This document shows positions 1-64,000 of a stretch of 64,000 nucleotides of DNA, piece after piece. This stretch comes from Pseudoxanthomonas spadix (GTDB lineage: Bacteria > Pseudomonadota > Gammaproteobacteria > Xanthomonadales > Xanthomonadaceae): the NCBI RefSeq assembly GCF_003703395.1, contig NZ_RDQN01000004.1:124001-188000 (forward strand), in the 5' to 3' direction. A program made the position numbers and the translations under genes. Below the pieces are notes generated by a model. The model was not told where the DNA came from. It saw nothing but the letters and a program-made list of their open reading frames with translations, and did not search any database. The stretch's first letter is position 1. Every line of letters begins with the position of its first letter.

Positions 1-2
1 AG

Positions 3-746
3 CTGTCCAGGCGCCTGGAAGGGCGGCGCGTGCCGCAGACCATCGAGGATTTCCTGCGCCAGCCCTGGGCCCACCACCTGACCATGGCGCTGCTGCGCGA
101 AGGCGAGGACAGCCAGATGGCGGCCAGCGCACTGGCCCTGGCCGATGGCGTGCTGCAGGAGCTGGCCGAGGCGCAGCGGCAGATCGTGGGCAAGCCGTGG
201 CTGCAGGAATGGCGGCACGGCCTGATCAAGGTCTTCAGCAGCGTCGGGATGGGCGGCGAGGCCGCCGGTGCGGCGATCGACGCGCTGCACGACACCCTGC
301 AGGCGGTGTCGGTTTCGCGACCGGACCTGGAACGCGCGCTTCCGGATTTGCCGCCGGTGGCCGAACCGGCCGCCCGGGCCGCCGCCGCGCAGGCGCCGAA
401 CCTGGAACTGATCGGCGGCACCGATGCGCTGGATTTCGACAGCGCCGATGCCGAGCATTTCCGCACGCTGCCGATCGGCACCTGGCTGGATTTCGTGGAC
501 AAGGACAACAAGGTCCAGGCCGGCAAGCTGTCGTGGGTGAGCCCGATCTCCTCGCGGCTGCTGTTCGTCAACCGGCGCGGCGTGCGCTTCTGCGTGGCCT
601 CGGCCGAGGAGCTGGCGGTCATGGTGCGGCTGGGCCGACTGCGCCGGCATCGGCACGAGGACGCCTTCGACAGCGCCATGCAGGGCGTCATCGATCGCCT
701 GGACGGGATCAACCGGCCGCCGGCCACGCCGTTGTCGGACGGGTGA
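3..746 (+). CDS. DUF1631 family protein, C-terminal part (5' end outside window)
   Basis: The reading frame is open from the first bases and ends at 746, so this is the last 247 or so residues of a longer protein. A GTG at 30 is only an internal codon. The C-terminal stretch with LLFVNRRGVRFCVASAEELA and the following basic RLGRLRRHRHEDAFDSAM segment resembles the end of DUF1631 proteins, which are long cytoplasmic proteins of unknown function in gammaproteobacteria. An alanine and proline rich linker (about residues 105-125 of the visible part) precedes this conserved end. No enzymatic motif is visible and I assign no function. No clear terminator follows; a long palindrome starts 70 bases downstream. 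Confidence 0.75.
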   Translation: MSRRLEGRRVPQTIEDFLRQPWAHHLTMALLREGEDSQMAASALALADGVLQELAEAQRQIVGKPWLQEWRHGLIKVFSSVGMGGEAAGAAIDALHDTLQAVSVSRPDLERALPDLPPVAEPAARAAAAQAPNLELIGGTDALDFDSADAEHFRTLPIGTWLDFVDKDNKVQAGKLSWVSPISSRLLFVNRRGVRFCVASAEELAVMVRLGRLRRHRHEDAFDSAMQGVIDRLDGINRPPATPLSDG

Positions 747-816
747 AGGGTTCTCGTCATCGCGCGTGCGGCCCCCGCCGGCCGCGCTGGAGTGGGCCCG
801 GCAGCCGGTTCTGTTT

Positions 817-986
817 GCTAGCAGTCTGTCGGACTTTGGTCGGCCGGGCTGCGAATCCGCCTGTGCGGTCCATCTTTCCGCCGCTTCTTGGCCCATAGCA
901 CCACTATGGGCCGGCGAACCGTCGAAAATCTGACCTCGCACAGCCGAATTCTCGCCTCGACCACCAAAGCCCGACAGGCTGCTAGC
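817..986. repeat. 170-bp imperfect palindrome (MITE-like or regulatory hairpin)
   Basis: The left arm (817-898) and the right arm (904-986) are inverted copies of each other around a five-base centre at 899-903. The innermost nine bases (GGCCCATAG / CTATGGGCC) and the outermost eight (GCTAGCAG / CTGCTAGC) match perfectly. Between them the arms share blocks such as CTGTCGG, CTTTGGT, GAAT and CTGTGCG with mismatches and small gaps. It lies between the DUF1631 gene and pntAA and ends 33 bases before the pntAA start. The size and near-full-length symmetry fit a miniature inverted-repeat element or a long transcribed hairpin. No flanking target duplication was recognised. Confidence 0.7.
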
Positions 987-1019
987 ATCGCCGCTGTTTG
1001 GATAGCAGGCGGATCGGGC

Positions 1020-2114
1020 ATGACGGTCGAGGTGCGGGTGGTGCGGGAAACGGCAGCAGGCGAGCGCCGCGTGGCCGCCGTTCCGGAAACCGTGAAAAAG
1101 CTCATGGCCGCCGGTGCCGCCGTCCAGGTGGAAGCCGGGGCGGGCGCCGCGGCCGGCTTCACCGACCAGGCCTATCTGGATGCCGGTGCCAGCATCGTCG
1201 CGCCGGCCACGCCGGTGGCCGGTGGCCTGGTGTTGTGCGTGCAGTGCCCACCCGCCGCAGCGTTGGCCGGGTACCCGGCCGGCACCGTGCTGGTCGGCAG
1301 CCTGCATCCGCAGGCCGACGCCGCCCGCGCGCAGGCACTGACCGCGGCCGGGGTGGTGGCCTTTCCACTGGAACGCCTGCCGCGCACGACCCGGGCGCAG
1401 GCGATGGACGTGCTCAGCTCGCAGGCCGCCATGACCGGTTACAAGGCGGTACTAATCGCCGCCGAACTGACCCCGCGGTTCTTTCCGATGCTGACCACCG
1501 CGGCCGGTACCATCCGTCCGTCCAGGGTGTTGATCGTCGGCGCCGGCGTGGCCGGCCTGCAGGCGGTGGCCACGGCCAAGCGCCTGGGCGCGCAGGTCGA
1601 GGGCTTCGACGTGCGCCCGGAGACGCGCGAGCAGATCGAATCGCTGGGCGGCAGGTTCCTGGACCTGGGCGTGAGCGCGGTGGGCGAGGGCGGCTATGCG
1701 CGCGCCCTGACCGAGGATGAGCGTGCCGAACAGCAGCGGCGTCTGGCCGAGCACCTCAAGGGCGTGGACACCATCGTCTGCACCGCCGCGGTACCGGGCC
1801 GGCCGGCACCGAAGATCATCACCGCCGCGATGGTGGCCGGGATGAAGCCCGGCAGCGTGATCGTGGACCTGGCCGCCGAAACCGGCGGCAACTGCGAACT
1901 GACCCAGCCGGGCCAGACCATCACCTCGGCCAACGGCGTCACCCTGGCCGGTCCGCTCAATCTGGCCAGCATGGGCGCGGTCCACGCCAGCGAGATGTTC
2001 GCGCGCAACGTCTACAACTTCGTCGTGCTGTTCCTCAAGGACGGCGCGCTGTCCTTCGACTGGGAAGACGAACTGCTGGCCAGGACCCGCTGGCAGGCCG
2101 ACGCCGCCGCCTGA
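1020..2114 (+). CDS. pntAA: NAD(P) transhydrogenase subunit alpha part 1
   Basis: This is the soluble NAD(H)-binding domain I of proton-translocating transhydrogenase, which transfers hydride from NADH to NADP+ at the expense of the proton gradient. The 364-residue product shows the Rossmann motif GAGVAGLQAV (174-183), followed by RPETREQIESLGG and the DLAAETGGNCE segment near 283-293, as in split alpha-1 subunits. The reading frame extends upstream to 888, but that part lies in a palindrome. The ATG at 1020 has AGGCGG at 1007-1012 and gives the family N-terminus, so I chose it. The expected partner genes pntAB and pntB do not follow directly; a convergent sigma-factor cassette comes in between. 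Confidence 0.93.
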   Translation: MTVEVRVVRETAAGERRVAAVPETVKKLMAAGAAVQVEAGAGAAAGFTDQAYLDAGASIVAPATPVAGGLVLCVQCPPAAALAGYPAGTVLVGSLHPQADAARAQALTAAGVVAFPLERLPRTTRAQAMDVLSSQAAMTGYKAVLIAAELTPRFFPMLTTAAGTIRPSRVLIVGAGVAGLQAVATAKRLGAQVEGFDVRPETREQIESLGGRFLDLGVSAVGEGGYARALTEDERAEQQRRLAEHLKGVDTIVCTAAVPGRPAPKIITAAMVAGMKPGSVIVDLAAETGGNCELTQPGQTITSANGVTLAGPLNLASMGAVHASEMFARNVYNFVVLFLKDGALSFDWEDELLARTRWQADAAA

Positions 2115-2135
2115 TCCGGCAGCGCGGCCCGGGGT

Positions 2136-2609
2136 TCAATCCGGGTCGTCGTCCTTCATCGGCGGGTGCGTGCGCACCCACTCCTGGCGCTGCTGCGGGG
2201 TCATGTTCTTCCAGGCATCGCGCAGCTGCTTGCGCTGCGACGGCGGCAGCGTGTGCATGTGGTCGAACAAGGCGCGGGCTTGCTGGCGCTGTTGCGGGCT
2301 CATGCCCTGGTAGCGGTGCACGCCCTGGCGGGCCTGCGTGCGTTGCTGCGGGGTCATCTCATGCCAGCGCTGGGCGTGCTCCATGATCCGTGCACGCTGG
2401 CCGGGATCGGCGTTCCAGCGCTCGCGCAACGGGGCGACCAGCAGCTCGCGCTGCGCGGGGCTGAGCTGATCCCACGCCGGCCACTGCGCTTGCCGGTCGG
2501 GCACTTGTGGCGGTGCTTGCGGACGCTGCTGCTGCGCCCACGCGGGCCAGGCCAGGGCGGCGAGCAGCACCGGCACGATCAGTCGGCAAGAGGCGCGCAT
2601 GGGGGTCAT
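2136..2609 (-). CDS. DUF3106 family secreted protein
   Basis: A 157-residue protein with a signal peptide (about residues 1-25, ending in WPAWAQ), followed by a proline/glutamine-rich linker. Next come about five helical repeats of the form SPxQR...M(T/S)PQQR, typical of DUF3106. The repeated MTPQQR or MSPQQR cores recall periplasmic stress proteins with LTxxQ motifs, but no function is established. The start ATG at 2609 overlaps the stop of the upstream gene in an ATGA arrangement, which favours it over the internal ATG nine bases later. It is the last gene of a three-gene cassette with a DUF3619 gene and an ECF sigma factor. It converges on pntAA with a 21-base gap. Confidence 0.8.
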   Translation of the reverse strand: MTPMRASCRLIVPVLLAALAWPAWAQQQRPQAPPQVPDRQAQWPAWDQLSPAQRELLVAPLRERWNADPGQRARIMEHAQRWHEMTPQQRTQARQGVHRYQGMSPQQRQQARALFDHMHTLPPSQRKQLRDAWKNMTPQQRQEWVRTHPPMKDDDPD

Positions 2610-2971
2610 TCCATCGCCAGCCAGGCATCCGAGCCCAGCCAGAGGTAAAGGTCGGGGTTCTGGTCCAGCACCTCGGCGGTGCTGACGAAGGCATCGGCCT
2701 CATCGGCGCGCGGCAGCGCGGCGATGGTCGGCATCTGGCCTGCCGGCGCGCCGTGCTGGCGCGGCGGCAGCAGCTGGCTGGCGGCCAGCACCGCCAGCAG
2801 CATGGTGCAGGCCGTCGCGCCCAGCCAGGTCAAGCTGCGGCTGCGGCGCGCGCCCTGGCCCGAGGCCTGGCGCGCATTGCGCAGCCGCGCCAGGGTCTGC
2901 GGCGAGAGCGAGGCCAGCGATGCCGCGTGCAGCTGGCGGGCGTGGCGGTCGAAATCGGATGGGGAGCTCAC
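2606..2971 (-). CDS. DUF3619 family membrane protein, possible anti-sigma factor
   Basis: A 121-residue protein starting at a GTG whose GTGA overlaps the stop of the sigma-factor gene. The N-terminus (FDRHARQLHAASLASLSPQTLARLRNAR in two blocks) matches the short helical segment of DUF3619 proteins. A single membrane segment runs over about residues 47-68 (LTWLGATACTMLLAVLAASQ), and the C-terminal part would be periplasmic. The position directly after an ECF sigma gene, the cytosolic helical N-terminus and the single membrane helix fit an anti-sigma factor. That role is inferred from context and not from a recognised anti-sigma motif. Its stop overlaps the DUF3106 start. Confidence 0.75.
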   Translation of the reverse strand: MSSPSDFDRHARQLHAASLASLSPQTLARLRNARQASGQGARRSRSLTWLGATACTMLLAVLAASQLLPPRQHGAPAGQMPTIAALPRADEADAFVSTAEVLDQNPDLYLWLGSDAWLAME

Positions 2972-3540
2972 CGGAAATCCTCCAGCTGTTTTTGCAGGGC
3001 ATCGCGCGCGCGCGAAAGATGGGTCTTGACCGAGCCTTGCGAACAGCCCATCGCCAGAGCGGTCTGGGCCACGTCCAGCTCCTCCAGCACGCGCAAGCTA
3101 AAGGCCTCGCGCTGGCGGGCGGGCAGGCCGCGCAGGGCCTGGACCAGCTTGCCGTAGGCTTCGCGCTGGTCGTGGCGGCCGGACGGGCCCGGCGCGGTAT
3201 CGGCCCAGTCGAGCAGGCTGTCCTGGTTGCGTTCGCCGGCTTGCAGCATCCAGCGCAGCCGGAAATTGCCGCGCCGTTGCAGGTCGATGATCCGCCGGCG
3301 CAGGATGCGCCAGAACAGCGGCGTCCACTCCGCGGCCGGTTTGCCGGCATAGCCCAGCATCCTGATCATCGCGTCCTGGACCGCATCCAGTGCATCTTCG
3401 CGGCTGCGCAGGCCAGCTTCGGCGAAGCGGAATGCGCGCGTGGAGACACCGGCCAGGAACGCCTCCATCGACGCGGGCACGGCGGCGGCAGTGGTGTCGG
3501 GGTCATGCGGCGGATCAGGCAGGAGCGGACTCACCAGCAC
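2968..3540 (-). CDS. ECF-type RNA polymerase sigma factor
   Basis: A 190-residue sigma-70 family protein with only regions 2 and 4. Region 2 includes DALDAVQDAMIRM and the W-x-PLFWRILRRRIIDLQRR segment. Region 4 contains LPARQREAFSLRVLEELDVA followed by the helix-turn-helix GCSQGSVKTHLSRARDALQ. It would direct RNA polymerase to a small stress regulon. The first of several Met codons is used; the Met at about residue 25 is an alternative start. It heads a translationally coupled cassette with the DUF3619 and DUF3106 genes. It is divergent from pntAB with a 136-base gap that should hold both promoters. The cassette sits inside what is usually one pnt operon. Confidence 0.88.
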   Translation of the reverse strand: MLVSPLLPDPPHDPDTTAAAVPASMEAFLAGVSTRAFRFAEAGLRSREDALDAVQDAMIRMLGYAGKPAAEWTPLFWRILRRRIIDLQRRGNFRLRWMLQAGERNQDSLLDWADTAPGPSGRHDQREAYGKLVQALRGLPARQREAFSLRVLEELDVAQTALAMGCSQGSVKTHLSRARDALQKQLEDFR

Positions 3541-3676
3541 AGCTTAGCCATGACAAAGGGGAAGACTGCTGCAAACGCACCAGTGGAGCCACGGTTGACC
3601 CCGGTCTCAAGCCAGTCAGGCCGCGGTTATGATGCCGCCCCGGGTCCGCACCGGCTTTGCACAGGGAAACAGGTCC
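3541..3676. promoter_or_regulatory. divergent intergenic region, sigma cassette / pntAB
   Basis: This 136-base gap separates the opposite-strand sigma-factor gene from pntAB and must hold the signals for both, because pntAA is cut off from pntAB by the cassette. A TATGAT at 3628-3633 is a fair -10 candidate for pntAB, but no good -35 lies 17 bases upstream. No clear ECF-type -35 was recognised on the minus strand. Confidence 0.35.
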
Positions 3677-3972
3677 ATGAACGACGGCTTCGTTGCGCTG
3701 TATATCTTCATGCTGGCGGCCATCGCCGGCCACGTCATCATCTCGCGGGTGCCGGTGATCCTGCATACGCCACTGATGTCCGGTTCCAATTTCATCCACG
3801 GCATCGTGCTGATCGGTGCGATGGTGGTGCTTGGCCATGCCGACACGACGGTGGAAAAGGCCCTGGGCTTCATCGCGGTGCTGCTGGGCGCCGGCAACGC
3901 CGCCGGCGGCTACGTGGTGACCGAGCGGATGCTGGAGATGTTCAAGTCCAGCAAGAAGCCGGAGGCACACAA

Positions 3973-3976
<4 letters not shown>
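3677..3976 (+). CDS. pntAB: NAD(P) transhydrogenase subunit alpha part 2
   Basis: A 99-residue membrane protein, the short second half of the split alpha subunit, which supplies three of the transmembrane helices of the proton channel. Hydrophobic segments are seen at ALYIFMLAAIAGHVII, FIHGIVLIGAMVVLG and ALGFIAVLLGAGNAAGGYVV, with the conserved TPLMSGSNFIHGIVL stretch. The ATG at 3677 gives the usual N-terminus (MNDGFVALYIF); the open frame upstream to 3629 is not conserved. The TGA stop overlaps the GTG start of pntB, so the two are translationally coupled. Confidence 0.93.
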
Positions 3977-5424
<1,448 letters not shown>

Positions 5425-5442
5425 GGCGGGTCTTGACCCGCC
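5425..5442. terminator. hairpin between convergent genes pntB and the 5454 gene
   Basis: GGCGGG (5425-5430) and CCCGCC (5437-5442) form a perfect stem, extendable to eight pairs, directly after the pntB stop. It sits between two convergent genes and could end transcription in both directions, although no T-tract follows. Confidence 0.5.
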
Positions 5443-5453
5443 ACCTGCGACCT

Positions 5454-5867
5454 TCAGCGCGCAGCAATGGCCGCGACAACCAACCCAAGCGCCAGCAGCA
5501 CGTAGTCCAGCGGCGCGGTGGCCAGGCCGAGCAGGGTCAGAGCCAGGTGGGCGCCCAGCTTCACCGCTGATTCCTGCGGCGTCACACCCATGGTGGCGCC
5601 CATCTGCAGCACCACGATCCCCCAGTTGGCCCAAGCCACGCCGATGGCGGTGAACGCCACGGCCCACAGCATGCGGGCGGTGCCGCGGGCCATGCCGCCC
5701 AGGCGCAGCGACAGTGCCGCTGTCACCCCCAGCACCAGCGCCATCCACGCGCACTGCGAGCCCAGATAAAAGGCCAGCCGGATCCAGATCAGGGACTGCA
5801 GCAGGCCCAGCAGGACGAACAGGGACAGCGCGCTGAGGGGGGGGAATCGGGGGGAGGTCGCGGGCAT
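5454..5867 (-). CDS. small integral membrane protein of unknown function
   Basis: A 137-residue protein with about four membrane segments: LFVLLGLLQSLIWIRLAFYL, WMALVLGVTAALSL, MLWAVAFTAIGVAWANWGIVVL and a C-terminal pair around LALTLLGLATAPLDYVLLALGLVVAAIAA. The ATG at 5867 (MPATSPRFPP) is preferred over an upstream frame reaching 6035, because the upstream part is proline/arginine-rich and overlaps the sufT promoter region. I recognise no functional motif. It converges on pntB and is divergent from sufT. Confidence 0.65.
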   Translation of the reverse strand: MPATSPRFPPLSALSLFVLLGLLQSLIWIRLAFYLGSQCAWMALVLGVTAALSLRLGGMARGTARMLWAVAFTAIGVAWANWGIVVLQMGATMGVTPQESAVKLGAHLALTLLGLATAPLDYVLLALGLVVAAIAAR

Positions 5868-6044
5868 CGGCGGCAAACGGGGGACAATCGGACAAGGATA
5901 CCGCCCCAGGCCGGGCGCATTGGTGCCCAGGTCATGTCGCAGCGCCAGCTGCAACGCTGTGGGGCGCTGCATGGGCGGCGGCGGGCCGGTGGGCCCGGTA
6001 GAATGCGCGCTTGCCTTGCCTCCGCGCGTCCCCATCTCTTGCCC

Positions 6045-6596
6045 ATGTACTCAAGCAGCAGCGAACCGGTCCAGTTCGAGCGTGATTGCGCCGCCGTCAT
6101 GGTGCCCGCCGGTGTCAGCGTGAACCTGCCGGCCGGCACTTACGGCTACATCACCCAGGCCCTGGGCGGCAGCTACACCGTGTTCGTGGAAGGCAACCTG
6201 TTCCGGATCGCGGGCAAGGATGCCGATGCCCTGGGCAAGGAGCCGGCCGAGCCGCTGGCGCTGGACGAGAACGCCAGCGATGCACAGGTCGAGGAGCTGG
6301 TCTGGCAACAGCTGCGCACCTGCTTCGATCCGGAGATCCCGTTCAACATCGTCGATCTGGGCCTGGTGTACGAGGTGGACATGGACCACCGCGACGACGG
6401 CCAGCGCCGGGTGGGGGTGAAGATGACACTGACCGCGCCGGGCTGCGGCATGGGCGAGATCCTGGTCGATGACGTGCGCAGCAAGCTGGAGATGATCCCC
6501 ACCATCGCCCAGGCCGACGTCGAGCTGGTGTTCGATCCGCCATGGAGCCCGCGCATGATGTCCGAAGCGGCGCGTCTGGAAACGGGCATGCTCTGA
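6045..6596 (+). CDS. sufT: putative Fe-S cluster assembly protein SufT
   Basis: A 183-residue cytosolic protein. The C-terminal half is a DUF59 (MIP18-type) domain with DPEIPFNIVDLGLVYEV (96-112) and APGCGMGEIL (131-140), where the cysteine is the conserved residue linked to iron-sulfur carriage. The N-terminal half carries the GTYGYITQALGGSYTV block typical of SufT proteins. The ATG at 6045 gives the family N-terminus; an open frame reaching 5934 upstream is arginine-rich and unlikely. SufT is thought to help mature Fe-S proteins when demand is high. It stands alone here, away from a suf operon. Confidence 0.88.
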   Translation: MYSSSSEPVQFERDCAAVMVPAGVSVNLPAGTYGYITQALGGSYTVFVEGNLFRIAGKDADALGKEPAEPLALDENASDAQVEELVWQQLRTCFDPEIPFNIVDLGLVYEVDMDHRDDGQRRVGVKMTLTAPGCGMGEILVDDVRSKLEMIPTIAQADVELVFDPPWSPRMMSEAARLETGML

Positions 6597-6726
6597 AAAA
6601 GCCGCAGGCCCCGCCGATGCGCCACGTGCGCACAGGCGCGCGCTACGCCGCGGTCGAACTGGGTGAACCGCACGCCGCTGGGCGCTATCCTTGCCGGGTT
6701 TTGTCATTCATGCAGGTATGCGGTCC

Positions 6727-7824
6727 ATGTCCTCCTCGTCCTTGGTTTTCACCGTCCAGCCCTCCGGCAATCCCCGCAGCAGCGCCGAACGCGAACGGAT
6801 CCTCTCCGCGCCGGGGTTCGGCACGCGCTTCACCGACCACATGGTGGCCATCACCTGGGACCGCGACCACGGCTGGCATGACGCCCAGGTCCGGCCCTAT
6901 GGCCCGCTGCAGCTGGATCCGGCAGCGGCAGTCCTGCACTACGGCCAGGAGGTCTTCGAAGGCATCAAGGCCTATCGCCACGAGGATGGCTCGATTTGGA
7001 CCTTCCGCCCCGACGCCAATGGCGCGCGCCTGCAGCGTTCGGCCAGGCGCCTGGCGCTGCCGGAGCTGCCAGTGGCGCTGTTCGTCGAATCGCTGCGCCA
7101 GCTGATCGCCGTGGATGGCCCCTGGGTGCCCTCGGCGCCGGAGACCAGCCTGTACTTGCGCCCGTTCATGATTGCCGATGAGGCCTTCCTGGGCGTGCGC
7201 GCGGCGCAGAAGGCCTCGTACTACGTGATCGCCAGCCCGGCCGGCCCATACTTTGCCAAGGGCGTGGCGCCAGTGTCGATCTGGCTGTCCACCGACTATG
7301 CGCGCGCAGCCAAGGGCGGCACCGGCGCGGCCAAGTGCGGTGGCAACTACGCCGCCTCGCTGCTGCCCCAGCAGATTGCCGCCGAGCACGGCTGCTCGCA
7401 GGTGCTGTTCCTGGACCCGGTCGAAGGCAAATACATCGAGGAGCTGGGCGGCATGAACGTGTTCCTGGTCTACCAGGACGGCACCCTGGTGACTCCGGCG
7501 CTGTCGGGCAGCATCCTGGAAGGCATCACCCGCGAGAGCATCCTGCAACTGGCCCGCGACCGCGGCATGCAGGTGCAGGAACGCAAGATCGCCATCGAGG
7601 AATGGAAGGACGGGGTGGCCTCGGGCCAGATCGCCGAGGCCTTCGCCTGCGGCACTGCGGCGGTGATCACCCCGATCGGCCAGCTGAAGGGCGAGGGCTT
7701 CGCGGTTGGCGATCTGGGCGCGCCTGTGGGCGAGGTGACCATGGCCCTGCGCAAGGAGCTGACCGACATCCAGTACGGCCGTCTGCCCGATCGCCACGGC
7801 TGGCTGGTGCGCCTGGACGGTTGA
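6727..7824 (+). CDS. ilvE: branched-chain amino acid aminotransferase
   Basis: A 365-residue PLP enzyme of fold type IV, in the eukaryote-like branch (type II BCAT). It interconverts leucine, isoleucine and valine with their 2-oxo acids, using glutamate. Seen are HYGQEVFEGIKAYR (71-84), the PLP lysine in GTGAAKCGGNYAAS (K203), and EELGGMNVFLV with SGSILEGITRESIL (261-274). The ATG at 6727 is chosen because an AGG at 6714-6716 lies ten bases upstream; the ATG at 6718 is too close to it, and the frame is open further up. The gene is monocistronic and followed by a hairpin. Confidence 0.93.
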   Translation: MSSSSLVFTVQPSGNPRSSAERERILSAPGFGTRFTDHMVAITWDRDHGWHDAQVRPYGPLQLDPAAAVLHYGQEVFEGIKAYRHEDGSIWTFRPDANGARLQRSARRLALPELPVALFVESLRQLIAVDGPWVPSAPETSLYLRPFMIADEAFLGVRAAQKASYYVIASPAGPYFAKGVAPVSIWLSTDYARAAKGGTGAAKCGGNYAASLLPQQIAAEHGCSQVLFLDPVEGKYIEELGGMNVFLVYQDGTLVTPALSGSILEGITRESILQLARDRGMQVQERKIAIEEWKDGVASGQIAEAFACGTAAVITPIGQLKGEGFAVGDLGAPVGEVTMALRKELTDIQYGRLPDRHGWLVRLDG

Positions 7825-7867
7825 GGCCGCCGGCGCTGGCTTCCAGCGCGTGGCGTGGATGGCTCCC

Positions 7868-7890
7868 GCCCGGCTTCAAGGCCGGGCATT
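7868..7890 (+). terminator. probable ilvE terminator hairpin
   Basis: A perfect seven-base stem, GCCCGGC (7868-7874) and GCCGGGC (7881-7887), with a six-base loop. ATTCCTGTTT follows. It lies 44 bases after the ilvE stop. Confidence 0.55.
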
Positions 7891-8063
7891 CCTGTTTCGC
7901 CCGGATTGCTGCAGGGCGCTTGTCCGCTCCTCGGAGTGTCTGAAACGCGTGTGGGTGACCTGACAGGGGGGTCCTTGCGGCGATGGCACTCGGGGGACTG
8001 CGGGATAAAAATGGGTGAGCTGGGCTCGTGCGCCGCGGCGACCAGCCCGAATGCGGCACCATT

Positions 8064-8079
8064 GGTGATGTTCGTCACT
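8064..8079. promoter_or_regulatory. candidate Clp/CRP-type operator upstream of the protease gene
   Basis: GTGA (8065-8068) and TCAC (8075-8078) are separated by exactly six bases, the spacing of CRP-family sites (TGTGA-N6-TCACA). The outermost base of each half-site differs from the consensus. Clp, the Xanthomonas CRP homologue, is known to activate extracellular enzyme genes, which makes the position before a secreted protease suggestive. The call rests on one site match only. Confidence 0.35.
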
Positions 8080-8090
8080 AATCTGGAATC

Positions 8091-8111
8091 TTGTGACGTC
8101 CTTGGTCACAA
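8091..8111. promoter_or_regulatory. perfect 7-7-7 inverted repeat upstream of the protease gene
   Basis: TTGTGAC (8091-8097) and GTCACAA (8105-8111) are perfect inverted copies separated by seven bases. The half-sites resemble CRP-type half-sites, but the TGTGA and TCACA cores are nine bases apart, so it is not a standard site. It could bind a dimeric regulator. Confidence 0.35.
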
Positions 8112-8302
8112 ACTGACATGGGACCGTGTCCGGGCTTTGATTCGTTCGGTTAAGTTCTGGTCAGGTTCGGTGCAACGCCGGACCGCATCCCCCGGAGATC
8201 GCAGCCGCACAACAACCAGACCGTCCCCCGACGCCATGTCGTGGGCGATTTCCGGGTCTTCCCGCATGAAGCGGGGTCACACCATCCAGAGGTGAAGTCG
8301 AG

Positions 8303-10657
8303 ATGTCCGATGTTTCCAAGCGTCGTTTGCGCCTGCATTCGCTGGCCGCCGCCACGGTGGTCGCGTTGTCCGCGCTGAGTGCAGCCCCGGCCATGGCCGC
8401 AGGGCGCGTGGACCTGAGCGGTCTGCAATCTCCCGAGCAGCACAGCTTCGACCGTTTCATCGTGAAGTACCTGGACAACAGCGCGCCGCACGCCAACGCC
8501 ACGGCGCTGAGCCAGTCCCTGGCCTCTGCGGCGCGCGTGGTGCCCAGCGCGCAGGGACGCGCGCTGGGCGTGCAGCGGTTGCGCCGCACCGCGGTCGGCT
8601 CGGATGTGGTGGTGGCCGACCGCAAGCTGGACCGGGTGGAAGCCGAGACCCTGATGCGCCAGATCGCGGCCGACCCCAATGTGGACTATGTCGAGGTCGA
8701 CAAGCTCAACCATGCCTACCTGACGCCCAACGACACCAATTTCTCCCAGCAGTGGGACCTGGGGACCGGGGCAGGTGGCATGTACGCAACCACCGCATGG
8801 GATGTGACCAACGGCAGCGGCACGGTGGTGGCCGTGCTCGATACCGGCATCACCTCGCACTCGGACCTCAACGCCAACGTGCTGCCGGGCTACGACTTCA
8901 TCGTTGATACGTTCGTGTCCAACGATGGCAACGGACGCGACGCCGATGCATCCGACCCGGGCGATGCATATGCGGCCAACGAATGCGGCAGCGGCATCGG
9001 CGCATCGGACTCCAGCTGGCATGGCACCCACGTGGCCGGCACCGTCGCCGCGGTCACCAACAACAGCAAAGGCGTGGCCGGCATCGCCTATGGCGCCAAG
9101 GTCGTGCCGGTGCGCGTGCTGGGCAAGTGCGGCGGCTACGACTCGGACATCGCCGACGCGATCATCTGGGCCTCCGGGGGCACGGTCAGCGGCGTACCGG
9201 CCAATTCCAATCCGGCCGAGGCGATCAACCTGAGCCTGGGTGGCAGCGGCGCCTGCGGCAGCACGACCCAGGCGGCGATCAACGGTGCGGTCTCGCGCGG
9301 CACGACCCTGGTGATCGCCGCGGGCAATGACAACACCAACGTCTCCAACGCCAGCCCGGCCAACTGCAACAACGTGGTCGCGGTCGGCGCCACCACCAAC
9401 ACCGGCGCGCGCGCCAGCTATTCCAACTATGGATCGCTGGTGGACCTCGCCGCGCCGGGCTCGGGCATCCTGTCCACGCTCAATTCCGGCACCACCACTC
9501 CGGGTTCGGAAAGCTACGCGTCCTACAGCGGCACCTCGATGGCCACCCCGCACGTGGCTGCAGTCGTGGCGTTGATGCAGTCGGTGGCCGCCACGCCGCT
9601 GACCCCGGCGCAGGTCGAGTCGACCCTCAAGAGCAGCGCACGCGCCTTCCCGTCCACACCTTCGCAGCCGATCGGCGCCGGCATCCTGCAGGCGCGCGCG
9701 GCAGTGGACGCGGCCGGCGGCGGAGGGGGCGCCAATGTCGCGCCAGTGGCCAACTTCAGCTCCAGCGTCAACGGGCTGACGGTGGCCTTCACCGACACCT
9801 CCACCGACAGCGATGGTTCGATCGCCTCGCGCAGCTGGAGCTTCGGCGATGGCACCACCTCGACCGCGGCCAACCCGTCCAAGACCTACAGCGCCGCCGG
9901 CACCTACACCGTCTCGCTGACGGTGACCGACAACGCCGGGGCCACCAATACCAAGACCGCCTCGGTCACGGTGGCCTCAAGCGGCGGCGACAGCACGGTG
10001 CTGACCAACGGGGTGCCCAAGACCGGGCTGGGTGCGGCGACCGGCACCTCGCTCAACTTCACCATCGCGGTGCCGGCCGGCGCCTCCAACCTGGTGATCG
10101 CCACCTCCGGCGGCACCGGCGATGCAGACCTGTATGTCAAGGCCGGCAGCGCGCCGACCGACACCTCCTACGACTGCCGTCCGTACACGTCGGGCAATGC
10201 CGAAACCTGCACCATCGCCAGTCCGGTGGCCGGGACCTACTACGTGCGCCTGAAGGCGTATTCGACCTTCGCCGGCCTGAGCCTGACCGGCAGCTACAGC
10301 ACCGGTGGCGGCACCAGCCAGACCTACAGCAACACCACCGACGTGACCATCGGCGACAACGCCACGGTCAGCAGCACCATCAACGTGTCCGGCCGCAGCG
10401 GCAACGCAGGCAGCAGCGTGCCGGTGGCGGTCAACATCGTGCACACCTACATCGGCGATCTCAAGGTCGATCTGATCGCGCCCGATGGCAGCGTCTACGT
10501 GCTCAGCAACCGCGCCGGCGGCAGTGCCGACAACATCGTCAAGACCTACACGCTGAACCTGTCCAGCGAGGCGCTCAACGGCGCCTGGGCGCTGCGGGTC
10601 AACGACAACGCCGGCGGCGACACCGGCTATATCAACAGCTGGAGCATCACCTTCTGA
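8303..10657 (+). CDS. secreted S8 (subtilisin-like) protease with PKD, PPC and P domains
   Basis: A 784-residue exported serine protease. Domains in order: signal peptide (1-33, ending PAMAA), inhibitory propeptide (about 45-140, with RFIVKY and PNVDYVEVD), S8 catalytic domain (about 145-470), PKD domain (480-558, with SWSFGDGTTST), PPC domain (about 565-665, with GDADLYVKAG) and a C-terminal P/Homo-B domain (about 675-784, with HTYIGDLKVDLIAPDG). The catalytic triad is D180 (DTG), H240 (HGTHVAGT) and S412 (SGTSMATPH), and the oxyanion Asn is N342. PPC domains are usually removed during type II secretion. Xanthomonads use such enzymes to digest external protein. It is a single gene with its own terminator. 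Confidence 0.95.
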   Translation: MSDVSKRRLRLHSLAAATVVALSALSAAPAMAAGRVDLSGLQSPEQHSFDRFIVKYLDNSAPHANATALSQSLASAARVVPSAQGRALGVQRLRRTAVGSDVVVADRKLDRVEAETLMRQIAADPNVDYVEVDKLNHAYLTPNDTNFSQQWDLGTGAGGMYATTAWDVTNGSGTVVAVLDTGITSHSDLNANVLPGYDFIVDTFVSNDGNGRDADASDPGDAYAANECGSGIGASDSSWHGTHVAGTVAAVTNNSKGVAGIAYGAKVVPVRVLGKCGGYDSDIADAIIWASGGTVSGVPANSNPAEAINLSLGGSGACGSTTQAAINGAVSRGTTLVIAAGNDNTNVSNASPANCNNVVAVGATTNTGARASYSNYGSLVDLAAPGSGILSTLNSGTTTPGSESYASYSGTSMATPHVAAVVALMQSVAATPLTPAQVESTLKSSARAFPSTPSQPIGAGILQARAAVDAAGGGGGANVAPVANFSSSVNGLTVAFTDTSTDSDGSIASRSWSFGDGTTSTAANPSKTYSAAGTYTVSLTVTDNAGATNTKTASVTVASSGGDSTVLTNGVPKTGLGAATGTSLNFTIAVPAGASNLVIATSGGTGDADLYVKAGSAPTDTSYDCRPYTSGNAETCTIASPVAGTYYVRLKAYSTFAGLSLTGSYSTGGGTSQTYSNTTDVTIGDNATVSSTINVSGRSGNAGSSVPVAVNIVHTYIGDLKVDLIAPDGSVYVLSNRAGGSADNIVKTYTLNLSSEALNGAWALRVNDNAGGDTGYINSWSITF

Positions 10658-10735
10658 GCCAGGCACCTGCGCAAGGTCGCGCTGGATGCGCCGGGCACGC
10701 AACGCCCGCCTTGCCTCATGGATGAACGGGGTCCA

Positions 10736-10775
10736 CGACCGGTCAGGCAGGACGCCTGGCCGGTCGTTTGCTTTT
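10736..10775 (+). terminator. rho-independent terminator of the protease gene
   Basis: CGACCGG plus TCAGGC (10736-10748) pairs with GCCTGG plus CCGGTCG (10754-10766) around a five-base loop. TTTGCTTTT follows at 10767-10775. It lies 79 bases after the stop codon. Confidence 0.85.
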
Positions 10776-10794
10776 GGCTGGGAAGTCGTGCAAT

Positions 10795-10818
10795 GAAAAC
10801 GCCCCGCTCGCGCGGGGC
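10795..10818 (-). terminator. rho-independent terminator of the asparaginase-like gene
   Basis: On the minus strand GCCCCGC (10818-10812), loop GCGA and GCGGGGC (10807-10801) form a perfect seven-pair stem, followed by GTTTTCAT. It lies 25 bases after the stop at 10843, which shows that the short gene ends where transcription ends. Confidence 0.85.
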
Positions 10819-10842
10819 CTTGCGCGAGATCCCAAGGCCGGA

Positions 10843-11349
10843 TCAGGCCACTTCGAAACGGTTGGCGGCCACGTTCTTGCGCACCTTGCGCGGGTCCCAG
10901 ATACGGCCATTCATCGCGATCCACACGCCGTTGGGCGCCGTCTGCACCGCGCCGACCGCACAGCCGATGTTGAACTCGGCATCCGAGCCGCGAAACCCGG
11001 CCGGGTTGAGCGCACCGGTCAGCACGATGGTGCGGCCCTGCAGCGAGGCCAGCGCCTGCGCGGTCTGGACCATCGAGTCGGTGCCGTGGGTGATCAGCAC
11101 GTGCCGGGTCGGCTGGGCGGCGATGGTGGCGCGCAGCAGCGCGCGGTCGGCATCGGTGATGTGCAGCGAGTCCTTGCGGATGAGCGGGATCACGGTGAAG
11201 CCAAACGCCACGCCCAGCGCCTTGAGGATGCCGCCGATCTGCGGCTCGCCGACCTGGTAGTCGGACTTGTCGTCGAAGTAGATCTTGTCGATCGTGCCGC
11301 CGGTGGTGACCACCAGCAGGTCTTCCATGGGTGCGGCTTGGGTGTTCAC
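10843..11349 (-). CDS. short asparaginase-like protein (N-terminal domain only)
   Basis: A 168-residue protein that matches the N-terminal domain of type I/II L-asparaginases. The first active-site motif is VVTTGGTIDKIYF (residues 13-25). The second is LITHGTDSMVQTAQAL with the catalytic Thr-Asp pair, and then IVLTGALNPAGFRGSDAEFN. Full enzymes are about 320-350 residues with a C-terminal domain completing the site. Here the C-terminal domain is missing and a terminator follows, so the gene is complete as a short form and not obviously broken. The Met at residue 8 is an alternative start. Activity on asparagine is uncertain. Confidence 0.8.
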   Translation of the reverse strand: MNTQAAPMEDLLVVTTGGTIDKIYFDDKSDYQVGEPQIGGILKALGVAFGFTVIPLIRKDSLHITDADRALLRATIAAQPTRHVLITHGTDSMVQTAQALASLQGRTIVLTGALNPAGFRGSDAEFNIGCAVGAVQTAPNGVWIAMNGRIWDPRKVRKNVAANRFEVA

Positions 11350-11359
11350 GAAAAGTCCA

Positions 11360-11758
11360 TCAGGGCGCCGGATCGTCGGGCGCCGATGTTACCTGCGTGC
11401 CGGCCGCATCCCCAGCCCTGGCCTTGCGGCCCAGGCGCGCGCGCAGGCCGTCCCAGTTGGAAGCGAACACCACCACCAGGGCCAGGACCAGCTCGAGCCA
11501 GCCATATCGCCGGTCCTGTGGATGCGACCAGGCCGTCATCACGCCATGGCTGAACCAGCCCAGCGCCAGCACGCCGGACCAGAACGCCGCCAGCGGCGAG
11601 CCCAGCCGCGCGCCGATGGCCAGCACCAGCGGCGGCAGGGTGAACACCACCAGCGTGGCCAGGTAATGGCGATCATCGCGAAACCACCAGGCAAACAGCG
11701 CCGACAGCGCCAGCAAGGTGATCGCCAGCAGCAGTCGGGGCGTGCGCGCGGCGCTCAT
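11360..11758 (-). CDS. DUF2069 family membrane protein
   Basis: A 132-residue inner-membrane protein with four hydrophobic segments: LLLAITLLALSALFAWWF, YLATLVVFTLPPLVLAIGA, FWSGVLALGWFSHGVMTAW and LELVLALVVVFAS. This is the pattern of DUF2069 proteins. The family typically follows wrbA in gammaproteobacteria, as here, where the ATG at 11758 overlaps the wrbA stop (ATGA). The frame runs on upstream through wrbA but only by chance. The function is unknown. It probably shares the wrbA transcript. Confidence 0.85.
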   Translation of the reverse strand: MSAARTPRLLLAITLLALSALFAWWFRDDRHYLATLVVFTLPPLVLAIGARLGSPLAAFWSGVLALGWFSHGVMTAWSHPQDRRYGWLELVLALVVVFASNWDGLRARLGRKARAGDAAGTQVTSAPDDPAP

Positions 11759-12363
11759 GGCGTGGCCACCAGGCGCCGGGCCAGATCGGCCAGGCGCCGG
11801 CCCAGGGCGCGGGCCAGGGCGGCTTCCTCGTCGCTGGGCTGCGGATCGTCCTGGCCGCCGGCCACGTGGCTGGCGCCGTAGGGCGTACCGCCAGTGCGGG
11901 TGGTGCTGAGCAACGGCTCGGTATAGGGAATGCCCACGATCAGGCAGCCGTGGTGCAGCAATGGCACGTGCATGGACAGCAGCGTGGCTTCCTGGCCGCC
12001 GTGCTGGGTGGCGGTGGACGTGAACACCGCCGCCGGCTTGCCCGCCAGGGTGCCGCTGGCCCATTCGGCGCCGAGCGAATCGATGAAGAACTTCATCGGC
12101 GCGGCCATGTTGCCAAAGCGGGTCGGGCTGCCGAGCGCCAGGCCGACGCACTCGGCCAGGTCCCGGGTATCCACATACGGCGCGCCGTCCTCGGGCACCG
12201 GCGGTGCGCTGCGCTCGGTGACCGCAGCCACCGGCGGCACGCTGCGCAGCCGCGCGGACATGCCGTCCACTTCGCCGATGCCGCGCGCAATCTGTCGCGC
12301 CAGCCTGGCCACCGAACCGCCGCGGCTGTAGTAGAGGACCAGGATTTCGGGCATCGGCAACAT
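11755..12363 (-). CDS. wrbA: NAD(P)H:quinone oxidoreductase, WrbA type
   Basis: A 202-residue flavodoxin-like FMN protein that reduces quinones by two electrons, avoiding semiquinone radicals. It shows the N-terminal phosphate loop YYSRGGSVARLA, the GLALGSPTRFGNMAAPMKFF block that holds the flavin, and TSTATQHGGQEATLLSMHVPLLHHG, characteristic of WrbA. Translation may start at 12363 or at the ATG at 12354 (MPEILVLYYS), which matches the family better. It is followed by an overlapping DUF2069 gene and is divergent from yihY. Confidence 0.9.
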   Translation of the reverse strand: MLPMPEILVLYYSRGGSVARLARQIARGIGEVDGMSARLRSVPPVAAVTERSAPPVPEDGAPYVDTRDLAECVGLALGSPTRFGNMAAPMKFFIDSLGAEWASGTLAGKPAAVFTSTATQHGGQEATLLSMHVPLLHHGCLIVGIPYTEPLLSTTRTGGTPYGASHVAGGQDDPQPSDEEAALARALGRRLADLARRLVATP

Positions 12364-12444
12364 CGTCCGGCAGGTGCAAGGGCGCCAGTATCGGGCCTGG
12401 ACGCAGGCCTGTCGCCCCGTGACGCTTGGGTTACCCTTGCGTCG

Positions 12445-13722
12445 ATGTCACTGGCCACCACCTTCCAGCGCTGGCACGAACATGTGCGCGACCGCGCGCG
12501 GGTGGCGGCGTTCGCGCAGTTCCTGCTCAAGCGTTTCTGGGACGACCGCCTGTTCCAGACCGCCGCGGCCCTGGCCTACACCACGATGTTCGCGCTGGTG
12601 CCGCTGGCGATGGTGGTGTTCGGGGTGTTGTCGGCGTTCCCTGGGTTCAACCAGTGGAGCGATTCGCTGAGCGACTACATCTTCTCCAACTTCGTGCCCA
12701 GCGCCGCGCGCGCGGCACAGGGCTATCTGCTCGAATTTTCCAGGAGCGCGCGCGATTTGACCGCCGCTGGGGTGATCGCGCTGGTGATCTCGCTGCTGAT
12801 CACGCTCAACAGCGTGGAAGGTGCGTTCAACCGGATCTGGCGCGTGCCCAGTTCGCGCCCGCGGTTCGGGCGCTTCATCGTGTACTGGGCGGTGCTGACC
12901 CTGGGCGCGCTGCTGTCGGCGGCCTCGCTGGCGATCACCGCCAAGGTCTTCGCGCTGCCGTTGTTCAAGACCGCCGAAGTCCGCCAGGTCGCCTCGCTGG
13001 CGCTGTCGCTGGCACCGGTGCTGATCGAGCTGTGCGCGATCACGGTGATCTACCGGGTGGTGCCGCATCGCTCGATCCACTGGCGCTATGCGTTTTCCGG
13101 CGCGCTGCTGGCCACTGTGGGGCTGGAGGCGATCAAGTGGGGCATGGGCGTGTACCTGGGTAGCTTCGGCTCGTACACGCGGGTGTATGGCGCGGTCGCG
13201 GTGGCCCCGATCCTGATGCTGTGGATCTACCTGAGCTGGACCTCGATGCTGCTGGGCGCGTCGCTGGCCGCCTCGATGTCGGCATTCCGGTATCAGCCCG
13301 AGTCGATGCGATTGCCGCCGGGCTTTGAGCTCTATGGCCTGTTGCGGCTGCTGGGCCGTTTCCATCAGGCGCGCGCGCACGGCGGCGGCCTCAGTGACGA
13401 CCGGATCCTGGAGCTGGAGCCGATGCTGACCGACTCGCTGGTCCAGGAATTCCTGGACAGGCTTTCGCGCATCAACCTGCTGCGCTGTACCGAGAGCGGC
13501 GAGTGGATCCTGGCCCGCGACCTGGGCAACACCTCGCTGGCCGAGCTTTACGAGGCCTGCCAGCTGCGCATTCCCATCGCCGAAGCCCACCTGCCCTGCC
13601 AGGACGATGCGCTGGGCGTGGTCGCGCGGCAGGCGCTGGACCGCCTGCGCCTGCCGGTGCGCGAGCTGCTGCGCCACCGCGCCGGCGAGGTCTTTGCGCC
13701 CTTGCCGGAATCCCTGCCTTGA
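12445..13722 (+). CDS. yihY: YihY/BrkB family inner-membrane protein
   Basis: A 425-residue protein. The first 290 or so residues form the six-helix YihY/BrkB membrane domain, with the signature FQTAAALAYTTMFALVPLAMVVFGVLS and the conserved ALVISLLITLNSVEGAFNRIWRV, SIHWRYAFSGALLATVGLEAIKW and YGAVAVAPILMLWIYLSW. A cytosolic winged-helix-like C-terminal tail (about 300-425) follows, as in xanthomonad homologues. The name BrkB is historical and the molecular role is unsettled. The ATG at 12445 gives the usual N-terminus. The next gene starts two bases after the stop, indicating an operon with tlpA and the acylphosphatase gene. Confidence 0.88.
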   Translation: MSLATTFQRWHEHVRDRARVAAFAQFLLKRFWDDRLFQTAAALAYTTMFALVPLAMVVFGVLSAFPGFNQWSDSLSDYIFSNFVPSAARAAQGYLLEFSRSARDLTAAGVIALVISLLITLNSVEGAFNRIWRVPSSRPRFGRFIVYWAVLTLGALLSAASLAITAKVFALPLFKTAEVRQVASLALSLAPVLIELCAITVIYRVVPHRSIHWRYAFSGALLATVGLEAIKWGMGVYLGSFGSYTRVYGAVAVAPILMLWIYLSWTSMLLGASLAASMSAFRYQPESMRLPPGFELYGLLRLLGRFHQARAHGGGLSDDRILELEPMLTDSLVQEFLDRLSRINLLRCTESGEWILARDLGNTSLAELYEACQLRIPIAEAHLPCQDDALGVVARQALDRLRLPVRELLRHRAGEVFAPLPESLP

Positions 13723-13724
13723 AC

Positions 13725-14309
13725 ATGCCATCGCCCCTGCGTGCGTTGAGCTGCATCGCGCTGCTGGGCGGCGCGGGCCTGCTGGCGGCCTGCGCGGGTG
13801 CGGACGGCGCCGCGGCGATGTCGCAGACCCCGGCGGCCACGGCGACGAACCGGTCAGAACCTGTGCCGATGCCGGCTGCACCCGATGGCAAGGCCCCGGT
13901 GGCGCTGAAGCTGGCCACGGTGGACGGTGGCACCTTCGACGCGGTCGCCCACCGCGGCAGCTGGCTGGTGGTGAATTTCTGGGCGACCTGGTGCCATCCG
14001 TGCCTGGCCGAGATGCCCGAGCTGTCGCAGCTGGACCAGCGTCGCGCCGACCTGGGCGTGCTCGGCCTGGCCTACGACGACATCAGCCCGGCCGAGCTGA
14101 AGGCCTTCCTCGCCGCCCATCCGGTGAGTTACCCGATCGCGCAGGTGGATGTGGACGACCCGCCCAAGGCGTTCGAGGCTCCCACCGGGCTGCCGACGAC
14201 CTATCTGCTGGATCGGCAGGGCAGGATCGCCGGGCGCTTCGTTGGCCCGGTGACCGCCCACGACATCGAACAGGTGGTCGACGGCGCCAGGGACGGCCGG
14301 TTGCCATGA
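13725..14309 (+). CDS. TlpA-family thioredoxin-fold lipoprotein
   Basis: A 194-residue exported protein. The signal peptide ends in a lipobox (LLAAC, Cys23), predicting a lipid-anchored periplasmic protein. After a low-complexity linker (24-60) comes a TlpA/ResA-like thioredoxin domain with WCHPC (Cys90, Cys93) and a cis-proline at GLPTTYLLD (P157). It probably reduces or exchanges disulfides in the periplasm; its substrate is unknown. It starts two bases after yihY and its stop overlaps the next start. Confidence 0.88.
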   Translation: MPSPLRALSCIALLGGAGLLAACAGADGAAAMSQTPAATATNRSEPVPMPAAPDGKAPVALKLATVDGGTFDAVAHRGSWLVVNFWATWCHPCLAEMPELSQLDQRRADLGVLGLAYDDISPAELKAFLAAHPVSYPIAQVDVDDPPKAFEAPTGLPTTYLLDRQGRIAGRFVGPVTAHDIEQVVDGARDGRLP

Positions 14310-14575
14310 AGACGGCCGCGCGCTTTCTGGTCAGCGGCCGGGTGCAGGGCGTGTCTTTTCGCGCCGGCACGCGGCAACAGGCGCAGGCGCAGGGGCTGGA
14401 TGGGATCGCCCGCAATCTCGAGGACGGCCGGGTGGAGGTGATCGTGCACGGCGAGGCGGCGGCCATCGACACGCTGGCCCAATGGTTGCAGCACGGGCCA
14501 CCGAATGCGCGGGTCGAGCGGATCAGGCGCGAGCGGTGGCTGGCGCCGGTGGAAGCGGGCTTCAGCGTCGCCTAG
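14306..14575 (+). CDS. acyP: acylphosphatase
   Basis: An 89-residue alpha/beta sandwich enzyme that hydrolyses acyl phosphates such as carbamoyl or acetyl phosphate. The signature GRVQGVSFRAGTRQQA contains the phosphate-binding loop and the catalytic arginine (R19), and the catalytic asparagine is in ARNLEDGRVEV (N37). The length is normal for the family. Its ATG overlaps the stop of the thioredoxin-like gene (ATGA), making it the third gene of the yihY operon. Confidence 0.92.
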   Translation: MKTAARFLVSGRVQGVSFRAGTRQQAQAQGLDGIARNLEDGRVEVIVHGEAAAIDTLAQWLQHGPPNARVERIRRERWLAPVEAGFSVA

Positions 14576-14638
14576 GCGACGCACGGATGACGCGGCGTGT
14601 GCCCCCGGCTTGTTCAGCGCCGGCCGCGCGCCCGCGCT

Positions 14639-15424
14639 TCAGTCGGCCTCGGAACCGTCAGGGATCGGCCGCAGCAGCCCGAATTCCTCATGCAAGGGTG
14701 GGTGCCCGAGCTTCTTCAGCGTCAGCGTCGACTCGGGCACGGCGGTGTCGGGCAGACGCAAGAGCAGGTCGCGGATCAGGGTCAGGCGGCCGCGCCTTTG
14801 GTCGTTGAAGTCCACCAGCGTCCACGGCGCGTAGTGGCTGTGGGTGGCGGCCAACATCACTTCGCGGGCCTGGGTGTATTCGGCGTATTTCTCGCGCGCC
14901 TGCAGGTCCACCGGCGAAAGCTTCCAGCGTTTGAGCGGATCGGCCAGGCGCTCGGCGAAACGCGCTTCCTGCTGCTTCTGGTCCACCGTCAGCCAGTACT
15001 TGAACAGCAGGATGCCGTCATCCACCAGCAGCTGCTCGAAGATCGGCGCCTGCTGCAGGAAGGCGGCGTACTGTTCGGGCGTGCAGTAGCCCATGACCTT
15101 CTCCACCCCGGCGCGGTTGTACCAGCTGCGGTCCATCAGCAGCAGTTCGCCGGCTGCGGGCAGGTGCGGCACGTAGCGCTGGAAATACCACTGGGTGGCT
15201 TCGTGGTCGCTGGGCTTGGGCAGGGCCAGCACCCTGCACTGGCGTGGGTTGATGTGGCGGCGGATCGCGTCGATGCTGCCGCCCTTGCCGGCGGTGTCGC
15301 GGCCCTCGAAGATCACCACCACGCGCTTGCCGGTGCAGGCCAGCCAGCGCGCCATCGACAGCAGCTGCAGCTGCAGCGGTTCCAGCTGGGCTTCATAGTC
15401 CTTGCGCTTGAGTTTCTTGCTCAC
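14639..15424 (-). CDS. ppk2: polyphosphate kinase 2
   Basis: A 261-residue single-domain PPK2-family protein that transfers phosphate between polyphosphate and nucleotides. Walker A is FEGRDTAGKGGS (39-50), Walker B is LLLMDRSWYNRAGVE (94-108), and the lid region PLKRWKLSPVDLQAR is conserved. The start is a GTG that overlaps the stop of the upstream XRE gene (GTGA), so translation of the two is coupled. The substrate preference (ADP, GDP or AMP) cannot be read with certainty. It ends the moaB-XRE-ppk2 operon and converges on the acylphosphatase gene. Confidence 0.9.
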   Translation of the reverse strand: MSKKLKRKDYEAQLEPLQLQLLSMARWLACTGKRVVVIFEGRDTAGKGGSIDAIRRHINPRQCRVLALPKPSDHEATQWYFQRYVPHLPAAGELLLMDRSWYNRAGVEKVMGYCTPEQYAAFLQQAPIFEQLLVDDGILLFKYWLTVDQKQQEARFAERLADPLKRWKLSPVDLQAREKYAEYTQAREVMLAATHSHYAPWTLVDFNDQRRGRLTLIRDLLLRLPDTAVPESTLTLKKLGHPPLHEEFGLLRPIPDGSEAD

Positions 15425-15780
15425 CTGGGTTCCTTGGAAGCAGGGCGGCGGCGTCGCTGGCGGGTAGCGGCCATGCCGCGCGCGACTTCGATCAGCGCCC
15501 CCTGCTGGCGCGGGCTCAGGCCGCGATAGGCGCTGAGCAGGTCCGACTCGCCGCGGGTGCGGGCCGGGTCCAGCTGGGTGGCCAGTTCGGACAGCAGCGC
15601 GCCGGCGGGGATCCCCAGGGCGCGGGCCAGGGCGATGAGCTGTTCGCGGCCGGGGAGTTTTTCCCCGGCCATCCAGGCGCGCACGGTGGCTGCACCGACG
15701 CGCGGAATCGCAGCGGCCAGGTCGGCGGCGCTGCGGCCACTGGTGCGCGCCAGCAGGCGCAGGGTGGTGTCCAGCGCCAC
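15421..15780 (-). CDS. XRE-like helix-turn-helix protein
   Basis: A 119-residue protein with an N-terminal helix-turn-helix of the lambda-repressor type (about residues 15-65, RSAADLAAAIPRVGAATVRAW, then KLPGREQLIALARALGI). A C-terminal helix (SAYRGLSPRQQGALIEVARGM) and a basic tail follow. It is likely a DNA-binding regulator. The gene lies seven bases after moaB and overlaps the ppk2 start, so it may regulate this operon or polyphosphate metabolism; that is inference from position only. Confidence 0.75.
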   Translation of the reverse strand: MALDTTLRLLARTSGRSAADLAAAIPRVGAATVRAWMAGEKLPGREQLIALARALGIPAGALLSELATQLDPARTRGESDLLSAYRGLSPRQQGALIEVARGMAATRQRRRRPASKEPR

Positions 15781-15787
15781 GCTGCGG

Positions 15788-16306
15788 CTAGGCCTTCAGC
15801 CGTGGCCGCAAGGTGGCCAGGTTGCACGGGCCGGTGCGGGCGTCGAGCTGGGCGGCGATGATCTTGTCCCAGCCGGTGCGGCAGGCCGAGGTCGAACCGG
15901 GCAGGCAAAAGATGAAGGTCTGGTTGGCCAGCCCGGCGAAGGCGCGCGACTGCAGGGCCGAGGTGCCGATCTCATCGACGCTGAGCGCGCGGAACAACTC
16001 GCCGAAGCCGGGCATCTGCTTGTCCAGCAGCGGCAGCAGCGCCTCGGGCGTGGAATCGCGCCCGGTAAAGCCGGTGCCGCCGGTGACCAGGATGCCGTCC
16101 ACCACGCCATCGGCGATCCAGCGCGAGACGATCGCGCGCATCGCGTAGATGTCGTCGCGGACCAGCAGGCGTTCGTGGATCAGATGGCCGGCGGCGGTGG
16201 CGGCCTGGACCAGATAGTCACCGGAACCGTCATTGGCCAGGGTGCGGGTATCGGAGACGGTCAGCACGCACAGGCGCAGGGGAATCAGGGTGTCGGCATG
16301 GCTCAT
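15788..16306 (-). CDS. moaB: molybdenum cofactor biosynthesis protein B
   Basis: A 172-residue MoaB/MogA-type protein of molybdopterin synthesis that adenylylates molybdopterin or assists that step. The motifs LTVSDTRTLANDGSGD (15-30) and ILVTGGTGFTGRDSTPEAL (72-90) line the substrate site, and FCLPGSTSACRTGWDKII (133-150) is also typical. The ATG at 16306 gives the family N-terminus; the frame continues upstream into prfA by chance. It is the first gene of a minus-strand operon with the XRE and ppk2 genes. No other moa genes are in the window. Confidence 0.9.
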   Translation of the reverse strand: MSHADTLIPLRLCVLTVSDTRTLANDGSGDYLVQAATAAGHLIHERLLVRDDIYAMRAIVSRWIADGVVDGILVTGGTGFTGRDSTPEALLPLLDKQMPGFGELFRALSVDEIGTSALQSRAFAGLANQTFIFCLPGSTSACRTGWDKIIAAQLDARTGPCNLATLRPRLKA

Positions 16307-16365
16307 GTCGGCCAGCCTAAGCGCTGGGCCGTGAGGCTTCAACGCACCGGGTGAAACGTGGTGGA

Positions 16366-17425
<1,060 letters not shown>

Positions 17426-17448
<23 letters not shown>

Positions 17449-18706
17449 CGGGCAGCTTGGGATGGGAGTAGGGCGCCCTGGCCGGAAACATCCGATCCGC
17501 CGCCCGGGCCAGTTCGGCATCGCCGGACAGGGCTGCCTCGCGCAGTGCGGAGGTGGGCGGGTGCAGCAGCCGGTTGGTCAGGGTGTGGGCCAGGAATTCC
17601 AGCACCTGGGCCGGGTCGCGGCCGTTGGCCAGCTGGGCCTGGGCCTTGCCCAGCACCTCCTGGCGGGCGGCATCGCCATAGGCACGCAGGCGCTTGAGCG
17701 GCTCCTGGCGGCTGCCGGCCTGCAGGACGTCCACGAAACGGGCGACCTGCAGGTCGATGAGGGTCTCGGCCTCGTCGGCCGCTTCGCGCCGGCTGCGGCG
17801 GTTGTCCTCCACTGCCCGCTCCAGGTCGTCGACCGTATACAGATAGGCATCGTCCAGCTCGGCCACGCTGGCCTCGATGTCGCGCGGCACGGCCAGGTCG
17901 AACAGCATCATCGGCTTGTGCCGGCGGCGCTTGAGGGCCTGGGCGACCTGGGCACAGGCGATGACCGGTTCGCGCGCGGCGGTGGCCGAGAACACCACAT
18001 CGGCCTCGGCCAGGTGGCGGTCCAGTTCGGTCAACGGCAGGGCCACCCCGCCGTGGCGGCTAGCCAGCGCCTGGGCATGGCTCAGGGTGCGGTTGGCCAC
18101 CAGCAGGCGCCGGACCTTGGCCTGGCTCAGGTGGCGGGCGGCCAGCTCGATGGTCTCGCCGGCGCCAACCAGCAGCACGGTCGAGTCACTCAGCCGGGCG
18201 AACGCATTCTGCGCCAGCCGCACCGCGGTGGACGCCACCGAGACCGGGTTGGCGCCTACGCGGGTATCGGTGCGGACACGCTTGGCCACGGCGAAGGCCT
18301 GCTGGAACAACCGGTCCAGCCGGTTGCCCAGCGCCTGGTGCCGGCGCGCCAGCACCCAGGCATCCTTCACCTGGCCCAGGATCTGCGGTTCGCCCAGCAC
18401 CATCGAATCCAGCCCCGTCGCCACGCGGAACAGGTGGCGTACGGCTTCGGCATCGCGGTGGCGATACAGATAGGTGTCCAGGCCTTCGCCATGGGTGGCC
18501 AGCCACTGCACCAGCGGGGCGGCGTCCTCGGCCACCGCATACAGCTCGGTGCGGTTGCAGGTGGACAGCAGCGCCGCTTCGCTCACCTGCGGCAGGGCGC
18601 GCAGGGCGCCAAGCGCCTGCGGCAGCGCTTCGCCGGCAAAGGCCACCCGTTCGCGCAGGCTGACCGGCGCGGTCTGGTGGTTCAGTCCGAGGACCCACAA
18701 CGTCAT
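17426..18706 (-). CDS. hemA: glutamyl-tRNA reductase
   Basis: A 426-residue enzyme that reduces glutamyl-tRNA to glutamate-1-semialdehyde, the first committed step of tetrapyrrole synthesis. The nucleophilic cysteine is C50 in [13 protein letters not shown]. The tRNA-recognition region [17 protein letters not shown] (98-114) and the NADPH-binding [10 protein letters not shown] (181-190) are intact, and a C-terminal dimerisation helix follows. A short divergent spacer separates it from the TPR gene on the other strand. It is followed by prfA. Confidence 0.96.
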
Positions 18707-18772
18707 TTTTCGGGGCTTGCGCTAAGCTGCTGGCTGTCTGTTGCCCGCCATTTTACGGCCCGGTTCCCCCTA

Positions 18773-20455
18773 ATGCCTGCAAAGATGCGTTTTGCCCCGT
18801 TGTTGTTGCTGATCGTGGCCGGTTTCGCGTCATCTGCAGGGGTCCTGGCCCGGCAACCATCGGCCCGGGTGGGGACCGGCGGCATCCTTGAACCGGTCAT
18901 GGCCGGCGAATTTTCCCTGCAGGCCGGCAAGCTGGCAGAAGCCTCGCGCCTGTACCTGCAGGCGGCCGAAGCCGGCCAGGACGTGGGCCTGGCCGAACTG
19001 GCCACCCGCATTTCGCTGCTGGCCAACCAGGACGACAATGCCACCCGCGCGCTGCAGCTATGGAAGCAGCGCGCCCCCGAATCGCTGGCCATGCGTGCCG
19101 CCCAGGCGACCCTGGCGCTGCGTCAGGGGCGCGAGCGCGTGGCCCGGCGCGAACTGGAATCGCTGCTGCGCGACCCTGATCCGCAGGCCTGGCGTTACGC
19201 ACTGATCGCGCTGGGCAGTGGCGGCCGCGACCCGGCCCGCTCGGCCAAGCTGTTGGGCCAGCTGCTGGACGACAATGCGCTGCCCAACGACCTCAACGTG
19301 TGGCTGGCGTTCGGCGGCCTGGCCCAGTCGCTGGACCAGCCGGCGTTGGCCGAACGCATCGTCGGCGAGGTCATCCAGAGCTTCCCGGTCAATCCGCGCG
19401 TGTCGCTGCTGCACGCCAGCCAGCTGCGCCAGGCCGGCAAGACCGAGCAGGCCCGTCAGGTGCTGGAAAGCCTGCAACGGCAGGCTGCCGCTGATCCCAA
19501 CGTGCGCCTGGGCACGGCCGCCGAGTTCGACGCGCTGGGCCTGCCGGTACAGGCTGCCCAGGTGTTGGCCCAGGGTCCGCAGGACACCCGCAGCTACGGC
19601 CTGCGCGCCTCGCTGCTGGCCAAGGCCGACGACAGCGCCGCCCTGGCCCGGCTCTACGACGAGGTCAAGGCGGCCAGTGCGGCCGGCCAGGATCCGGCCC
19701 GGCGCCTGCTGCTGGGCCAGATCGCCGAATACCTCAAGCGCTTCAAGGACGCGCTGGACTGGTATCAGGGTGTCGCCGGCGACGAGCACCGGGTCGAAGC
19801 ACGCCTGCGTGCGGCCAACGTGCTGTTCCAGCTGGACCGCAAGCCGGAGGCTTTTGAGCTGGTCCACGCCCTGCAGGCCGACGCCAGCGTCGATGACGAC
19901 GCCCGTCGCGACGCCTACCTGCTCGAGGCCGACCTGCGCCGCAAGAATGACGACGATCCCGGCGAACTGGACGCCCTGGCCCGTGGTCTGGCCGCCTATC
20001 CGGACGACAACGCCCTGTTGTATGCGCGTGGCCTGGCCTGGGAACGGCGCGACCGCATCGACCGCGCCGAGGCCGACCTGCGCCGGGTGCTGGTGACCGA
20101 TCCGACCAATACCGCCGCGCTCAACGCGCTGGGCTACACCCTGGCCGACCGCACCGACCGCTACACCGAGGCGCTGGAGCTGATCGAGCGTGCCCGCGCC
20201 GCCGCGCCGGATGAACCTGCGATCCTGGACAGCTATGGCTGGGTGCTCTACCGGATGGGCCGCAAGGAAGAGGCGCTGGTCCAGCTGCGCCGCGCCTTCA
20301 CCCTGATGAAGGACCCGGAGATCGCCGCCCACCTGGGCCAGGTGCTGTGGGAGCAGGGCCACAAGGACGAGGCGCGTCGCTACTTTGATCAGGCGCGCAA
20401 GCTGGATCCGGAGAACCGCTCGCTGCGCCGCGCGCTGGAACAGACCGGCGCATGA
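18773..20455 (+). CDS. exported tetratricopeptide-repeat protein
   Basis: A 560-residue protein with a signal peptide (1-28, MRFAPLLLLIVAGFASSAGVLA) and a body of tetratricopeptide-like helical hairpins. The C-terminal repeats are clearest (ALNALGYTLADRTDRYTEAL, ILDSYGWVLYRMGRKEEALV, HLGQVLWEQGHKDEARRYF). It matches the position and type of the conserved TPR gene found between hemA and lolB in Pseudomonas and relatives, which probably acts in the cell envelope. Starts at 18773 and 18785 are both possible. The lolB ATG overlaps its stop, so lolB and ispE follow in one operon. Confidence 0.85.
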   Translation: MPAKMRFAPLLLLIVAGFASSAGVLARQPSARVGTGGILEPVMAGEFSLQAGKLAEASRLYLQAAEAGQDVGLAELATRISLLANQDDNATRALQLWKQRAPESLAMRAAQATLALRQGRERVARRELESLLRDPDPQAWRYALIALGSGGRDPARSAKLLGQLLDDNALPNDLNVWLAFGGLAQSLDQPALAERIVGEVIQSFPVNPRVSLLHASQLRQAGKTEQARQVLESLQRQAAADPNVRLGTAAEFDALGLPVQAAQVLAQGPQDTRSYGLRASLLAKADDSAALARLYDEVKAASAAGQDPARRLLLGQIAEYLKRFKDALDWYQGVAGDEHRVEARLRAANVLFQLDRKPEAFELVHALQADASVDDDARRDAYLLEADLRRKNDDDPGELDALARGLAAYPDDNALLYARGLAWERRDRIDRAEADLRRVLVTDPTNTAALNALGYTLADRTDRYTEALELIERARAAAPDEPAILDSYGWVLYRMGRKEEALVQLRRAFTLMKDPEIAAHLGQVLWEQGHKDEARRYFDQARKLDPENRSLRRALEQTGA

Positions 20456-21108
20456 ACCGTTGCCTGGGTCGGGCGCTCGCGCTGCTGGCCGTGGTCCTGC
20501 TGGCGGGCTGCGTCGGGACTTCGGTGCGCAAGCCCCTGCCGTCGGCGGTCGATGTCGCGACCGCCGCGCAGGCCCAGGCTGCACGGGTCCAATGGCTGGA
20601 CGCGCATCGCGACTGGTCGCTGCAGGGTCGGGTGGCGATCCGGCGCGCGGACAAGGGCGGCAGCGGGCGCCTGGACTGGACCCAGCGCGGGGATTGTTTC
20701 GAGGTCTCGCTCAGCGCGCCGGTCACCCGCCAGAGCTGGCGTCTGACCGGCGATGCCGCCGAGGTGGTGCTGGAGGGTCTGGATGGCGGTCCGCGTCGCG
20801 GCGCCGACGCCGGTCAGTTGCTGCTGGAGGCCACCGGCTGGGAAATCCCGGTGCAGGCACTGGCTTTCTGGGTGCGCGGCCAGGCCGCGCCGGGGCTGCC
20901 GCAAGCCATCATTGAACAAGCCATCATTGAATATGGCGCGGACGGCTACTTGTCTGCGCTGCGCCAGGGCGGTTGGCGCATCACCTACACCGACTGGCGG
21001 CCTGCCGCCGGCGAGGTGCCGGCGATGCCGGCGCGGGTCGAGGCCGAACGTGGCGATTCGCGCGTGCGCCTGATCATCGACGGCTGGCGGACCGGCGCGG
21101 CGCCATGA
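20452..21108 (+). CDS. lolB: outer-membrane lipoprotein receptor LolB
   Basis: A 218-residue lipoprotein that receives lipoproteins from LolA and inserts them in the outer membrane. Its own lipobox is LLAGC (Cys20). The [29 protein letters not shown] and [16 protein letters not shown] blocks are typical. Residues from [10 protein letters not shown] come from a perfect 15-bp tandem duplication (20902-20931), which lengthens the protein by five residues compared with a single copy. Both neighbours overlap it by ATGA, placing it in an operon with the TPR gene and ispE. Confidence 0.92.
20902..20931 (+). repeat. in-frame 15-bp tandem duplication inside lolB
   Basis: The 15 bases CAAGCCATCATTGAA occur twice without interruption (20902-20916 and 20917-20931), encoding QAIIE twice. 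The stretch is noticeably richer in A and T than the rest of the gene. Confidence 0.95.
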
Positions 21109-21989
21109 GCGGCCCGTCGATGCCCGGCGCCTGGTCATGGTGGCCGGCACCGGCCAAACTGAACCTGTGCCTGCGCATCATCGGCCGCCGCGCGGACGGC
21201 TATCACGACCTGCAGAGCGCCTTTCGCCTGCTGGACTGGGGGGATCGGGTGGGCATCCGGGTGCGTGCCGATGGCGTGGTCAGCCGCGTCGGCACCTCGG
21301 TGGCCGGTGTTGCCGAGGCCGACGACCTGCTGGTTCGGGCCGCGTTGCTACTTCAGGAGCATGCAAACGTCGCCCAAGGTGCGGACATCTGCGTCGAAAA
21401 ACGGATCCCGGCCGGCGGCGGCCTCGGTGGCGGCTCGTCCAATGCGGCCACCGTCCTGCGCGTGCTGGACCGGCTGTGGGGCCTGGAGCTTGGCGAAGAC
21501 GCCCTGGCCGGGCTGGGCCTGGCGCTGGGCGCGGACGTGCCGGTGTTCGTGCGCGGCCGCAACGCCTGGGCCGAGGGCGTGGGCGAACGGCTCACCCCGC
21601 TGGACCTGCCGCCGGCCTGGTATGTGCTGGTCGACCCCGGTATCCACGTGGCCACCGCCCGCCTGTTTGCCTCGCCGGATTTGACGCGCACTGCCGCACC
21701 CGTGAAAATAGCCGACTTCCTTTCTGGATCGGTGCCCGACAACGTGTTCGAGCCGGTGCTGCGACGTCGTGAGCCTGCCATCGAAGCGGCGTTGGCCACA
21801 CTCTCGCGCATCGGGACGCCACGGCTGACGGGGACCGGTAGCGGTTGTTTCGTGGAGTTCGCAAGCCTTCAGGCCGCCCAGGCCGGATTGGCGCTGCTGC
21901 CTGCGGACCTGCGCGGCTGGGTGGTGGCAGGTGCGGCCCGTTCGCCCCTGCTCGAGGCCCTGGAAGGGAAGGCGCAGCACACCAACTGA
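21105..21989 (+). CDS. ispE: 4-diphosphocytidyl-2-C-methyl-D-erythritol kinase
   Basis: A 294-residue GHMP-family kinase of the MEP isoprenoid pathway. [12 protein letters not shown] (14-25) forms the substrate site. [17 protein letters not shown] (102-118) is the ATP-binding glycine-rich loop, and [11 protein letters not shown] near the C-terminus is the third GHMP motif. The ATG at 21105 overlaps the lolB stop; a Met six codons in is an alternative. It is the last gene before tRNA-Gln, with only five bases between. Confidence 0.94.
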
Positions 21990-21994
21990 TTCAC

Positions 21995-22072
21995 TGGGGC
22001 GTCGCCAAGCGGCCTAAGGCACCGGGTTTTGATCCCGGCATTTCGCAGGTTCGAATCCTGCCGCCCCAGCCA
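21995..22072 (+). tRNA. tRNA-Gln (TTG)
   Basis: The acceptor strands TGGGGCG (21995-22001) and CGCCCCA (22062-22068) pair fully. The anticodon arm CCGGG / CCCGG encloses loop TTTTGAT with anticodon TTG at 22029-22031. The T-arm carries GGTTCGAATCC, and the encoded G-CCA end is present. It is sandwiched between ispE and prs as in other gammaproteobacteria, and probably processed from their transcript. Confidence 0.96.
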
Positions 22073-22138
22073 GTCCCCTCCGTGCGCGAAAGGACCCGCG
22101 TAGCGTTCAGCCCACAGCAGTCCATCGAGATTCCCCAC

Positions 22139-23098
22139 GTGCAAGACGAACGCAGCCTGCTGGTCTTTTCCGGCAACGCCAACAAGCCCCTGGCCCAGAG
22201 CATCTGCCGTGAACTCGGCGTGCGTCCAGGCAAGGCGATGGTCTCGCATTTCTCCGACGGCGAAGTCCAGGTGGAGATCGAGGAGAACGTCCGCCGCCAG
22301 GAGGTGTTCGTGATCCAGCCGACCTGTGCACCGTCGGCCGAGCACCTGATGGAACTGCTGGTGATCATCGACGCGCTCAAGCGTGCCAGCGCCGCCAGCG
22401 TGACCGCGGTGGTGCCGTACTTCGGCTACTCGCGCCAGGACCGCCGGCTGCGTTCCTCGCGGGTGCCGATCACGGCCAAGGTCGCGGCCAAGATGTTCAG
22501 CGCGGTCAATGCCGACCGGGTGCTGACCGTGGACCTGCACGCCGACCAGATCCAGGGGTTCTTCGATATCCCGGTCGACAACGTGTATGCCTCGCCGCTG
22601 CTGCTGGCCGACATCTGGCGCGCCTACGGCACCGAGAACATGGTGGTGGTCTCGCCGGACGTGGGCGGCGTGGTCCGGGCCCGGGCGGTGGCCAAGCGCC
22701 TGGACGATGCGGACCTGGCGATCATCGACAAGCGCCGCCCGCGCGCCAACGTGGCCACGGTGATGAACATCATCGGTGACGTGGAAGGCAAGGCCTGCGT
22801 GCTGGTGGACGATATCGTCGATACCGCCGGCACCCTGTGCGCCGCGGCCGCGGCACTGAAGGAGCGCGGGGCGACCAAGGTGGCCGCCTACTGCACCCAT
22901 CCGGTGCTGTCCGGCCCGGCCGTGGACAACCTCAACAGGTCCGCGCTGGACGAGCTGGTGGTCACCGACACGATCCCGCTGTCGCCGGCCGCCGCGGCCT
23001 GCGCCACGATCCGCCAGCTGTCGGTGGCCGGAATGCTGGCCGAGACCATCCGCCGCATCGCCTTCGGCGAATCGGTCAGCTCGCTGTACGTGGATTGA
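22139..23098 (+). CDS. prs: ribose-phosphate pyrophosphokinase
   Basis: A 319-residue enzyme that makes PRPP from ribose 5-phosphate and ATP for nucleotide, histidine and tryptophan synthesis. Seen are [15 protein letters not shown] (38-52), [11 protein letters not shown] (93-103), the metal-binding [18 protein letters not shown] (131-148) and the PRPP loop [13 protein letters not shown] (221-233). I chose the GTG at 22139 (residues [15 protein letters not shown]) because it gives the standard length and N-terminus; the frame is open upstream through the tRNA gene. It lies between tRNA-Gln and rplY. Confidence 0.94.
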
Positions 23099-23144
23099 TC
23101 ATGCGTTTTCGGGTGGTCGCCAGGTCGGCGAGCACCCGGCACGG

Positions 23145-23190
23145 CTCTTCTGGTCGCGGAAGAGTCGCATCGCCGCCGCGAGGCGGTTTT
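23145..23190 (+). promoter_or_regulatory. two adjacent hairpins between prs and rplY
   Basis: CTCTTC (23145-23150) pairs with GAAGAG (23159-23164). CCGCC (23173-23177) pairs with GGCGG (23182-23186), followed by TTTT. The second looks like a short terminator for prs. Together they form a structured leader before rplY, a gene that in E. coli is autogenously controlled through its 5' untranslated region. Confidence 0.5.
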
Positions 23191-23213
23191 ACTCAACCAA
23201 AGAAGTGAAAAAA

Positions 23214-23873
23214 ATGGCCAAGACACATCAAATCAAGGTGGAGCGCCGCGCAGACGAGGGGAAGGGTGCGAGCCGCCGCCTGCGTCGCGCCGGTAGCGTC
23301 CCCGCCATCGTCTACGGTGGCGAACTCAAGCCGGTCAGTATCCAGCTCAACCACAACGAAGTCTGGACCGCCAGCCAGCACGACTGGTTCTACTCGTCGA
23401 TCCTGGACCTGAGCCTCAATGGCGACGTGCAGAAGGTGCTGCTGCGTGACATGCAGCGCCATCCGTTCAAGCAGCAGATCCTGCACCTGGACTTCCAGCG
23501 CGTGAACGACAGGGAAACCCTGCGCACCGCCGTGCCGCTGCACTTCCTGAACCAGGAAACCTCGCCGGCCGGCAAGTCGTCCGAGGTGGTCATCACCCAC
23601 GAACTGAACGAAGTGGTGGTCGAATGCCTGCCGGCCGACCTGCCCGAGTTCATCGAGGTCGACCTGGGCAACATGGCCCAGGGCGATGTGATCCACCTGT
23701 CCGAGCTGAAGCTGCCCAAGGGCGTGGAGATTCCTGAGCTGAAGCTGGGCAAGGAACACGATACGGCCGTGGTCATCGCCAAGTTCGCCAAGGTCGAGGA
23801 AGAGCCGGAAGCCGAAGGCGGCATCGCCGAAGTCCCGGCCGCCAAGGTGGCCAAGGACGAGAGCCAGAAGTGA
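23214..23873 (+). CDS. rplY: 50S ribosomal protein L25 (Ctc long form)
   Basis: A 219-residue protein. The N-terminal domain binds 5S rRNA (MAKTHQIKVERRADEGKGAS, GSVPAIVYGG). The C-terminal Ctc/TL5 extension (HFLNQETSPAGKSS, VECLPADLPEFIEVDL) makes it the long form, unlike the 94-residue E. coli L25. It ends in an acidic tail. The ATG at 23214 is chosen over a GTG three codons upstream. It is followed by pth and ychF, the usual order. Confidence 0.95.
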   Translation: MAKTHQIKVERRADEGKGASRRLRRAGSVPAIVYGGELKPVSIQLNHNEVWTASQHDWFYSSILDLSLNGDVQKVLLRDMQRHPFKQQILHLDFQRVNDRETLRTAVPLHFLNQETSPAGKSSEVVITHELNEVVVECLPADLPEFIEVDLGNMAQGDVIHLSELKLPKGVEIPELKLGKEHDTAVVIAKFAKVEEEPEAEGGIAEVPAAKVAKDESQK

Positions 23874-23930
23874 TCCAGCCCCTCCGCGCTGGCTGATGTC
23901 GGCGCGGGGGAGTCGGATCCAACCGCTTGC

Positions 23931-24542
23931 ATGGAAGGCGTACGCCTCATCGTCGGGCTGGGCAATCCTGGACCCGAATACGCGCGGACCCGGCATAACG
24001 CCGGGTTCCGTTTTGTGGACGCCCTGGCCCTGCAGCAAGGCGCACGGTTTGCGCCGGAGGCCAAGGTGTTCGGCGAAACCGCGCAAGTCGGCATCAACGG
24101 CCAGACGGTACGACTGCTCAAGCCGTCGACCTACATGAACCTGTCGGGCAAGTCGGTCGCCGCCGCGCTGCGGTTCTGGAAGCTCCAGCCCGAACAGGCG
24201 CTGCTGGCACACGACGAACTGGACCTGCCCGCGGGCGTGGCCCGGTTGAAATTCGATGGCGGACACGGCGGCCAGAATGGCCTGCGCGACACCATGCAGC
24301 TGCTGGGGCATGGGCGCTTTGGGCGCCTGCGCATCGGCATCGGCCATCCCGGCCACAAGGACAAGGTCACCGGCTGGGTGCTGGGCCGTCCGGGCGCCGA
24401 GGACGAGATCCTGATCGGGCGCGCGATCGAGTCGGCACTGGAGGTGCTGCCGCTGGCGGTCTCGGGTGATTTCAACGAGGCGATGAAACGGCTGCATACA
24501 GCCGGGACTCTGGGCTCGGGACTCGGCACTGGGAAGAGATGA
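23931..24542 (+). CDS. pth: peptidyl-tRNA hydrolase
   Basis: A 203-residue enzyme that frees peptides from peptidyl-tRNA dropped by the ribosome. The active site is intact: GLGNPGPEYARTRHNAGF with the catalytic histidine (His22), KPSTYMNLSGKS, HDELDLPAGVARLKF with the catalytic aspartate, and GGHGGQNGLRD. The normal family end is near MKRLHT. The last dozen residues (AGTLGSGLGTGKR) are translated from a GGGACTC-type repeat arm, so the tail seems repeat-derived and nonessential. Confidence 0.94.
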   Translation: MEGVRLIVGLGNPGPEYARTRHNAGFRFVDALALQQGARFAPEAKVFGETAQVGINGQTVRLLKPSTYMNLSGKSVAAALRFWKLQPEQALLAHDELDLPAGVARLKFDGGHGGQNGLRDTMQLLGHGRFGRLRIGIGHPGHKDKVTGWVLGRPGAEDEILIGRAIESALEVLPLAVSGDFNEAMKRLHTAGTLGSGLGTGKR

Positions 24543-24660
24543 ACCCTGGGCGTGTGCTGTCACCCGGTTTTACTTTGAACATAGGATTGCTGCGAATGAA
24601 CGTGCAAGAGCGCCGTGGTTTGGCAAGTCCCGGGTCCCGGGTCCCGAGTCCCGGAGACCG
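24503..24660. repeat. palindromic GGGACTC/GAGTCCC repeat arms at the pth end and before ychF
   Basis: The words GGGACTC and CGGGACTCGG in the last codons of pth (about 24503-24528) are inverted relative to CCCGGGTCCC and CGAGTCCCGG at about 24632-24655, just before ychF. The two arms enclose about 100 bases. They resemble the repeat elements at 36681 and 44418. Confidence 0.6.
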
Positions 24661-24662
24661 TC

Positions 24663-25754
24663 ATGGGAATTAAATGCGGCATCGTGGGCCTGCCGAACGT
24701 CGGCAAGTCGACCCTCTTCAACGCGCTGACCAAGGCCGGCATCGCCGCGGCCAACTTCCCGTTCTGCACCATCGAACCCAACGTGGGCATCGTGCCGGTG
24801 CCCGATCCGCGGCTGAAGGCGCTGGCCGAGATCGTCAAGCCGCACAGGGTGGTGCCCACGGCAGTGGAGTTCGTCGACATTGCCGGCCTGGTGGCCGGCG
24901 CGGCCAGCGGCGAGGGCCTGGGCAACAAGTTCCTCTCGCATATCCGCGAAGTCGATGCGATCGCCCACGTGGTGCGCTGCTTCGAGAACGACGACGTGAT
25001 CCACGTCAATAACAAGGTCGACCCGATCTCGGACATCGAGACCATCGATACCGAGCTGGCCCTGGCCGACCTTGACAGCGTGGAAAAGGCGCTCAACCGC
25101 GCCGAACGCAGCGCCAAGGGCGGGGACAAGGAAGCGGCCGCACGCAAGCCGGTGCTGGCCAGGCTGCAGGCCGCGCTCAACGACGGCATCCCCGCCCGCC
25201 GCGCGGGCCTGGACGAGGAACAAAGGGCGCTGGTGCGCGATCTGTTCCTGCTGACCCTCAAGCCGGTGATGTACATCGCCAACGTGCTCGAGGACGGCTT
25301 CGAGAACAACCCGCACCTGGATGCCGTGCGCGCCCGCGCCGAGCAGGAAGGCGCGCGCGTGGTCCCGGTCTCGGCCGCGATCGAGGAAGAGCTGGCGCAG
25401 CTGGACGACGCCGACCGCGATGCCTTCCTGGCCGACCTGGGGCTGGAAGAGCCCGGCCTGAACCGGGTGATCTACGCCGCCTACCAGCTGCTGGGCCTGC
25501 AGACCTACTTCACCGCCGGAGTGCAGGAGGTGCGCGCGTGGACGGTCAAGGCCGGCTCGACCGCGCCCAAGGCGGCAGCGGTGATCCATACCGACTTCGA
25601 GAAGGGCTTCATCCGCGCCGAGACGATGAGCTACGACGATTTCATCAAGTACAAGGGTGAAGCCGGCTGCAAGGAAGCCGGGCGCCTGCGCCTGGAAGGC
25701 AAGGACTACAAGGTGCAGGAAGGTGACATCCTGCATTTCCGCTTCAACGTGTGA
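24663..25754 (+). CDS. ychF: redox-regulated ribosome-associated ATPase YchF
   Basis: A 363-residue Obg-family protein that binds ATP in preference to GTP because its G4 motif is altered. The P-loop is [15 protein letters not shown] (9-23), switch II is [20 protein letters not shown], and the C-terminal TGS domain contains [14 protein letters not shown] and [12 protein letters not shown]. The ATG at 24663 gives the conserved MGIKCGIVG start; the frame upstream is translated repeat DNA. It ends the conserved prs-rplY-pth-ychF block. Confidence 0.95.
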
Positions 25755-25957
25755 GCGAATTCTGAGGCGCGCAGGACCCGCGTGGCCGGCGGCGCGGGTG
25801 CGGTGTGCGTTGGAACAAAGCCCGGGTGCTTCCCGTGACCGCACATGCCTGCCACAATGCGCGCCCTGCGATCGCACCGCCGCGGGCGGTCCTTGCAGCG
25901 GGCGGGTGCCAGATCCGGCGCGCCGGCCGTCTCGGGCAGGAAATCGGTGATTTGTCG

Positions 25958-25986
25958 TTGACAGGGCATGGATCTGGCGCCAGAAT
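25958..25986 (+). promoter_or_regulatory. sigma-70 promoter of the tRNA-Tyr operon
   Basis: TTGACA (25958-25963), a 17-base spacer and CAGAAT (25981-25986) followed by a GC-rich discriminator. The predicted start is about 45 bases before tRNA-Tyr. The rest of the 282-base gap after ychF shows no gene. Confidence 0.75.
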
Positions 25987-26036
25987 CTCCGGCTGTTTCA
26001 CCCCGGCCCCACCAGGTCGGGACCCCAGGCAGGATC

Positions 26037-26122
26037 GGAGGGATACCCAAGCGGCCAACGGGGGCAGACTGTAAATCTGCTGGCTTACGCCTTCGGTGGT
26101 TCGAATCCACCTCCCTCCACCA
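26037..26122 (+). tRNA. tRNA-Tyr (GTA)
   Basis: A class II tRNA of 86 bases with acceptor GGAGGGA / TCCCTCC, discriminator A and encoded CCA. The anticodon arm GCAGA / TCTGC holds anticodon GTA at 26071-26073. A long variable arm (about 26079-26097) precedes the T-arm GGTGGTTCGAATCCACC. Its last 18 bases are repeated three more times downstream. Confidence 0.97.
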
Positions 26123-26642
26123 AATTGCAGGATCCGGATGTGGCAGTTGCTGGCGATGTTCGGACAAGCGGAGCGCGAGGTGGGTGAGAACCGCCGAGTG
26201 GTTCGACAGAAGTCCCGAAGGGGCTTCTGAACGCACCGGAGGTGCGGCCCGGAGGGCGAGGGACGAAGTCCCGAGTCATCCACCTCCCTCCACCAAATTG
26301 CAGGATCCGGATGTGGCAGTTGCTGGCGATGTTCGGACAAGCGGAGCGCGAGGTGGGTGAGAACCGCCGAGTGGTTCGACAGAAGTCCCGAAGGGGCTTC
26401 TGAACGCACCGGAGGTGCGGCCCGGAGGGCGAGGGACGAAGTCCCGAGTCATCCACCTCCCTCCACCAAATTGCAGGATCCGGATGTGGCAGTTGCTGGC
26501 GATGTTCGGACAAGCGGAGCGCGAGGTGGGTGAGAACCGCCGAGTGGTTCGACAGAAGTCCCGAAGGGGCTTCTGAACGCACCGGAGGTGCGGCCCGGAG
26601 GGCGAGGGACGAAGTCCCGAGTCATCCACCTCCCTCCACCAA
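26105..26642 (+). repeat. three tandem 173-bp repeats carrying the tRNA-Tyr 3' end (rtT-like)
   Basis: A 173-bp unit is repeated three times, starting at 26105, 26278 and 26451. A fourth copy of the tRNA tail starts at 26624. Each unit begins with the last 18 bases of tRNA-Tyr (ATCCACCTCCCTCCACCA) and continues with about 155 bases; the copies look identical. Inside each unit are hairpins: AGAAGTCCC/GGGCTTCT, GCACC-GGA-GGTGC, GCCC-GGA-GGGC and GGGAC-GAA-GTCCC. The layout matches the E. coli tyrT locus, where about 178-bp repeats with a 19-bp tRNA tail give rise to the rtT RNA. No protein is likely, since 173 is not a multiple of three. Confidence 0.9.
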
Positions 26643-26676
26643 TTTCATCAGTTTTTCGTTGTTGCGGTATCCCGGC

Positions 26677-26750
26677 GCGGGAGTAGTTCAACGGTAGAAC
26701 CTCAGCCTTCCAAGCTGATGGTGCGGGTTCGATTCCCGTCTCCCGCTCCA
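26677..26750 (+). tRNA. tRNA-Gly (TCC)
   Basis: A 74-base tRNA with acceptor GCGGGAG / CTCCCGC, discriminator T and encoded CCA. The anticodon arm TCAGC / GCTGA has loop CTTCCAA with anticodon TCC. It lies after the tRNA-Tyr tail repeats and before tRNA-Thr, the same Tyr-Gly-Thr-tuf order as the E. coli tufB operon. Confidence 0.97.
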
Positions 26751-26801
26751 TTGAGCTTCCATCGTCGTCAGCTTGCGCCGCAGCGACACCAAGGGTTTCA
26801 C

Positions 26802-26877
26802 GCTCACGTAGCTCAGTCGGTAGAGCACCTCCTTGGTAAGGAGGAGGTCGAAGGTTCGATTCCTTTCGTGAGCACCA
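26802..26877 (+). tRNA. tRNA-Thr (GGT)
   Basis: A 76-base tRNA with acceptor GCTCACG / CGTGAGC, discriminator A and encoded CCA. The anticodon arm CCTCC / GGAGG holds loop TTGGTAA with anticodon GGT. It ends 52 bases before the first tuf gene and is presumably cut from the same transcript. Confidence 0.97.
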
Positions 26878-26929
26878 TCCAAGCAGTCCCGTTTCACCCT
26901 CTTATCTAACGATCCGAGAATACGCAGCC

Positions 26930-28120
26930 ATGGCAAAGGGTAAGTTCGAGCGCACCAAGCCGCACGTGAACGTGGGCACCATCGGTCATGTGGACCATGG
27001 CAAGACCACGCTGACCGCCGCACTGACCAAGGTCAGCGCCGAGCGTTTCGGTGGCGAGTTCAAGGCCTATGACGCGATCGACGCGGCGCCGGAAGAGAAG
27101 GCACGCGGGATCACGATCTCCACCGCGCACGTGGAATACGAATCGGCCAACCGCCACTACGCGCACGTGGATTGCCCGGGCCACGCCGACTATGTCAAGA
27201 ACATGATCACCGGTGCGGCGCAGATGGACGGGGCGATCCTGGTGTGCTCGGCCGCGGACGGCCCGATGCCGCAGACCCGCGAGCACATCCTGCTGGCCCG
27301 CCAGGTGGGCGTGCCGTACATCGTGGTCTACCTGAACAAGGCCGACCTGGTCGACGATGCCGAGCTGCTCGAGCTGGTCGAGATGGAAGTGCGCGAGCTG
27401 CTGAGCAAGTACGACTTCCCCGGCGATGACACGCCCATCGTCACCGGCTCGGCCCGTTTGGCGCTGGACGGCGACCAGAGCGAGATCGGGGTGCCGTCGA
27501 TCCTGAAGCTGGTCGAGGCGCTGGACACCTGGATCCCGCTGCCCGAGCGCGACGTGGACAAGGCGTTCCTGATGCCGGTCGAAGACGTGTTCTCGATTTC
27601 CGGCCGCGGCACGGTGGTGACCGGCCGGATCGAGCGCGGCGTGATCAAGGTCGGCGACGAAATCGAGATCGTGGGCATCCGCCCGACTCAGAAGACCACC
27701 GTGACCGGCGTGGAGATGTTCCGCAAGCTGCTGGACCAGGGCCAGGCAGGCGACAATGCCGGTCTGCTGCTGCGCGGCACCAAGCGCGACGACGTCGAGC
27801 GTGGTCAGGTCCTGTGCAAGCCCGGTTCGATCAAGCCGCACACCGAGTTCGAGGCCGAGGTCTACGTGCTGAGCAAGGACGAGGGCGGCCGCCACACCCC
27901 GTTCTTCAAGGGCTACCGTCCGCAGTTCTACTTCCGCACCACCGACATCACTGGTGCGGTGCAGCTGCCGGAAGGCACCGAGATGGTGATGCCGGGCGAC
28001 AATGTGAAGATGGTGGTGGCGCTGATCAACCCGGTGGCGATGGACGAGGGCCTGCGCTTTGCGATCCGCGAAGGCGGCCGCACCGTCGGCGCCGGCGTCG
28101 TGTCCAAGATCATCAAGTGA
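26930..28120 (+). CDS. tuf: translation elongation factor EF-Tu, copy 1
   Basis: A 396-residue GTPase that brings aminoacyl-tRNA to the ribosome. The G1 motif is [10 protein letters not shown] (19-28), then RGITIS (59-64), DCPGHADYV (81-89), NKAD (136-139) and SARL (174-177). Domains II and III follow. Compared with the second copy at 44553 it differs at 19 residues, eight of them between 171 and 209 (for example VT to IH at 171-172 and W201F). It is last in the tRNA-Tyr-Gly-Thr-tuf operon and ends at a strong hairpin. Confidence 0.98.
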
Positions 28121-28129
28121 TGTGACGGC

Positions 28130-28157
28130 GCGTTCGCGCACCCGCGCGAACGCCTTT
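28130..28157 (+). terminator. terminator after tuf copy 1
   Basis: A perfect ten-pair stem, GCGTTCGCGC (28130-28139) and GCGCGAACGC (28144-28153), with loop ACCC, followed by CTTTG. The same hairpin follows the second tuf gene. Confidence 0.75.
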
Positions 28158-28158
28158 G

Positions 28159-28295
28159 CCGGAACATCATCCCCGCGCAGGCGGGGATCCAGGTGGACGC
28201 GAAGGCTTTGCCGGAACATCATCCCCGCGCAGGCGGGGATCCAGGTGGACGCGAAGGCTTTGCCGGAACATCATCCCCGCGCAGGCGGGGATCCA
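28159..28295. repeat. three CATCCCCGC-type palindromic repeats, 52-bp period
   Basis: A 52-bp unit, the third copy truncated, starts near 28161, 28213 and 28265. Each contains ATCCCCGC-GCAG-GCGGGGAT, an eight-pair hairpin with a four-base loop, then a near-identical linker. The same family follows the second tuf gene, and a single copy lies after rplA. Confidence 0.85.
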
Positions 28296-28342
28296 GAACC
28301 GGCACAGGCGAGCTCTGATTCGCCTGTGCCTTTGCAGTTAAT

Positions 28343-28418
<76 letters not shown>

Positions 28419-28481
28419 CTGTCCCGTTCGTCCCGTCGCCGACCGGCGCCGGTGCAGTGCAAGGCGGCACATTCGAGTTCA

Positions 28482-28874
28482 ATGAACAGCAAGATCCAGC
28501 AATCCAAGGCGGCAGGCACCTCCGGCGCCGACATGGCCAAGTATGTGGCGGCCGCGGCACTGGTGGTGGCAGGCCTGGTGGTGTGGTGGTGGTTTGCCGG
28601 TCAGTGGGCCACGCCGCTGCGTGCACTGGCGGTCGTGGCGGGCCTGGTGGCTGGTGCTGCGGTGTTCATTTCCACGGCCAAGGGCAAGGACACGCTCGAG
28701 TTCCTGTCCGAATCCCGCTTCGAGCTGCGCAAGGTGGTCTGGCCCACGCGCCAGGAATCGCTGCGCATGACCTGGGTGGTGATGGTGGTGGTGTTGATCC
28801 TCAGCCTGATCCTGGCTGGCTTCGATTTCGGCATCCAGTGGATGATCGAAAAACTGTTCACGATGGGTCGTTGA
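28482..28874 (+). CDS. secE: preprotein translocase subunit SecE
   Basis: A 130-residue membrane protein of the SecYEG channel. It has three hydrophobic segments ([37 protein letters not shown] and WVVMVVVLILSLILAGFDFG). The conserved cytosolic amphipathic helix RFELRKVVWPTRQE lies before the last one. The three-helix form is typical of gammaproteobacteria. The ATG at 28482 gives the usual length. nusG starts 13 bases downstream, forming the standard secE-nusG operon. Confidence 0.95.
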   Translation: MNSKIQQSKAAGTSGADMAKYVAAAALVVAGLVVWWWFAGQWATPLRALAVVAGLVAGAAVFISTAKGKDTLEFLSESRFELRKVVWPTRQESLRMTWVVMVVVLILSLILAGFDFGIQWMIEKLFTMGR

Positions 28875-28887
28875 GGAGAATTGAGCT

Positions 28888-29445
28888 GTGAAGCGTTGGT
28901 ACGTGGTACATGCCTATTCGGGCTTCGAGAAGTCGGTGGCGCAGGCGCTGCGCGATCGCATCGTCCGCAACGGCATGGAGGAGCGCTTCGGTGACGTGCT
29001 GGTGCCGACCGAGGAGGTCGTGGAGATGCGCGCCGGCCAGAAGCGGCGCTCCGAGCGCAAGTTCTTCCCCGGCTACGTGCTGGTCCAGATCGAGACCCAC
29101 GAGGAAGGCGGGATCCCGCGCATCGACAACGAGTCCTGGCACCTGGTGAAGGAAACCGGCAAGGTCCTGGGTTTCATCGGTGGCACCGCCGACCGTCCGT
29201 TGCCGATCCGAGACGAAGAGGCGGCCGCCATCCTGGATCGTGTTCAGGAAGGCGTGGAAAAGCCCCGTCCCAAGGTGCTGTTCGAGCCGGGCGAGCTGGT
29301 CCGGGTGGTCGATGGCCCGTTCAACGACTTCAACGGCGTGGTCGAAGAGGTCAACTACGAGAAGAGCCGCCTGCGCGTGGCCGTGCTCATCTTTGGCCGC
29401 TCCACCCCGGTGGAGCTCGAATTCGGCCAGGTCGAGAAGGCCTGA
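28888..29445 (+). CDS. nusG: transcription termination/antitermination factor NusG
   Basis: A 185-residue factor that binds RNA polymerase and couples it to Rho or the ribosome. The NGN domain (1-125, starting [20 protein letters not shown]) contains FFPGYVLVQ and the [16 protein letters not shown] segment. The KOW domain (from about 133) starts [19 protein letters not shown]. The GAGG-type ribosome-binding site precedes the ATG. It follows secE and precedes the rplKAJL genes. Confidence 0.97.
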
Positions 29446-29494
29446 TCCGGGTCGCCCGGCGCCGCCCACGCGCGCGCCGGGTGGCAAAAAACCT

Positions 29495-29502
29495 GATATA
29501 GT
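29495..29502 (+). promoter_or_regulatory. extended -10 promoter of rplK
   Basis: TATAGT (29497-29502) is preceded by TG one base upstream, making an extended -10. No clear -35 lies 17 bases upstream. Transcription would start near 29510, leaving about 145 bases of leader before rplK. Confidence 0.5.
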
Positions 29503-29539
29503 GCGCGGCTCCCTGTCCGGTCGAGCCGGGCAAGCCAAT

Positions 29540-29562
29540 GGCCACCCTCGCAGGTGGCCTTT
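29540..29562 (+). promoter_or_regulatory. leader hairpin before rplK
   Basis: GGCCACC (29540-29546) and GGTGGCC (29553-29559) form a perfect seven-pair stem with a six-base loop, followed by TTT. It may act in L1-mediated feedback or as an attenuator, as leader structures do upstream of rplKA in other bacteria. Confidence 0.5.
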
Positions 29563-29653
29563 GTCGCAAGCGATACGCGATGTCGGGACGCGTGATTTTC
29601 CCGATCCGATGGGGAGCCTGAAGCCCAGGCGCTAGTACCCGGAGAGCATTGAA

Positions 29654-30082
29654 ATGGCAAAGAAAGTTGTCGGTTACATCAAGCTGCAGGTGAAGGCCGG
29701 CCAGGCCAATCCCTCGCCGCCGGTCGGCCCTGCGCTGGGTCAGCGCGGCCTGAACATCATGGAGTTCTGCAAGGCGTTCAACGCCGCCACGCAGAAGCTC
29801 GAGCCGGGTCTGCCGACCCCGGTCATCATCACGGCCTACTCGGATCGTACCTTCACCTTCGTCACCAAGTCGACCCCGGCTTCGGTCTTGCTGAAGAAGG
29901 CCGCTGGCGTCGCCTCCGGTTCCAAGCGCCCGAACACCGAAAAGGTGGGCAAGGTCACCCGCAAGCAGCTGGAAGAAATCGCCACTGCCAAGCAGGCCGA
30001 CCTGACGGCCGCCGAACTGGAAGCAGCGGTGCGTACGATTGCGGGCTCGGCCCGTTCCATGGGTCTGACGGTGGAGGGCTGA
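29654..30082 (+). CDS. rplK: 50S ribosomal protein L11
   Basis: A 142-residue protein that binds the GTPase-associated region of 23S rRNA and takes part in stringent-response signalling. The N-terminus [20 protein letters not shown] and [22 protein letters not shown] with TKTPPA-like [15 protein letters not shown] are diagnostic. The length is normal. It is the first gene of the rplKAJL cluster and rplA starts three bases after its stop. Confidence 0.98.
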
Positions 30083-30085
30083 GAG

Positions 30086-30784
30086 ATGGCATTGAGCAAG
30101 CGACAGAAGGCCATCCAGGCCGCCGTAACCCCCGGCAAGGCATATGCCTTTGACGAGGCCGTGAAGATCCTCAAGGGCGCCACCAGGTCCAAGTTCGTCG
30201 AATCCATTGACGTGGCCGTGCGCCTGGGCGTGGACGCCAAGAAGTCCGACCAGCAGGTGCGCGGTTCGACCGTGCTGCCGGCCGGTACCGGCAAGTCGGT
30301 GCGGGTGGCGGTATTCGCCCCGGCCGGCGCCAAGGCTGACGAAGCCCTGGCCGCTGGCGCCGAAGCGGTCGGCATGGACGATCTGGCCGAGAAGATGCAG
30401 GCCGGCGACCTGAACTACGACGTGGTCATCGCCACCCCGGACGCCATGCGCGTGGTCGGCAAGCTGGGCCAGCTCCTCGGCCCGCGCGGCCTGATGCCCA
30501 ACCCCAAGGTCGGCACGGTCTCGCCGAACCCGGGTGAGGCGGTGAGGAATGCCAAGTCGGGCCAGGTCCGCTACCGCACCGACAAGGGCGGCATCATCCA
30601 CTGCACCATCGGCAAGGCCTCCTTCGAGGACGAAGCGCTGAAAGACAACTTGCAGGCACTGCTGGCTGACCTGGTCAAGGCCAAGCCGTCCACCGCCAAG
30701 GGCCAGTACCTGCAGAAGATCTCGCTCAGCTCGACCATGGGCCCCGGCGTGACCGTGGACCAGTCCTCGCTGAGCCTGAAGTGA
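30086..30784 (+). CDS. rplA: 50S ribosomal protein L1
   Basis: A 232-residue protein of the L1 stalk, also the translational repressor of its own operon in E. coli. Conserved blocks are [21 protein letters not shown] [39 protein letters not shown] and [12 protein letters not shown]. The stop is immediately followed by a long inverted repeat starting at 30783. rplJ follows only after almost 500 bases. Confidence 0.98.
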
Positions 30785-30947
30785 CGATTTGACCCGCGCG
30801 CCTTGCGCGCGGCTTTGTCAAATCGTCATCCCCGCGAAGGCGGGGATCCAGCGACTTGAAGCAACGCTTCGGGTCGCCGGAAAGATTCAAGTCGCCGGGC
30901 TCTCCGCTTGACCAGCCATCCGGCTGTTAAGAGCCGCGGGGATGACG
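30783..30947. repeat. nested inverted repeats after rplA (hairpin plus paired CATCCCCGC sites)
   Basis: GACGATTTGAC (30783-30793) pairs perfectly with GTCAAATCGTC (30817-30827), and inside it CCGCGCG pairs with CGCGCGG. The same segment runs into CGTCATCCCCGC (30824-30835), whose exact inverted copy GCGGGGATGACG lies at 30936-30947. The result is a composite element like a bacterial interspersed mosaic element. It could cut down readthrough from rplKA. Confidence 0.7.
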
Positions 30948-31280
30948 GTGAAAAGTTTGGGGGCGGTCGTGAAAGGCTTCATTGGCCAAAAGCGACAGCC
31001 GTCAAAGACCGCAGGTGCGGTCAGCGCGCTCCGACGACGGGCAGGGAAGCTCGGTCCTGGCAGGGATTCGGCGTCGGCGCTAGCGGGACTGCTTGATTGG
31101 CCTGATGGCCAGCCCGCGCAGATGGTGCCGCCTTCATCGGTTTGTTCTGGTTTCCCGGTTCGGGCGCCAGTTGATAAGGCCACCAGATGGGGTGCATCGC
31201 ATCCCCGGCGTCCAGGATGGACGCTGCCCTGGACCGCAAGCGGCAGGAGCCGTGAGCGGAGTTCACAAGAGGAGTGATTA
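30948..31280 (+). promoter_or_regulatory. rplJ leader region, probable L10 autoregulatory RNA
   Basis: No gene is credible in this stretch. In gammaproteobacteria the long leader before rplJ folds into the L10-binding RNA that represses rplJL. Here a perfect hairpin GCGTCCA-GGA-TGGACGC lies at 31208-31224, and CTGCC/GGCAG (31224-31228 with 31242-31246) follows. The GAGG ribosome-binding site is within about 15 bases of the rplJ start. The assignment as L10 leader is from position; I did not match the full consensus. Confidence 0.5.
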
Positions 31281-31820
31281 ATGGCTCTCAATCTGTCCCA
31301 GAAGCAAGAAGTTGTCGCCGAGCTGGCAGAGGTCGCCGCCAAGGCGCACTCCTTGATCGCCGCCGAGTACGCAGGCACCACGGTCAGTCAGATGACCGCG
31401 ATGCGCAAGCAGGCGCGTGAGTCCGGCGTGTACCTGCGGGTCGTCAAGAACACCTTGGCCGCCCGTGCAGTGGAAGGTACCGAGTACGAGTGCACCAAGG
31501 ACTCGTTGGTCGGCCCGCTGCTGTACGCGTTCTCGACCGAGGAGCCCGGCGCTGCCGGTCGCCTGATCAAGGAATTCGCCAAGAGCAACGACAAGCTGCA
31601 GCCCAAGGTGGTCGCCGTCGGTGGCCAGCTGTACCCGGCCAGCCACGTCGACGTCCTGGCTTCGCTGCCGACCCGCGATCAGGCCCTGGCCATGCTCGCC
31701 CGCGTCCTGGCTGAACCTGCCGCCATGTTCGCCCGCGCCGTCAAGGCCGTGGCCGACAAGCAGGGCGGTGGTGACCAGGCAGCGTCGGTCGAGGCGCAAG
31801 CCCCGGCTGAAACGGCTTAA
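31281..31820 (+). CDS. rplJ: 50S ribosomal protein L10
   Basis: A 179-residue protein that forms the base of the L12 stalk. The N-terminus [39 protein letters not shown] and [17 protein letters not shown] match L10. The C-terminal helix that binds L12 dimers ends in an acidic/alanine tail. rplL begins 42 bases later and is cotranscribed. Confidence 0.97.
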
Positions 31821-31862
31821 TTTCCGTATCCCATTCCAGAATATTGACCGAAGGTAATTACA

Positions 31863-32231
31863 ATGTCCCTGTCCAACGAACAGATCGTCGACGCCATCGC
31901 CGAAAAGACCCTCATGGAAGTCATGGAGCTGGTCAAGGCGATCGAAGAGAAGTTTGGCGTGTCCGCCGCCGCCCCGGTTGTTGCTGCTGGCCCGGCCGCC
32001 GCCGCTGCCGTGGTTGAAGAGCAGACCGAGTTCAACGTCATCCTCAAGGAAGCTGGCGCCAAGAAGGTCGACGTCATCAAGGCTGTCCGTGTCATCACCG
32101 GCCTGGGTCTGAAGGAAGCCAAGGACCTCACCGAGGCCGGTGGCGTGCTCAAGGAAGGCGTGTCGAAGGAAGACGCAGAAAAGATGAAGAAGGACCTCGA
32201 GGCCGCAGGCGCGACCGTCGAAGTGAAGTAA
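31863..32231 (+). CDS. rplL: 50S ribosomal protein L7/L12
   Basis: A 122-residue stalk protein. The N-terminal dimerisation helices ([20 protein letters not shown]) are followed by an alanine-rich hinge (about 38-52). The C-terminal domain binds elongation factors ([31 protein letters not shown]). It ends the rplJL unit; a hairpin 40 bases downstream may reduce transcription into rpoBC. Confidence 0.98.
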
Positions 32232-32270
32232 CCGCAATTCGTCGCCAGGTTGCATCGGCGACACCCACAG

Positions 32271-32294
32271 GCCGGGGGCGAAAGCCCCTGGCCT
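32271..32294 (+). terminator. attenuator-like hairpin between rplL and rpoB
   Basis: GGCCGGGGGC (32271-32280) and GCCCCTGGCC (32285-32294) pair across a GAAA tetraloop with one mismatch. TTCGGTCGTTGTT follows. In E. coli a partial terminator in the same gap sets the ratio of ribosomal protein to RNA polymerase transcripts. Confidence 0.6.
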
Positions 32295-32379
32295 TCGGTC
32301 GTTGTTGAAAGGCGCTCGCAAGGACCGCAGCGCAGGTGCAGTGGGCCGCGGACGCGGCCGAGAAAACCCACGAGTTGGT

Positions 32380-32436
32380 AGTTGGAAGTAGCGGGAGATG
32401 GCGTGCTGGTGCCGGCAATACCAGCGACTTCCAACT
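32380..32436 (+). promoter_or_regulatory. nested hairpin in the rplL-rpoB spacer
   Basis: AGTTGGAAGT (32380-32389) and ACTTCCAACT (32427-32436) are perfect inverted copies. Within them GCTGGT (32405-32410) pairs with ACCAGC (32420-32425). The position matches the RNase III processing hairpin of the E. coli rplL-rpoB gap. That role here is a guess. Confidence 0.55.
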
Positions 32437-32516
32437 GACAGTTCTTCCCATTCGAAAGAATGTTCCCCCTGGGGCCGCGGACGCGTGGCTCCTCAGATGC
32501 CAGAGGCAATGTCCCC

Positions 32517-36674
<4,158 letters not shown>

Positions 36675-36680
36675 TGTAGC

Positions 36681-36773
36681 CGGGATTCGGGACCGGGGAC
36701 CCGGGACCCGGGAAAGTCAGGAGCCAGGTGCTTTTGACTTTCCGGGTCCCCGGTCCCCGGTCCCGGGTCCCGA
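36681..36773. repeat. GGGACCC-type palindromic element between rpoB and rpoC
   Basis: The left arm (about 36681-36715) is built of GGGACC, GGGGACC and CGGGACC words. The right arm (about 36737-36773) is its inverted copy made of GGGTCCC and GGTCCCC words. The centre holds GAGCCAGGTGCTTTTGACTT. The fusA-tuf gap has the same arrangement with a nearly identical centre, so this is a repeat family and not a gene-specific site. Confidence 0.85.
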
Positions 36774-36829
36774 CGAACAGCCTTTCAGCCCATCTTTGAT
36801 ACGAATTCCTCCGACCTGGAGAAACCCCA

Positions 36830-41053
<4,224 letters not shown>

Positions 41054-41061
41054 GCAAGACC

Positions 41062-41085
41062 GGCCGGCCCTTGCCAGGGCTGGCC
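41062..41085 (+). terminator. hairpin after rpoC
   Basis: GGCCGGCCCT (41062-41071) and AGGGCTGGCC (41076-41085) form a ten-pair stem with one G-T pair and loop TGCC, nine bases after the rpoC stop. There is no T-tract. It lies upstream of a new promoter for rpsL. Confidence 0.55.
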
Positions 41086-41164
41086 GGGCCAGGTGGAAAG
41101 GGGCGCAGGAGGTGCCCCGTCTCCCGGTCGGGGATCGACCAGACGGCTGGATGGATTTGATCGG

Positions 41165-41194
41165 TTGACGACAAATTCGATAGCCCGCTATACT
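41165..41194 (+). promoter_or_regulatory. sigma-70 promoter of the rpsL-rpsG operon
   Basis: TTGACG (41165-41170), an 18-base spacer and TATACT (41189-41194). The rpsJ promoter at 46226 has the identical two hexamers and spacer length. Confidence 0.8.
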
Positions 41195-41204
41195 CTCCTG
41201 TCTC

Positions 41205-41228
41205 GGCGGGCCGCTTTTACGGCCTGCC
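41205..41228 (+). promoter_or_regulatory. leader hairpin of the rpsL transcript
   Basis: GGCGGGCCG (41205-41213) pairs with CGGCCTGCC (41220-41228), with one G-T pair. It starts 11 bases after the -10 hexamer, so it would be at the extreme 5' end of the RNA. A matching hairpin is at the same distance downstream of the rpsJ promoter. Confidence 0.65.
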
Positions 41229-41285
41229 GTCGTTTTCACGCTCAAGGCCCGGCTTCTCCGGCGCCTTCATTCGAAGAATCCAAAG

Positions 41286-41660
41286 ATGGCAACGATCAAC
41301 CAGCTGGTCCGCAAGCCGCGGCAGGCACCCACGTACAAGAGCCAGTCGCCCGCGCTGGACAACTGCCCGCAGCGCCGTGGCGTCTGCACCCGCGTCTATA
41401 CCACCACGCCCAAGAAGCCGAACTCGGCACTGCGCAAGGTGGCCAAGGTGCGCCTGACCAACCAGGAAGAAGTCATCAGCTACATCGGTGGCGAAGGGCA
41501 CAACCTGCAGGAGCACTCGGTGGTGCTCATCCGCGGCGGTCGCGTCAAGGACCTGCCGGGTGTTCGCTACCACACCGTGCGCGGTTCGCTGGACGCCGCC
41601 GGCGTTGCCAAGCGTCGCCAGGGCCGTTCCAAGTACGGCGCCAAGCGCCCGAAGAGCTAA
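41286..41660 (+). CDS. rpsL: 30S ribosomal protein S12
   Basis: A 124-residue decoding-centre protein. [35 protein letters not shown] and [17 protein letters not shown] are conserved. The lysines at which streptomycin-resistance changes arise ([11 protein letters not shown] and GRVKDL) have the normal, sensitive identity. It heads the rpsL-rpsG operon; rpsG starts 11 bases after it. Confidence 0.98.
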
Positions 41661-41671
41661 GGGAATAAGAC

Positions 41672-42139
41672 ATGTCACGTAAAGGTTCCGCGCCGCAGCG
41701 CACTGTTCTGCCTGACCCCAAGCACGGGTCGCAGACCATCGCCCGCTTCATCAACATGGTGATGCTGAGCGGCAAGAAGTCCGTCGCCGAGAAGATCGTC
41801 TACGGCGCCATGGACGTCATTGGCGAGAAGAATCCCAACCCCCTCGAGCTGGTCGAGAAGGCGTTGGAAAATATCTCCCCGGCGGTCGAGGTCAAGTCGC
41901 GCCGCGTCGGTGGTGCCACCTACCAGGTGCCGGTCGAAGTGCGCGCCTCGCGCCGCCTGGCCCTGGCCATGCGCTGGCTGATCGAGTCGGCCCGCAAGCG
42001 TGGTGAAAACACCATGCCAAGGAAGCTGGCCGCCGAACTGCTGGACGCCTCGGAAAATCGTGGCGGCGCCGTCAAGAAGCGGGAAGAAACCCACCGCATG
42101 GCCGAAGCCAACAAGGCGTTCGCGCACTACCGCTGGTAA
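41672..42139 (+). CDS. rpsG: 30S ribosomal protein S7
   Basis: A 155-residue protein that organises the 30S head and is the repressor of the str operon in E. coli. [38 protein letters not shown] and [18 protein letters not shown] are diagnostic, and the C-terminus [10 protein letters not shown] is intact. A gap of 188 bases with a hairpin separates it from fusA, longer than the roughly 30 bases in E. coli-like operons. Confidence 0.98.
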
Positions 42140-42195
42140 CAGCCATGCCGGGGGCTTGATTCAACGGCCCCCAGGCGCCATTCAGGCGCCACGCT

Positions 42196-42250
42196 GCGGT
42201 GATCACCGCGCCAAGACGACGAAAGCCGCCCTCGGGCGGCGTTCGGTCTT
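42196..42250 (+). promoter_or_regulatory. palindrome and terminator-like hairpin between rpsG and fusA
   Basis: GCGGTGATCACCGC (42196-42209) is a perfect 14-base palindrome. GCCGCC (42225-42230), loop CTCG and GGCGGC (42235-42240) follow, ending in GTTCGGTCTTT. The second is a likely attenuator that separates fusA expression from rpsLG. Confidence 0.5.
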
Positions 42251-42327
42251 TAGGAAACCGGTGATCCTCCGCCCCCGTCCGCACGCTCAGCGCGCGGCGT
42301 TCTATCAACAAACAAGAGAGACTCCTC

Positions 42328-44415
42328 GTGGCTCGCACCACTCCCATCGAGCGTTACCGCAACTTCGGCATCATGGCCCACATCGACGCGGGCAAGACCA
42401 CCACGTCGGAGCGCATCCTGTTCTACACCGGCGTCAGCCACAAGATTGGTGAAGTGCACGATGGCGCCGCCACGATGGACTGGATGGAGCAGGAGCAGGA
42501 GCGTGGCATCACCATCACCTCCGCTGCGACCACCGCGTTCTGGTCGGGCATGGACAAGTCCATGCCGCAACACCGCTTCAACATCATCGACACCCCCGGG
42601 CACGTGGACTTCACCATCGAAGTGGAGCGCTCGCTGCGCGTGCTTGATGGCGCGGTGTTCGTGCTGTGCGCGGTCGGCGGCGTGCAGCCGCAGTCCGAGA
42701 CCGTGTGGCGCCAGGCCAACAAGTACGCGGTGCCGCGGCTTGCGTTCGTCAACAAGATGGACCGCACCGGTGCCAACTTCAACAAGGTGGTCGAGCAGCT
42801 CAAGACCCGCCTGGGAGCCTATGCAGTGCCGATGCAGGTGCCGATCGGCGCCGAGGACGGCTTCGAGGGCGTGGTCGACCTGATCAAGATGAAGGCAATC
42901 CACTGGGATACCGCCTCCCAGGGCACCGTGTTCGAGTACCGCGACATCCCGGCCGATCTGCGGGAAGAGGCCGAAGCCGCGCGCAGCTTCATGGTCGAAG
43001 CCGCGGCCGAAGCCAGCGAAACGCTGATGGACAAGTACCTCAACGAGGGCGAGCTGTCCGAGGAAGAGATCCTGTCGGGTCTGCGTGAGCGCACCCTGCG
43101 CGTGGAAGTGGTGCCGGTGTACTGCGGCACCGCCTTCAAGAACAAGGGCGTGCAGGCCATGCTCGACGGCGTGATCCAGCTGCTGCCCTCGCCAACCGAT
43201 CGTCCGCCGGTGCAGGGCATCGACGAGAACGAGAAGGAAGACACCCGCAAGGCCAGCGACAGCGAGCCCTTCTCGGCGCTGGCGTTCAAGATCATGACCG
43301 ACCCGTTCGTGGGTTCGCTGACCTTCTTCCGCGTCTACTCGGGCGTGCTGAACTCTGGCGACGCGGTGTACAACCCGGTCAAGTCGAAGAAGGAGCGGGT
43401 GGGTCGCATCCTGCAGATGCATTCCAACAATCGCGAGGAAATCAAGGAAGTGCGCGCAGGCGACATCGCTGCCGCGGTGGGCCTGAAGGACGTCACCACC
43501 GGTGACACGCTGTGCGCGCAGGACAAGATCATTACCCTGGAGCGGATGGTGTTCCCGGAGCCGGTGATCTCGATGGCGGTCGAGCCCAAGACCAAGTCGG
43601 ACCAGGAAAAGATGGGCGTGGCGCTGGGTCGCCTGGCGCAGGAAGACCCGTCCTTCCGTGTCCGTACCGATGAGGAATCCGGCCAGACCATCATCGCCGG
43701 CATGGGCGAGCTGCACTTGGAAATCATCGTCGACCGCATGAAGCGCGAGTTCAACGTTGAAGCCAACGTCGGCAAGCCGCAGGTGGCCTACCGCGAGACC
43801 ATCCGCAAGGCGGTCAGGCAGGAAGGCAAGTTCGTGCGCCAGTCCGGTGGCCGCGGCCAGTACGGCCACATCGTCATCGAGATGGAGCCGGCCGAGCGCG
43901 GCGCGGGCTTCTCCTACGAGAGCGCGATCGTCGGTGGCGTGGTGCCGAAGGAATACGTCGCTGCGGCCGGCAAGGGCATCGAGGACGCACTGAAGAACGG
44001 CGTGCTCGCCGGCTTCCCGGTGGTCGATGTGTCCATCAAGGCCGTCGATGGTTCGTTCCACGACGTGGACTCCAACGAAATGGCGTTCAAGGTCGCCGGC
44101 TCCATGGCGTTCAAGGAGGCCTTCAGCAAGGCCAGTCCGGTCCTGCTGGAGCCGATCATGAAGGTCGAGATCGTCACCCCCGAGGATTACCTGGGCGACG
44201 TGATGGGCGATGTCAGTCGTCGTCGCGGCATCCTGCAGGGCCAGGATGACACACCCTCGGGCAAGGTGATCAAGGCGATGGTGCCGCTGGGCGAGATGTT
44301 CGGTTACGCCACCACGCTGCGCTCGATGTCGCAGGGCCGGGCGACCTTCTCGATGGAGTTCGACCATTACGCCGAAGCGCCGGCCAACATCGCCGAAGCG
44401 GTCACCAAGAAATAA
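42328..44415 (+). CDS. fusA: translation elongation factor G
   Basis: A 695-residue translocase GTPase starting at a GTG preceded by an AGAGAG-type site. The P-loop is [19 protein letters not shown], then the switch region [31 protein letters not shown] and domain IV with [17 protein letters not shown]. It belongs to the str operon and is followed by a palindromic repeat and then by tuf copy 2. Confidence 0.98.
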
Positions 44416-44417
44416 GA

Positions 44418-44516
44418 GCCGGGATTCGGGGCCCGGGACCGGGGACCCGGAAGATCAAGAGCCATGGCGCTTTTGCTTCTTCGGGTCGCCGGTCGCCGGT
44501 CCCGGGTCCCGGGACC
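44418..44516. repeat. GGGACCC-type palindromic element between fusA and tuf copy 2
   Basis: The left arm (about 44418-44452) contains GGGATTCGGGG, CCGGGACC and GGGGACCCGG. The right arm (about 44480-44516) contains CGGGTCGCC, GGTCGCC, GGTCCCGGGTCCC. The centre reads AAGAGCCATGGCGCTTTTGC. It is the same family as the element between rpoB and rpoC, with a very similar centre and more diverged arms. Confidence 0.85.
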
Positions 44517-44552
44517 AAAATTCCGGAAAACTATCAGCAGGGTATTACGACA

Positions 44553-45743
44553 ATGGCAAAGGGTAAGTTCGAGCGCACCAAGCCGCACGTGAACGTGGGC
44601 ACCATCGGTCATGTGGACCATGGCAAGACCACGCTGACCGCTGCACTGACCAAGGTCGGTGCCGAGCGGTTCGGTGGCGAGTTCAAGGCCTATGACGCGA
44701 TCGACGCGGCGCCGGAAGAGAAGGCGCGCGGGATCACGATCTCCACCGCGCACGTGGAATACGAATCGCCCAACCGCCACTACGCGCACGTGGACTGCCC
44801 GGGCCACGCCGACTATGTCAAGAACATGATCACCGGTGCGGCGCAGATGGACGGGGCGATCCTGGTGTGCTCGGCCGCCGACGGCCCGATGCCGCAGACC
44901 CGCGAGCACATCCTGCTGTCGCGCCAGGTCGGCGTGCCGCACATCGTGGTCTACCTGAACAAGGCTGACATGGTCGATGACGCCGAGCTGCTCGAGCTGG
45001 TCGAGATGGAAGTGCGCGAGCTGCTGAGCAAGTACGACTTCCCCGGCGATGACACCCCGATCATCCACGGCTCGGCCCGCCTGGCGCTGGAAGGAGACCA
45101 GAGCGAGATCGGCGTGCCCTCGATCCTGAAGCTGGTCGATGCGCTGGATACGTTCATTCCCGAACCGCAGCGCGACATCGACAAGGCGTTCCTGATGCCG
45201 GTCGAAGACGTGTTCTCGATTTCCGGCCGTGGCACCGTGGTGACCGGCCGAATCGAGCGCGGCGTGATCAAGGTTGGCGACGAAATCGAGATCGTCGGCA
45301 TCCGTCCGGTGCAGAAGACCACCGTGACCGGCGTGGAGATGTTCCGCAAGCTGCTGGACCAGGGCCAGGCAGGCGACAATGCCGGCCTGCTGCTGCGCGG
45401 CACCAAGCGCGACGACGTCGAGCGCGGCCAGGTACTGGCCAAGCCCGGTTCGATCAAGCCGCACACCGAGTTCGAGGCCGAGGTCTACGTGCTGAGCAAG
45501 GACGAAGGCGGCCGCCACACCCCGTTCTTCAAGGGCTACCGTCCGCAGTTCTACTTCCGCACCACCGACATCACCGGTGCGGTGACGCTGCCGGAAGGCA
45601 CCGAGATGGTGATGCCGGGCGACAACGTGAAGATGACCGTGACCCTGATCAACCCGGTGGCGATGGACGAAGGCCTGCGCTTTGCGATCCGCGAAGGCGG
45701 CCGCACCGTCGGCGCCGGCGTCGTAGCCAAGATCATCAAGTGA
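44553..45743 (+). CDS. tuf: translation elongation factor EF-Tu, copy 2
   Basis: A 396-residue EF-Tu with all G-domain motifs intact ([29 protein letters not shown]). It differs from copy 1 at S36G, A73P, A123S, Y130H, L140M, V171I, T172H, D180E, E196D, W201F, L204E, E206Q, V209I, T253V, C296A, Q345T, V362T, A364T and S392A (copy 1 residue first). The first 35 residues and the stretch 297-344 are identical. It ends the str operon (rpsL, rpsG, fusA, tuf) and is followed by the same hairpin as copy 1. Confidence 0.98.
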
Positions 45744-45752
45744 TGTGACGGC

Positions 45753-45780
45753 GCGTTCGCGCACCCGCGCGAACGCCTTT
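45753..45780 (+). terminator. terminator after tuf copy 2
   Basis: GCGTTCGCGC (45753-45762) and GCGCGAACGC (45767-45776) with loop ACCC and a following CTTT. The sequence is identical to that after tuf copy 1, so the duplication or gene conversion tract extends past the stop codon. Confidence 0.75.
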
Positions 45781-45782
45781 GC

Positions 45783-46035
45783 CGGAACATCATCCCCGCG
45801 CAGGCGGGGATCCAAAGGACGCGCAGGGTTTCGCCAGAACATCATCCCCGCGCAGGCGGGGATCCAAAGGACGCGCAGGCCTTTGCCGGAACATCATCCC
45901 CGCGCAGGCGGGATCCAAAGGACGCGCGGGGCTTTGTCAGATCGTCATCCCCGAATGCTTCAATCGGGGATCCAAAGGACGCGCAGGGCTTTGTCAGATC
46001 GTCATCCCCGAATGCTTCAATCGGGGATCCAGGGG
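45783..46035. repeat. five CATCCCCG-type palindromic repeats after tuf copy 2
   Basis: Three units with 52-bp spacing (around 45786, 45838, 45890) carry the ATCCCCGC-GCAG-GCGGGGAT hairpin; the third has lost one G. Two further units, 57 bp apart (around 45944 and 46001), carry a variant hairpin, ATCCCCGA / TCGGGGAT, with a longer loop containing ATGCTTCA. Each is followed by CAAAGGACGCGC-type linkers. There are no cas genes nearby and the linkers are alike, so it is not CRISPR. Confidence 0.85.
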
Positions 46036-46225
46036 CTCGGCAGGACTTGGGTTTCCCATCCCCGCCAGTAAGTACTGCAGTGACCGCCGGTCCATCCTGG
46101 GAGATGCGACCGGCCTACCGCGAAAAGAGGCGCAGGAAGTGCCTCGTGTTCGCCAGACAGGACGTTGACGTGTGAATCGATGGCGTGAAAAGGCAACTTT
46201 TCGCGCTGGTATTGCGCCCGAGTAG
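46036..46225. other. intergenic stretch before the rpsJ promoter
   Basis: Between the repeat cluster after tuf and the rpsJ promoter I see no gene and no clear structure apart from scattered short dyads. Together with the repeats and the rpsJ leader it makes up a 704-base gap between the str and S10 operons. Confidence 0.5.
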
Positions 46226-46255
46226 TTGACGGCCGTAGTTCATGCGTTCTATACT
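46226..46255 (+). promoter_or_regulatory. sigma-70 promoter of the S10 operon
   Basis: TTGACG (46226-46231), an 18-base spacer and TATACT (46250-46255). Hexamers and spacing match the rpsL promoter exactly. It leaves a leader of about 185 bases before rpsJ. Confidence 0.8.
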
Positions 46256-46265
46256 TCCCCGTCTG

Positions 46266-46297
46266 GGCAGGCCGTTCATCGGTCTGCCTTGTTTGTC
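46266..46297 (+). promoter_or_regulatory. leader hairpin of the S10 operon transcript
   Basis: GGCAGGCCG (46266-46274) pairs with CGGTCTGCC (46280-46288), with one G-T pair and a TTCAT loop, followed by TTGTTTGTC. It begins 11 bases after the -10 hexamer, the same as in the rpsL leader. In E. coli the S10 leader mediates L4 control; whether this hairpin does is unknown. Confidence 0.6.
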
Positions 46298-46447
46298 AGG
46301 AAGATTCCCGGGCCTTTGACGGCCCCGGCGCGCAGCCTGGATCAGGCAGCACACGGCGCAGGGACCTTCAAAAAAGCACGTGAACCATTACCGGGGCAAG
46401 GCATCCCAGAGGCCGCGCCCGTCGCTCTTTCAACACAGGAAATCGTC

Positions 46448-46759
46448 ATGGCGGACCAGAAGATCCGTATCAGGCTCAAAGCCTACGATCATCGCCTGAT
46501 CGACCGATCGGCAAGCGAGATCGTCGAAACGGCCAAGCGGACCGGCGCGCAAGTGCGCGGCCCGATCCCGCTTCCCACCAAGATCGAGCGCTACACCATT
46601 CTGGTGTCGCCGCACGCCGACAAGGATGCGCGCGATCAGTACGAGACCCGCACCCACAAGCGTGTGCTGGATATCGTGGATCCCAACGACAAGACCGTCG
46701 ACGCGCTGATGAAGCTCGAGCTGGCGGCTGGCGTTGACGTCCAGATCAAGTTGACCTGA
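46448..46759 (+). CDS. rpsJ: 30S ribosomal protein S10
   Basis: A 103-residue protein that also acts with NusB in antitermination. The N-terminus is [20 protein letters not shown] and the C-terminal half has [20 protein letters not shown]. The ATG at 46448 gives the exact family length; the open frame upstream is leader DNA. First gene of the S10 operon, with rplC 11 bases downstream. Confidence 0.98.
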
Positions 46760-46770
46760 GGCAAACGACC

Positions 46771-47424
46771 ATGACTGCGAAGAAATTTTCGTTGGGCATC
46801 GTTGGCCGCAAGGCCGGCATGACCCGGGTGTTCACCGAAGATGGCAAGTCCATCCCGGTCACCCTGATCGAAGCCACCCCCAATCGCATCACCCAGATCA
46901 AGACCACCGAGACCGACGGCTACAGCGCCGTGCAGGTTGCCGTGGGAACGCGTCGTGCGGGTCTGATCAACAAGCCGATTTCCGGTCACCTGGCCAAGGC
47001 CAAGGTCGAGCCAGGTCGCGGCCTGTGGGAGCTGCGCGTGGAGCCCGACAGGATCGGCGACTTCAGCATTGGCGGCGAGATCAAGGCCGACATCTTTGAA
47101 GTGGGCCAGAAGGTCGACGTCCAGGGTGTGACCAAGGGCAAGGGCTTCCAGGGCACGATCAAGCGCTACAACTTCCGGATGGGTGACGCCACCCACGGCA
47201 ACTCGCTGTCGCATCGCGCACCGGGTTCGCTCGGTCAGCGCCAGACCCCGGGTCGTGTGTTTCCGGGCAAGAAGATGTCCGGCCACATGGGTGCCGTGCA
47301 GCAGAGCACGCAGAACCTTGAAGTCGTCCGCGTGGACCTCGAGCGTGGCCTGATCGCCATTCGCGGTGCCGTGCCGGGCGCGCCGGGTGGCGACGTGATC
47401 GTGCGGCCGGCGAGCAAGGGCTAA
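46771..47424 (+). CDS. rplC: 50S ribosomal protein L3
   Basis: A 217-residue protein near the peptidyl-transferase centre. The signature is [17 protein letters not shown] at the N-terminus, then [24 protein letters not shown], and [20 protein letters not shown], whose glutamine is the usual methylation site. rplD begins about 10 bases after the stop with a strong AAGGAGA site. Confidence 0.98.
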
Positions 47425-47435
47425 GGAGAACGATG

Positions 47436-48041
47436 ATGGAACTTGCCATTAACGGCAGCGCCAACACCCTGTCGGTCTCCGACGAAGTGTTTGGCCGCCA
47501 ATTCAGTCAGGACTTGGTCCACCAGGTCGTCGTGGCCTACCGCAACGCAGGTCGCGCGGGCACCAAGGCCCAGAAGACCCGTTCGGAAGTCAACGGCACC
47601 ACCAAGAAGTCCAAGAAGCAGAAGGGCGGCGGTGCGCGTCACGGCGCGCTGACGGCTCCGATCTTCGTTGGCGGCGGCGTGACCTTTGCGGCCAAGCCGC
47701 GCAGCTTCGAGCAGAAGGTCAACCGCAAGATGTACCGGGCGGCGATGAAGGCCATCCTGAGCGAGCTGGCTCGCCAGGACCGCCTGACCGTCGTCGATAC
47801 CTTCGACGTCGAGGCGACCAGCACCAAGAGCCTGATTTCCAAGCTCCAGGGCCTGAACGTCGGCACGCGTCCGCTGATCGTGACCGAAGACGCTTCCGAG
47901 CACCTGTACCTGTCGGCCCGCAACCTGCGCTACGTCCAGGTGCGTGACGTGCAGGGTCTGGACCCGGCATCGCTGGTCGGGGCCGACACGGTCGTGATCA
48001 CCGCTGAGGCGGTGAAGAAGATCGAGGAGTGGCTGGCATGA
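47436..48041 (+). CDS. rplD: 50S ribosomal protein L4
   Basis: A 201-residue exit-tunnel protein and, in E. coli, the repressor of the S10 operon. It shows the tunnel loop region [20 protein letters not shown] and the C-terminal domain with [15 protein letters not shown]. Two ATG codons lie in tandem (47433 and 47436); the second has the better spacing to AGGAGA and gives MELAI like other L4 proteins. Its stop overlaps the rplW start. Confidence 0.97.
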
Positions 48042-48340
48042 GCATCAGTAACGAAAAAATCTTCAGTGTGCTGCGCGCGCCGCGCGTGTCTGAAAAGACG
48101 GCACGGCTGCAGGAAGTATCCAATCAGTATGTCTTCGAAGTCTCGAACGATTCCACCAAGGCTGATATCAAGGCCGCGGTCGAGCAGTTGTTCGACGTCA
48201 AGGTCGAGGCTGTCAACGTGGTGAACGTCAAGGGCAAGAACAAGTCCTTCCGTAACCGCAGCGGCCGCCGCGGCGACTGGAAGAAGGCGTATGTGCGTCT
48301 GGCCGATGGCCAGGCCATCGACGTGTCGGCCACGGCCTGA
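48038..48340 (+). CDS. rplW: 50S ribosomal protein L23
   Basis: A 100-residue protein at the tunnel exit that docks signal recognition particle and trigger factor. It has [25 protein letters not shown] and the RNA-binding loop [21 protein letters not shown]. The ATG at 48038 overlaps the rplD stop (ATGA) and is preferred to an in-frame ATG three codons earlier. rplB follows after 11 bases. Confidence 0.97.
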
Positions 48341-48351
48341 GGTAGACCCAC

Positions 48352-49179
48352 ATGCCATTGATGAAATTCAAACCCACTTCCCCCGGCCGTCGTTCGGCCG
48401 TGCGCGTGGTGACGCCGGACCTGCACAAGGGTGCCCCGCATGCTGCGCTGCTGGAGAAGCAGAGCAAGACCGGCGGTCGCAACCACCATGGCCGCATCAC
48501 CACCCGCCACATCGGCGGTGGCCACAAGCAGCATTACCGCATCATCGATTTCAAGCGCGACAAGGTCGGCATTCCCGCCCGTGTCGAGCGGATCGAATAC
48601 GATCCCAACCGCACCGCGCACATCGCGTTGCTGTGCTATGTCGACGGTGAGCGCCGTTACATCATCGCGCCCAAGGGCCTGAAGGCCGGTGACCAGGTAA
48701 TCGCCGGCCGTGACGCCCCGATCCGCGCCGGCAACACCCTGCCGCTGCTGAACATCCCGGTCGGTACGACGGTCCACTGCATCGAGCTGAAGGTCGGCAA
48801 GGGCGCGCAGATCGCCCGCGCTGCCGGTGCCGCGGTGCAGCTGGTGGCCCGCGAGCAGGGCTTTGCCACCCTGCGTCTTCGCTCTGGCGAAATGCGCAAG
48901 GTGCCAGCCGAGTGCTGCGCCACCGTCGGTGAAGTCGGCAACGACGAGCACAGCCTCGAGAAGCTGGGCAAGGCAGGCGCCAAGCGCTGGCGGGGTGTCA
49001 AGCCGACCGTCCGCGGCGCAGCCATGAACCCGGTCGACCATCCGCACGGCGGTGGTGAGGCCAAGGCGGGCCAGGGCAACCCGCATCCGGTCACGCCCTG
49101 GGGCGTACCGACCAAGGGTTACAAGACGCGCCACAACAAGCGCACCCAGCAATTCATCGTCCGCGATCGTAGGGGCTAA
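48352..49179 (+). CDS. rplB: 50S ribosomal protein L2
   Basis: A 275-residue protein required for subunit association and peptidyl transfer. It shows [25 protein letters not shown], and the conserved [20 protein letters not shown] in which the essential histidine lies. The length is normal. rpsS follows six bases after its stop. Confidence 0.98.
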
Positions 49180-49185
49180 TCGACC

Positions 49186-49461
49186 ATGGCACGTTCACTC
49201 AAGAAAGGCCCGTTCGTCGATCACCACCTGATCAAGAAGGTGGAGGCTGCGGCCGGTAGCAAGCGTCCGATCAAGACCTGGTCGCGTCGTTCCATGATCC
49301 TGCCGGAAATGGTGGGTTTCACCATCGCCGTGCACAACGGCAAGAACCACGTTCCGGTGCTGGTCAACGAGAACATGGTCGGCCACAAGCTCGGCGAATT
49401 TGCCGTCACCCGGACCTTCAAGGGTCACGGTGGCGACAAGAAGTCGGCCGGCAAGCGCTGA
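49186..49461 (+). CDS. rpsS: 30S ribosomal protein S19
   Basis: A 91-residue head protein that contacts the A-site finger. The sequence [40 protein letters not shown] and [16 protein letters not shown] is diagnostic. rplV begins 10 bases after it with an AGGAG site. Confidence 0.98.
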
Positions 49462-49471
49462 GGAGATGACA

Positions 49472-49813
49472 ATGGAAGCGAAAGCCATCCTGCGCACCGC
49501 GCGCATCTCCCCGCAGAAGGCCCGCCTGGTCGCCGACCAGGTGCGCGGTCTGTCGGCCGAGCGCGCCGTCAACCTGCTGAAGTTCTCGGACAAGAAGGCT
49601 GCGGCCCTGATCAAGAAGGTGGTCGAGTCGGCCATCGCCAATGCCGAGAACAACCAGGGCGCCGACGTCGACGAGCTGAAGGTCACGACCATCATGGTCG
49701 ACGAAGGCCCGACGCTGAAGCGTTTCATGGCCCGCGCCAAGGGCCGCGGCACGCGCATCCTCAAGCGCACCAGCCATATCACCGTGGTGGTTGGCGAAGG
49801 CAAGGGCAAATAA
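49472..49813 (+). CDS. rplV: 50S ribosomal protein L22
   Basis: A 113-residue exit-tunnel protein. It has [36 protein letters not shown] and the long beta-hairpin [20 protein letters not shown], which lines the tunnel where macrolides bind. The ATG at 49472 is chosen for its spacing to AGGAG; an ATG two codons upstream is too close. Confidence 0.97.
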
Positions 49814-49817
49814 GACT

Positions 49818-50537
49818 ATGGGCCATAAAGTACATCCGACCGGTATCCGCCTTGGCATCTCCAAGGACTGGAATTCCAAGTGGTTCGCCAACAAGGGCGA
49901 CTACGCCAGCTATCTGGCCGCCGACCTCAAGGTTCGCGAGATGCTGCGCAAGAAGCTTGCCCAGGCCGGCATCAGCAGGATCCTGATCGAGCGTCCGGCC
50001 AAGACCGCCCGCGTGACCATTCACACCGCCCGTCCGGGCGTGGTGATCGGCAAGCGCGGCGAGGACATCGAGAAGCTGCGCAAGGAAGTGAGCGAGATGA
50101 TGGGCGTTCCGGCGCACATCAACGTCACCGAAGTGCGCAAGCCCGAGCTGGACGCCCAGCTGGTGGCCGAGTCCATCGCCCAGCAGCTGGAGCGGCGCAT
50201 CATGTTCCGCCGCGCGATGAAGCGCGCGGTCGGTAACGCGATCCGCCTCGGTGCCCTGGGCATCAAGGTGAACGTGGCTGGCCGTCTGAACGGTGCCGAG
50301 ATCGCCCGTTCCGAGTGGTACCGCGAGGGTCGTGTGCCGCTGCACACCCTGCGCGCGGACATCGACTACGGCTTTGCCGAAGCCAAGACCACCTACGGAA
50401 TCATCGGTATCAAGGTGTGGGTCTACAAGGGCGAAGTGTTCGACTTCAGCCAGGTGGGTCAGGAAAAGCAGGACGATTCGCGCCCCGAGCGCAGTGAACG
50501 TCCGTCGCGCCCGTCCCGCGATCGTGATGCGAGGTAA
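49818..50537 (+). CDS. rpsC: 30S ribosomal protein S3
   Basis: A 239-residue protein at the mRNA entry tunnel. The KH domain has [20 protein letters not shown], and the C-terminal domain [20 protein letters not shown] and [21 protein letters not shown]. The tail after about residue 210 is rich in arginine, serine and proline, as in other xanthomonads. It starts four bases after the rplV stop. Confidence 0.98.
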
Positions 50538-50543
50538 CCGGCA

Positions 50544-50957
50544 ATGTTGCAACCCAAGCGAACCAAATACCGCAAGATGCACAAGGGCCGCAATTCGGGC
50601 CTGAGCTGGAGCGGAAACCTCGTCTCATTCGGCGAGTACGGCCTGAAGGCCACGGCGCACGGCCAGCTGACCGCGCGTCAGATCGAGGCTGCGCGGCGTT
50701 CCATCAGTCGCTATGTCAAGCGCGGCGGCAAGATGTGGATCCGCGTGTTCCCCGACAAGCCCATCACCAAGAAGCCGATCGAAGTGCGCATGGGCTCCGG
50801 CAAGGGCAACGTGGAGTACTGGGTCGCCCAGATTCAGCCGGGCCGCATGATCTATGAAATCGAAGGCGTGGATGAGGCAACGGCACGCGAGGCGTTCCGC
50901 CTGGCTGCCGCCAAGCTTTCGGTCACCACCACCTTTGTTGCCCGGACGGTGCGCTAA
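50544..50957 (+). CDS. rplP: 50S ribosomal protein L16
   Basis: A 137-residue protein next to the A site. [38 protein letters not shown] and [17 protein letters not shown] are diagnostic. The arginine in the [15 protein letters not shown] region that some bacteria hydroxylate is present. The stop overlaps the rpmC start by one base (TAATG). Confidence 0.98.
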
Positions 50958-51157
50958 TGGCCATCAACGAACTCCGCGAGAAGTCTGCTGACGAGCTCAA
51001 CGCCCATTTGGGCGAGCTGCGCAAGGAGCAGTTTTCCCTGCGCATGCAGAAGGCCACCGGCCAGCTGCCGAAGACCCACGAAACCCGCCGGGTCCGCCGC
51101 GAGATCGCTCGCGTCAAGACCCTGCTCGGCCGGCCGCAATCGAGCAAGCAGAAGTAA
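50957..51157 (+). CDS. rpmC: 50S ribosomal protein L29
   Basis: A 66-residue two-helix protein near the tunnel exit. It has the [20 protein letters not shown] block and [14 protein letters not shown], the family pattern. It starts on the ATG within TAATG at the rplP end, indicating translational coupling. rpsQ follows after 11 bases. Confidence 0.96.
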
Positions 51158-51168
51158 GGACCGCCGAC

Positions 51169-51435
51169 ATGAGTGACAACGAACAGAAAACGCAGCGCAC
51201 GGTCGAAGGCCGTGTCGTGAGCAACAAGATGGACAAGACGGTCACCATTCTGGTGGAGCGTCAGGTCAAGCACGCCCTGTACGGCAAGTACATCAAGCGC
51301 TCGACCAAGCTGCACGCCCACGACGCCGACAATGCCTGCAACGAAGGCGACCTGGTCCGGATCGTGGAGATCGCGCCGCTGTCCAAGACCAAGAACTGGC
51401 GCGTGGTCGAGATCGTCGCCCGCGCGGCCGAATAA
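51169..51435 (+). CDS. rpsQ: 30S ribosomal protein S17
   Basis: An 88-residue OB-fold protein that binds 16S rRNA early in assembly. [20 protein letters not shown] and [20 protein letters not shown] with [20 protein letters not shown] are characteristic. It is the last gene of the S10 operon in the usual scheme. rplN follows after 14 bases without a visible terminator. Confidence 0.97.
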
Positions 51436-51449
51436 GAGGAGTCTGAATC

Positions 51450-51818
51450 ATGATCCAGATGCAGAGCTATCTCGACGCGGCCGACAACTCCGGCGCCAAG
51501 GAGCTGATGTGCATCAAGGTGCTGGGCGGTTCCAAGCGTCGCTATGCCGGCATCGGTGACATCATCAAGGTCACCGTGAAGGATGCGATCCCGCGCGGCA
51601 AGGTCAAGAAGGGTGAGGTCTACGACGCGGTCGTGGTGCGGACCCGCAAGGGTGTGCGTCGCGCCGACGGTTCGCTGATCCGCTTCGACGGCAACGCCGC
51701 GGTGCTGCTCAACAACAAGCAGGAGCCGATCGGGACCCGTATCTTCGGACCGGTGACCCGTGAACTGCGCTCCGAGAAGTTCATGAAGATCGTCTCGCTC
51801 GCACCCGAAGTGCTGTGA
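51450..51818 (+). CDS. rplN: 50S ribosomal protein L14
   Basis: A 122-residue protein at the subunit interface. [40 protein letters not shown] and [20 protein letters not shown] are diagnostic. In most bacteria rplX follows at once, but here a 133-base spacer with a strong hairpin intervenes. Confidence 0.98.
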
Positions 51819-51865
51819 GCGGAGGGTGAGCCGGGCGCGGCCTATGCCGCACTGCCCCGGCGAAC

Positions 51866-51927
51866 GCCCGGCCAGGATGGCCGGGCAGGGCGATCCGAAG
51901 TGGTGAAGTGACGCCAGGGATGGCAGC
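51866..51927. repeat. GCCCGGCCA-type hairpin element in the rplN-rplX spacer
   Basis: GCCCGGCCA (51866-51874), loop GGA and TGGCCGGGC (51878-51886) form a perfect nine-pair stem. A related, weaker dyad CGCCA / TGGCA follows at 51912-51925, and ATCCGAAG lies between them. Related two-part elements lie in the rplR-rpsE, secY-rpsM and rpoA-rplQ spacers. It resembles a REP-type doublet. Confidence 0.75.
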
Positions 51928-51951
51928 GGCTTTCCAACCAGAGAAACTACA

Positions 51952-52269
51952 ATGGCTAACCGAATCAAGAAAGGCGACCGCGTGGTCGTCCTGACCGGCA
52001 AGGACAAGGGCAAGCAGGGCGATGTGCTGCGTGTGGAAGGCGACCGCGTGGTCGTGTCCAACGTCAACATCGTCAAGCGCCATACCAAGCCGAACCCCCA
52101 GGCTGGTGTTGCTGGTGGCGTCGTCGAGCGCGAAGCCTCGATCCATATCTCCAATGTCGCTCCGTTCAACGCCGCTACCGGCAAGGGCGAGCGCATTGGC
52201 TTCAAGGTGCTGGAGGATGGACGCAAACTGCGTGTGTTCCGCTCCAGCGGTGAGGCGCTCGACGCCTGA
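51952..52269 (+). CDS. rplX: 50S ribosomal protein L24
   Basis: A 105-residue assembly-initiator protein with a KOW motif ([20 protein letters not shown]) and the stretch [20 protein letters not shown]. The C-terminus [18 protein letters not shown] is typical. The upstream spacer of 133 bases is unusually long. rplE follows after 11 bases. Confidence 0.97.
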
Positions 52270-52280
52270 GGAATGAGGTC

Positions 52281-52823
52281 ATGACCACCCGTCTCGAAAA
52301 AATCTACAAGGAAGAGGTCGTTCCGAACCTGACCAAGAAGTTCGGCTACACCAATCCGATGGAAGTGCCCAAGATCACCAAGATCACCATCAACATGGGT
52401 GTGGGTGAAGCGGCGGCCAACAAGAAGATCTTGGAAAACGCCGTCGCCGACCTGGCCAAGATCTCCGGCCAGAAGCCGATCACGACCAAGTCACGCGTGT
52501 CGGTGGCCTCGTTCAAGATCCGTGACGGCTGGCCGATTGGCTGCAAGGTCACCCTGCGCCGCGCCCGCATGTACGAATTCCTCGATCGCCTGGTGAGCAT
52601 CGCCCTGCCGCGTGTGCGCGACTTCCGCGGCGTATCCGGTCGCTCCTTCGATGGCCGTGGCAACTACAACATGGGCGTGAAGGAGCAGATCATCTTCCCG
52701 GAAATCGACTTCGACCAGGTCGACGCGGTCCGCGGCATGGATATCGCCATCACCACCACCGCCAAGACCGATGCCGAAGCCAAGGCGTTGCTCGAAGCGT
52801 TCAAGTTCCCGTTCCGCAACTAA
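52281..52823 (+). CDS. rplE: 50S ribosomal protein L5
   Basis: A 180-residue protein that binds 5S rRNA and P-site t[63 protein letters not shown] and [20 protein letters not shown] are diagnostic. The length is normal. rpsN starts 15 bases after it. Confidence 0.98.
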
Positions 52824-52838
52824 GTCGAGGAGACACGC

Positions 52839-53144
52839 ATGGCAAAGACCTCCATGGTCAACCGCGACATCAAGCGGGCGAAGCTGGCCAAGAAGTACGC
52901 GGTCAAGCGCGAAGCACTGAAGAAGATCATTTCCAGCCAGGATGCGTCCTACGAGGAAAGGATCGACGCGTCGACCAAGCTGCAGAAGCTGCCACGCGAT
53001 TCGTCGCCGAGCCGTTTCCGCACCCGGTGCGAGCTGTCCGGCCGCCCGCGTGGCGTCTACAGCAAGTTCGGCCTGGGTCGAAACAAGCTGCGCGAAGCCA
53101 CCATGCGTGGCGACGTGCCTGGCCTGCGCAAGGCCAGCTGGTAG
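52839..53144 (+). CDS. rpsN: 30S ribosomal protein S14 (long, zinc-free form)
   Basis: A 101-residue protein of the 30S head. [20 protein letters not shown] and the C-terminal [20 protein letters not shown] with [18 protein letters not shown] identify it. It lacks the two CxxC zinc pairs of the short form, so it is the C-minus type. The spacer to rpsH (82 bases) starts with a GGGACCC repeat. Confidence 0.97.
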
Positions 53145-53149
53145 AAAGT

Positions 53150-53169
53150 GCCGGGACCCGGGACCCGGG
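53150..53169. repeat. short GGGACCC repeat between rpsN and rpsH
   Basis: CCGGGACC and CGGGACCCGGGT words follow the rpsN stop. This looks like a lone arm of the palindromic elements found at 36681 and 44418. Confidence 0.6.
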
Positions 53170-53226
53170 TCAATCGAACGAAATTCGCATCCCGCGGATA
53201 TCGGTGCACTCAAAGGTTCCATAACA

Positions 53227-53625
53227 ATGAGCATGACTGATCCCATCGCCGACATGCTGGTCCGCATCAAGAATGCGACCGCCGTTGGCAAGCAGACGGT
53301 GAAAATGCCGTCCTCCACCATCAAGGTCGCCATTGCCGGCGTGCTGAAGGCCGAGGGCTACATCGCCGACTCGCGCGTCACCAAGATCGAGAACAACAAG
53401 GCCGAGCTGGAAATCGTCCTCAAGTACTTCGAGGGCAAGCCGGTCATCGATACGCTCAAGCGCGTATCGCGTTCGGGCCTGCGCCACTACCGGGGCAAGG
53501 ACGAACTGCCGAAGGTCCTCAACGGCCTGGGCATCGCCATCATCTCCACCTCCAAGGGCATCATGACCGATTCGCAGGCGCGCCAGCAGGGCGTCGGCGG
53601 TGAAGTCCTGTGCTTCGTGGCCTAA
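53227..53625 (+). CDS. rpsH: 30S ribosomal protein S8
   Basis: A 132-residue protein that binds the 16S central domain and is the spc operon repressor in E. coli. [40 protein letters not shown] and the C-terminal [20 protein letters not shown] are diagnostic. The ATG at 53227 gives the correct length; the frame upstream overlaps rpsN by chance. rplF follows after 18 bases. Confidence 0.98.
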
Positions 53626-53643
53626 GCGAAGGAGCTTGCGACC

Positions 53644-54171
53644 ATGTCCCGCGTAGCCAAGAAGCCGATCACCCTGGCCAAGGGTGTTGAATACAAGAAC
53701 GAGAGTGACACGCTGACCGTCAAGGGCCCCAAGGGCACCCTGTCGTTGGCCAAGCCGGCCGGCGTCGAGATCACCCTGGAAAACGGCGTGCTGAACCTCT
53801 CCTCTGTTGCCCCGGGCGACGACGCCATCACCGGCACCATTCGCGCGATTCTGGCCAACATGGTCCAGGGCGTGTCCGAAGGCTTCCAGCGCAAGCTGGA
53901 TCTGGTCGGCGTGGGTTACCGCGCCACCATGCAGGGCGCGGACCTGAGCCTGGCGCTTGGATTCTCGCACCCGATCCTGTTCAAGGCCCCCGAAGGCATC
54001 ACCTTGGCGGCCCCGAGCCAGACCGAAATCCTGGTGCAGGGCGCAGACAAGCAGCGCGTCGGTGAAGTCGCGGCCAAGATCCGCAGTTTCCGTCCGCCGG
54101 AGCCGTACAAGGGCAAGGGCGTGAAGTACTCCGACGAAACCATCATTCGCAAGGAAGCCAAGAAGGCCTAA
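53644..54171 (+). CDS. rplF: 50S ribosomal protein L6
   Basis: A 175-residue protein near the sarcin-ricin loop. [20 protein letters not shown], the internal repeat domains and the C-terminal signature [20 protein letters not shown] are intact. A spacer of 130 bases with an inverted GTGAG-type repeat separates it from rplR, against a few bases in E. coli. Confidence 0.98.
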
Positions 54172-54189
54172 AGGCGAGCGGAGAGGGTC

Positions 54190-54269
54190 GAGCAGTGAGA
54201 AGTGGGGAAGAAAAGGCAGACTGCCAGGCTTTCGCTCACTCCTCACTGTTCCCCGCTCACTCCTCGCTC
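54190..54269. repeat. GTGAG/CTCAC inverted repeat in the rplF-rplR spacer
   Basis: GAGCAGTGAGAAGTGGGGAA (54190-54209) is an imperfect inverted copy of the stretch 54249-54269, which reads TTCCCCGCTCAC then TCCTCGCTC. The centre holds AAAAGGCAGACTGCCAGGCTTT. The layout (long arms, roughly 40-base centre) resembles the GGGACCC elements but with different arm words. Confidence 0.65.
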
Positions 54270-54301
54270 AACGCCGATCCGCTTCTGTGAGGTCACTGAA
54301 T

Positions 54302-54658
54302 ATGAGCATCAAGAATACCGCCCGCCTGCGCCGCGCCAAATCCACCCGTTCGCACATCCGGGTGCTCGGCGTGCATCGCCTGACCGTGCTGCGTACCGGC
54401 CAACACCTGTACGCGCAGGTCTTCACCGCCGATGGCTCCAAGGTGGTGGCTTCAGCCAACACCCTGCAGGCCGACGTCAAGGAAGGCCTGAAGAACGGCA
54501 AGAACAGCGACGCCGCCGCCAAGATCGGCAAGCTGATCGCCGAGCGCGCCAGGGCCGCAGGGGTGGAGAAGGTCGCCTTCGACCGTTCCGGCTACCGCTA
54601 CCATGGTCGCGTCAAGGCGTTGGCCGATGCAGCCCGCGAAGGCGGCCTGCAGTTCTAG
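54302..54658 (+). CDS. rplR: 50S ribosomal protein L18
   Basis: A 118-residue 5S rRNA-binding protein. [41 protein letters not shown] and the C-terminal [20 protein letters not shown] are diagnostic. The ATG at 54302 gives the family N-terminus ([11 protein letters not shown]). A 273-base spacer follows, where E. coli has a few bases. Confidence 0.97.
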
Positions 54659-54728
54659 GCGTTGACGGCGTGTTGGCGGTTCTGCTGCGGCCATCCTTGG
54701 CGTAGCATCTCCGCGCGGTGAGACTCCG

Positions 54729-54783
54729 GCCCGGTCATCCATGACGACCGGGCGTTCGCCAAGGTGGTCCGGCATGCCGGACC
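54729..54783. repeat. two hairpins in the rplR-rpsE spacer
   Basis: GCCCGGTC (54729-54736) pairs with GACCGGGC (54746-54753) across a nine-base loop. GTTCGCCAAG follows, and then the perfect 18-base palindrome GGTCCGGCATGCCGGACC (54766-54783). The two-part layout recalls the elements at 51866 and 60501. The rest of the 273-base spacer holds no gene that I can support. Confidence 0.75.
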
Positions 54784-54931
54784 GGCGGCGCGCCGCGCAC
54801 GCCTTGACTCTCCCTGCCGGTGCGGGCTGCACCGGGCGTACCGTTTCTTCTGCATTCGGCCACGCGTTACCGCTCCAGACCACAACCATAAGCGGCCAAG
54901 CCGTACAGACCCTTTCAACAGGAATATTCAC

Positions 54932-55468
54932 ATGGCAGAAGAACAACGCTCGCGCGGACGCGACCGCAACCGCGAAGAGAAAGTCGACGACGGCATGATC
55001 GAGAAGCTGATCGCGGTCAATCGCGTCAGCAAGACCGTCAAGGGTGGTCGCCAGTTCACCTTCACCGCACTGACGGTGGTGGGCGATGGCAACGGCCGCA
55101 TCGGTTTCGGCTATGGCAAGGCGCGTGAAGTGCCGGTCGCCATCCAGAAGTCGATGGAATATGCCCGCAAGGGCATGCTCAGCGTGAACCTCAACAACGG
55201 CACCCTGTGGCACCCGGTCAAGGCCGGTCATGGTGCGGCGCGCGTGTTCATGCAGCCGGCTTCGGAAGGTACCGGCGTGATCGCCGGCGGCGCGATGCGC
55301 GCCGTGCTCGAAGCGGTCGGGGTCAAGAACGTGCTGGCCAAGGCGGTCGGTTCGCGCAATCCGATCAACCTGGTCCGCGCCACCCTGCGAGGGCTGGAAG
55401 ACATGCAGTCGCCGGCGCACATCGCGGCCAAGCGTGGCAAGTCGGTAGAGGAACTTACCCATGGCTAA
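54932..55468 (+). CDS. rpsE: 30S ribosomal protein S5
   Basis: A 178-residue protein at the decoding and helicase site. It has [20 protein letters not shown], the glycine-rich [20 protein letters not shown] and [20 protein letters not shown]. The ATG at 54932 gives an N-terminus rich in charged residues ([17 protein letters not shown]). rpmD overlaps its end by eight bases. Confidence 0.98.
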
Positions 55469-55652
55469 TGAGTCCAACAAGACGGTCAAGGTCCGCCTGG
55501 TGCGCGGCCTGCGTGGTTCCCAGTCGCGTCACCGCCTGTCGGTGAAGGCGCTGGGCCTGAACAAGCTCAACGATGTGCGTGAACTGAAGGACAGCCCGCA
55601 GGTGCGCGGCCTGATCGCCAAGGTTCACTACCTCGTCCGCGTCGAGGAGTAA
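55461..55652 (+). CDS. rpmD: 50S ribosomal protein L30
   Basis: A 63-residue protein. [20 protein letters not shown] and [20 protein letters not shown] with a short C-terminal strand match bacterial L30. The start lies inside the last codons of rpsE, so translation is coupled. rplO begins five bases after its stop. Confidence 0.96.
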
Positions 55653-55657
55653 TCAAC

Positions 55658-56095
55658 ATGCGTCTCAACACTCTCGCGCCCGTCGATGGCGCCCGTACCG
55701 ACCGCAAGCGCGTCGGTCGCGGTATCGGTTCGGGCCTGGGCAAGACTGCCGGCCGCGGCCACAAGGGTTCCTTCGCCCGTTCGGGCAAGGGCAAGATCAA
55801 GGCGAAGTTCGAAGGCGGCCAGATGCCGCTGGTCAAGCGTTTGCCGAAGGTCGGTTTCCGCTCCAAGCTGAAGAAGGAGTGCGCCGAAGTGCTGTCCTAC
55901 CAGCTGGACAAGCTGGAAGCCGGTGAGATCGACTTCGCTGCGCTGCGCGCCGCCGGGCTGGTGCCCAGCACCGCCAAGCGTGCCAAGATCGTGAAGAAGG
56001 GTGACCTCAGCAAGGCTTTCACCCTCAAGGGTGTAGCCACCACGGCCGGCGCCAAGGCGGCGATCGAAGCCGCCGGCGGCAGCATCCAGGAGTAA
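55658..56095 (+). CDS. rplO: 50S ribosomal protein L15
   Basis: A 145-residue protein. The N-terminus [20 protein letters not shown], the glycine-rich [20 protein letters not shown] and [17 protein letters not shown] are diagnostic. The C-terminal globular part ends with [12 protein letters not shown]. secY starts seven bases downstream. Confidence 0.98.
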
Positions 56096-56102
56096 GCGAG
56101 GC

Positions 56103-57437
56103 ATGGCGCAACAGGGCATTGCAGGGGGTCTGGGCAAGTTCACCGAGCTGCGGCAGCGTTTGCTGTTCGTGCTCGGGGCCTTGATCGTGTACCGGATCGG
56201 CTGCTTCGTCCCGGTGCCGGGTGTGAATCCCGATGCCATGCTTGCGCTCATGCAGCAGCAGGGCGGCAGCATCGTGGACATGTTCAACATGTTCTCCGGT
56301 GGCGCCCTGCATCGCTTCAGCATCTTTGCGCTGAACGTGATGCCGTATATCTCGGCATCGATCGTGATCCAGCTGGGCGCTCATATCTTTCCGGCGCTCA
56401 AGGCGCTGCAGAAGGAAGGCGAGTCCGGCCGGCGCAAGATCACCCAGTACTCACGCATCGGCGCGGTGCTGCTGGCGGTGGTGCAGGGCGGCAGCATCGC
56501 CCTGGCCCTGCAGAACCAGACCGCGCCGGGTGGCGCGCCGGTGGTGTACATGCCGGGCGCCGGCTTCGTGTTGACCGCCATCGTTGCGCTGACCGCCGGC
56601 ACCATCTTCCTGATGTGGGTGGGTGAACAGGTGACCGAGCGCGGCGTCGGCAACGGCGTGTCACTGATCATTTTCGCGGGCATCGTCGCCGGCTTGCCGG
56701 CTGCGGTGATCCAGACCTTCGGTGCAGTCAATGACGGGACGATGAGCCCGATCGCGCTGATCATCGTGGCCGTGGTGGTGTTTGCCTTCACCTGGTTCGT
56801 GGTGTTCGTCGAACGCGGGCAGCGGCGGATCACGGTGAACTACGCCCGCCGCCAGGGCGGCCGCAACGCGTACATGAACCAGACCTCGTTCCTGCCGCTC
56901 AAGCTGAACATGGCAGGGGTGATCCCGCCGATCTTCGCCTCCTCGATCCTGGCTTTTCCGGCGACGCTGGCGATGTGGTCCGGCCAGTCCCCGGCCGCGC
57001 TGACCCTGCAGCGCATCTCGCAGGCACTGGCCCCGGGCGAGCCGCTGCACATGATCGTGTTCGCGGCGATGATCATCGGCTTCGCGTTCTTCTACACCGC
57101 GCTGGTGTTCAATTCGCAGGAGACGGCCGAAAACCTGAAGAAGTCCGGGGCGCTGATCCCGGGCATCCGTCCGGGCAAGGCGACCGCCGACTACGTCGAC
57201 GCGGTGCTGACCCGGCTGACGGCCGCCGGTGCGTTGTATCTGGTGGCGGTGTGCCTGCTGCCGGAAGTGATGCGCACCCAGCTGGGCACCTCGTTCTACT
57301 TCGGTGGCACCTCGCTGTTGATTGTGGTCGTGGTGGTGATGGACTTCATTGCCCAAATCCAGGCGCACCTGATGTCGCACCAATATGAAAGCCTGTTGAA
57401 GAAGGCCAACCTGAAGGGGCGAGGCGGCACGCGCTAG
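56103..57437 (+). CDS. secY: preprotein translocase subunit SecY
   Basis: A 444-residue channel protein of ten membrane helices. It shows [23 protein letters not shown], the plug region with [28 protein letters not shown], the cytosolic loop [20 protein letters not shown] and [20 protein letters not shown]. It ends the spc operon here. rpmJ, which usually follows, is not found in the next 514 bases. Confidence 0.98.
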
Positions 57438-57462
57438 CGCGGCACTGCCGCGCCGTGCTGCC

Positions 57463-57494
57463 GTCCGGCCCGGCCACGGATGGCCGGGCCGGAC
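57463..57494. terminator. 14-pair hairpin after secY (GCCCGGCCA-type element)
   Basis: GTCCGGCCCGGCCA (57463-57476), loop CGGA and TGGCCGGGCCGGAC (57481-57494) form a perfect 14-pair stem 25 bases after the secY stop. There is no T-tract. A second dyad (CGCCATGGATGGCG) follows near 57517-57530. It is the strongest member of a repeat family also in the rplN-rplX and rpoA-rplQ spacers, and may close the spc operon. Confidence 0.7.
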
Positions 57495-57858
57495 GGCCCG
57501 CAAGCCGGCCATGGCGCGCCATGGATGGCGGCAGGAAGTTCCCCGGAGTAACTTGCTTTTTTGCGCCGGGTCTCCTCCACCAGGCATGACGTGGGCAGGA
57601 AGCCCGGCGGAAGAACACAGGCGGTCCCATCCGCCATCGAGCCCGGCCATCGGCCGGACTTTCAAAATGGGCGGCTCGTGCGGCGGTCTCGCGCGCGGGT
57701 GTGAAGCGTCCAGTCCCTGCGCCGGAGTAGCGCGGGGCGGCGGAACGGCCCCCGGGCCGGACCGCCAGGCCGTTTCCGGCGCCGGAGCATGGGCACACTC
57801 CCCATGCCGGGTCCGTGGAACCGAAAGGTTCCATGGGCTTCCAAGTAACCCGAGACCT

Positions 57859-57867
57859 TGCTATCAT
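57859..57867 (+). promoter_or_regulatory. candidate extended -10 promoter of the alpha operon
   Basis: TG-C-TATCAT (57859-57867) fits an extended -10 sequence, with a poor -35. Together with the hairpin after secY it suggests that rpsM-rpsK-rpsD-rpoA-rplQ can be transcribed separately from the spc genes. Confidence 0.4.
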
Positions 57868-57951
57868 TTCCAGTTCACTACGCCACAAGCGCGTCTGTCC
57901 GTCGACCGGGTAGGCGCTCGCCGGCCATCAAACAGTTTGGAGAATCGCGTC

Positions 57952-58308
57952 ATGGCGCGTATTGCAGGTGTCAACCTGCCTGCCCAGAAGCACGTCTGGG
58001 TGGGGCTGCAGAGCATCTACGGCATTGGCCGTACCCGGTCCAAGAAGGTCTGCGAAGCCGCAGGCGTGACGGTGACCACCAAAATCCGTGACCTGTCCGA
58101 ACCCGAGGTCGAGCGCCTGCGCGCCGAGATCGGCAAGTACATCGTCGAAGGCGACCTGCGTCGCGAAGTAGGTATGGCGATCAAGCGCCTGATGGACCTG
58201 GGCTGCTACCGCGGCCTGCGCCATCGCCGTGGCCTGCCGCTGCGCGGCCAGCGCACCCGTACCAATGCCCGTACCCGCAAGGGTCCGCGCAAAGCCATCA
58301 AGAAGTAA
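57952..58308 (+). CDS. rpsM: 30S ribosomal protein S13
   Basis: A 118-residue head protein that contacts P-site t[42 protein letters not shown] and the C-terminal [20 protein letters not shown] with KGPRK are diagnostic. The ATG at 57952 gives the standard start; longer upstream frames lie in repeat DNA. rpsK follows after 12 bases. Confidence 0.98.
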
Positions 58309-58320
58309 GGGGCGCACATC

Positions 58321-58713
58321 ATGGCCAAGCCAGCTGCAAAGGCACCGAAGAAGAAGATCAAGCGCGTCGTCACCGACGGCGTTGCCCACGTCCACGCTTC
58401 GTTCAACAACACCATCGTCACCATCACCGACCGCCAGGGCAATGCGCTCTCGTGGGCCACCTCCGGCGGTGCAGGCTTCCGCGGTTCGCGCAAGTCCACT
58501 CCGTTCGCCGCACAGGTCGCCGCCGAGAAGGCCGGCCGTGCAGCACTGGACTACGGCCTGAAGTCGCTGGAAGTGCGCATCAAGGGTCCGGGTCCGGGCC
58601 GTGAGTCGGCCGTACGTTCGCTCAACAACGTCGGCTACAAGATCACCAACATCATCGACGTGACGCCAATCCCGCACAACGGGTGCCGTCCGCCGAAGAA
58701 GCGTCGCGTCTAA
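58321..58713 (+). CDS. rpsK: 30S ribosomal protein S11
   Basis: A 130-residue platform protein. Lysine-rich N-terminus, then [40 protein letters not shown] and the C-terminal [19 protein letters not shown] are diagnostic. rpsD begins 14 bases after it. Confidence 0.98.
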
Positions 58714-58727
58714 GGGAGCGATAACAA

Positions 58728-59357
58728 ATGGCTCGTTACATCGGTCCTACCTGCAAGCTCGCCCGCCGCGAAGGCGCAGACCTGTCCCTCAAGAGCCCGG
58801 CGCGCGCGCTGGACTCCAAGTGCAAGCTGGAACAGAAGCCCGGCCAGCACGGCGCCACCGCCCGCAAGGGCAAGCTGTCCGACTACGCCACCCAGCTGCG
58901 TGAAAAGCAGAAGGTCAAGCGGATCTACGGCCTGCTGGAGCGCCAGTTCCGCAACTACTACAAGAAGGCCTCGACCAAGAAGGGCAACACCGGCGAGAAC
59001 CTGCTGCAGCTGCTGGAAACCCGCCTGGACAACGTGATCTACCGCATGGGGTTTGCGGTCACCCGTCCGGCCGCCCGCCAGCTGGTCTCCCATCGCGGCG
59101 TGCTGGTCAACGGCAAGTCGGTCAACCTGCCGTCCTACCAGGTCAAGGCCGGCGACGCCATCGAGCTGTCGGAGAAGGCCCAGAAGCAGCTGCGCGTGCA
59201 GGAATCCCTGACCGTGGCCGAACAGCTGGACCTGAGTCCGTCGTGGGTGGAAGTGGATTCGAAGAAGTTCGCAGGCGTGTTCAAGGCCGTGCCGGTCCGT
59301 TCGGATCTGCCCGCCGACATCAACGAAGCGCTGATCGTCGAGCTTTACTCGAAGTAA
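58728..59357 (+). CDS. rpsD: 30S ribosomal protein S4
   Basis: A 209-residue assembly-initiating protein and the alpha operon repressor in E. coli. [20 protein letters not shown], the [20 protein letters not shown] block and an S4 RNA-binding domain ([38 protein letters not shown]) are intact. A spacer of 51 bases leads to rpoA. Confidence 0.98.
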
Positions 59358-59408
59358 TCACATTCGCACCCCTGCCCTGGCAGGGGTGTTTGCAGGAGAC
59401 ATAGCAAC

Positions 59409-60407
59409 ATGACGGGTATCACTCAGCAAGTGCTGCGCCCCCGCGGCCCGCAGATCGAGCGCCTGACCGAGAACCGCGCCAAGGTGGTCATCGAACCGCT
59501 GGAGCGGGGTTATGGTCACACGCTGGGCAATGCGCTGCGCCGCGTGCTGCTGTCGTCCATCCCCGGCTTCGCCATCACCGAGGTCGAGATCGACGGCGTG
59601 CTGCACGAGTACAGCACCATCGAGGGGTTGCAGGAGGACGTGCTGGAAGTCCTGCTGAACCTCAAGGATGTGGCCATCCGCATCCATACCGGCGACAACG
59701 CCACCCTGAGCCTGACCAAGCAGGGCCCGGGCGTGGTCACCGCAGGTGACATCAAGACCGACCACAACGTCGAGATCCTCAATCCCGACCACGTGATCGC
59801 GCACCTGACCAAGGACATCGCAATCAACCTGCGCCTGAAGATCGAGCGTGGTTTCGGCTACCAGCCGGCCTCCGCCCGTCGTCGTCCGGACGAAGAAAAC
59901 CGCGCCATCGGCCGCCTGGTTCTGGATGCCTCGTTCTCGCCGGTCCGCCGCGTGGCCTACGCGGTCGAGTCCGCGCGTGTCGAGCAGCGCACCGACCTGG
60001 ACAAGCTGGTCCTGGACATCGAGACCAACGGCACCATTGACGCGGAGGAAGCCGTGCGCACCGCCGCCGACATCCTGAGCGATCAGCTGTCGGTGTTCGG
60101 TGACTTCACCCACCGCGACCGCGGTGCGCCCAAGCCGCAGACCGGCGGGGTGGATCCGGTCCTGCTGCGTCCGATCGACGACCTGGAGCTGACCGTGCGT
60201 TCGGCCAACTGTCTCAAGGCCGAGAGCATCTACTACATCGGCGACCTGATCCAGAAGACCGAAGTCGAACTGCTCAAGACCCCGAACCTGGGCAAGAAGT
60301 CGCTGACCGAGATCAAGGAAGTGCTGGCCCAGCGTGGCCTGTCGCTGGGCATGAAGCTGGAGAACTGGCCGCCGGCCGGCGTCTCCCAGCACGGCATGCT
60401 GGGGTGA
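59409..60407 (+). CDS. rpoA: DNA-directed RNA polymerase subunit alpha
   Basis: A 332-residue protein. The N-terminal domain (to about 235) dimerises and holds beta and beta', with [20 protein letters not shown]. The C-terminal domain (about 250-330) contacts UP elements and activators through [20 protein letters not shown] and [18 protein letters not shown], including the DNA-contacting arginine. The length is near the E. coli value (329). A 333-base spacer with repeats separates it from rplQ. Confidence 0.98.
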
Positions 60408-60740
60408 GATAGCGTTTGCGAAGCACGGGTTCGCGCGCCGTCGAGCACCATCCGCGCTGCGCCGGGCCGGGGCGTTGTCCCAGCCCTCTTGAAACGAGAC
60501 GCCCGGCCAAGGATGGCCGGGCCGGACGTTCCGAAGTCCGTGCTGTTGCGCCACCGATGGCGGTGATGAAAGTCTCGATCACTTAGAAGCAAGCAACACC
60601 CACGCATCGACGCGCCGCAAAGGCCCGCGATGTCGTCCGGACAGGATGACCGGATCCAGGACCAACCGCAGTCCATGCAATAACGCCACGATGGCGACAG
60701 CGAACCTCAACAGACACAACATTTTCCAGGAACCACTGTC
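60408..60740. other. 333-bp spacer between rpoA and rplQ with a GCCCGGCCA-type element
   Basis: No gene is supported here, where most bacteria have about 20-50 bases. It carries GCCCGGCCA (60501-60509), loop AGGA, TGGCCGGGC (60514-60522), then GTTCCGAAG and a second dyad CGCCA / TGGCG (about 60551-60564). The layout parallels 51866-51927 and 57463-57530. The remaining sequence holds no clear promoter. Confidence 0.7.
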
Positions 60741-61121
60741 ATGCGCCACCAGAAAGCCGGTCGTAAGTTCAACCGCACCAGCTCGCATCGCGCCGCGATG
60801 TTCTCCAACATGGCCGCCTCGCTGATCAAGCACGGCCTGATCAAGACCACCCTGCCCAAGGCCAAGGAACTGCGCCGTGTCGCCGAGCCGCTGATCACCC
60901 TGGCCAAGGTCGACGGCGTGGCCAATCGCCGCCTGGCCTTCTCGCGCCTGCGCGACAAGGAAGCGGTCGGCACCCTGTTCACCACGCTGGGCCCGCGCTA
61001 CGTGTCGCGCCCGGGTGGCTATCTGCGCATCCTCAAGTGCGGGTTCCGCGCGGGCGACAACGCGCCGATGGCCTACGTGGAACTGGTCGACCGTCCGGAC
61101 GCGGCCGCGGCCGACGATTAA
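60741..61121 (+). CDS. rplQ: 50S ribosomal protein L17
   Basis: A 126-residue protein. [40 protein letters not shown] and the C-terminal [20 protein letters not shown] end ([18 protein letters not shown]) are diagnostic. It ends the alpha operon and the ribosomal protein supercluster. Confidence 0.98.
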
Positions 61122-61267
61122 TCGACCCGGCGCCCAGATGCCGCCCACGCAGACCCCGGCTCGATGTCGGGGTCTTGCATTTATGGACAGGGCGAGCGGC
61201 GACTTTCGCATTGGCCGGCAGAGGCGGGGATGGAGATAATGCGGGCACCTTCCACATGCTGCTGCCC

Positions 61268-61798
61268 ATGAATCCTTTCCGTTGGTCGTTCCGCGCGCAG
61301 TTCCTGTCCGGCTTTGTGGTGTGCGTGGCGCTGCTTGGTGCGGCCCTGTATACGCAGTATTACCAGAACCAGATTCCATGCCCGCTGTGCACCTTCCAGC
61401 GCGGCGCATTCGCGCTGCTGGGCACGATGTTCCTGATCGGCGGCCTGCACGCGCCGCGCAAGCCTGGCGGTCGGGCGGCGTACGGGATGTTGGCGCTGAT
61501 CCCGGCATTGATCGGCCTTGGCATTGCCGCTCGCCACGTGTGGCTGCAGTACCTGCCGCCGGAGCAGGTGCCGGCCTGCGGCCCGGACCTGGCCTACATG
61601 ATGGAAGCCTTCCCGCTGGGCGCGATGCTGCGTCAGGTGCTGACCGGGTCTGGTGAGTGCGCCGAGGTCACCTGGCGGTTGTTGGGCCTGTCGATGCCCG
61701 AGTGGAGCCTGCTGTGGTTCGCGGTGCTGACGGTGTGGCTGCTGGCGGCCGCCTTCCGGAGCCGCAAGCCTGACCTGCTGCGCGATCTGCGCTCCTGA
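61268..61798 (+). CDS. dsbB: disulfide bond formation protein B
   Basis: A 176-residue inner-membrane protein that reoxidises DsbA and passes electrons to quinone. It has four membrane segments. The first periplasmic loop has the CxxC pair C38/C41 (IPCPLCTFQRGAF), and the second loop has the cysteines C104 and C131 (PACGPDLAYM and GSGECAEV). The ATG at 61268 (MNPFRWSF) is preferred over one four codons upstream. It appears to be a separate unit. Confidence 0.93.
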   Translation: MNPFRWSFRAQFLSGFVVCVALLGAALYTQYYQNQIPCPLCTFQRGAFALLGTMFLIGGLHAPRKPGGRAAYGMLALIPALIGLGIAARHVWLQYLPPEQVPACGPDLAYMMEAFPLGAMLRQVLTGSGECAEVTWRLLGLSMPEWSLLWFAVLTVWLLAAAFRSRKPDLLRDLRS

Positions 61799-61844
61799 CG
61801 CGTCCCGCGTCGTTTCCCGTGCGGCGCCCGGCGCCGCGGATGCC

Positions 61845-63245
61845 ATGGCCATGAATGCTGCTGCTGATCTTCCTCCCTCGGCTGGGTGCCTGCCCAAGGA
61901 CTGGGCGCCCGATAGCTGGCGTGGGCGCCCGGCGTTGCAGATGCCGACCTATCCCGATGCGGCCGCGCTGAAGGCAGCGCTGGACGAACTGGCTCGGCTG
62001 CCGCCGCTGGTGACCTCGTGGGAGATCTTCGCGCTGAAGAGGCAACTGGCCCAGGCGCAGGAAGGCAAGCGTTTCCTGCTGCAGGGTGGCGACTGCGCGG
62101 AGAGTTTCTCCGATTGCCAATCCGGGCTGATCTCCAATCGCCTGAAGGTGCTGCTGCAGATGAGCCTGGTGCTGGTGCACGGGCTGCAGTTGCCGGTGGT
62201 GAGGGTGGGGCGCTTCGCCGGGCAGTATGCCAAGCCACGTTCCACGGACATGGAGACCCGCGGCGAGGTCACCTTGCCCAGTTACCGCGGCGACCTGGTC
62301 AACGGTCCGGAATTCAGTGCCGCCGCGCGGGTGGCCGACCCGCAGCGCATGATCCGGGCGCATTCGCGTTCGGCCATGACCATGAACTTCGTGCGCGCAT
62401 TGATCGATGGTGGCTTCGCCGACCTGCACCATCCCGAGTACTGGAACCTCAACTGGGTTGGCTATTCGCCGTTGGCGGCCGAATACCAGCAGATGGTCTC
62501 CGACATCGGTGGCGCGGTGCGCTTCATGGAAACCCTGGCCGGGGTGGAAGTGCACAACCTCAACCGCATTGACTTCTACACTTCGCACGAGGCGCTGCTG
62601 CTGCCCTACGAACAGGCGCTGACCCGGCAGGTGCCGCGCCAGTGGGGCTGGTTCAACCTGTCCACGCACTACCCGTGGATCGGCATGCGCACCGCGGCGC
62701 TGGACGGCGCGCACGTGGAGTACCTGCGCGGGGTGCGCAACCCGATCGCGATCAAGATCGGGCCCTCGGTGCAGCCGGACCAGTTGCTGCGCCTGATCGA
62801 CGTGCTCAACCCGGACGACGAGCCGGGCCGGCTGAGCTTCATCCATCGCATGGGCGCGGCGCAGATCGCCGACAAGCTGCCGGCGCTGCTGGAGGCGGTC
62901 AAGCGCGACGGTCGCTGCGTGCTGTGGGTCTGCGATGCGATGCACGGCAATACCGAAAGCACCTCCAATGGCTTCAAGACCCGGCGCTTCGACAACATCC
63001 GCAGCGAGGTGGAGCAGTCCTTCGAGCTGCACGCGGCCGCCGGGACGCGCCTGGGCGGTGTGCACCTGGAGCTGACCGGCGAGGACGTCACCGAATGCAC
63101 CGGCGGGGCGCGCGAACTGACCGACATCGACCTGGAGCGCGCGTACCGTTCGAGCGTCGATCCGCGGTTGAACTACGAGCAGTCGCTGGAGATCGCGATG
63201 CTGATCGTGCGCAAGCAGCGCCAGGGCCGGCGGCCCGGCTCCTAA
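61845..63245 (+). CDS. 3-deoxy-7-phosphoheptulonate synthase, class II
   Basis: A 466-residue DAHP synthase of the plant and actinobacterial type (class II), catalysing the first step of aromatic amino acid synthesis from PEP and erythrose 4-phosphate. It shows FLLQGGDCAESFSDCQ with the metal-binding cysteine, GRFAGQYAKPRS, PEYWNLNWV, the SHEALLLPYEQ block, and CDAMHGNT followed by KTRRFDNI. The ATG at 61845 or at 61851 may be used. It is unrelated to the AroF/G/H enzymes of E. coli. Confidence 0.93.
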   Translation: MAMNAAADLPPSAGCLPKDWAPDSWRGRPALQMPTYPDAAALKAALDELARLPPLVTSWEIFALKRQLAQAQEGKRFLLQGGDCAESFSDCQSGLISNRLKVLLQMSLVLVHGLQLPVVRVGRFAGQYAKPRSTDMETRGEVTLPSYRGDLVNGPEFSAAARVADPQRMIRAHSRSAMTMNFVRALIDGGFADLHHPEYWNLNWVGYSPLAAEYQQMVSDIGGAVRFMETLAGVEVHNLNRIDFYTSHEALLLPYEQALTRQVPRQWGWFNLSTHYPWIGMRTAALDGAHVEYLRGVRNPIAIKIGPSVQPDQLLRLIDVLNPDDEPGRLSFIHRMGAAQIADKLPALLEAVKRDGRCVLWVCDAMHGNTESTSNGFKTRRFDNIRSEVEQSFELHAAAGTRLGGVHLELTGEDVTECTGGARELTDIDLERAYRSSVDPRLNYEQSLEIAMLIVRKQRQGRRPGS

Positions 63246-63316
63246 AACCGGAGATCAACCGGCGAGATCGCGCGCCGACACCGCATGCACGCCGGCTTTG
63301 GCAGTCTCGCTCGCCA

Positions 63317-64000
63317 ATGAGTGACCTCCACTGGAATGACATCAGCCCGTATGCGGTTCCGCTGGGCATCTCGGCGCTGCTGGGCGTGCTGGCCTGGGCA
63401 TTGTTCGCCTGGCTGGCGCATCGCGCGCGCGGCAAGGATTACCGGCGCGCACGCATCACCAGCATGCTGAGCCCGCCGCTGGCATTGTTGCTGCCGCTGC
63501 TGTTCCTGCGCGTCGGTCTGGACTCCACACCGCTGAAGGATGCACAGCTGGCGCTGTTGAAGCTGAGCCTGTATGTCGGTGTCGTCGGTTGCGTGACCTG
63601 GCTGGCGGTGCGGGTGGTCAACGGGATCGTCGCCTCGATCCTGCGCGAACACCCGATTGAGGTGGCCGACAACCTGGCTGCGCGTCAGATCCATACCCAG
63701 ACGCGGGTCCTGGGACGGGTGGCCACAGGGCTGGTGATCGTGCTCGGCGCGTCCATGGTGCTGCTGCAGTTTGACGGCGTGCGCCAGCTGGGCAGGACGC
63801 TGCTGGCGTCGGCCGGCATCCTGGGACTGGTGGCGGGCATCGCGGCCAAGCCGGTGTTCGGCAACCTCATTGCCGGCCTGCAGATCGCGTTGTCGCAGCC
63901 GATCCGGATAGATGACGTGGTGATCGTGGAAGGTGAGTGGGGCCGCGTGGAGGAGATCACCAGCGCATTTGTGGTGGTGCACATCTGGGACCAGCGCCGG
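63317..64000 (+). CDS. MscS-family mechanosensitive channel, N-terminal part (runs off window)
   Basis: An open frame starts at the ATG at 63317 (MSDLHWNDISPYAVPLG) and has no stop before the window ends, giving 228 residues so far. It has hydrophobic segments at about 13-33, 50-65, 82-103 and 132-150. The pore-helix-like stretch TLLASAGILGLVAGIAAKPV then FGNLIAGLQIALSQPIRIDD matches the conserved MscS core, followed by the beta-domain start VVIVEGEWGRVEEITSAF. Such channels release solutes on hypo-osmotic shock. It follows the DAHP synthase gene after 71 bases. Confidence 0.88.
   Translation, partial: MSDLHWNDISPYAVPLGISALLGVLAWALFAWLAHRARGKDYRRARITSMLSPPLALLLPLLFLRVGLDSTPLKDAQLALLKLSLYVGVVGCVTWLAVRVVNGIVASILREHPIEVADNLAARQIHTQTRVLGRVATGLVIVLGASMVLLQFDGVRQLGRTLLASAGILGLVAGIAAKPVFGNLIAGLQIALSQPIRIDDVVIVEGEWGRVEEITSAFVVVHIWDQRR

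Follow-up and report, generated by a model that had tools for sequence, protein, structure and literature searches.

Background

The tRNA-linked repeats (TLRs) of Escherichia coli were first described in 1978 and, according to the available parts of Stenum et al. (2021, PMC8144298), still had no known function in 2021. That source counts 22 TLRs at ten E. coli loci, each with 18-19 bp identical to the end of the upstream tRNA or rRNA, and reports that they are transcribed and processed into discrete RNA. It further states that a claim tying rtT to starvation (the stringent response) was retracted, that the three 5S-linked members RrA, RrB and RrF bind Hfq and CsrA, and that the 19 tRNA-linked E. 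coli members have CsrA scores under 0.01, so that binding is not predicted; RNase E action at the tail is suggested for a 5S-linked member. RtTs of Actinobacillus yield Northern signals (PMC4986893, in the sections available), a tandem GA motif in RtT has already been published (PMC7657543; PMC8250186, both in excerpt), and rtT-like elements are reported within BIME repeats 5' of protein genes (PMC2965389, in excerpt), which indicates that dispersed relatives were noticed previously. Another E. coli RNA released from a tRNA precursor is 3'ETS-leuZ, which differs from TLRs in that the excerpts of PMC8144298 describe it as a sponge for RyhB and RybB, with no tRNA-tail repeat.

An array of three RtT units behind tRNA-Tyr

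A first-pass annotation of the window (the whole 64,000-nucleotide stretch of Pseudoxanthomonas spadix DNA analysed here) had described a tRNA-Tyr gene followed by three identical 173-bp repeats ending in the tRNA tail, with a strict 173-base period and tail copies at 26278, 26451 and 26624. ARAGORN, Tandem Repeats Finder (TRF) and a repeat search bear this out. The three units, 173 bp each and 100% identical, directly abut the 3' end of tRNA-Tyr with no gap. TRF reported an array at 26105-26642 with a period of 173, 3.1 copies, 100% matches and 0% indels; the repeat search placed copies at 26105, 26278 and 26451 (spacing 173 and 173) with identities of 100, 100 and 99% over 195 nt. In all three units the last 18 nt equal the last 18 nt of tRNA-Tyr (26105-26122) at 18 of 18 positions. 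The number of copies rests on the assembly, in which the array lies in the interior of a 450,344-bp contig. The features of the locus are as follows.

25958..25986, + strand: candidate sigma-70-like promoter 5' of tRNA-Tyr (10 of 12 positions matched in a consensus scan; 0.1 such sites expected per shuffle)
26037..26122, + strand: tRNA-Tyr(gta), the host gene (ARAGORN; Rfam tRNA)
26123..26295, + strand: unit 1 of the array (TRF; RtT 68.4 bits at 26163-26295)
26123..26176, + strand: spacer part of unit 1, from tRNA to element (unlike the element, only 38 of 54 aligned positions common with genome G451)
26177..26197, + strand: inverted arm of unit 1, an imperfect reverse complement of the tRNA 3' domain (sequence; pairs with the tail in the predicted fold and covaries in relatives)
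26200..26206, + strand: direct arm of unit 1, GGTTCGA, resembling the start of the tRNA T arm (sequence; near-invariant in alignment A1)
26207..26277, + strand: hairpin core of unit 1 (predicted to form four hairpins; alignment and pair counts)
26278..26295, + strand: 18-nt tRNA tail of unit 1 (identical to 26105-26122)
26296..26468, + strand: unit 2, with its tail at 26451-26468 (TRF; Rfam RtT)
26469..26641, + strand: unit 3, with its tail at 26624-26641 (TRF; Rfam RtT)
26677..26750, + strand: tRNA-Gly(tcc), the next downstream gene (ARAGORN)
26802..26877, + strand: tRNA-Thr(ggt) (ARAGORN)
26930..28120, + strand: open reading frame that, from its translation, we take to be EF-Tu (tuf), given as context (ORF list)

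A covariance-model search against Rfam RtT (RF00391), proposed in the first pass as a check, was passed by all three units at 68.4 bits each (model positions 1-130 of 130; cut-off 45). TLRs lie in tRNA or rRNA operons with one to five per locus, and here three lie between tRNA-Tyr and tRNA-Gly. The window array is a member of this known family of tRNA-linked repeats (TLRs, RtT). GGA motifs are present in the sequence of every unit. The candidate promoter, together with the lack of a terminator-like site in 25750-27000 (1.0 expected in shuffles), suggests that the units probably share one transcript with the downstream tRNA-Gly, tRNA-Thr and tuf.

The suggested kinship with the E. coli tyrT/rtT locus is upheld by the RtT match and by the units of K-12 tyrT and tyrV, which show the same layout. 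The rtT/RttR units (RF00391) likewise stand behind tRNA-Tyr, measure about 175-178 bp, end in an 18-nt tRNA tail and contain an inverted arm, GGTTCGA and a hairpin core, although the sequence of that core differs from the window core. The K-12 tyrT-tyrV locus has four RtT matches of 132.9 to 137.5 bits, against 68.4 bits in the window units, and its arrangement is different: one unit separates two tRNA-Tyr genes and the other three close the operon, whereas all three window units lie between tRNA-Tyr and tRNA-Gly.

The tail of a unit follows the upstream tRNA

RtT was sought with Rfam scans in 149 genomes of the family and 274 of the class; 25 and 51 of these, respectively, had matches at E up to 0.001, and 9 and 19 had matches over the cut-off. 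We examined 138 of the 139 listed hits, the remaining one (G068:C26) being without a locus, for a tRNA at most 1500 nt upstream on the same strand. Such a tRNA was found for 116 of the 138 hits; nine of the 22 hits without one had no more than 330 nt of upstream sequence. The tail matched its own upstream tRNA at 18 of 18 positions in 85 of the 116 units and at 16 or more in 98, and 18 units fell below 16 of 18, several of their tails being cut short. The host tRNAs were Ser (59), Gln (30), Tyr (19), Arg (4), Glu (3) and Val (1, with 17/18).

R1, a model of our own built here, was used on 249 phylum genomes and gave matches in 60, with 38 outside the class and 33 of these in one family (f190). 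We examined 54 among the matches listed, plus 11 more that were mostly core-only. Among the former 54, a tRNA was found for 47 and none for seven; the tail agreed with it at 18 of 18 positions in 34 of the 47, at 16 or more in 37 and at fewer than 16 in 10. These 54, from among the matches listed, add Asp, Lys and Pro hosts, so that nine amino-acid types are represented overall. At two further loci, both in one genome (L209 and L210), the matched unit ends like the E. coli 5S gene.

Predicted fold and covariation of the unit

A single unit folds at -92.3 kcal/mol (z = -6.21), and none of 200 dinucleotide shuffles folds as well. Within the unit, the inverted arm, which complements the tRNA 3' domain, precedes GGTTCGA, a series of hairpins, AATCC and the tail; the hairpin core sits where the T-loop would continue after GGTTCGA. 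This layout is clearest in the Tyr units of G068, the Gln and Val units of G162, the Glu units of G376 and E. coli tyrT.

Among 83 units, the mean pairing energy of the inverted arm with its own tail is -18.9 kcal/mol, against -13.6 (sd 0.34) when tails are permuted. The own tail pairs better than the mean foreign tail in 72 of the 83 units, and better than all tails from other amino acids in 43; the 11 units in which it pairs no better than the mean foreign tail include seven behind Ser(gga) and two behind Ser(cga). Beyond the complement of the tail, in the 58 units left after motif filters, agreement between the inverted arm and its own tRNA averages 3.50 of 7 positions versus 2.46 (sd 0.13) when permuted, mostly in the first three positions.

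We counted base pairs in alignment A1, which comprises 34 of 76 selected units. RNAalifold found only 17 pairs in A1, and further hairpins were drawn by hand from its rows before counting. In the resulting structure, 85.4% of cells are paired against 32 to 50% when it is slid, a figure that the hand-drawn hairpins bias upward, and two-sided cells number 179 against 65.9 in shuffles (none of 500 as high), a count that they bias less. Two-sided changes occur in 6 of the 10 pairs of the outer helix, formed by inverted arm and tail, and one core hairpin is poorly aligned (50.8% paired). Judged from these aligned sequences, the inverted arm and the tail covary, in what is predicted to be an acceptor/T-arm-like helix ending in CCA.

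At five loci in relatives (L114, L083, L006, L019 and L022), a terminator-like palindrome found after the tRNA tail recurs after the unit tail, and the tandem unit therefore takes in this palindrome; at L022 it continues into the reverse complement of the tRNA tail.

Patchy distribution and turnover

A comparison of relatives had been proposed in the first pass, with the absence of a repeat at this locus as the outcome that would count against its claim. Among the 30 Tyr-Gly loci examined, which were returned for 38 genus genomes, only three contain units (3, 1 and 2 copies); in the other 27 the two tRNA genes are separated by 29-73 bp. That outcome was thus largely found at the locus, although the family itself is not absent; the 27 empty loci indicate patchiness of the Tyr locus rather than absence of the family.

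In the genus scan, the window Tyr core is common only to G451, and an exact 57-base piece of the core was found in one contig record, from Pseudoxanthomonas wuyuanensis, by a search that may leave out records very near the window. G451 is therefore probably P. wuyuanensis, which agrees with a Pseudoxanthomonas origin of the window. Five genomes with a Gly-Thr-tuf stretch 92-94% identical to that of the window are without units. In G451 the corresponding stretch is 85% identical, yet its 119-nt element matches that of the window genome (G000) at 119 of 119 positions, and the 54-nt spacer preceding it at 38 of 54. Two other G451 elements with Ser-like tails match the Ser element of the window genome at only 96 of 116 and 97 of 129 columns, which makes a general constraint unlikely to explain the 119/119 identity. 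The simplest reading would be a recent transfer or gene conversion of the element alone between the G451 and window lineages. The 500 bp 5' of tRNA-Tyr align poorly in all compared genomes and are uninformative.

At E. coli tyrT, the annotated RtT copies number 0 (8 rows), 1 (21), 2 (9), 3 (9), 4 (12) and 5 (1), as counted at the best place in each of 60 rows spread over 5391 records, in which places matching only part of the query are undercounted. By these counts, copy number at TLR loci turns over.

The hairpin core in other settings

The window genome contains a second array, of three units of about 166 bp, which is followed by the small SRP RNA.

G000, contig C21, 373500-377500: Ser array locus (L031), three units behind tRNA-Ser(gga)

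The order tRNA-Ser(gga), TLR, SRP RNA is also seen at L004, L008 and L034. In a relative, the Rfam family sX4 (RF02223) covers tRNA-Ser(cga) and the start of the TLR (L034:1909-2075, 205.1 bits), differing from RtT in that its model takes in the tRNA itself; the Rfam scan gave no sX4 match at the window Tyr locus. Further sX4 matches over tRNA-Ser and the TLR start are present at L004, L006, L008, L029 and L030. Given this coincidence, the sX4 sRNA may be a tRNA/TLR precursor.

The E. coli 5S-linked repeats rrA, rrB and rrF have the same hairpin core, with the same hairpin series, as the window family, and here the core splits a direct copy of the 5S 3' end, the rest of which follows in the tail. 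They differ in lying behind 5S rRNA between two terminators, in having no clear inverted arm and in the CsrA and Hfq binding reported for them in the available text of PMC8144298. Between the Gln and Val units of G162, 94.5% of the core is common, whereas arms and tails differ. The first pass had offered shared ancestry or independent selection for this device. The same core sequence and hairpin order reappear behind tRNAs of different kinds, behind 5S and in families far apart, which favours a shared ancestry of the core over independent invention; the comparison to a tyrT-like device is right as to relationship but too narrow, since the family sits behind many tRNAs and 5S. The literature searched, apart from Egan and Landy 1978, Bosl and Kersten 1991 and 1994 and Rudd 1999, yielded no account of the inverted arm or of a spreading core.

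Deep orthology by tRNA type is unsupported. Between families, units that share an anticodon average 0.661 in core identity (506 pairs), those with different anticodons for one amino acid 0.635 (744 pairs) and those for different amino acids 0.649 (2625 pairs); within a genome the mean is 0.717 across amino acids (29 pairs, not independent because array units are counted apart) and 0.683 across isoacceptors (9 pairs).

Six weaker core matches lie at four places on contigs C1, C20 and C23 of the window genome (E 3.8e-5 to 0.0095 per genome), with no tRNA or Rfam RNA within the 1.4-1.5 kb examined. The core-like hairpin series at L182, L183, L184 and L185 (G000 contigs C1, C23 and C20) are without a tRNA in the examined stretch, and C1 has two places where the core-like hairpins form tandem copies, each about 71 bp long. 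Among 20 core loci from nine further genomes and the window genome, 13 have no tRNA in the examined stretch; three of these 13 sit at the end of a contig and may thus lack a 5S gene or some other repeated gene. Weak tRNA-less core matches may be partly due to chance or be 5S-linked. No match to the unit or the element was found in phages and plasmids. Five viral-collection contigs (IMG/VR, L253-L257) carry the motif GGATGAGAACC..GGTTCGAC, with no tRNA in the pieces examined.

Possible nature of the repeats

The mimicry of a tRNA helix, the patchiness and the presence of the core in several settings point to a semi-mobile element tolerated through tRNA processing. On balance, we favour the explanation that the units are a semi-mobile RNA element of tRNA operons, tolerated since a tRNA-like end would let tRNA-processing enzymes excise the unit. 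A unit would consist of an inverted copy of the tRNA 3' domain and then a direct copy that is interrupted by the hairpin core and resumed in the 18-nt tail; the helix of inverted arm and tail would mimic the acceptor/T arm and end in CCA. We propose that, with such a helix, the end of a unit could pass for that of a tRNA and be processed by the enzymes that mature tRNA ends, releasing the unit, much as others have suggested for RNase E at a 5S-linked member. The semi-mobile core would spread between RNA genes and species, with arms matching the host gene, and copy number would shift through recombination between repeats; the fit of both arms to a new tRNA might, as a guess, come from template switching. 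What the sequences themselves show is the family identity, the layout, the tracking of the tRNA by the tail, the covariation, the patchiness and an identical element in diverged surroundings; from these we infer processing, mobility, the making of the arms and the absence of an essential role. Against a tolerated element stand the low-matching tails (18 of 116 and 10 of 47 below 16/18), the hits without a tRNA (22 of 138 and 7 of 54) and the 11 of 83 inverted arms without preference for their own tail, nine of which are Ser(gga) or Ser(cga). We know of no mobilising enzyme for TLRs.

An alternative is that the unit is a dedicated trans-acting regulatory RNA, which once released binds a regulator (CsrA/RsmA or Hfq) or mRNAs and so ties transcription of the tRNA/EF-Tu operon to gene control. 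The conserved structure of the core, the binding of Hfq and CsrA by RrA, RrB and RrF (PMC8144298, available parts) and the Northern signals from Actinobacillus (PMC4986893, available sections) are consistent with such a role; the CsrA scores under 0.01 of the 19 tRNA-linked members and the retracted stringent-response claim (both PMC8144298, available parts), the absence of units from 27 of 30 genus loci and an E. coli copy number ranging from 0 to 5 argue against it, and we regard it as unlikely. A two-state fold acting in cis appears less probable again. Here the inverted arm would pair with the tRNA 3' domain instead of the unit tail, competing with folding or maturation of the tRNA. In joint minimum-energy folds of tRNA and first unit, the acceptor stem is lost in 70 of the 74 tRNAs that form it alone, mostly through pairing of the tRNA 3' domain with the unit, and the median gain over separate folds is 7.6 kcal/mol (window 2.6, E. 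coli tyrT 13.3, tyrV 12.0). However, shuffled units also break the stem in about half of cases (0.49 keep it), and the tRNA, being transcribed first, folds before the unit does and gains stability from tertiary contacts and modifications for which the model has no terms. The tyrT operon of E. coli makes a functional tRNA-Tyr, yet tyrT shows the same joint-fold effect; the effect may thus reflect either a shortcoming of the energy model or a switch. Should the predicted disruption be real, it would count against a harmless passenger, which ought to avoid it. Protection of the tRNA from the inverted arm by the tail is unsupported: the acceptor stem is kept in 4 of 74 cases with the full unit and in 8 of 74 without the tail.

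The copy number of the array could also be an assembly artefact, or the array a meaningless tandem duplication, as might be suspected from exactly identical units and from several related hits at contig ends; arrays of at least two units in relatives and in E. coli genomes, the second three-unit array behind tRNA-Ser(gga) in the window genome and the fact that one unit alone passes RtT make this very improbable. Still harder to sustain is an origin as remnants of site-specific integration, with the direct repeats of the tRNA 3' end as attachment-site duplications of a mobile element. Each unit is indeed flanked by such repeats, as after integrase action, but the open reading frames of 24000-29500, inspected by eye, include no integrase or recombinase, there is no phage or plasmid match, and the unit is a conserved, covarying RNA with an inverted arm that an attachment site does not need. 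On these grounds, with a structure that covaries and no recombinase seen close by, attachment-site debris is largely refuted.

Returning to the tolerated semi-mobile element, we put forward a broader version only tentatively and hold it to be possible rather than probable: TLRs would be one face of a family of mobile RNA elements, in which a portable core is framed by copies of the 3' end of each host RNA gene (direct, and in tRNAs also inverted). Under this disguise, host maturation enzymes would excise the element with little harm, and it would move between RNA genes and species with its arms rewritten, perhaps by template switching. The portable core has been seen here with tRNAs for nine amino acids and with 5S. 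What gives the comparison its interest is the light it throws on a long-orphaned family: it makes the role of TLRs testable, as they appear by covariation to mimic the acceptor/T helix of their own tRNA, are patchy and variable in number, and have a core that occurs in more than one setting.

Elsewhere in the window, at 28145-28296 and 45768-46031, there are tandem palindromic repeats with the unit CATCATCCCCGCGCAGGCGGGGATCC and periods of 52 to 108.
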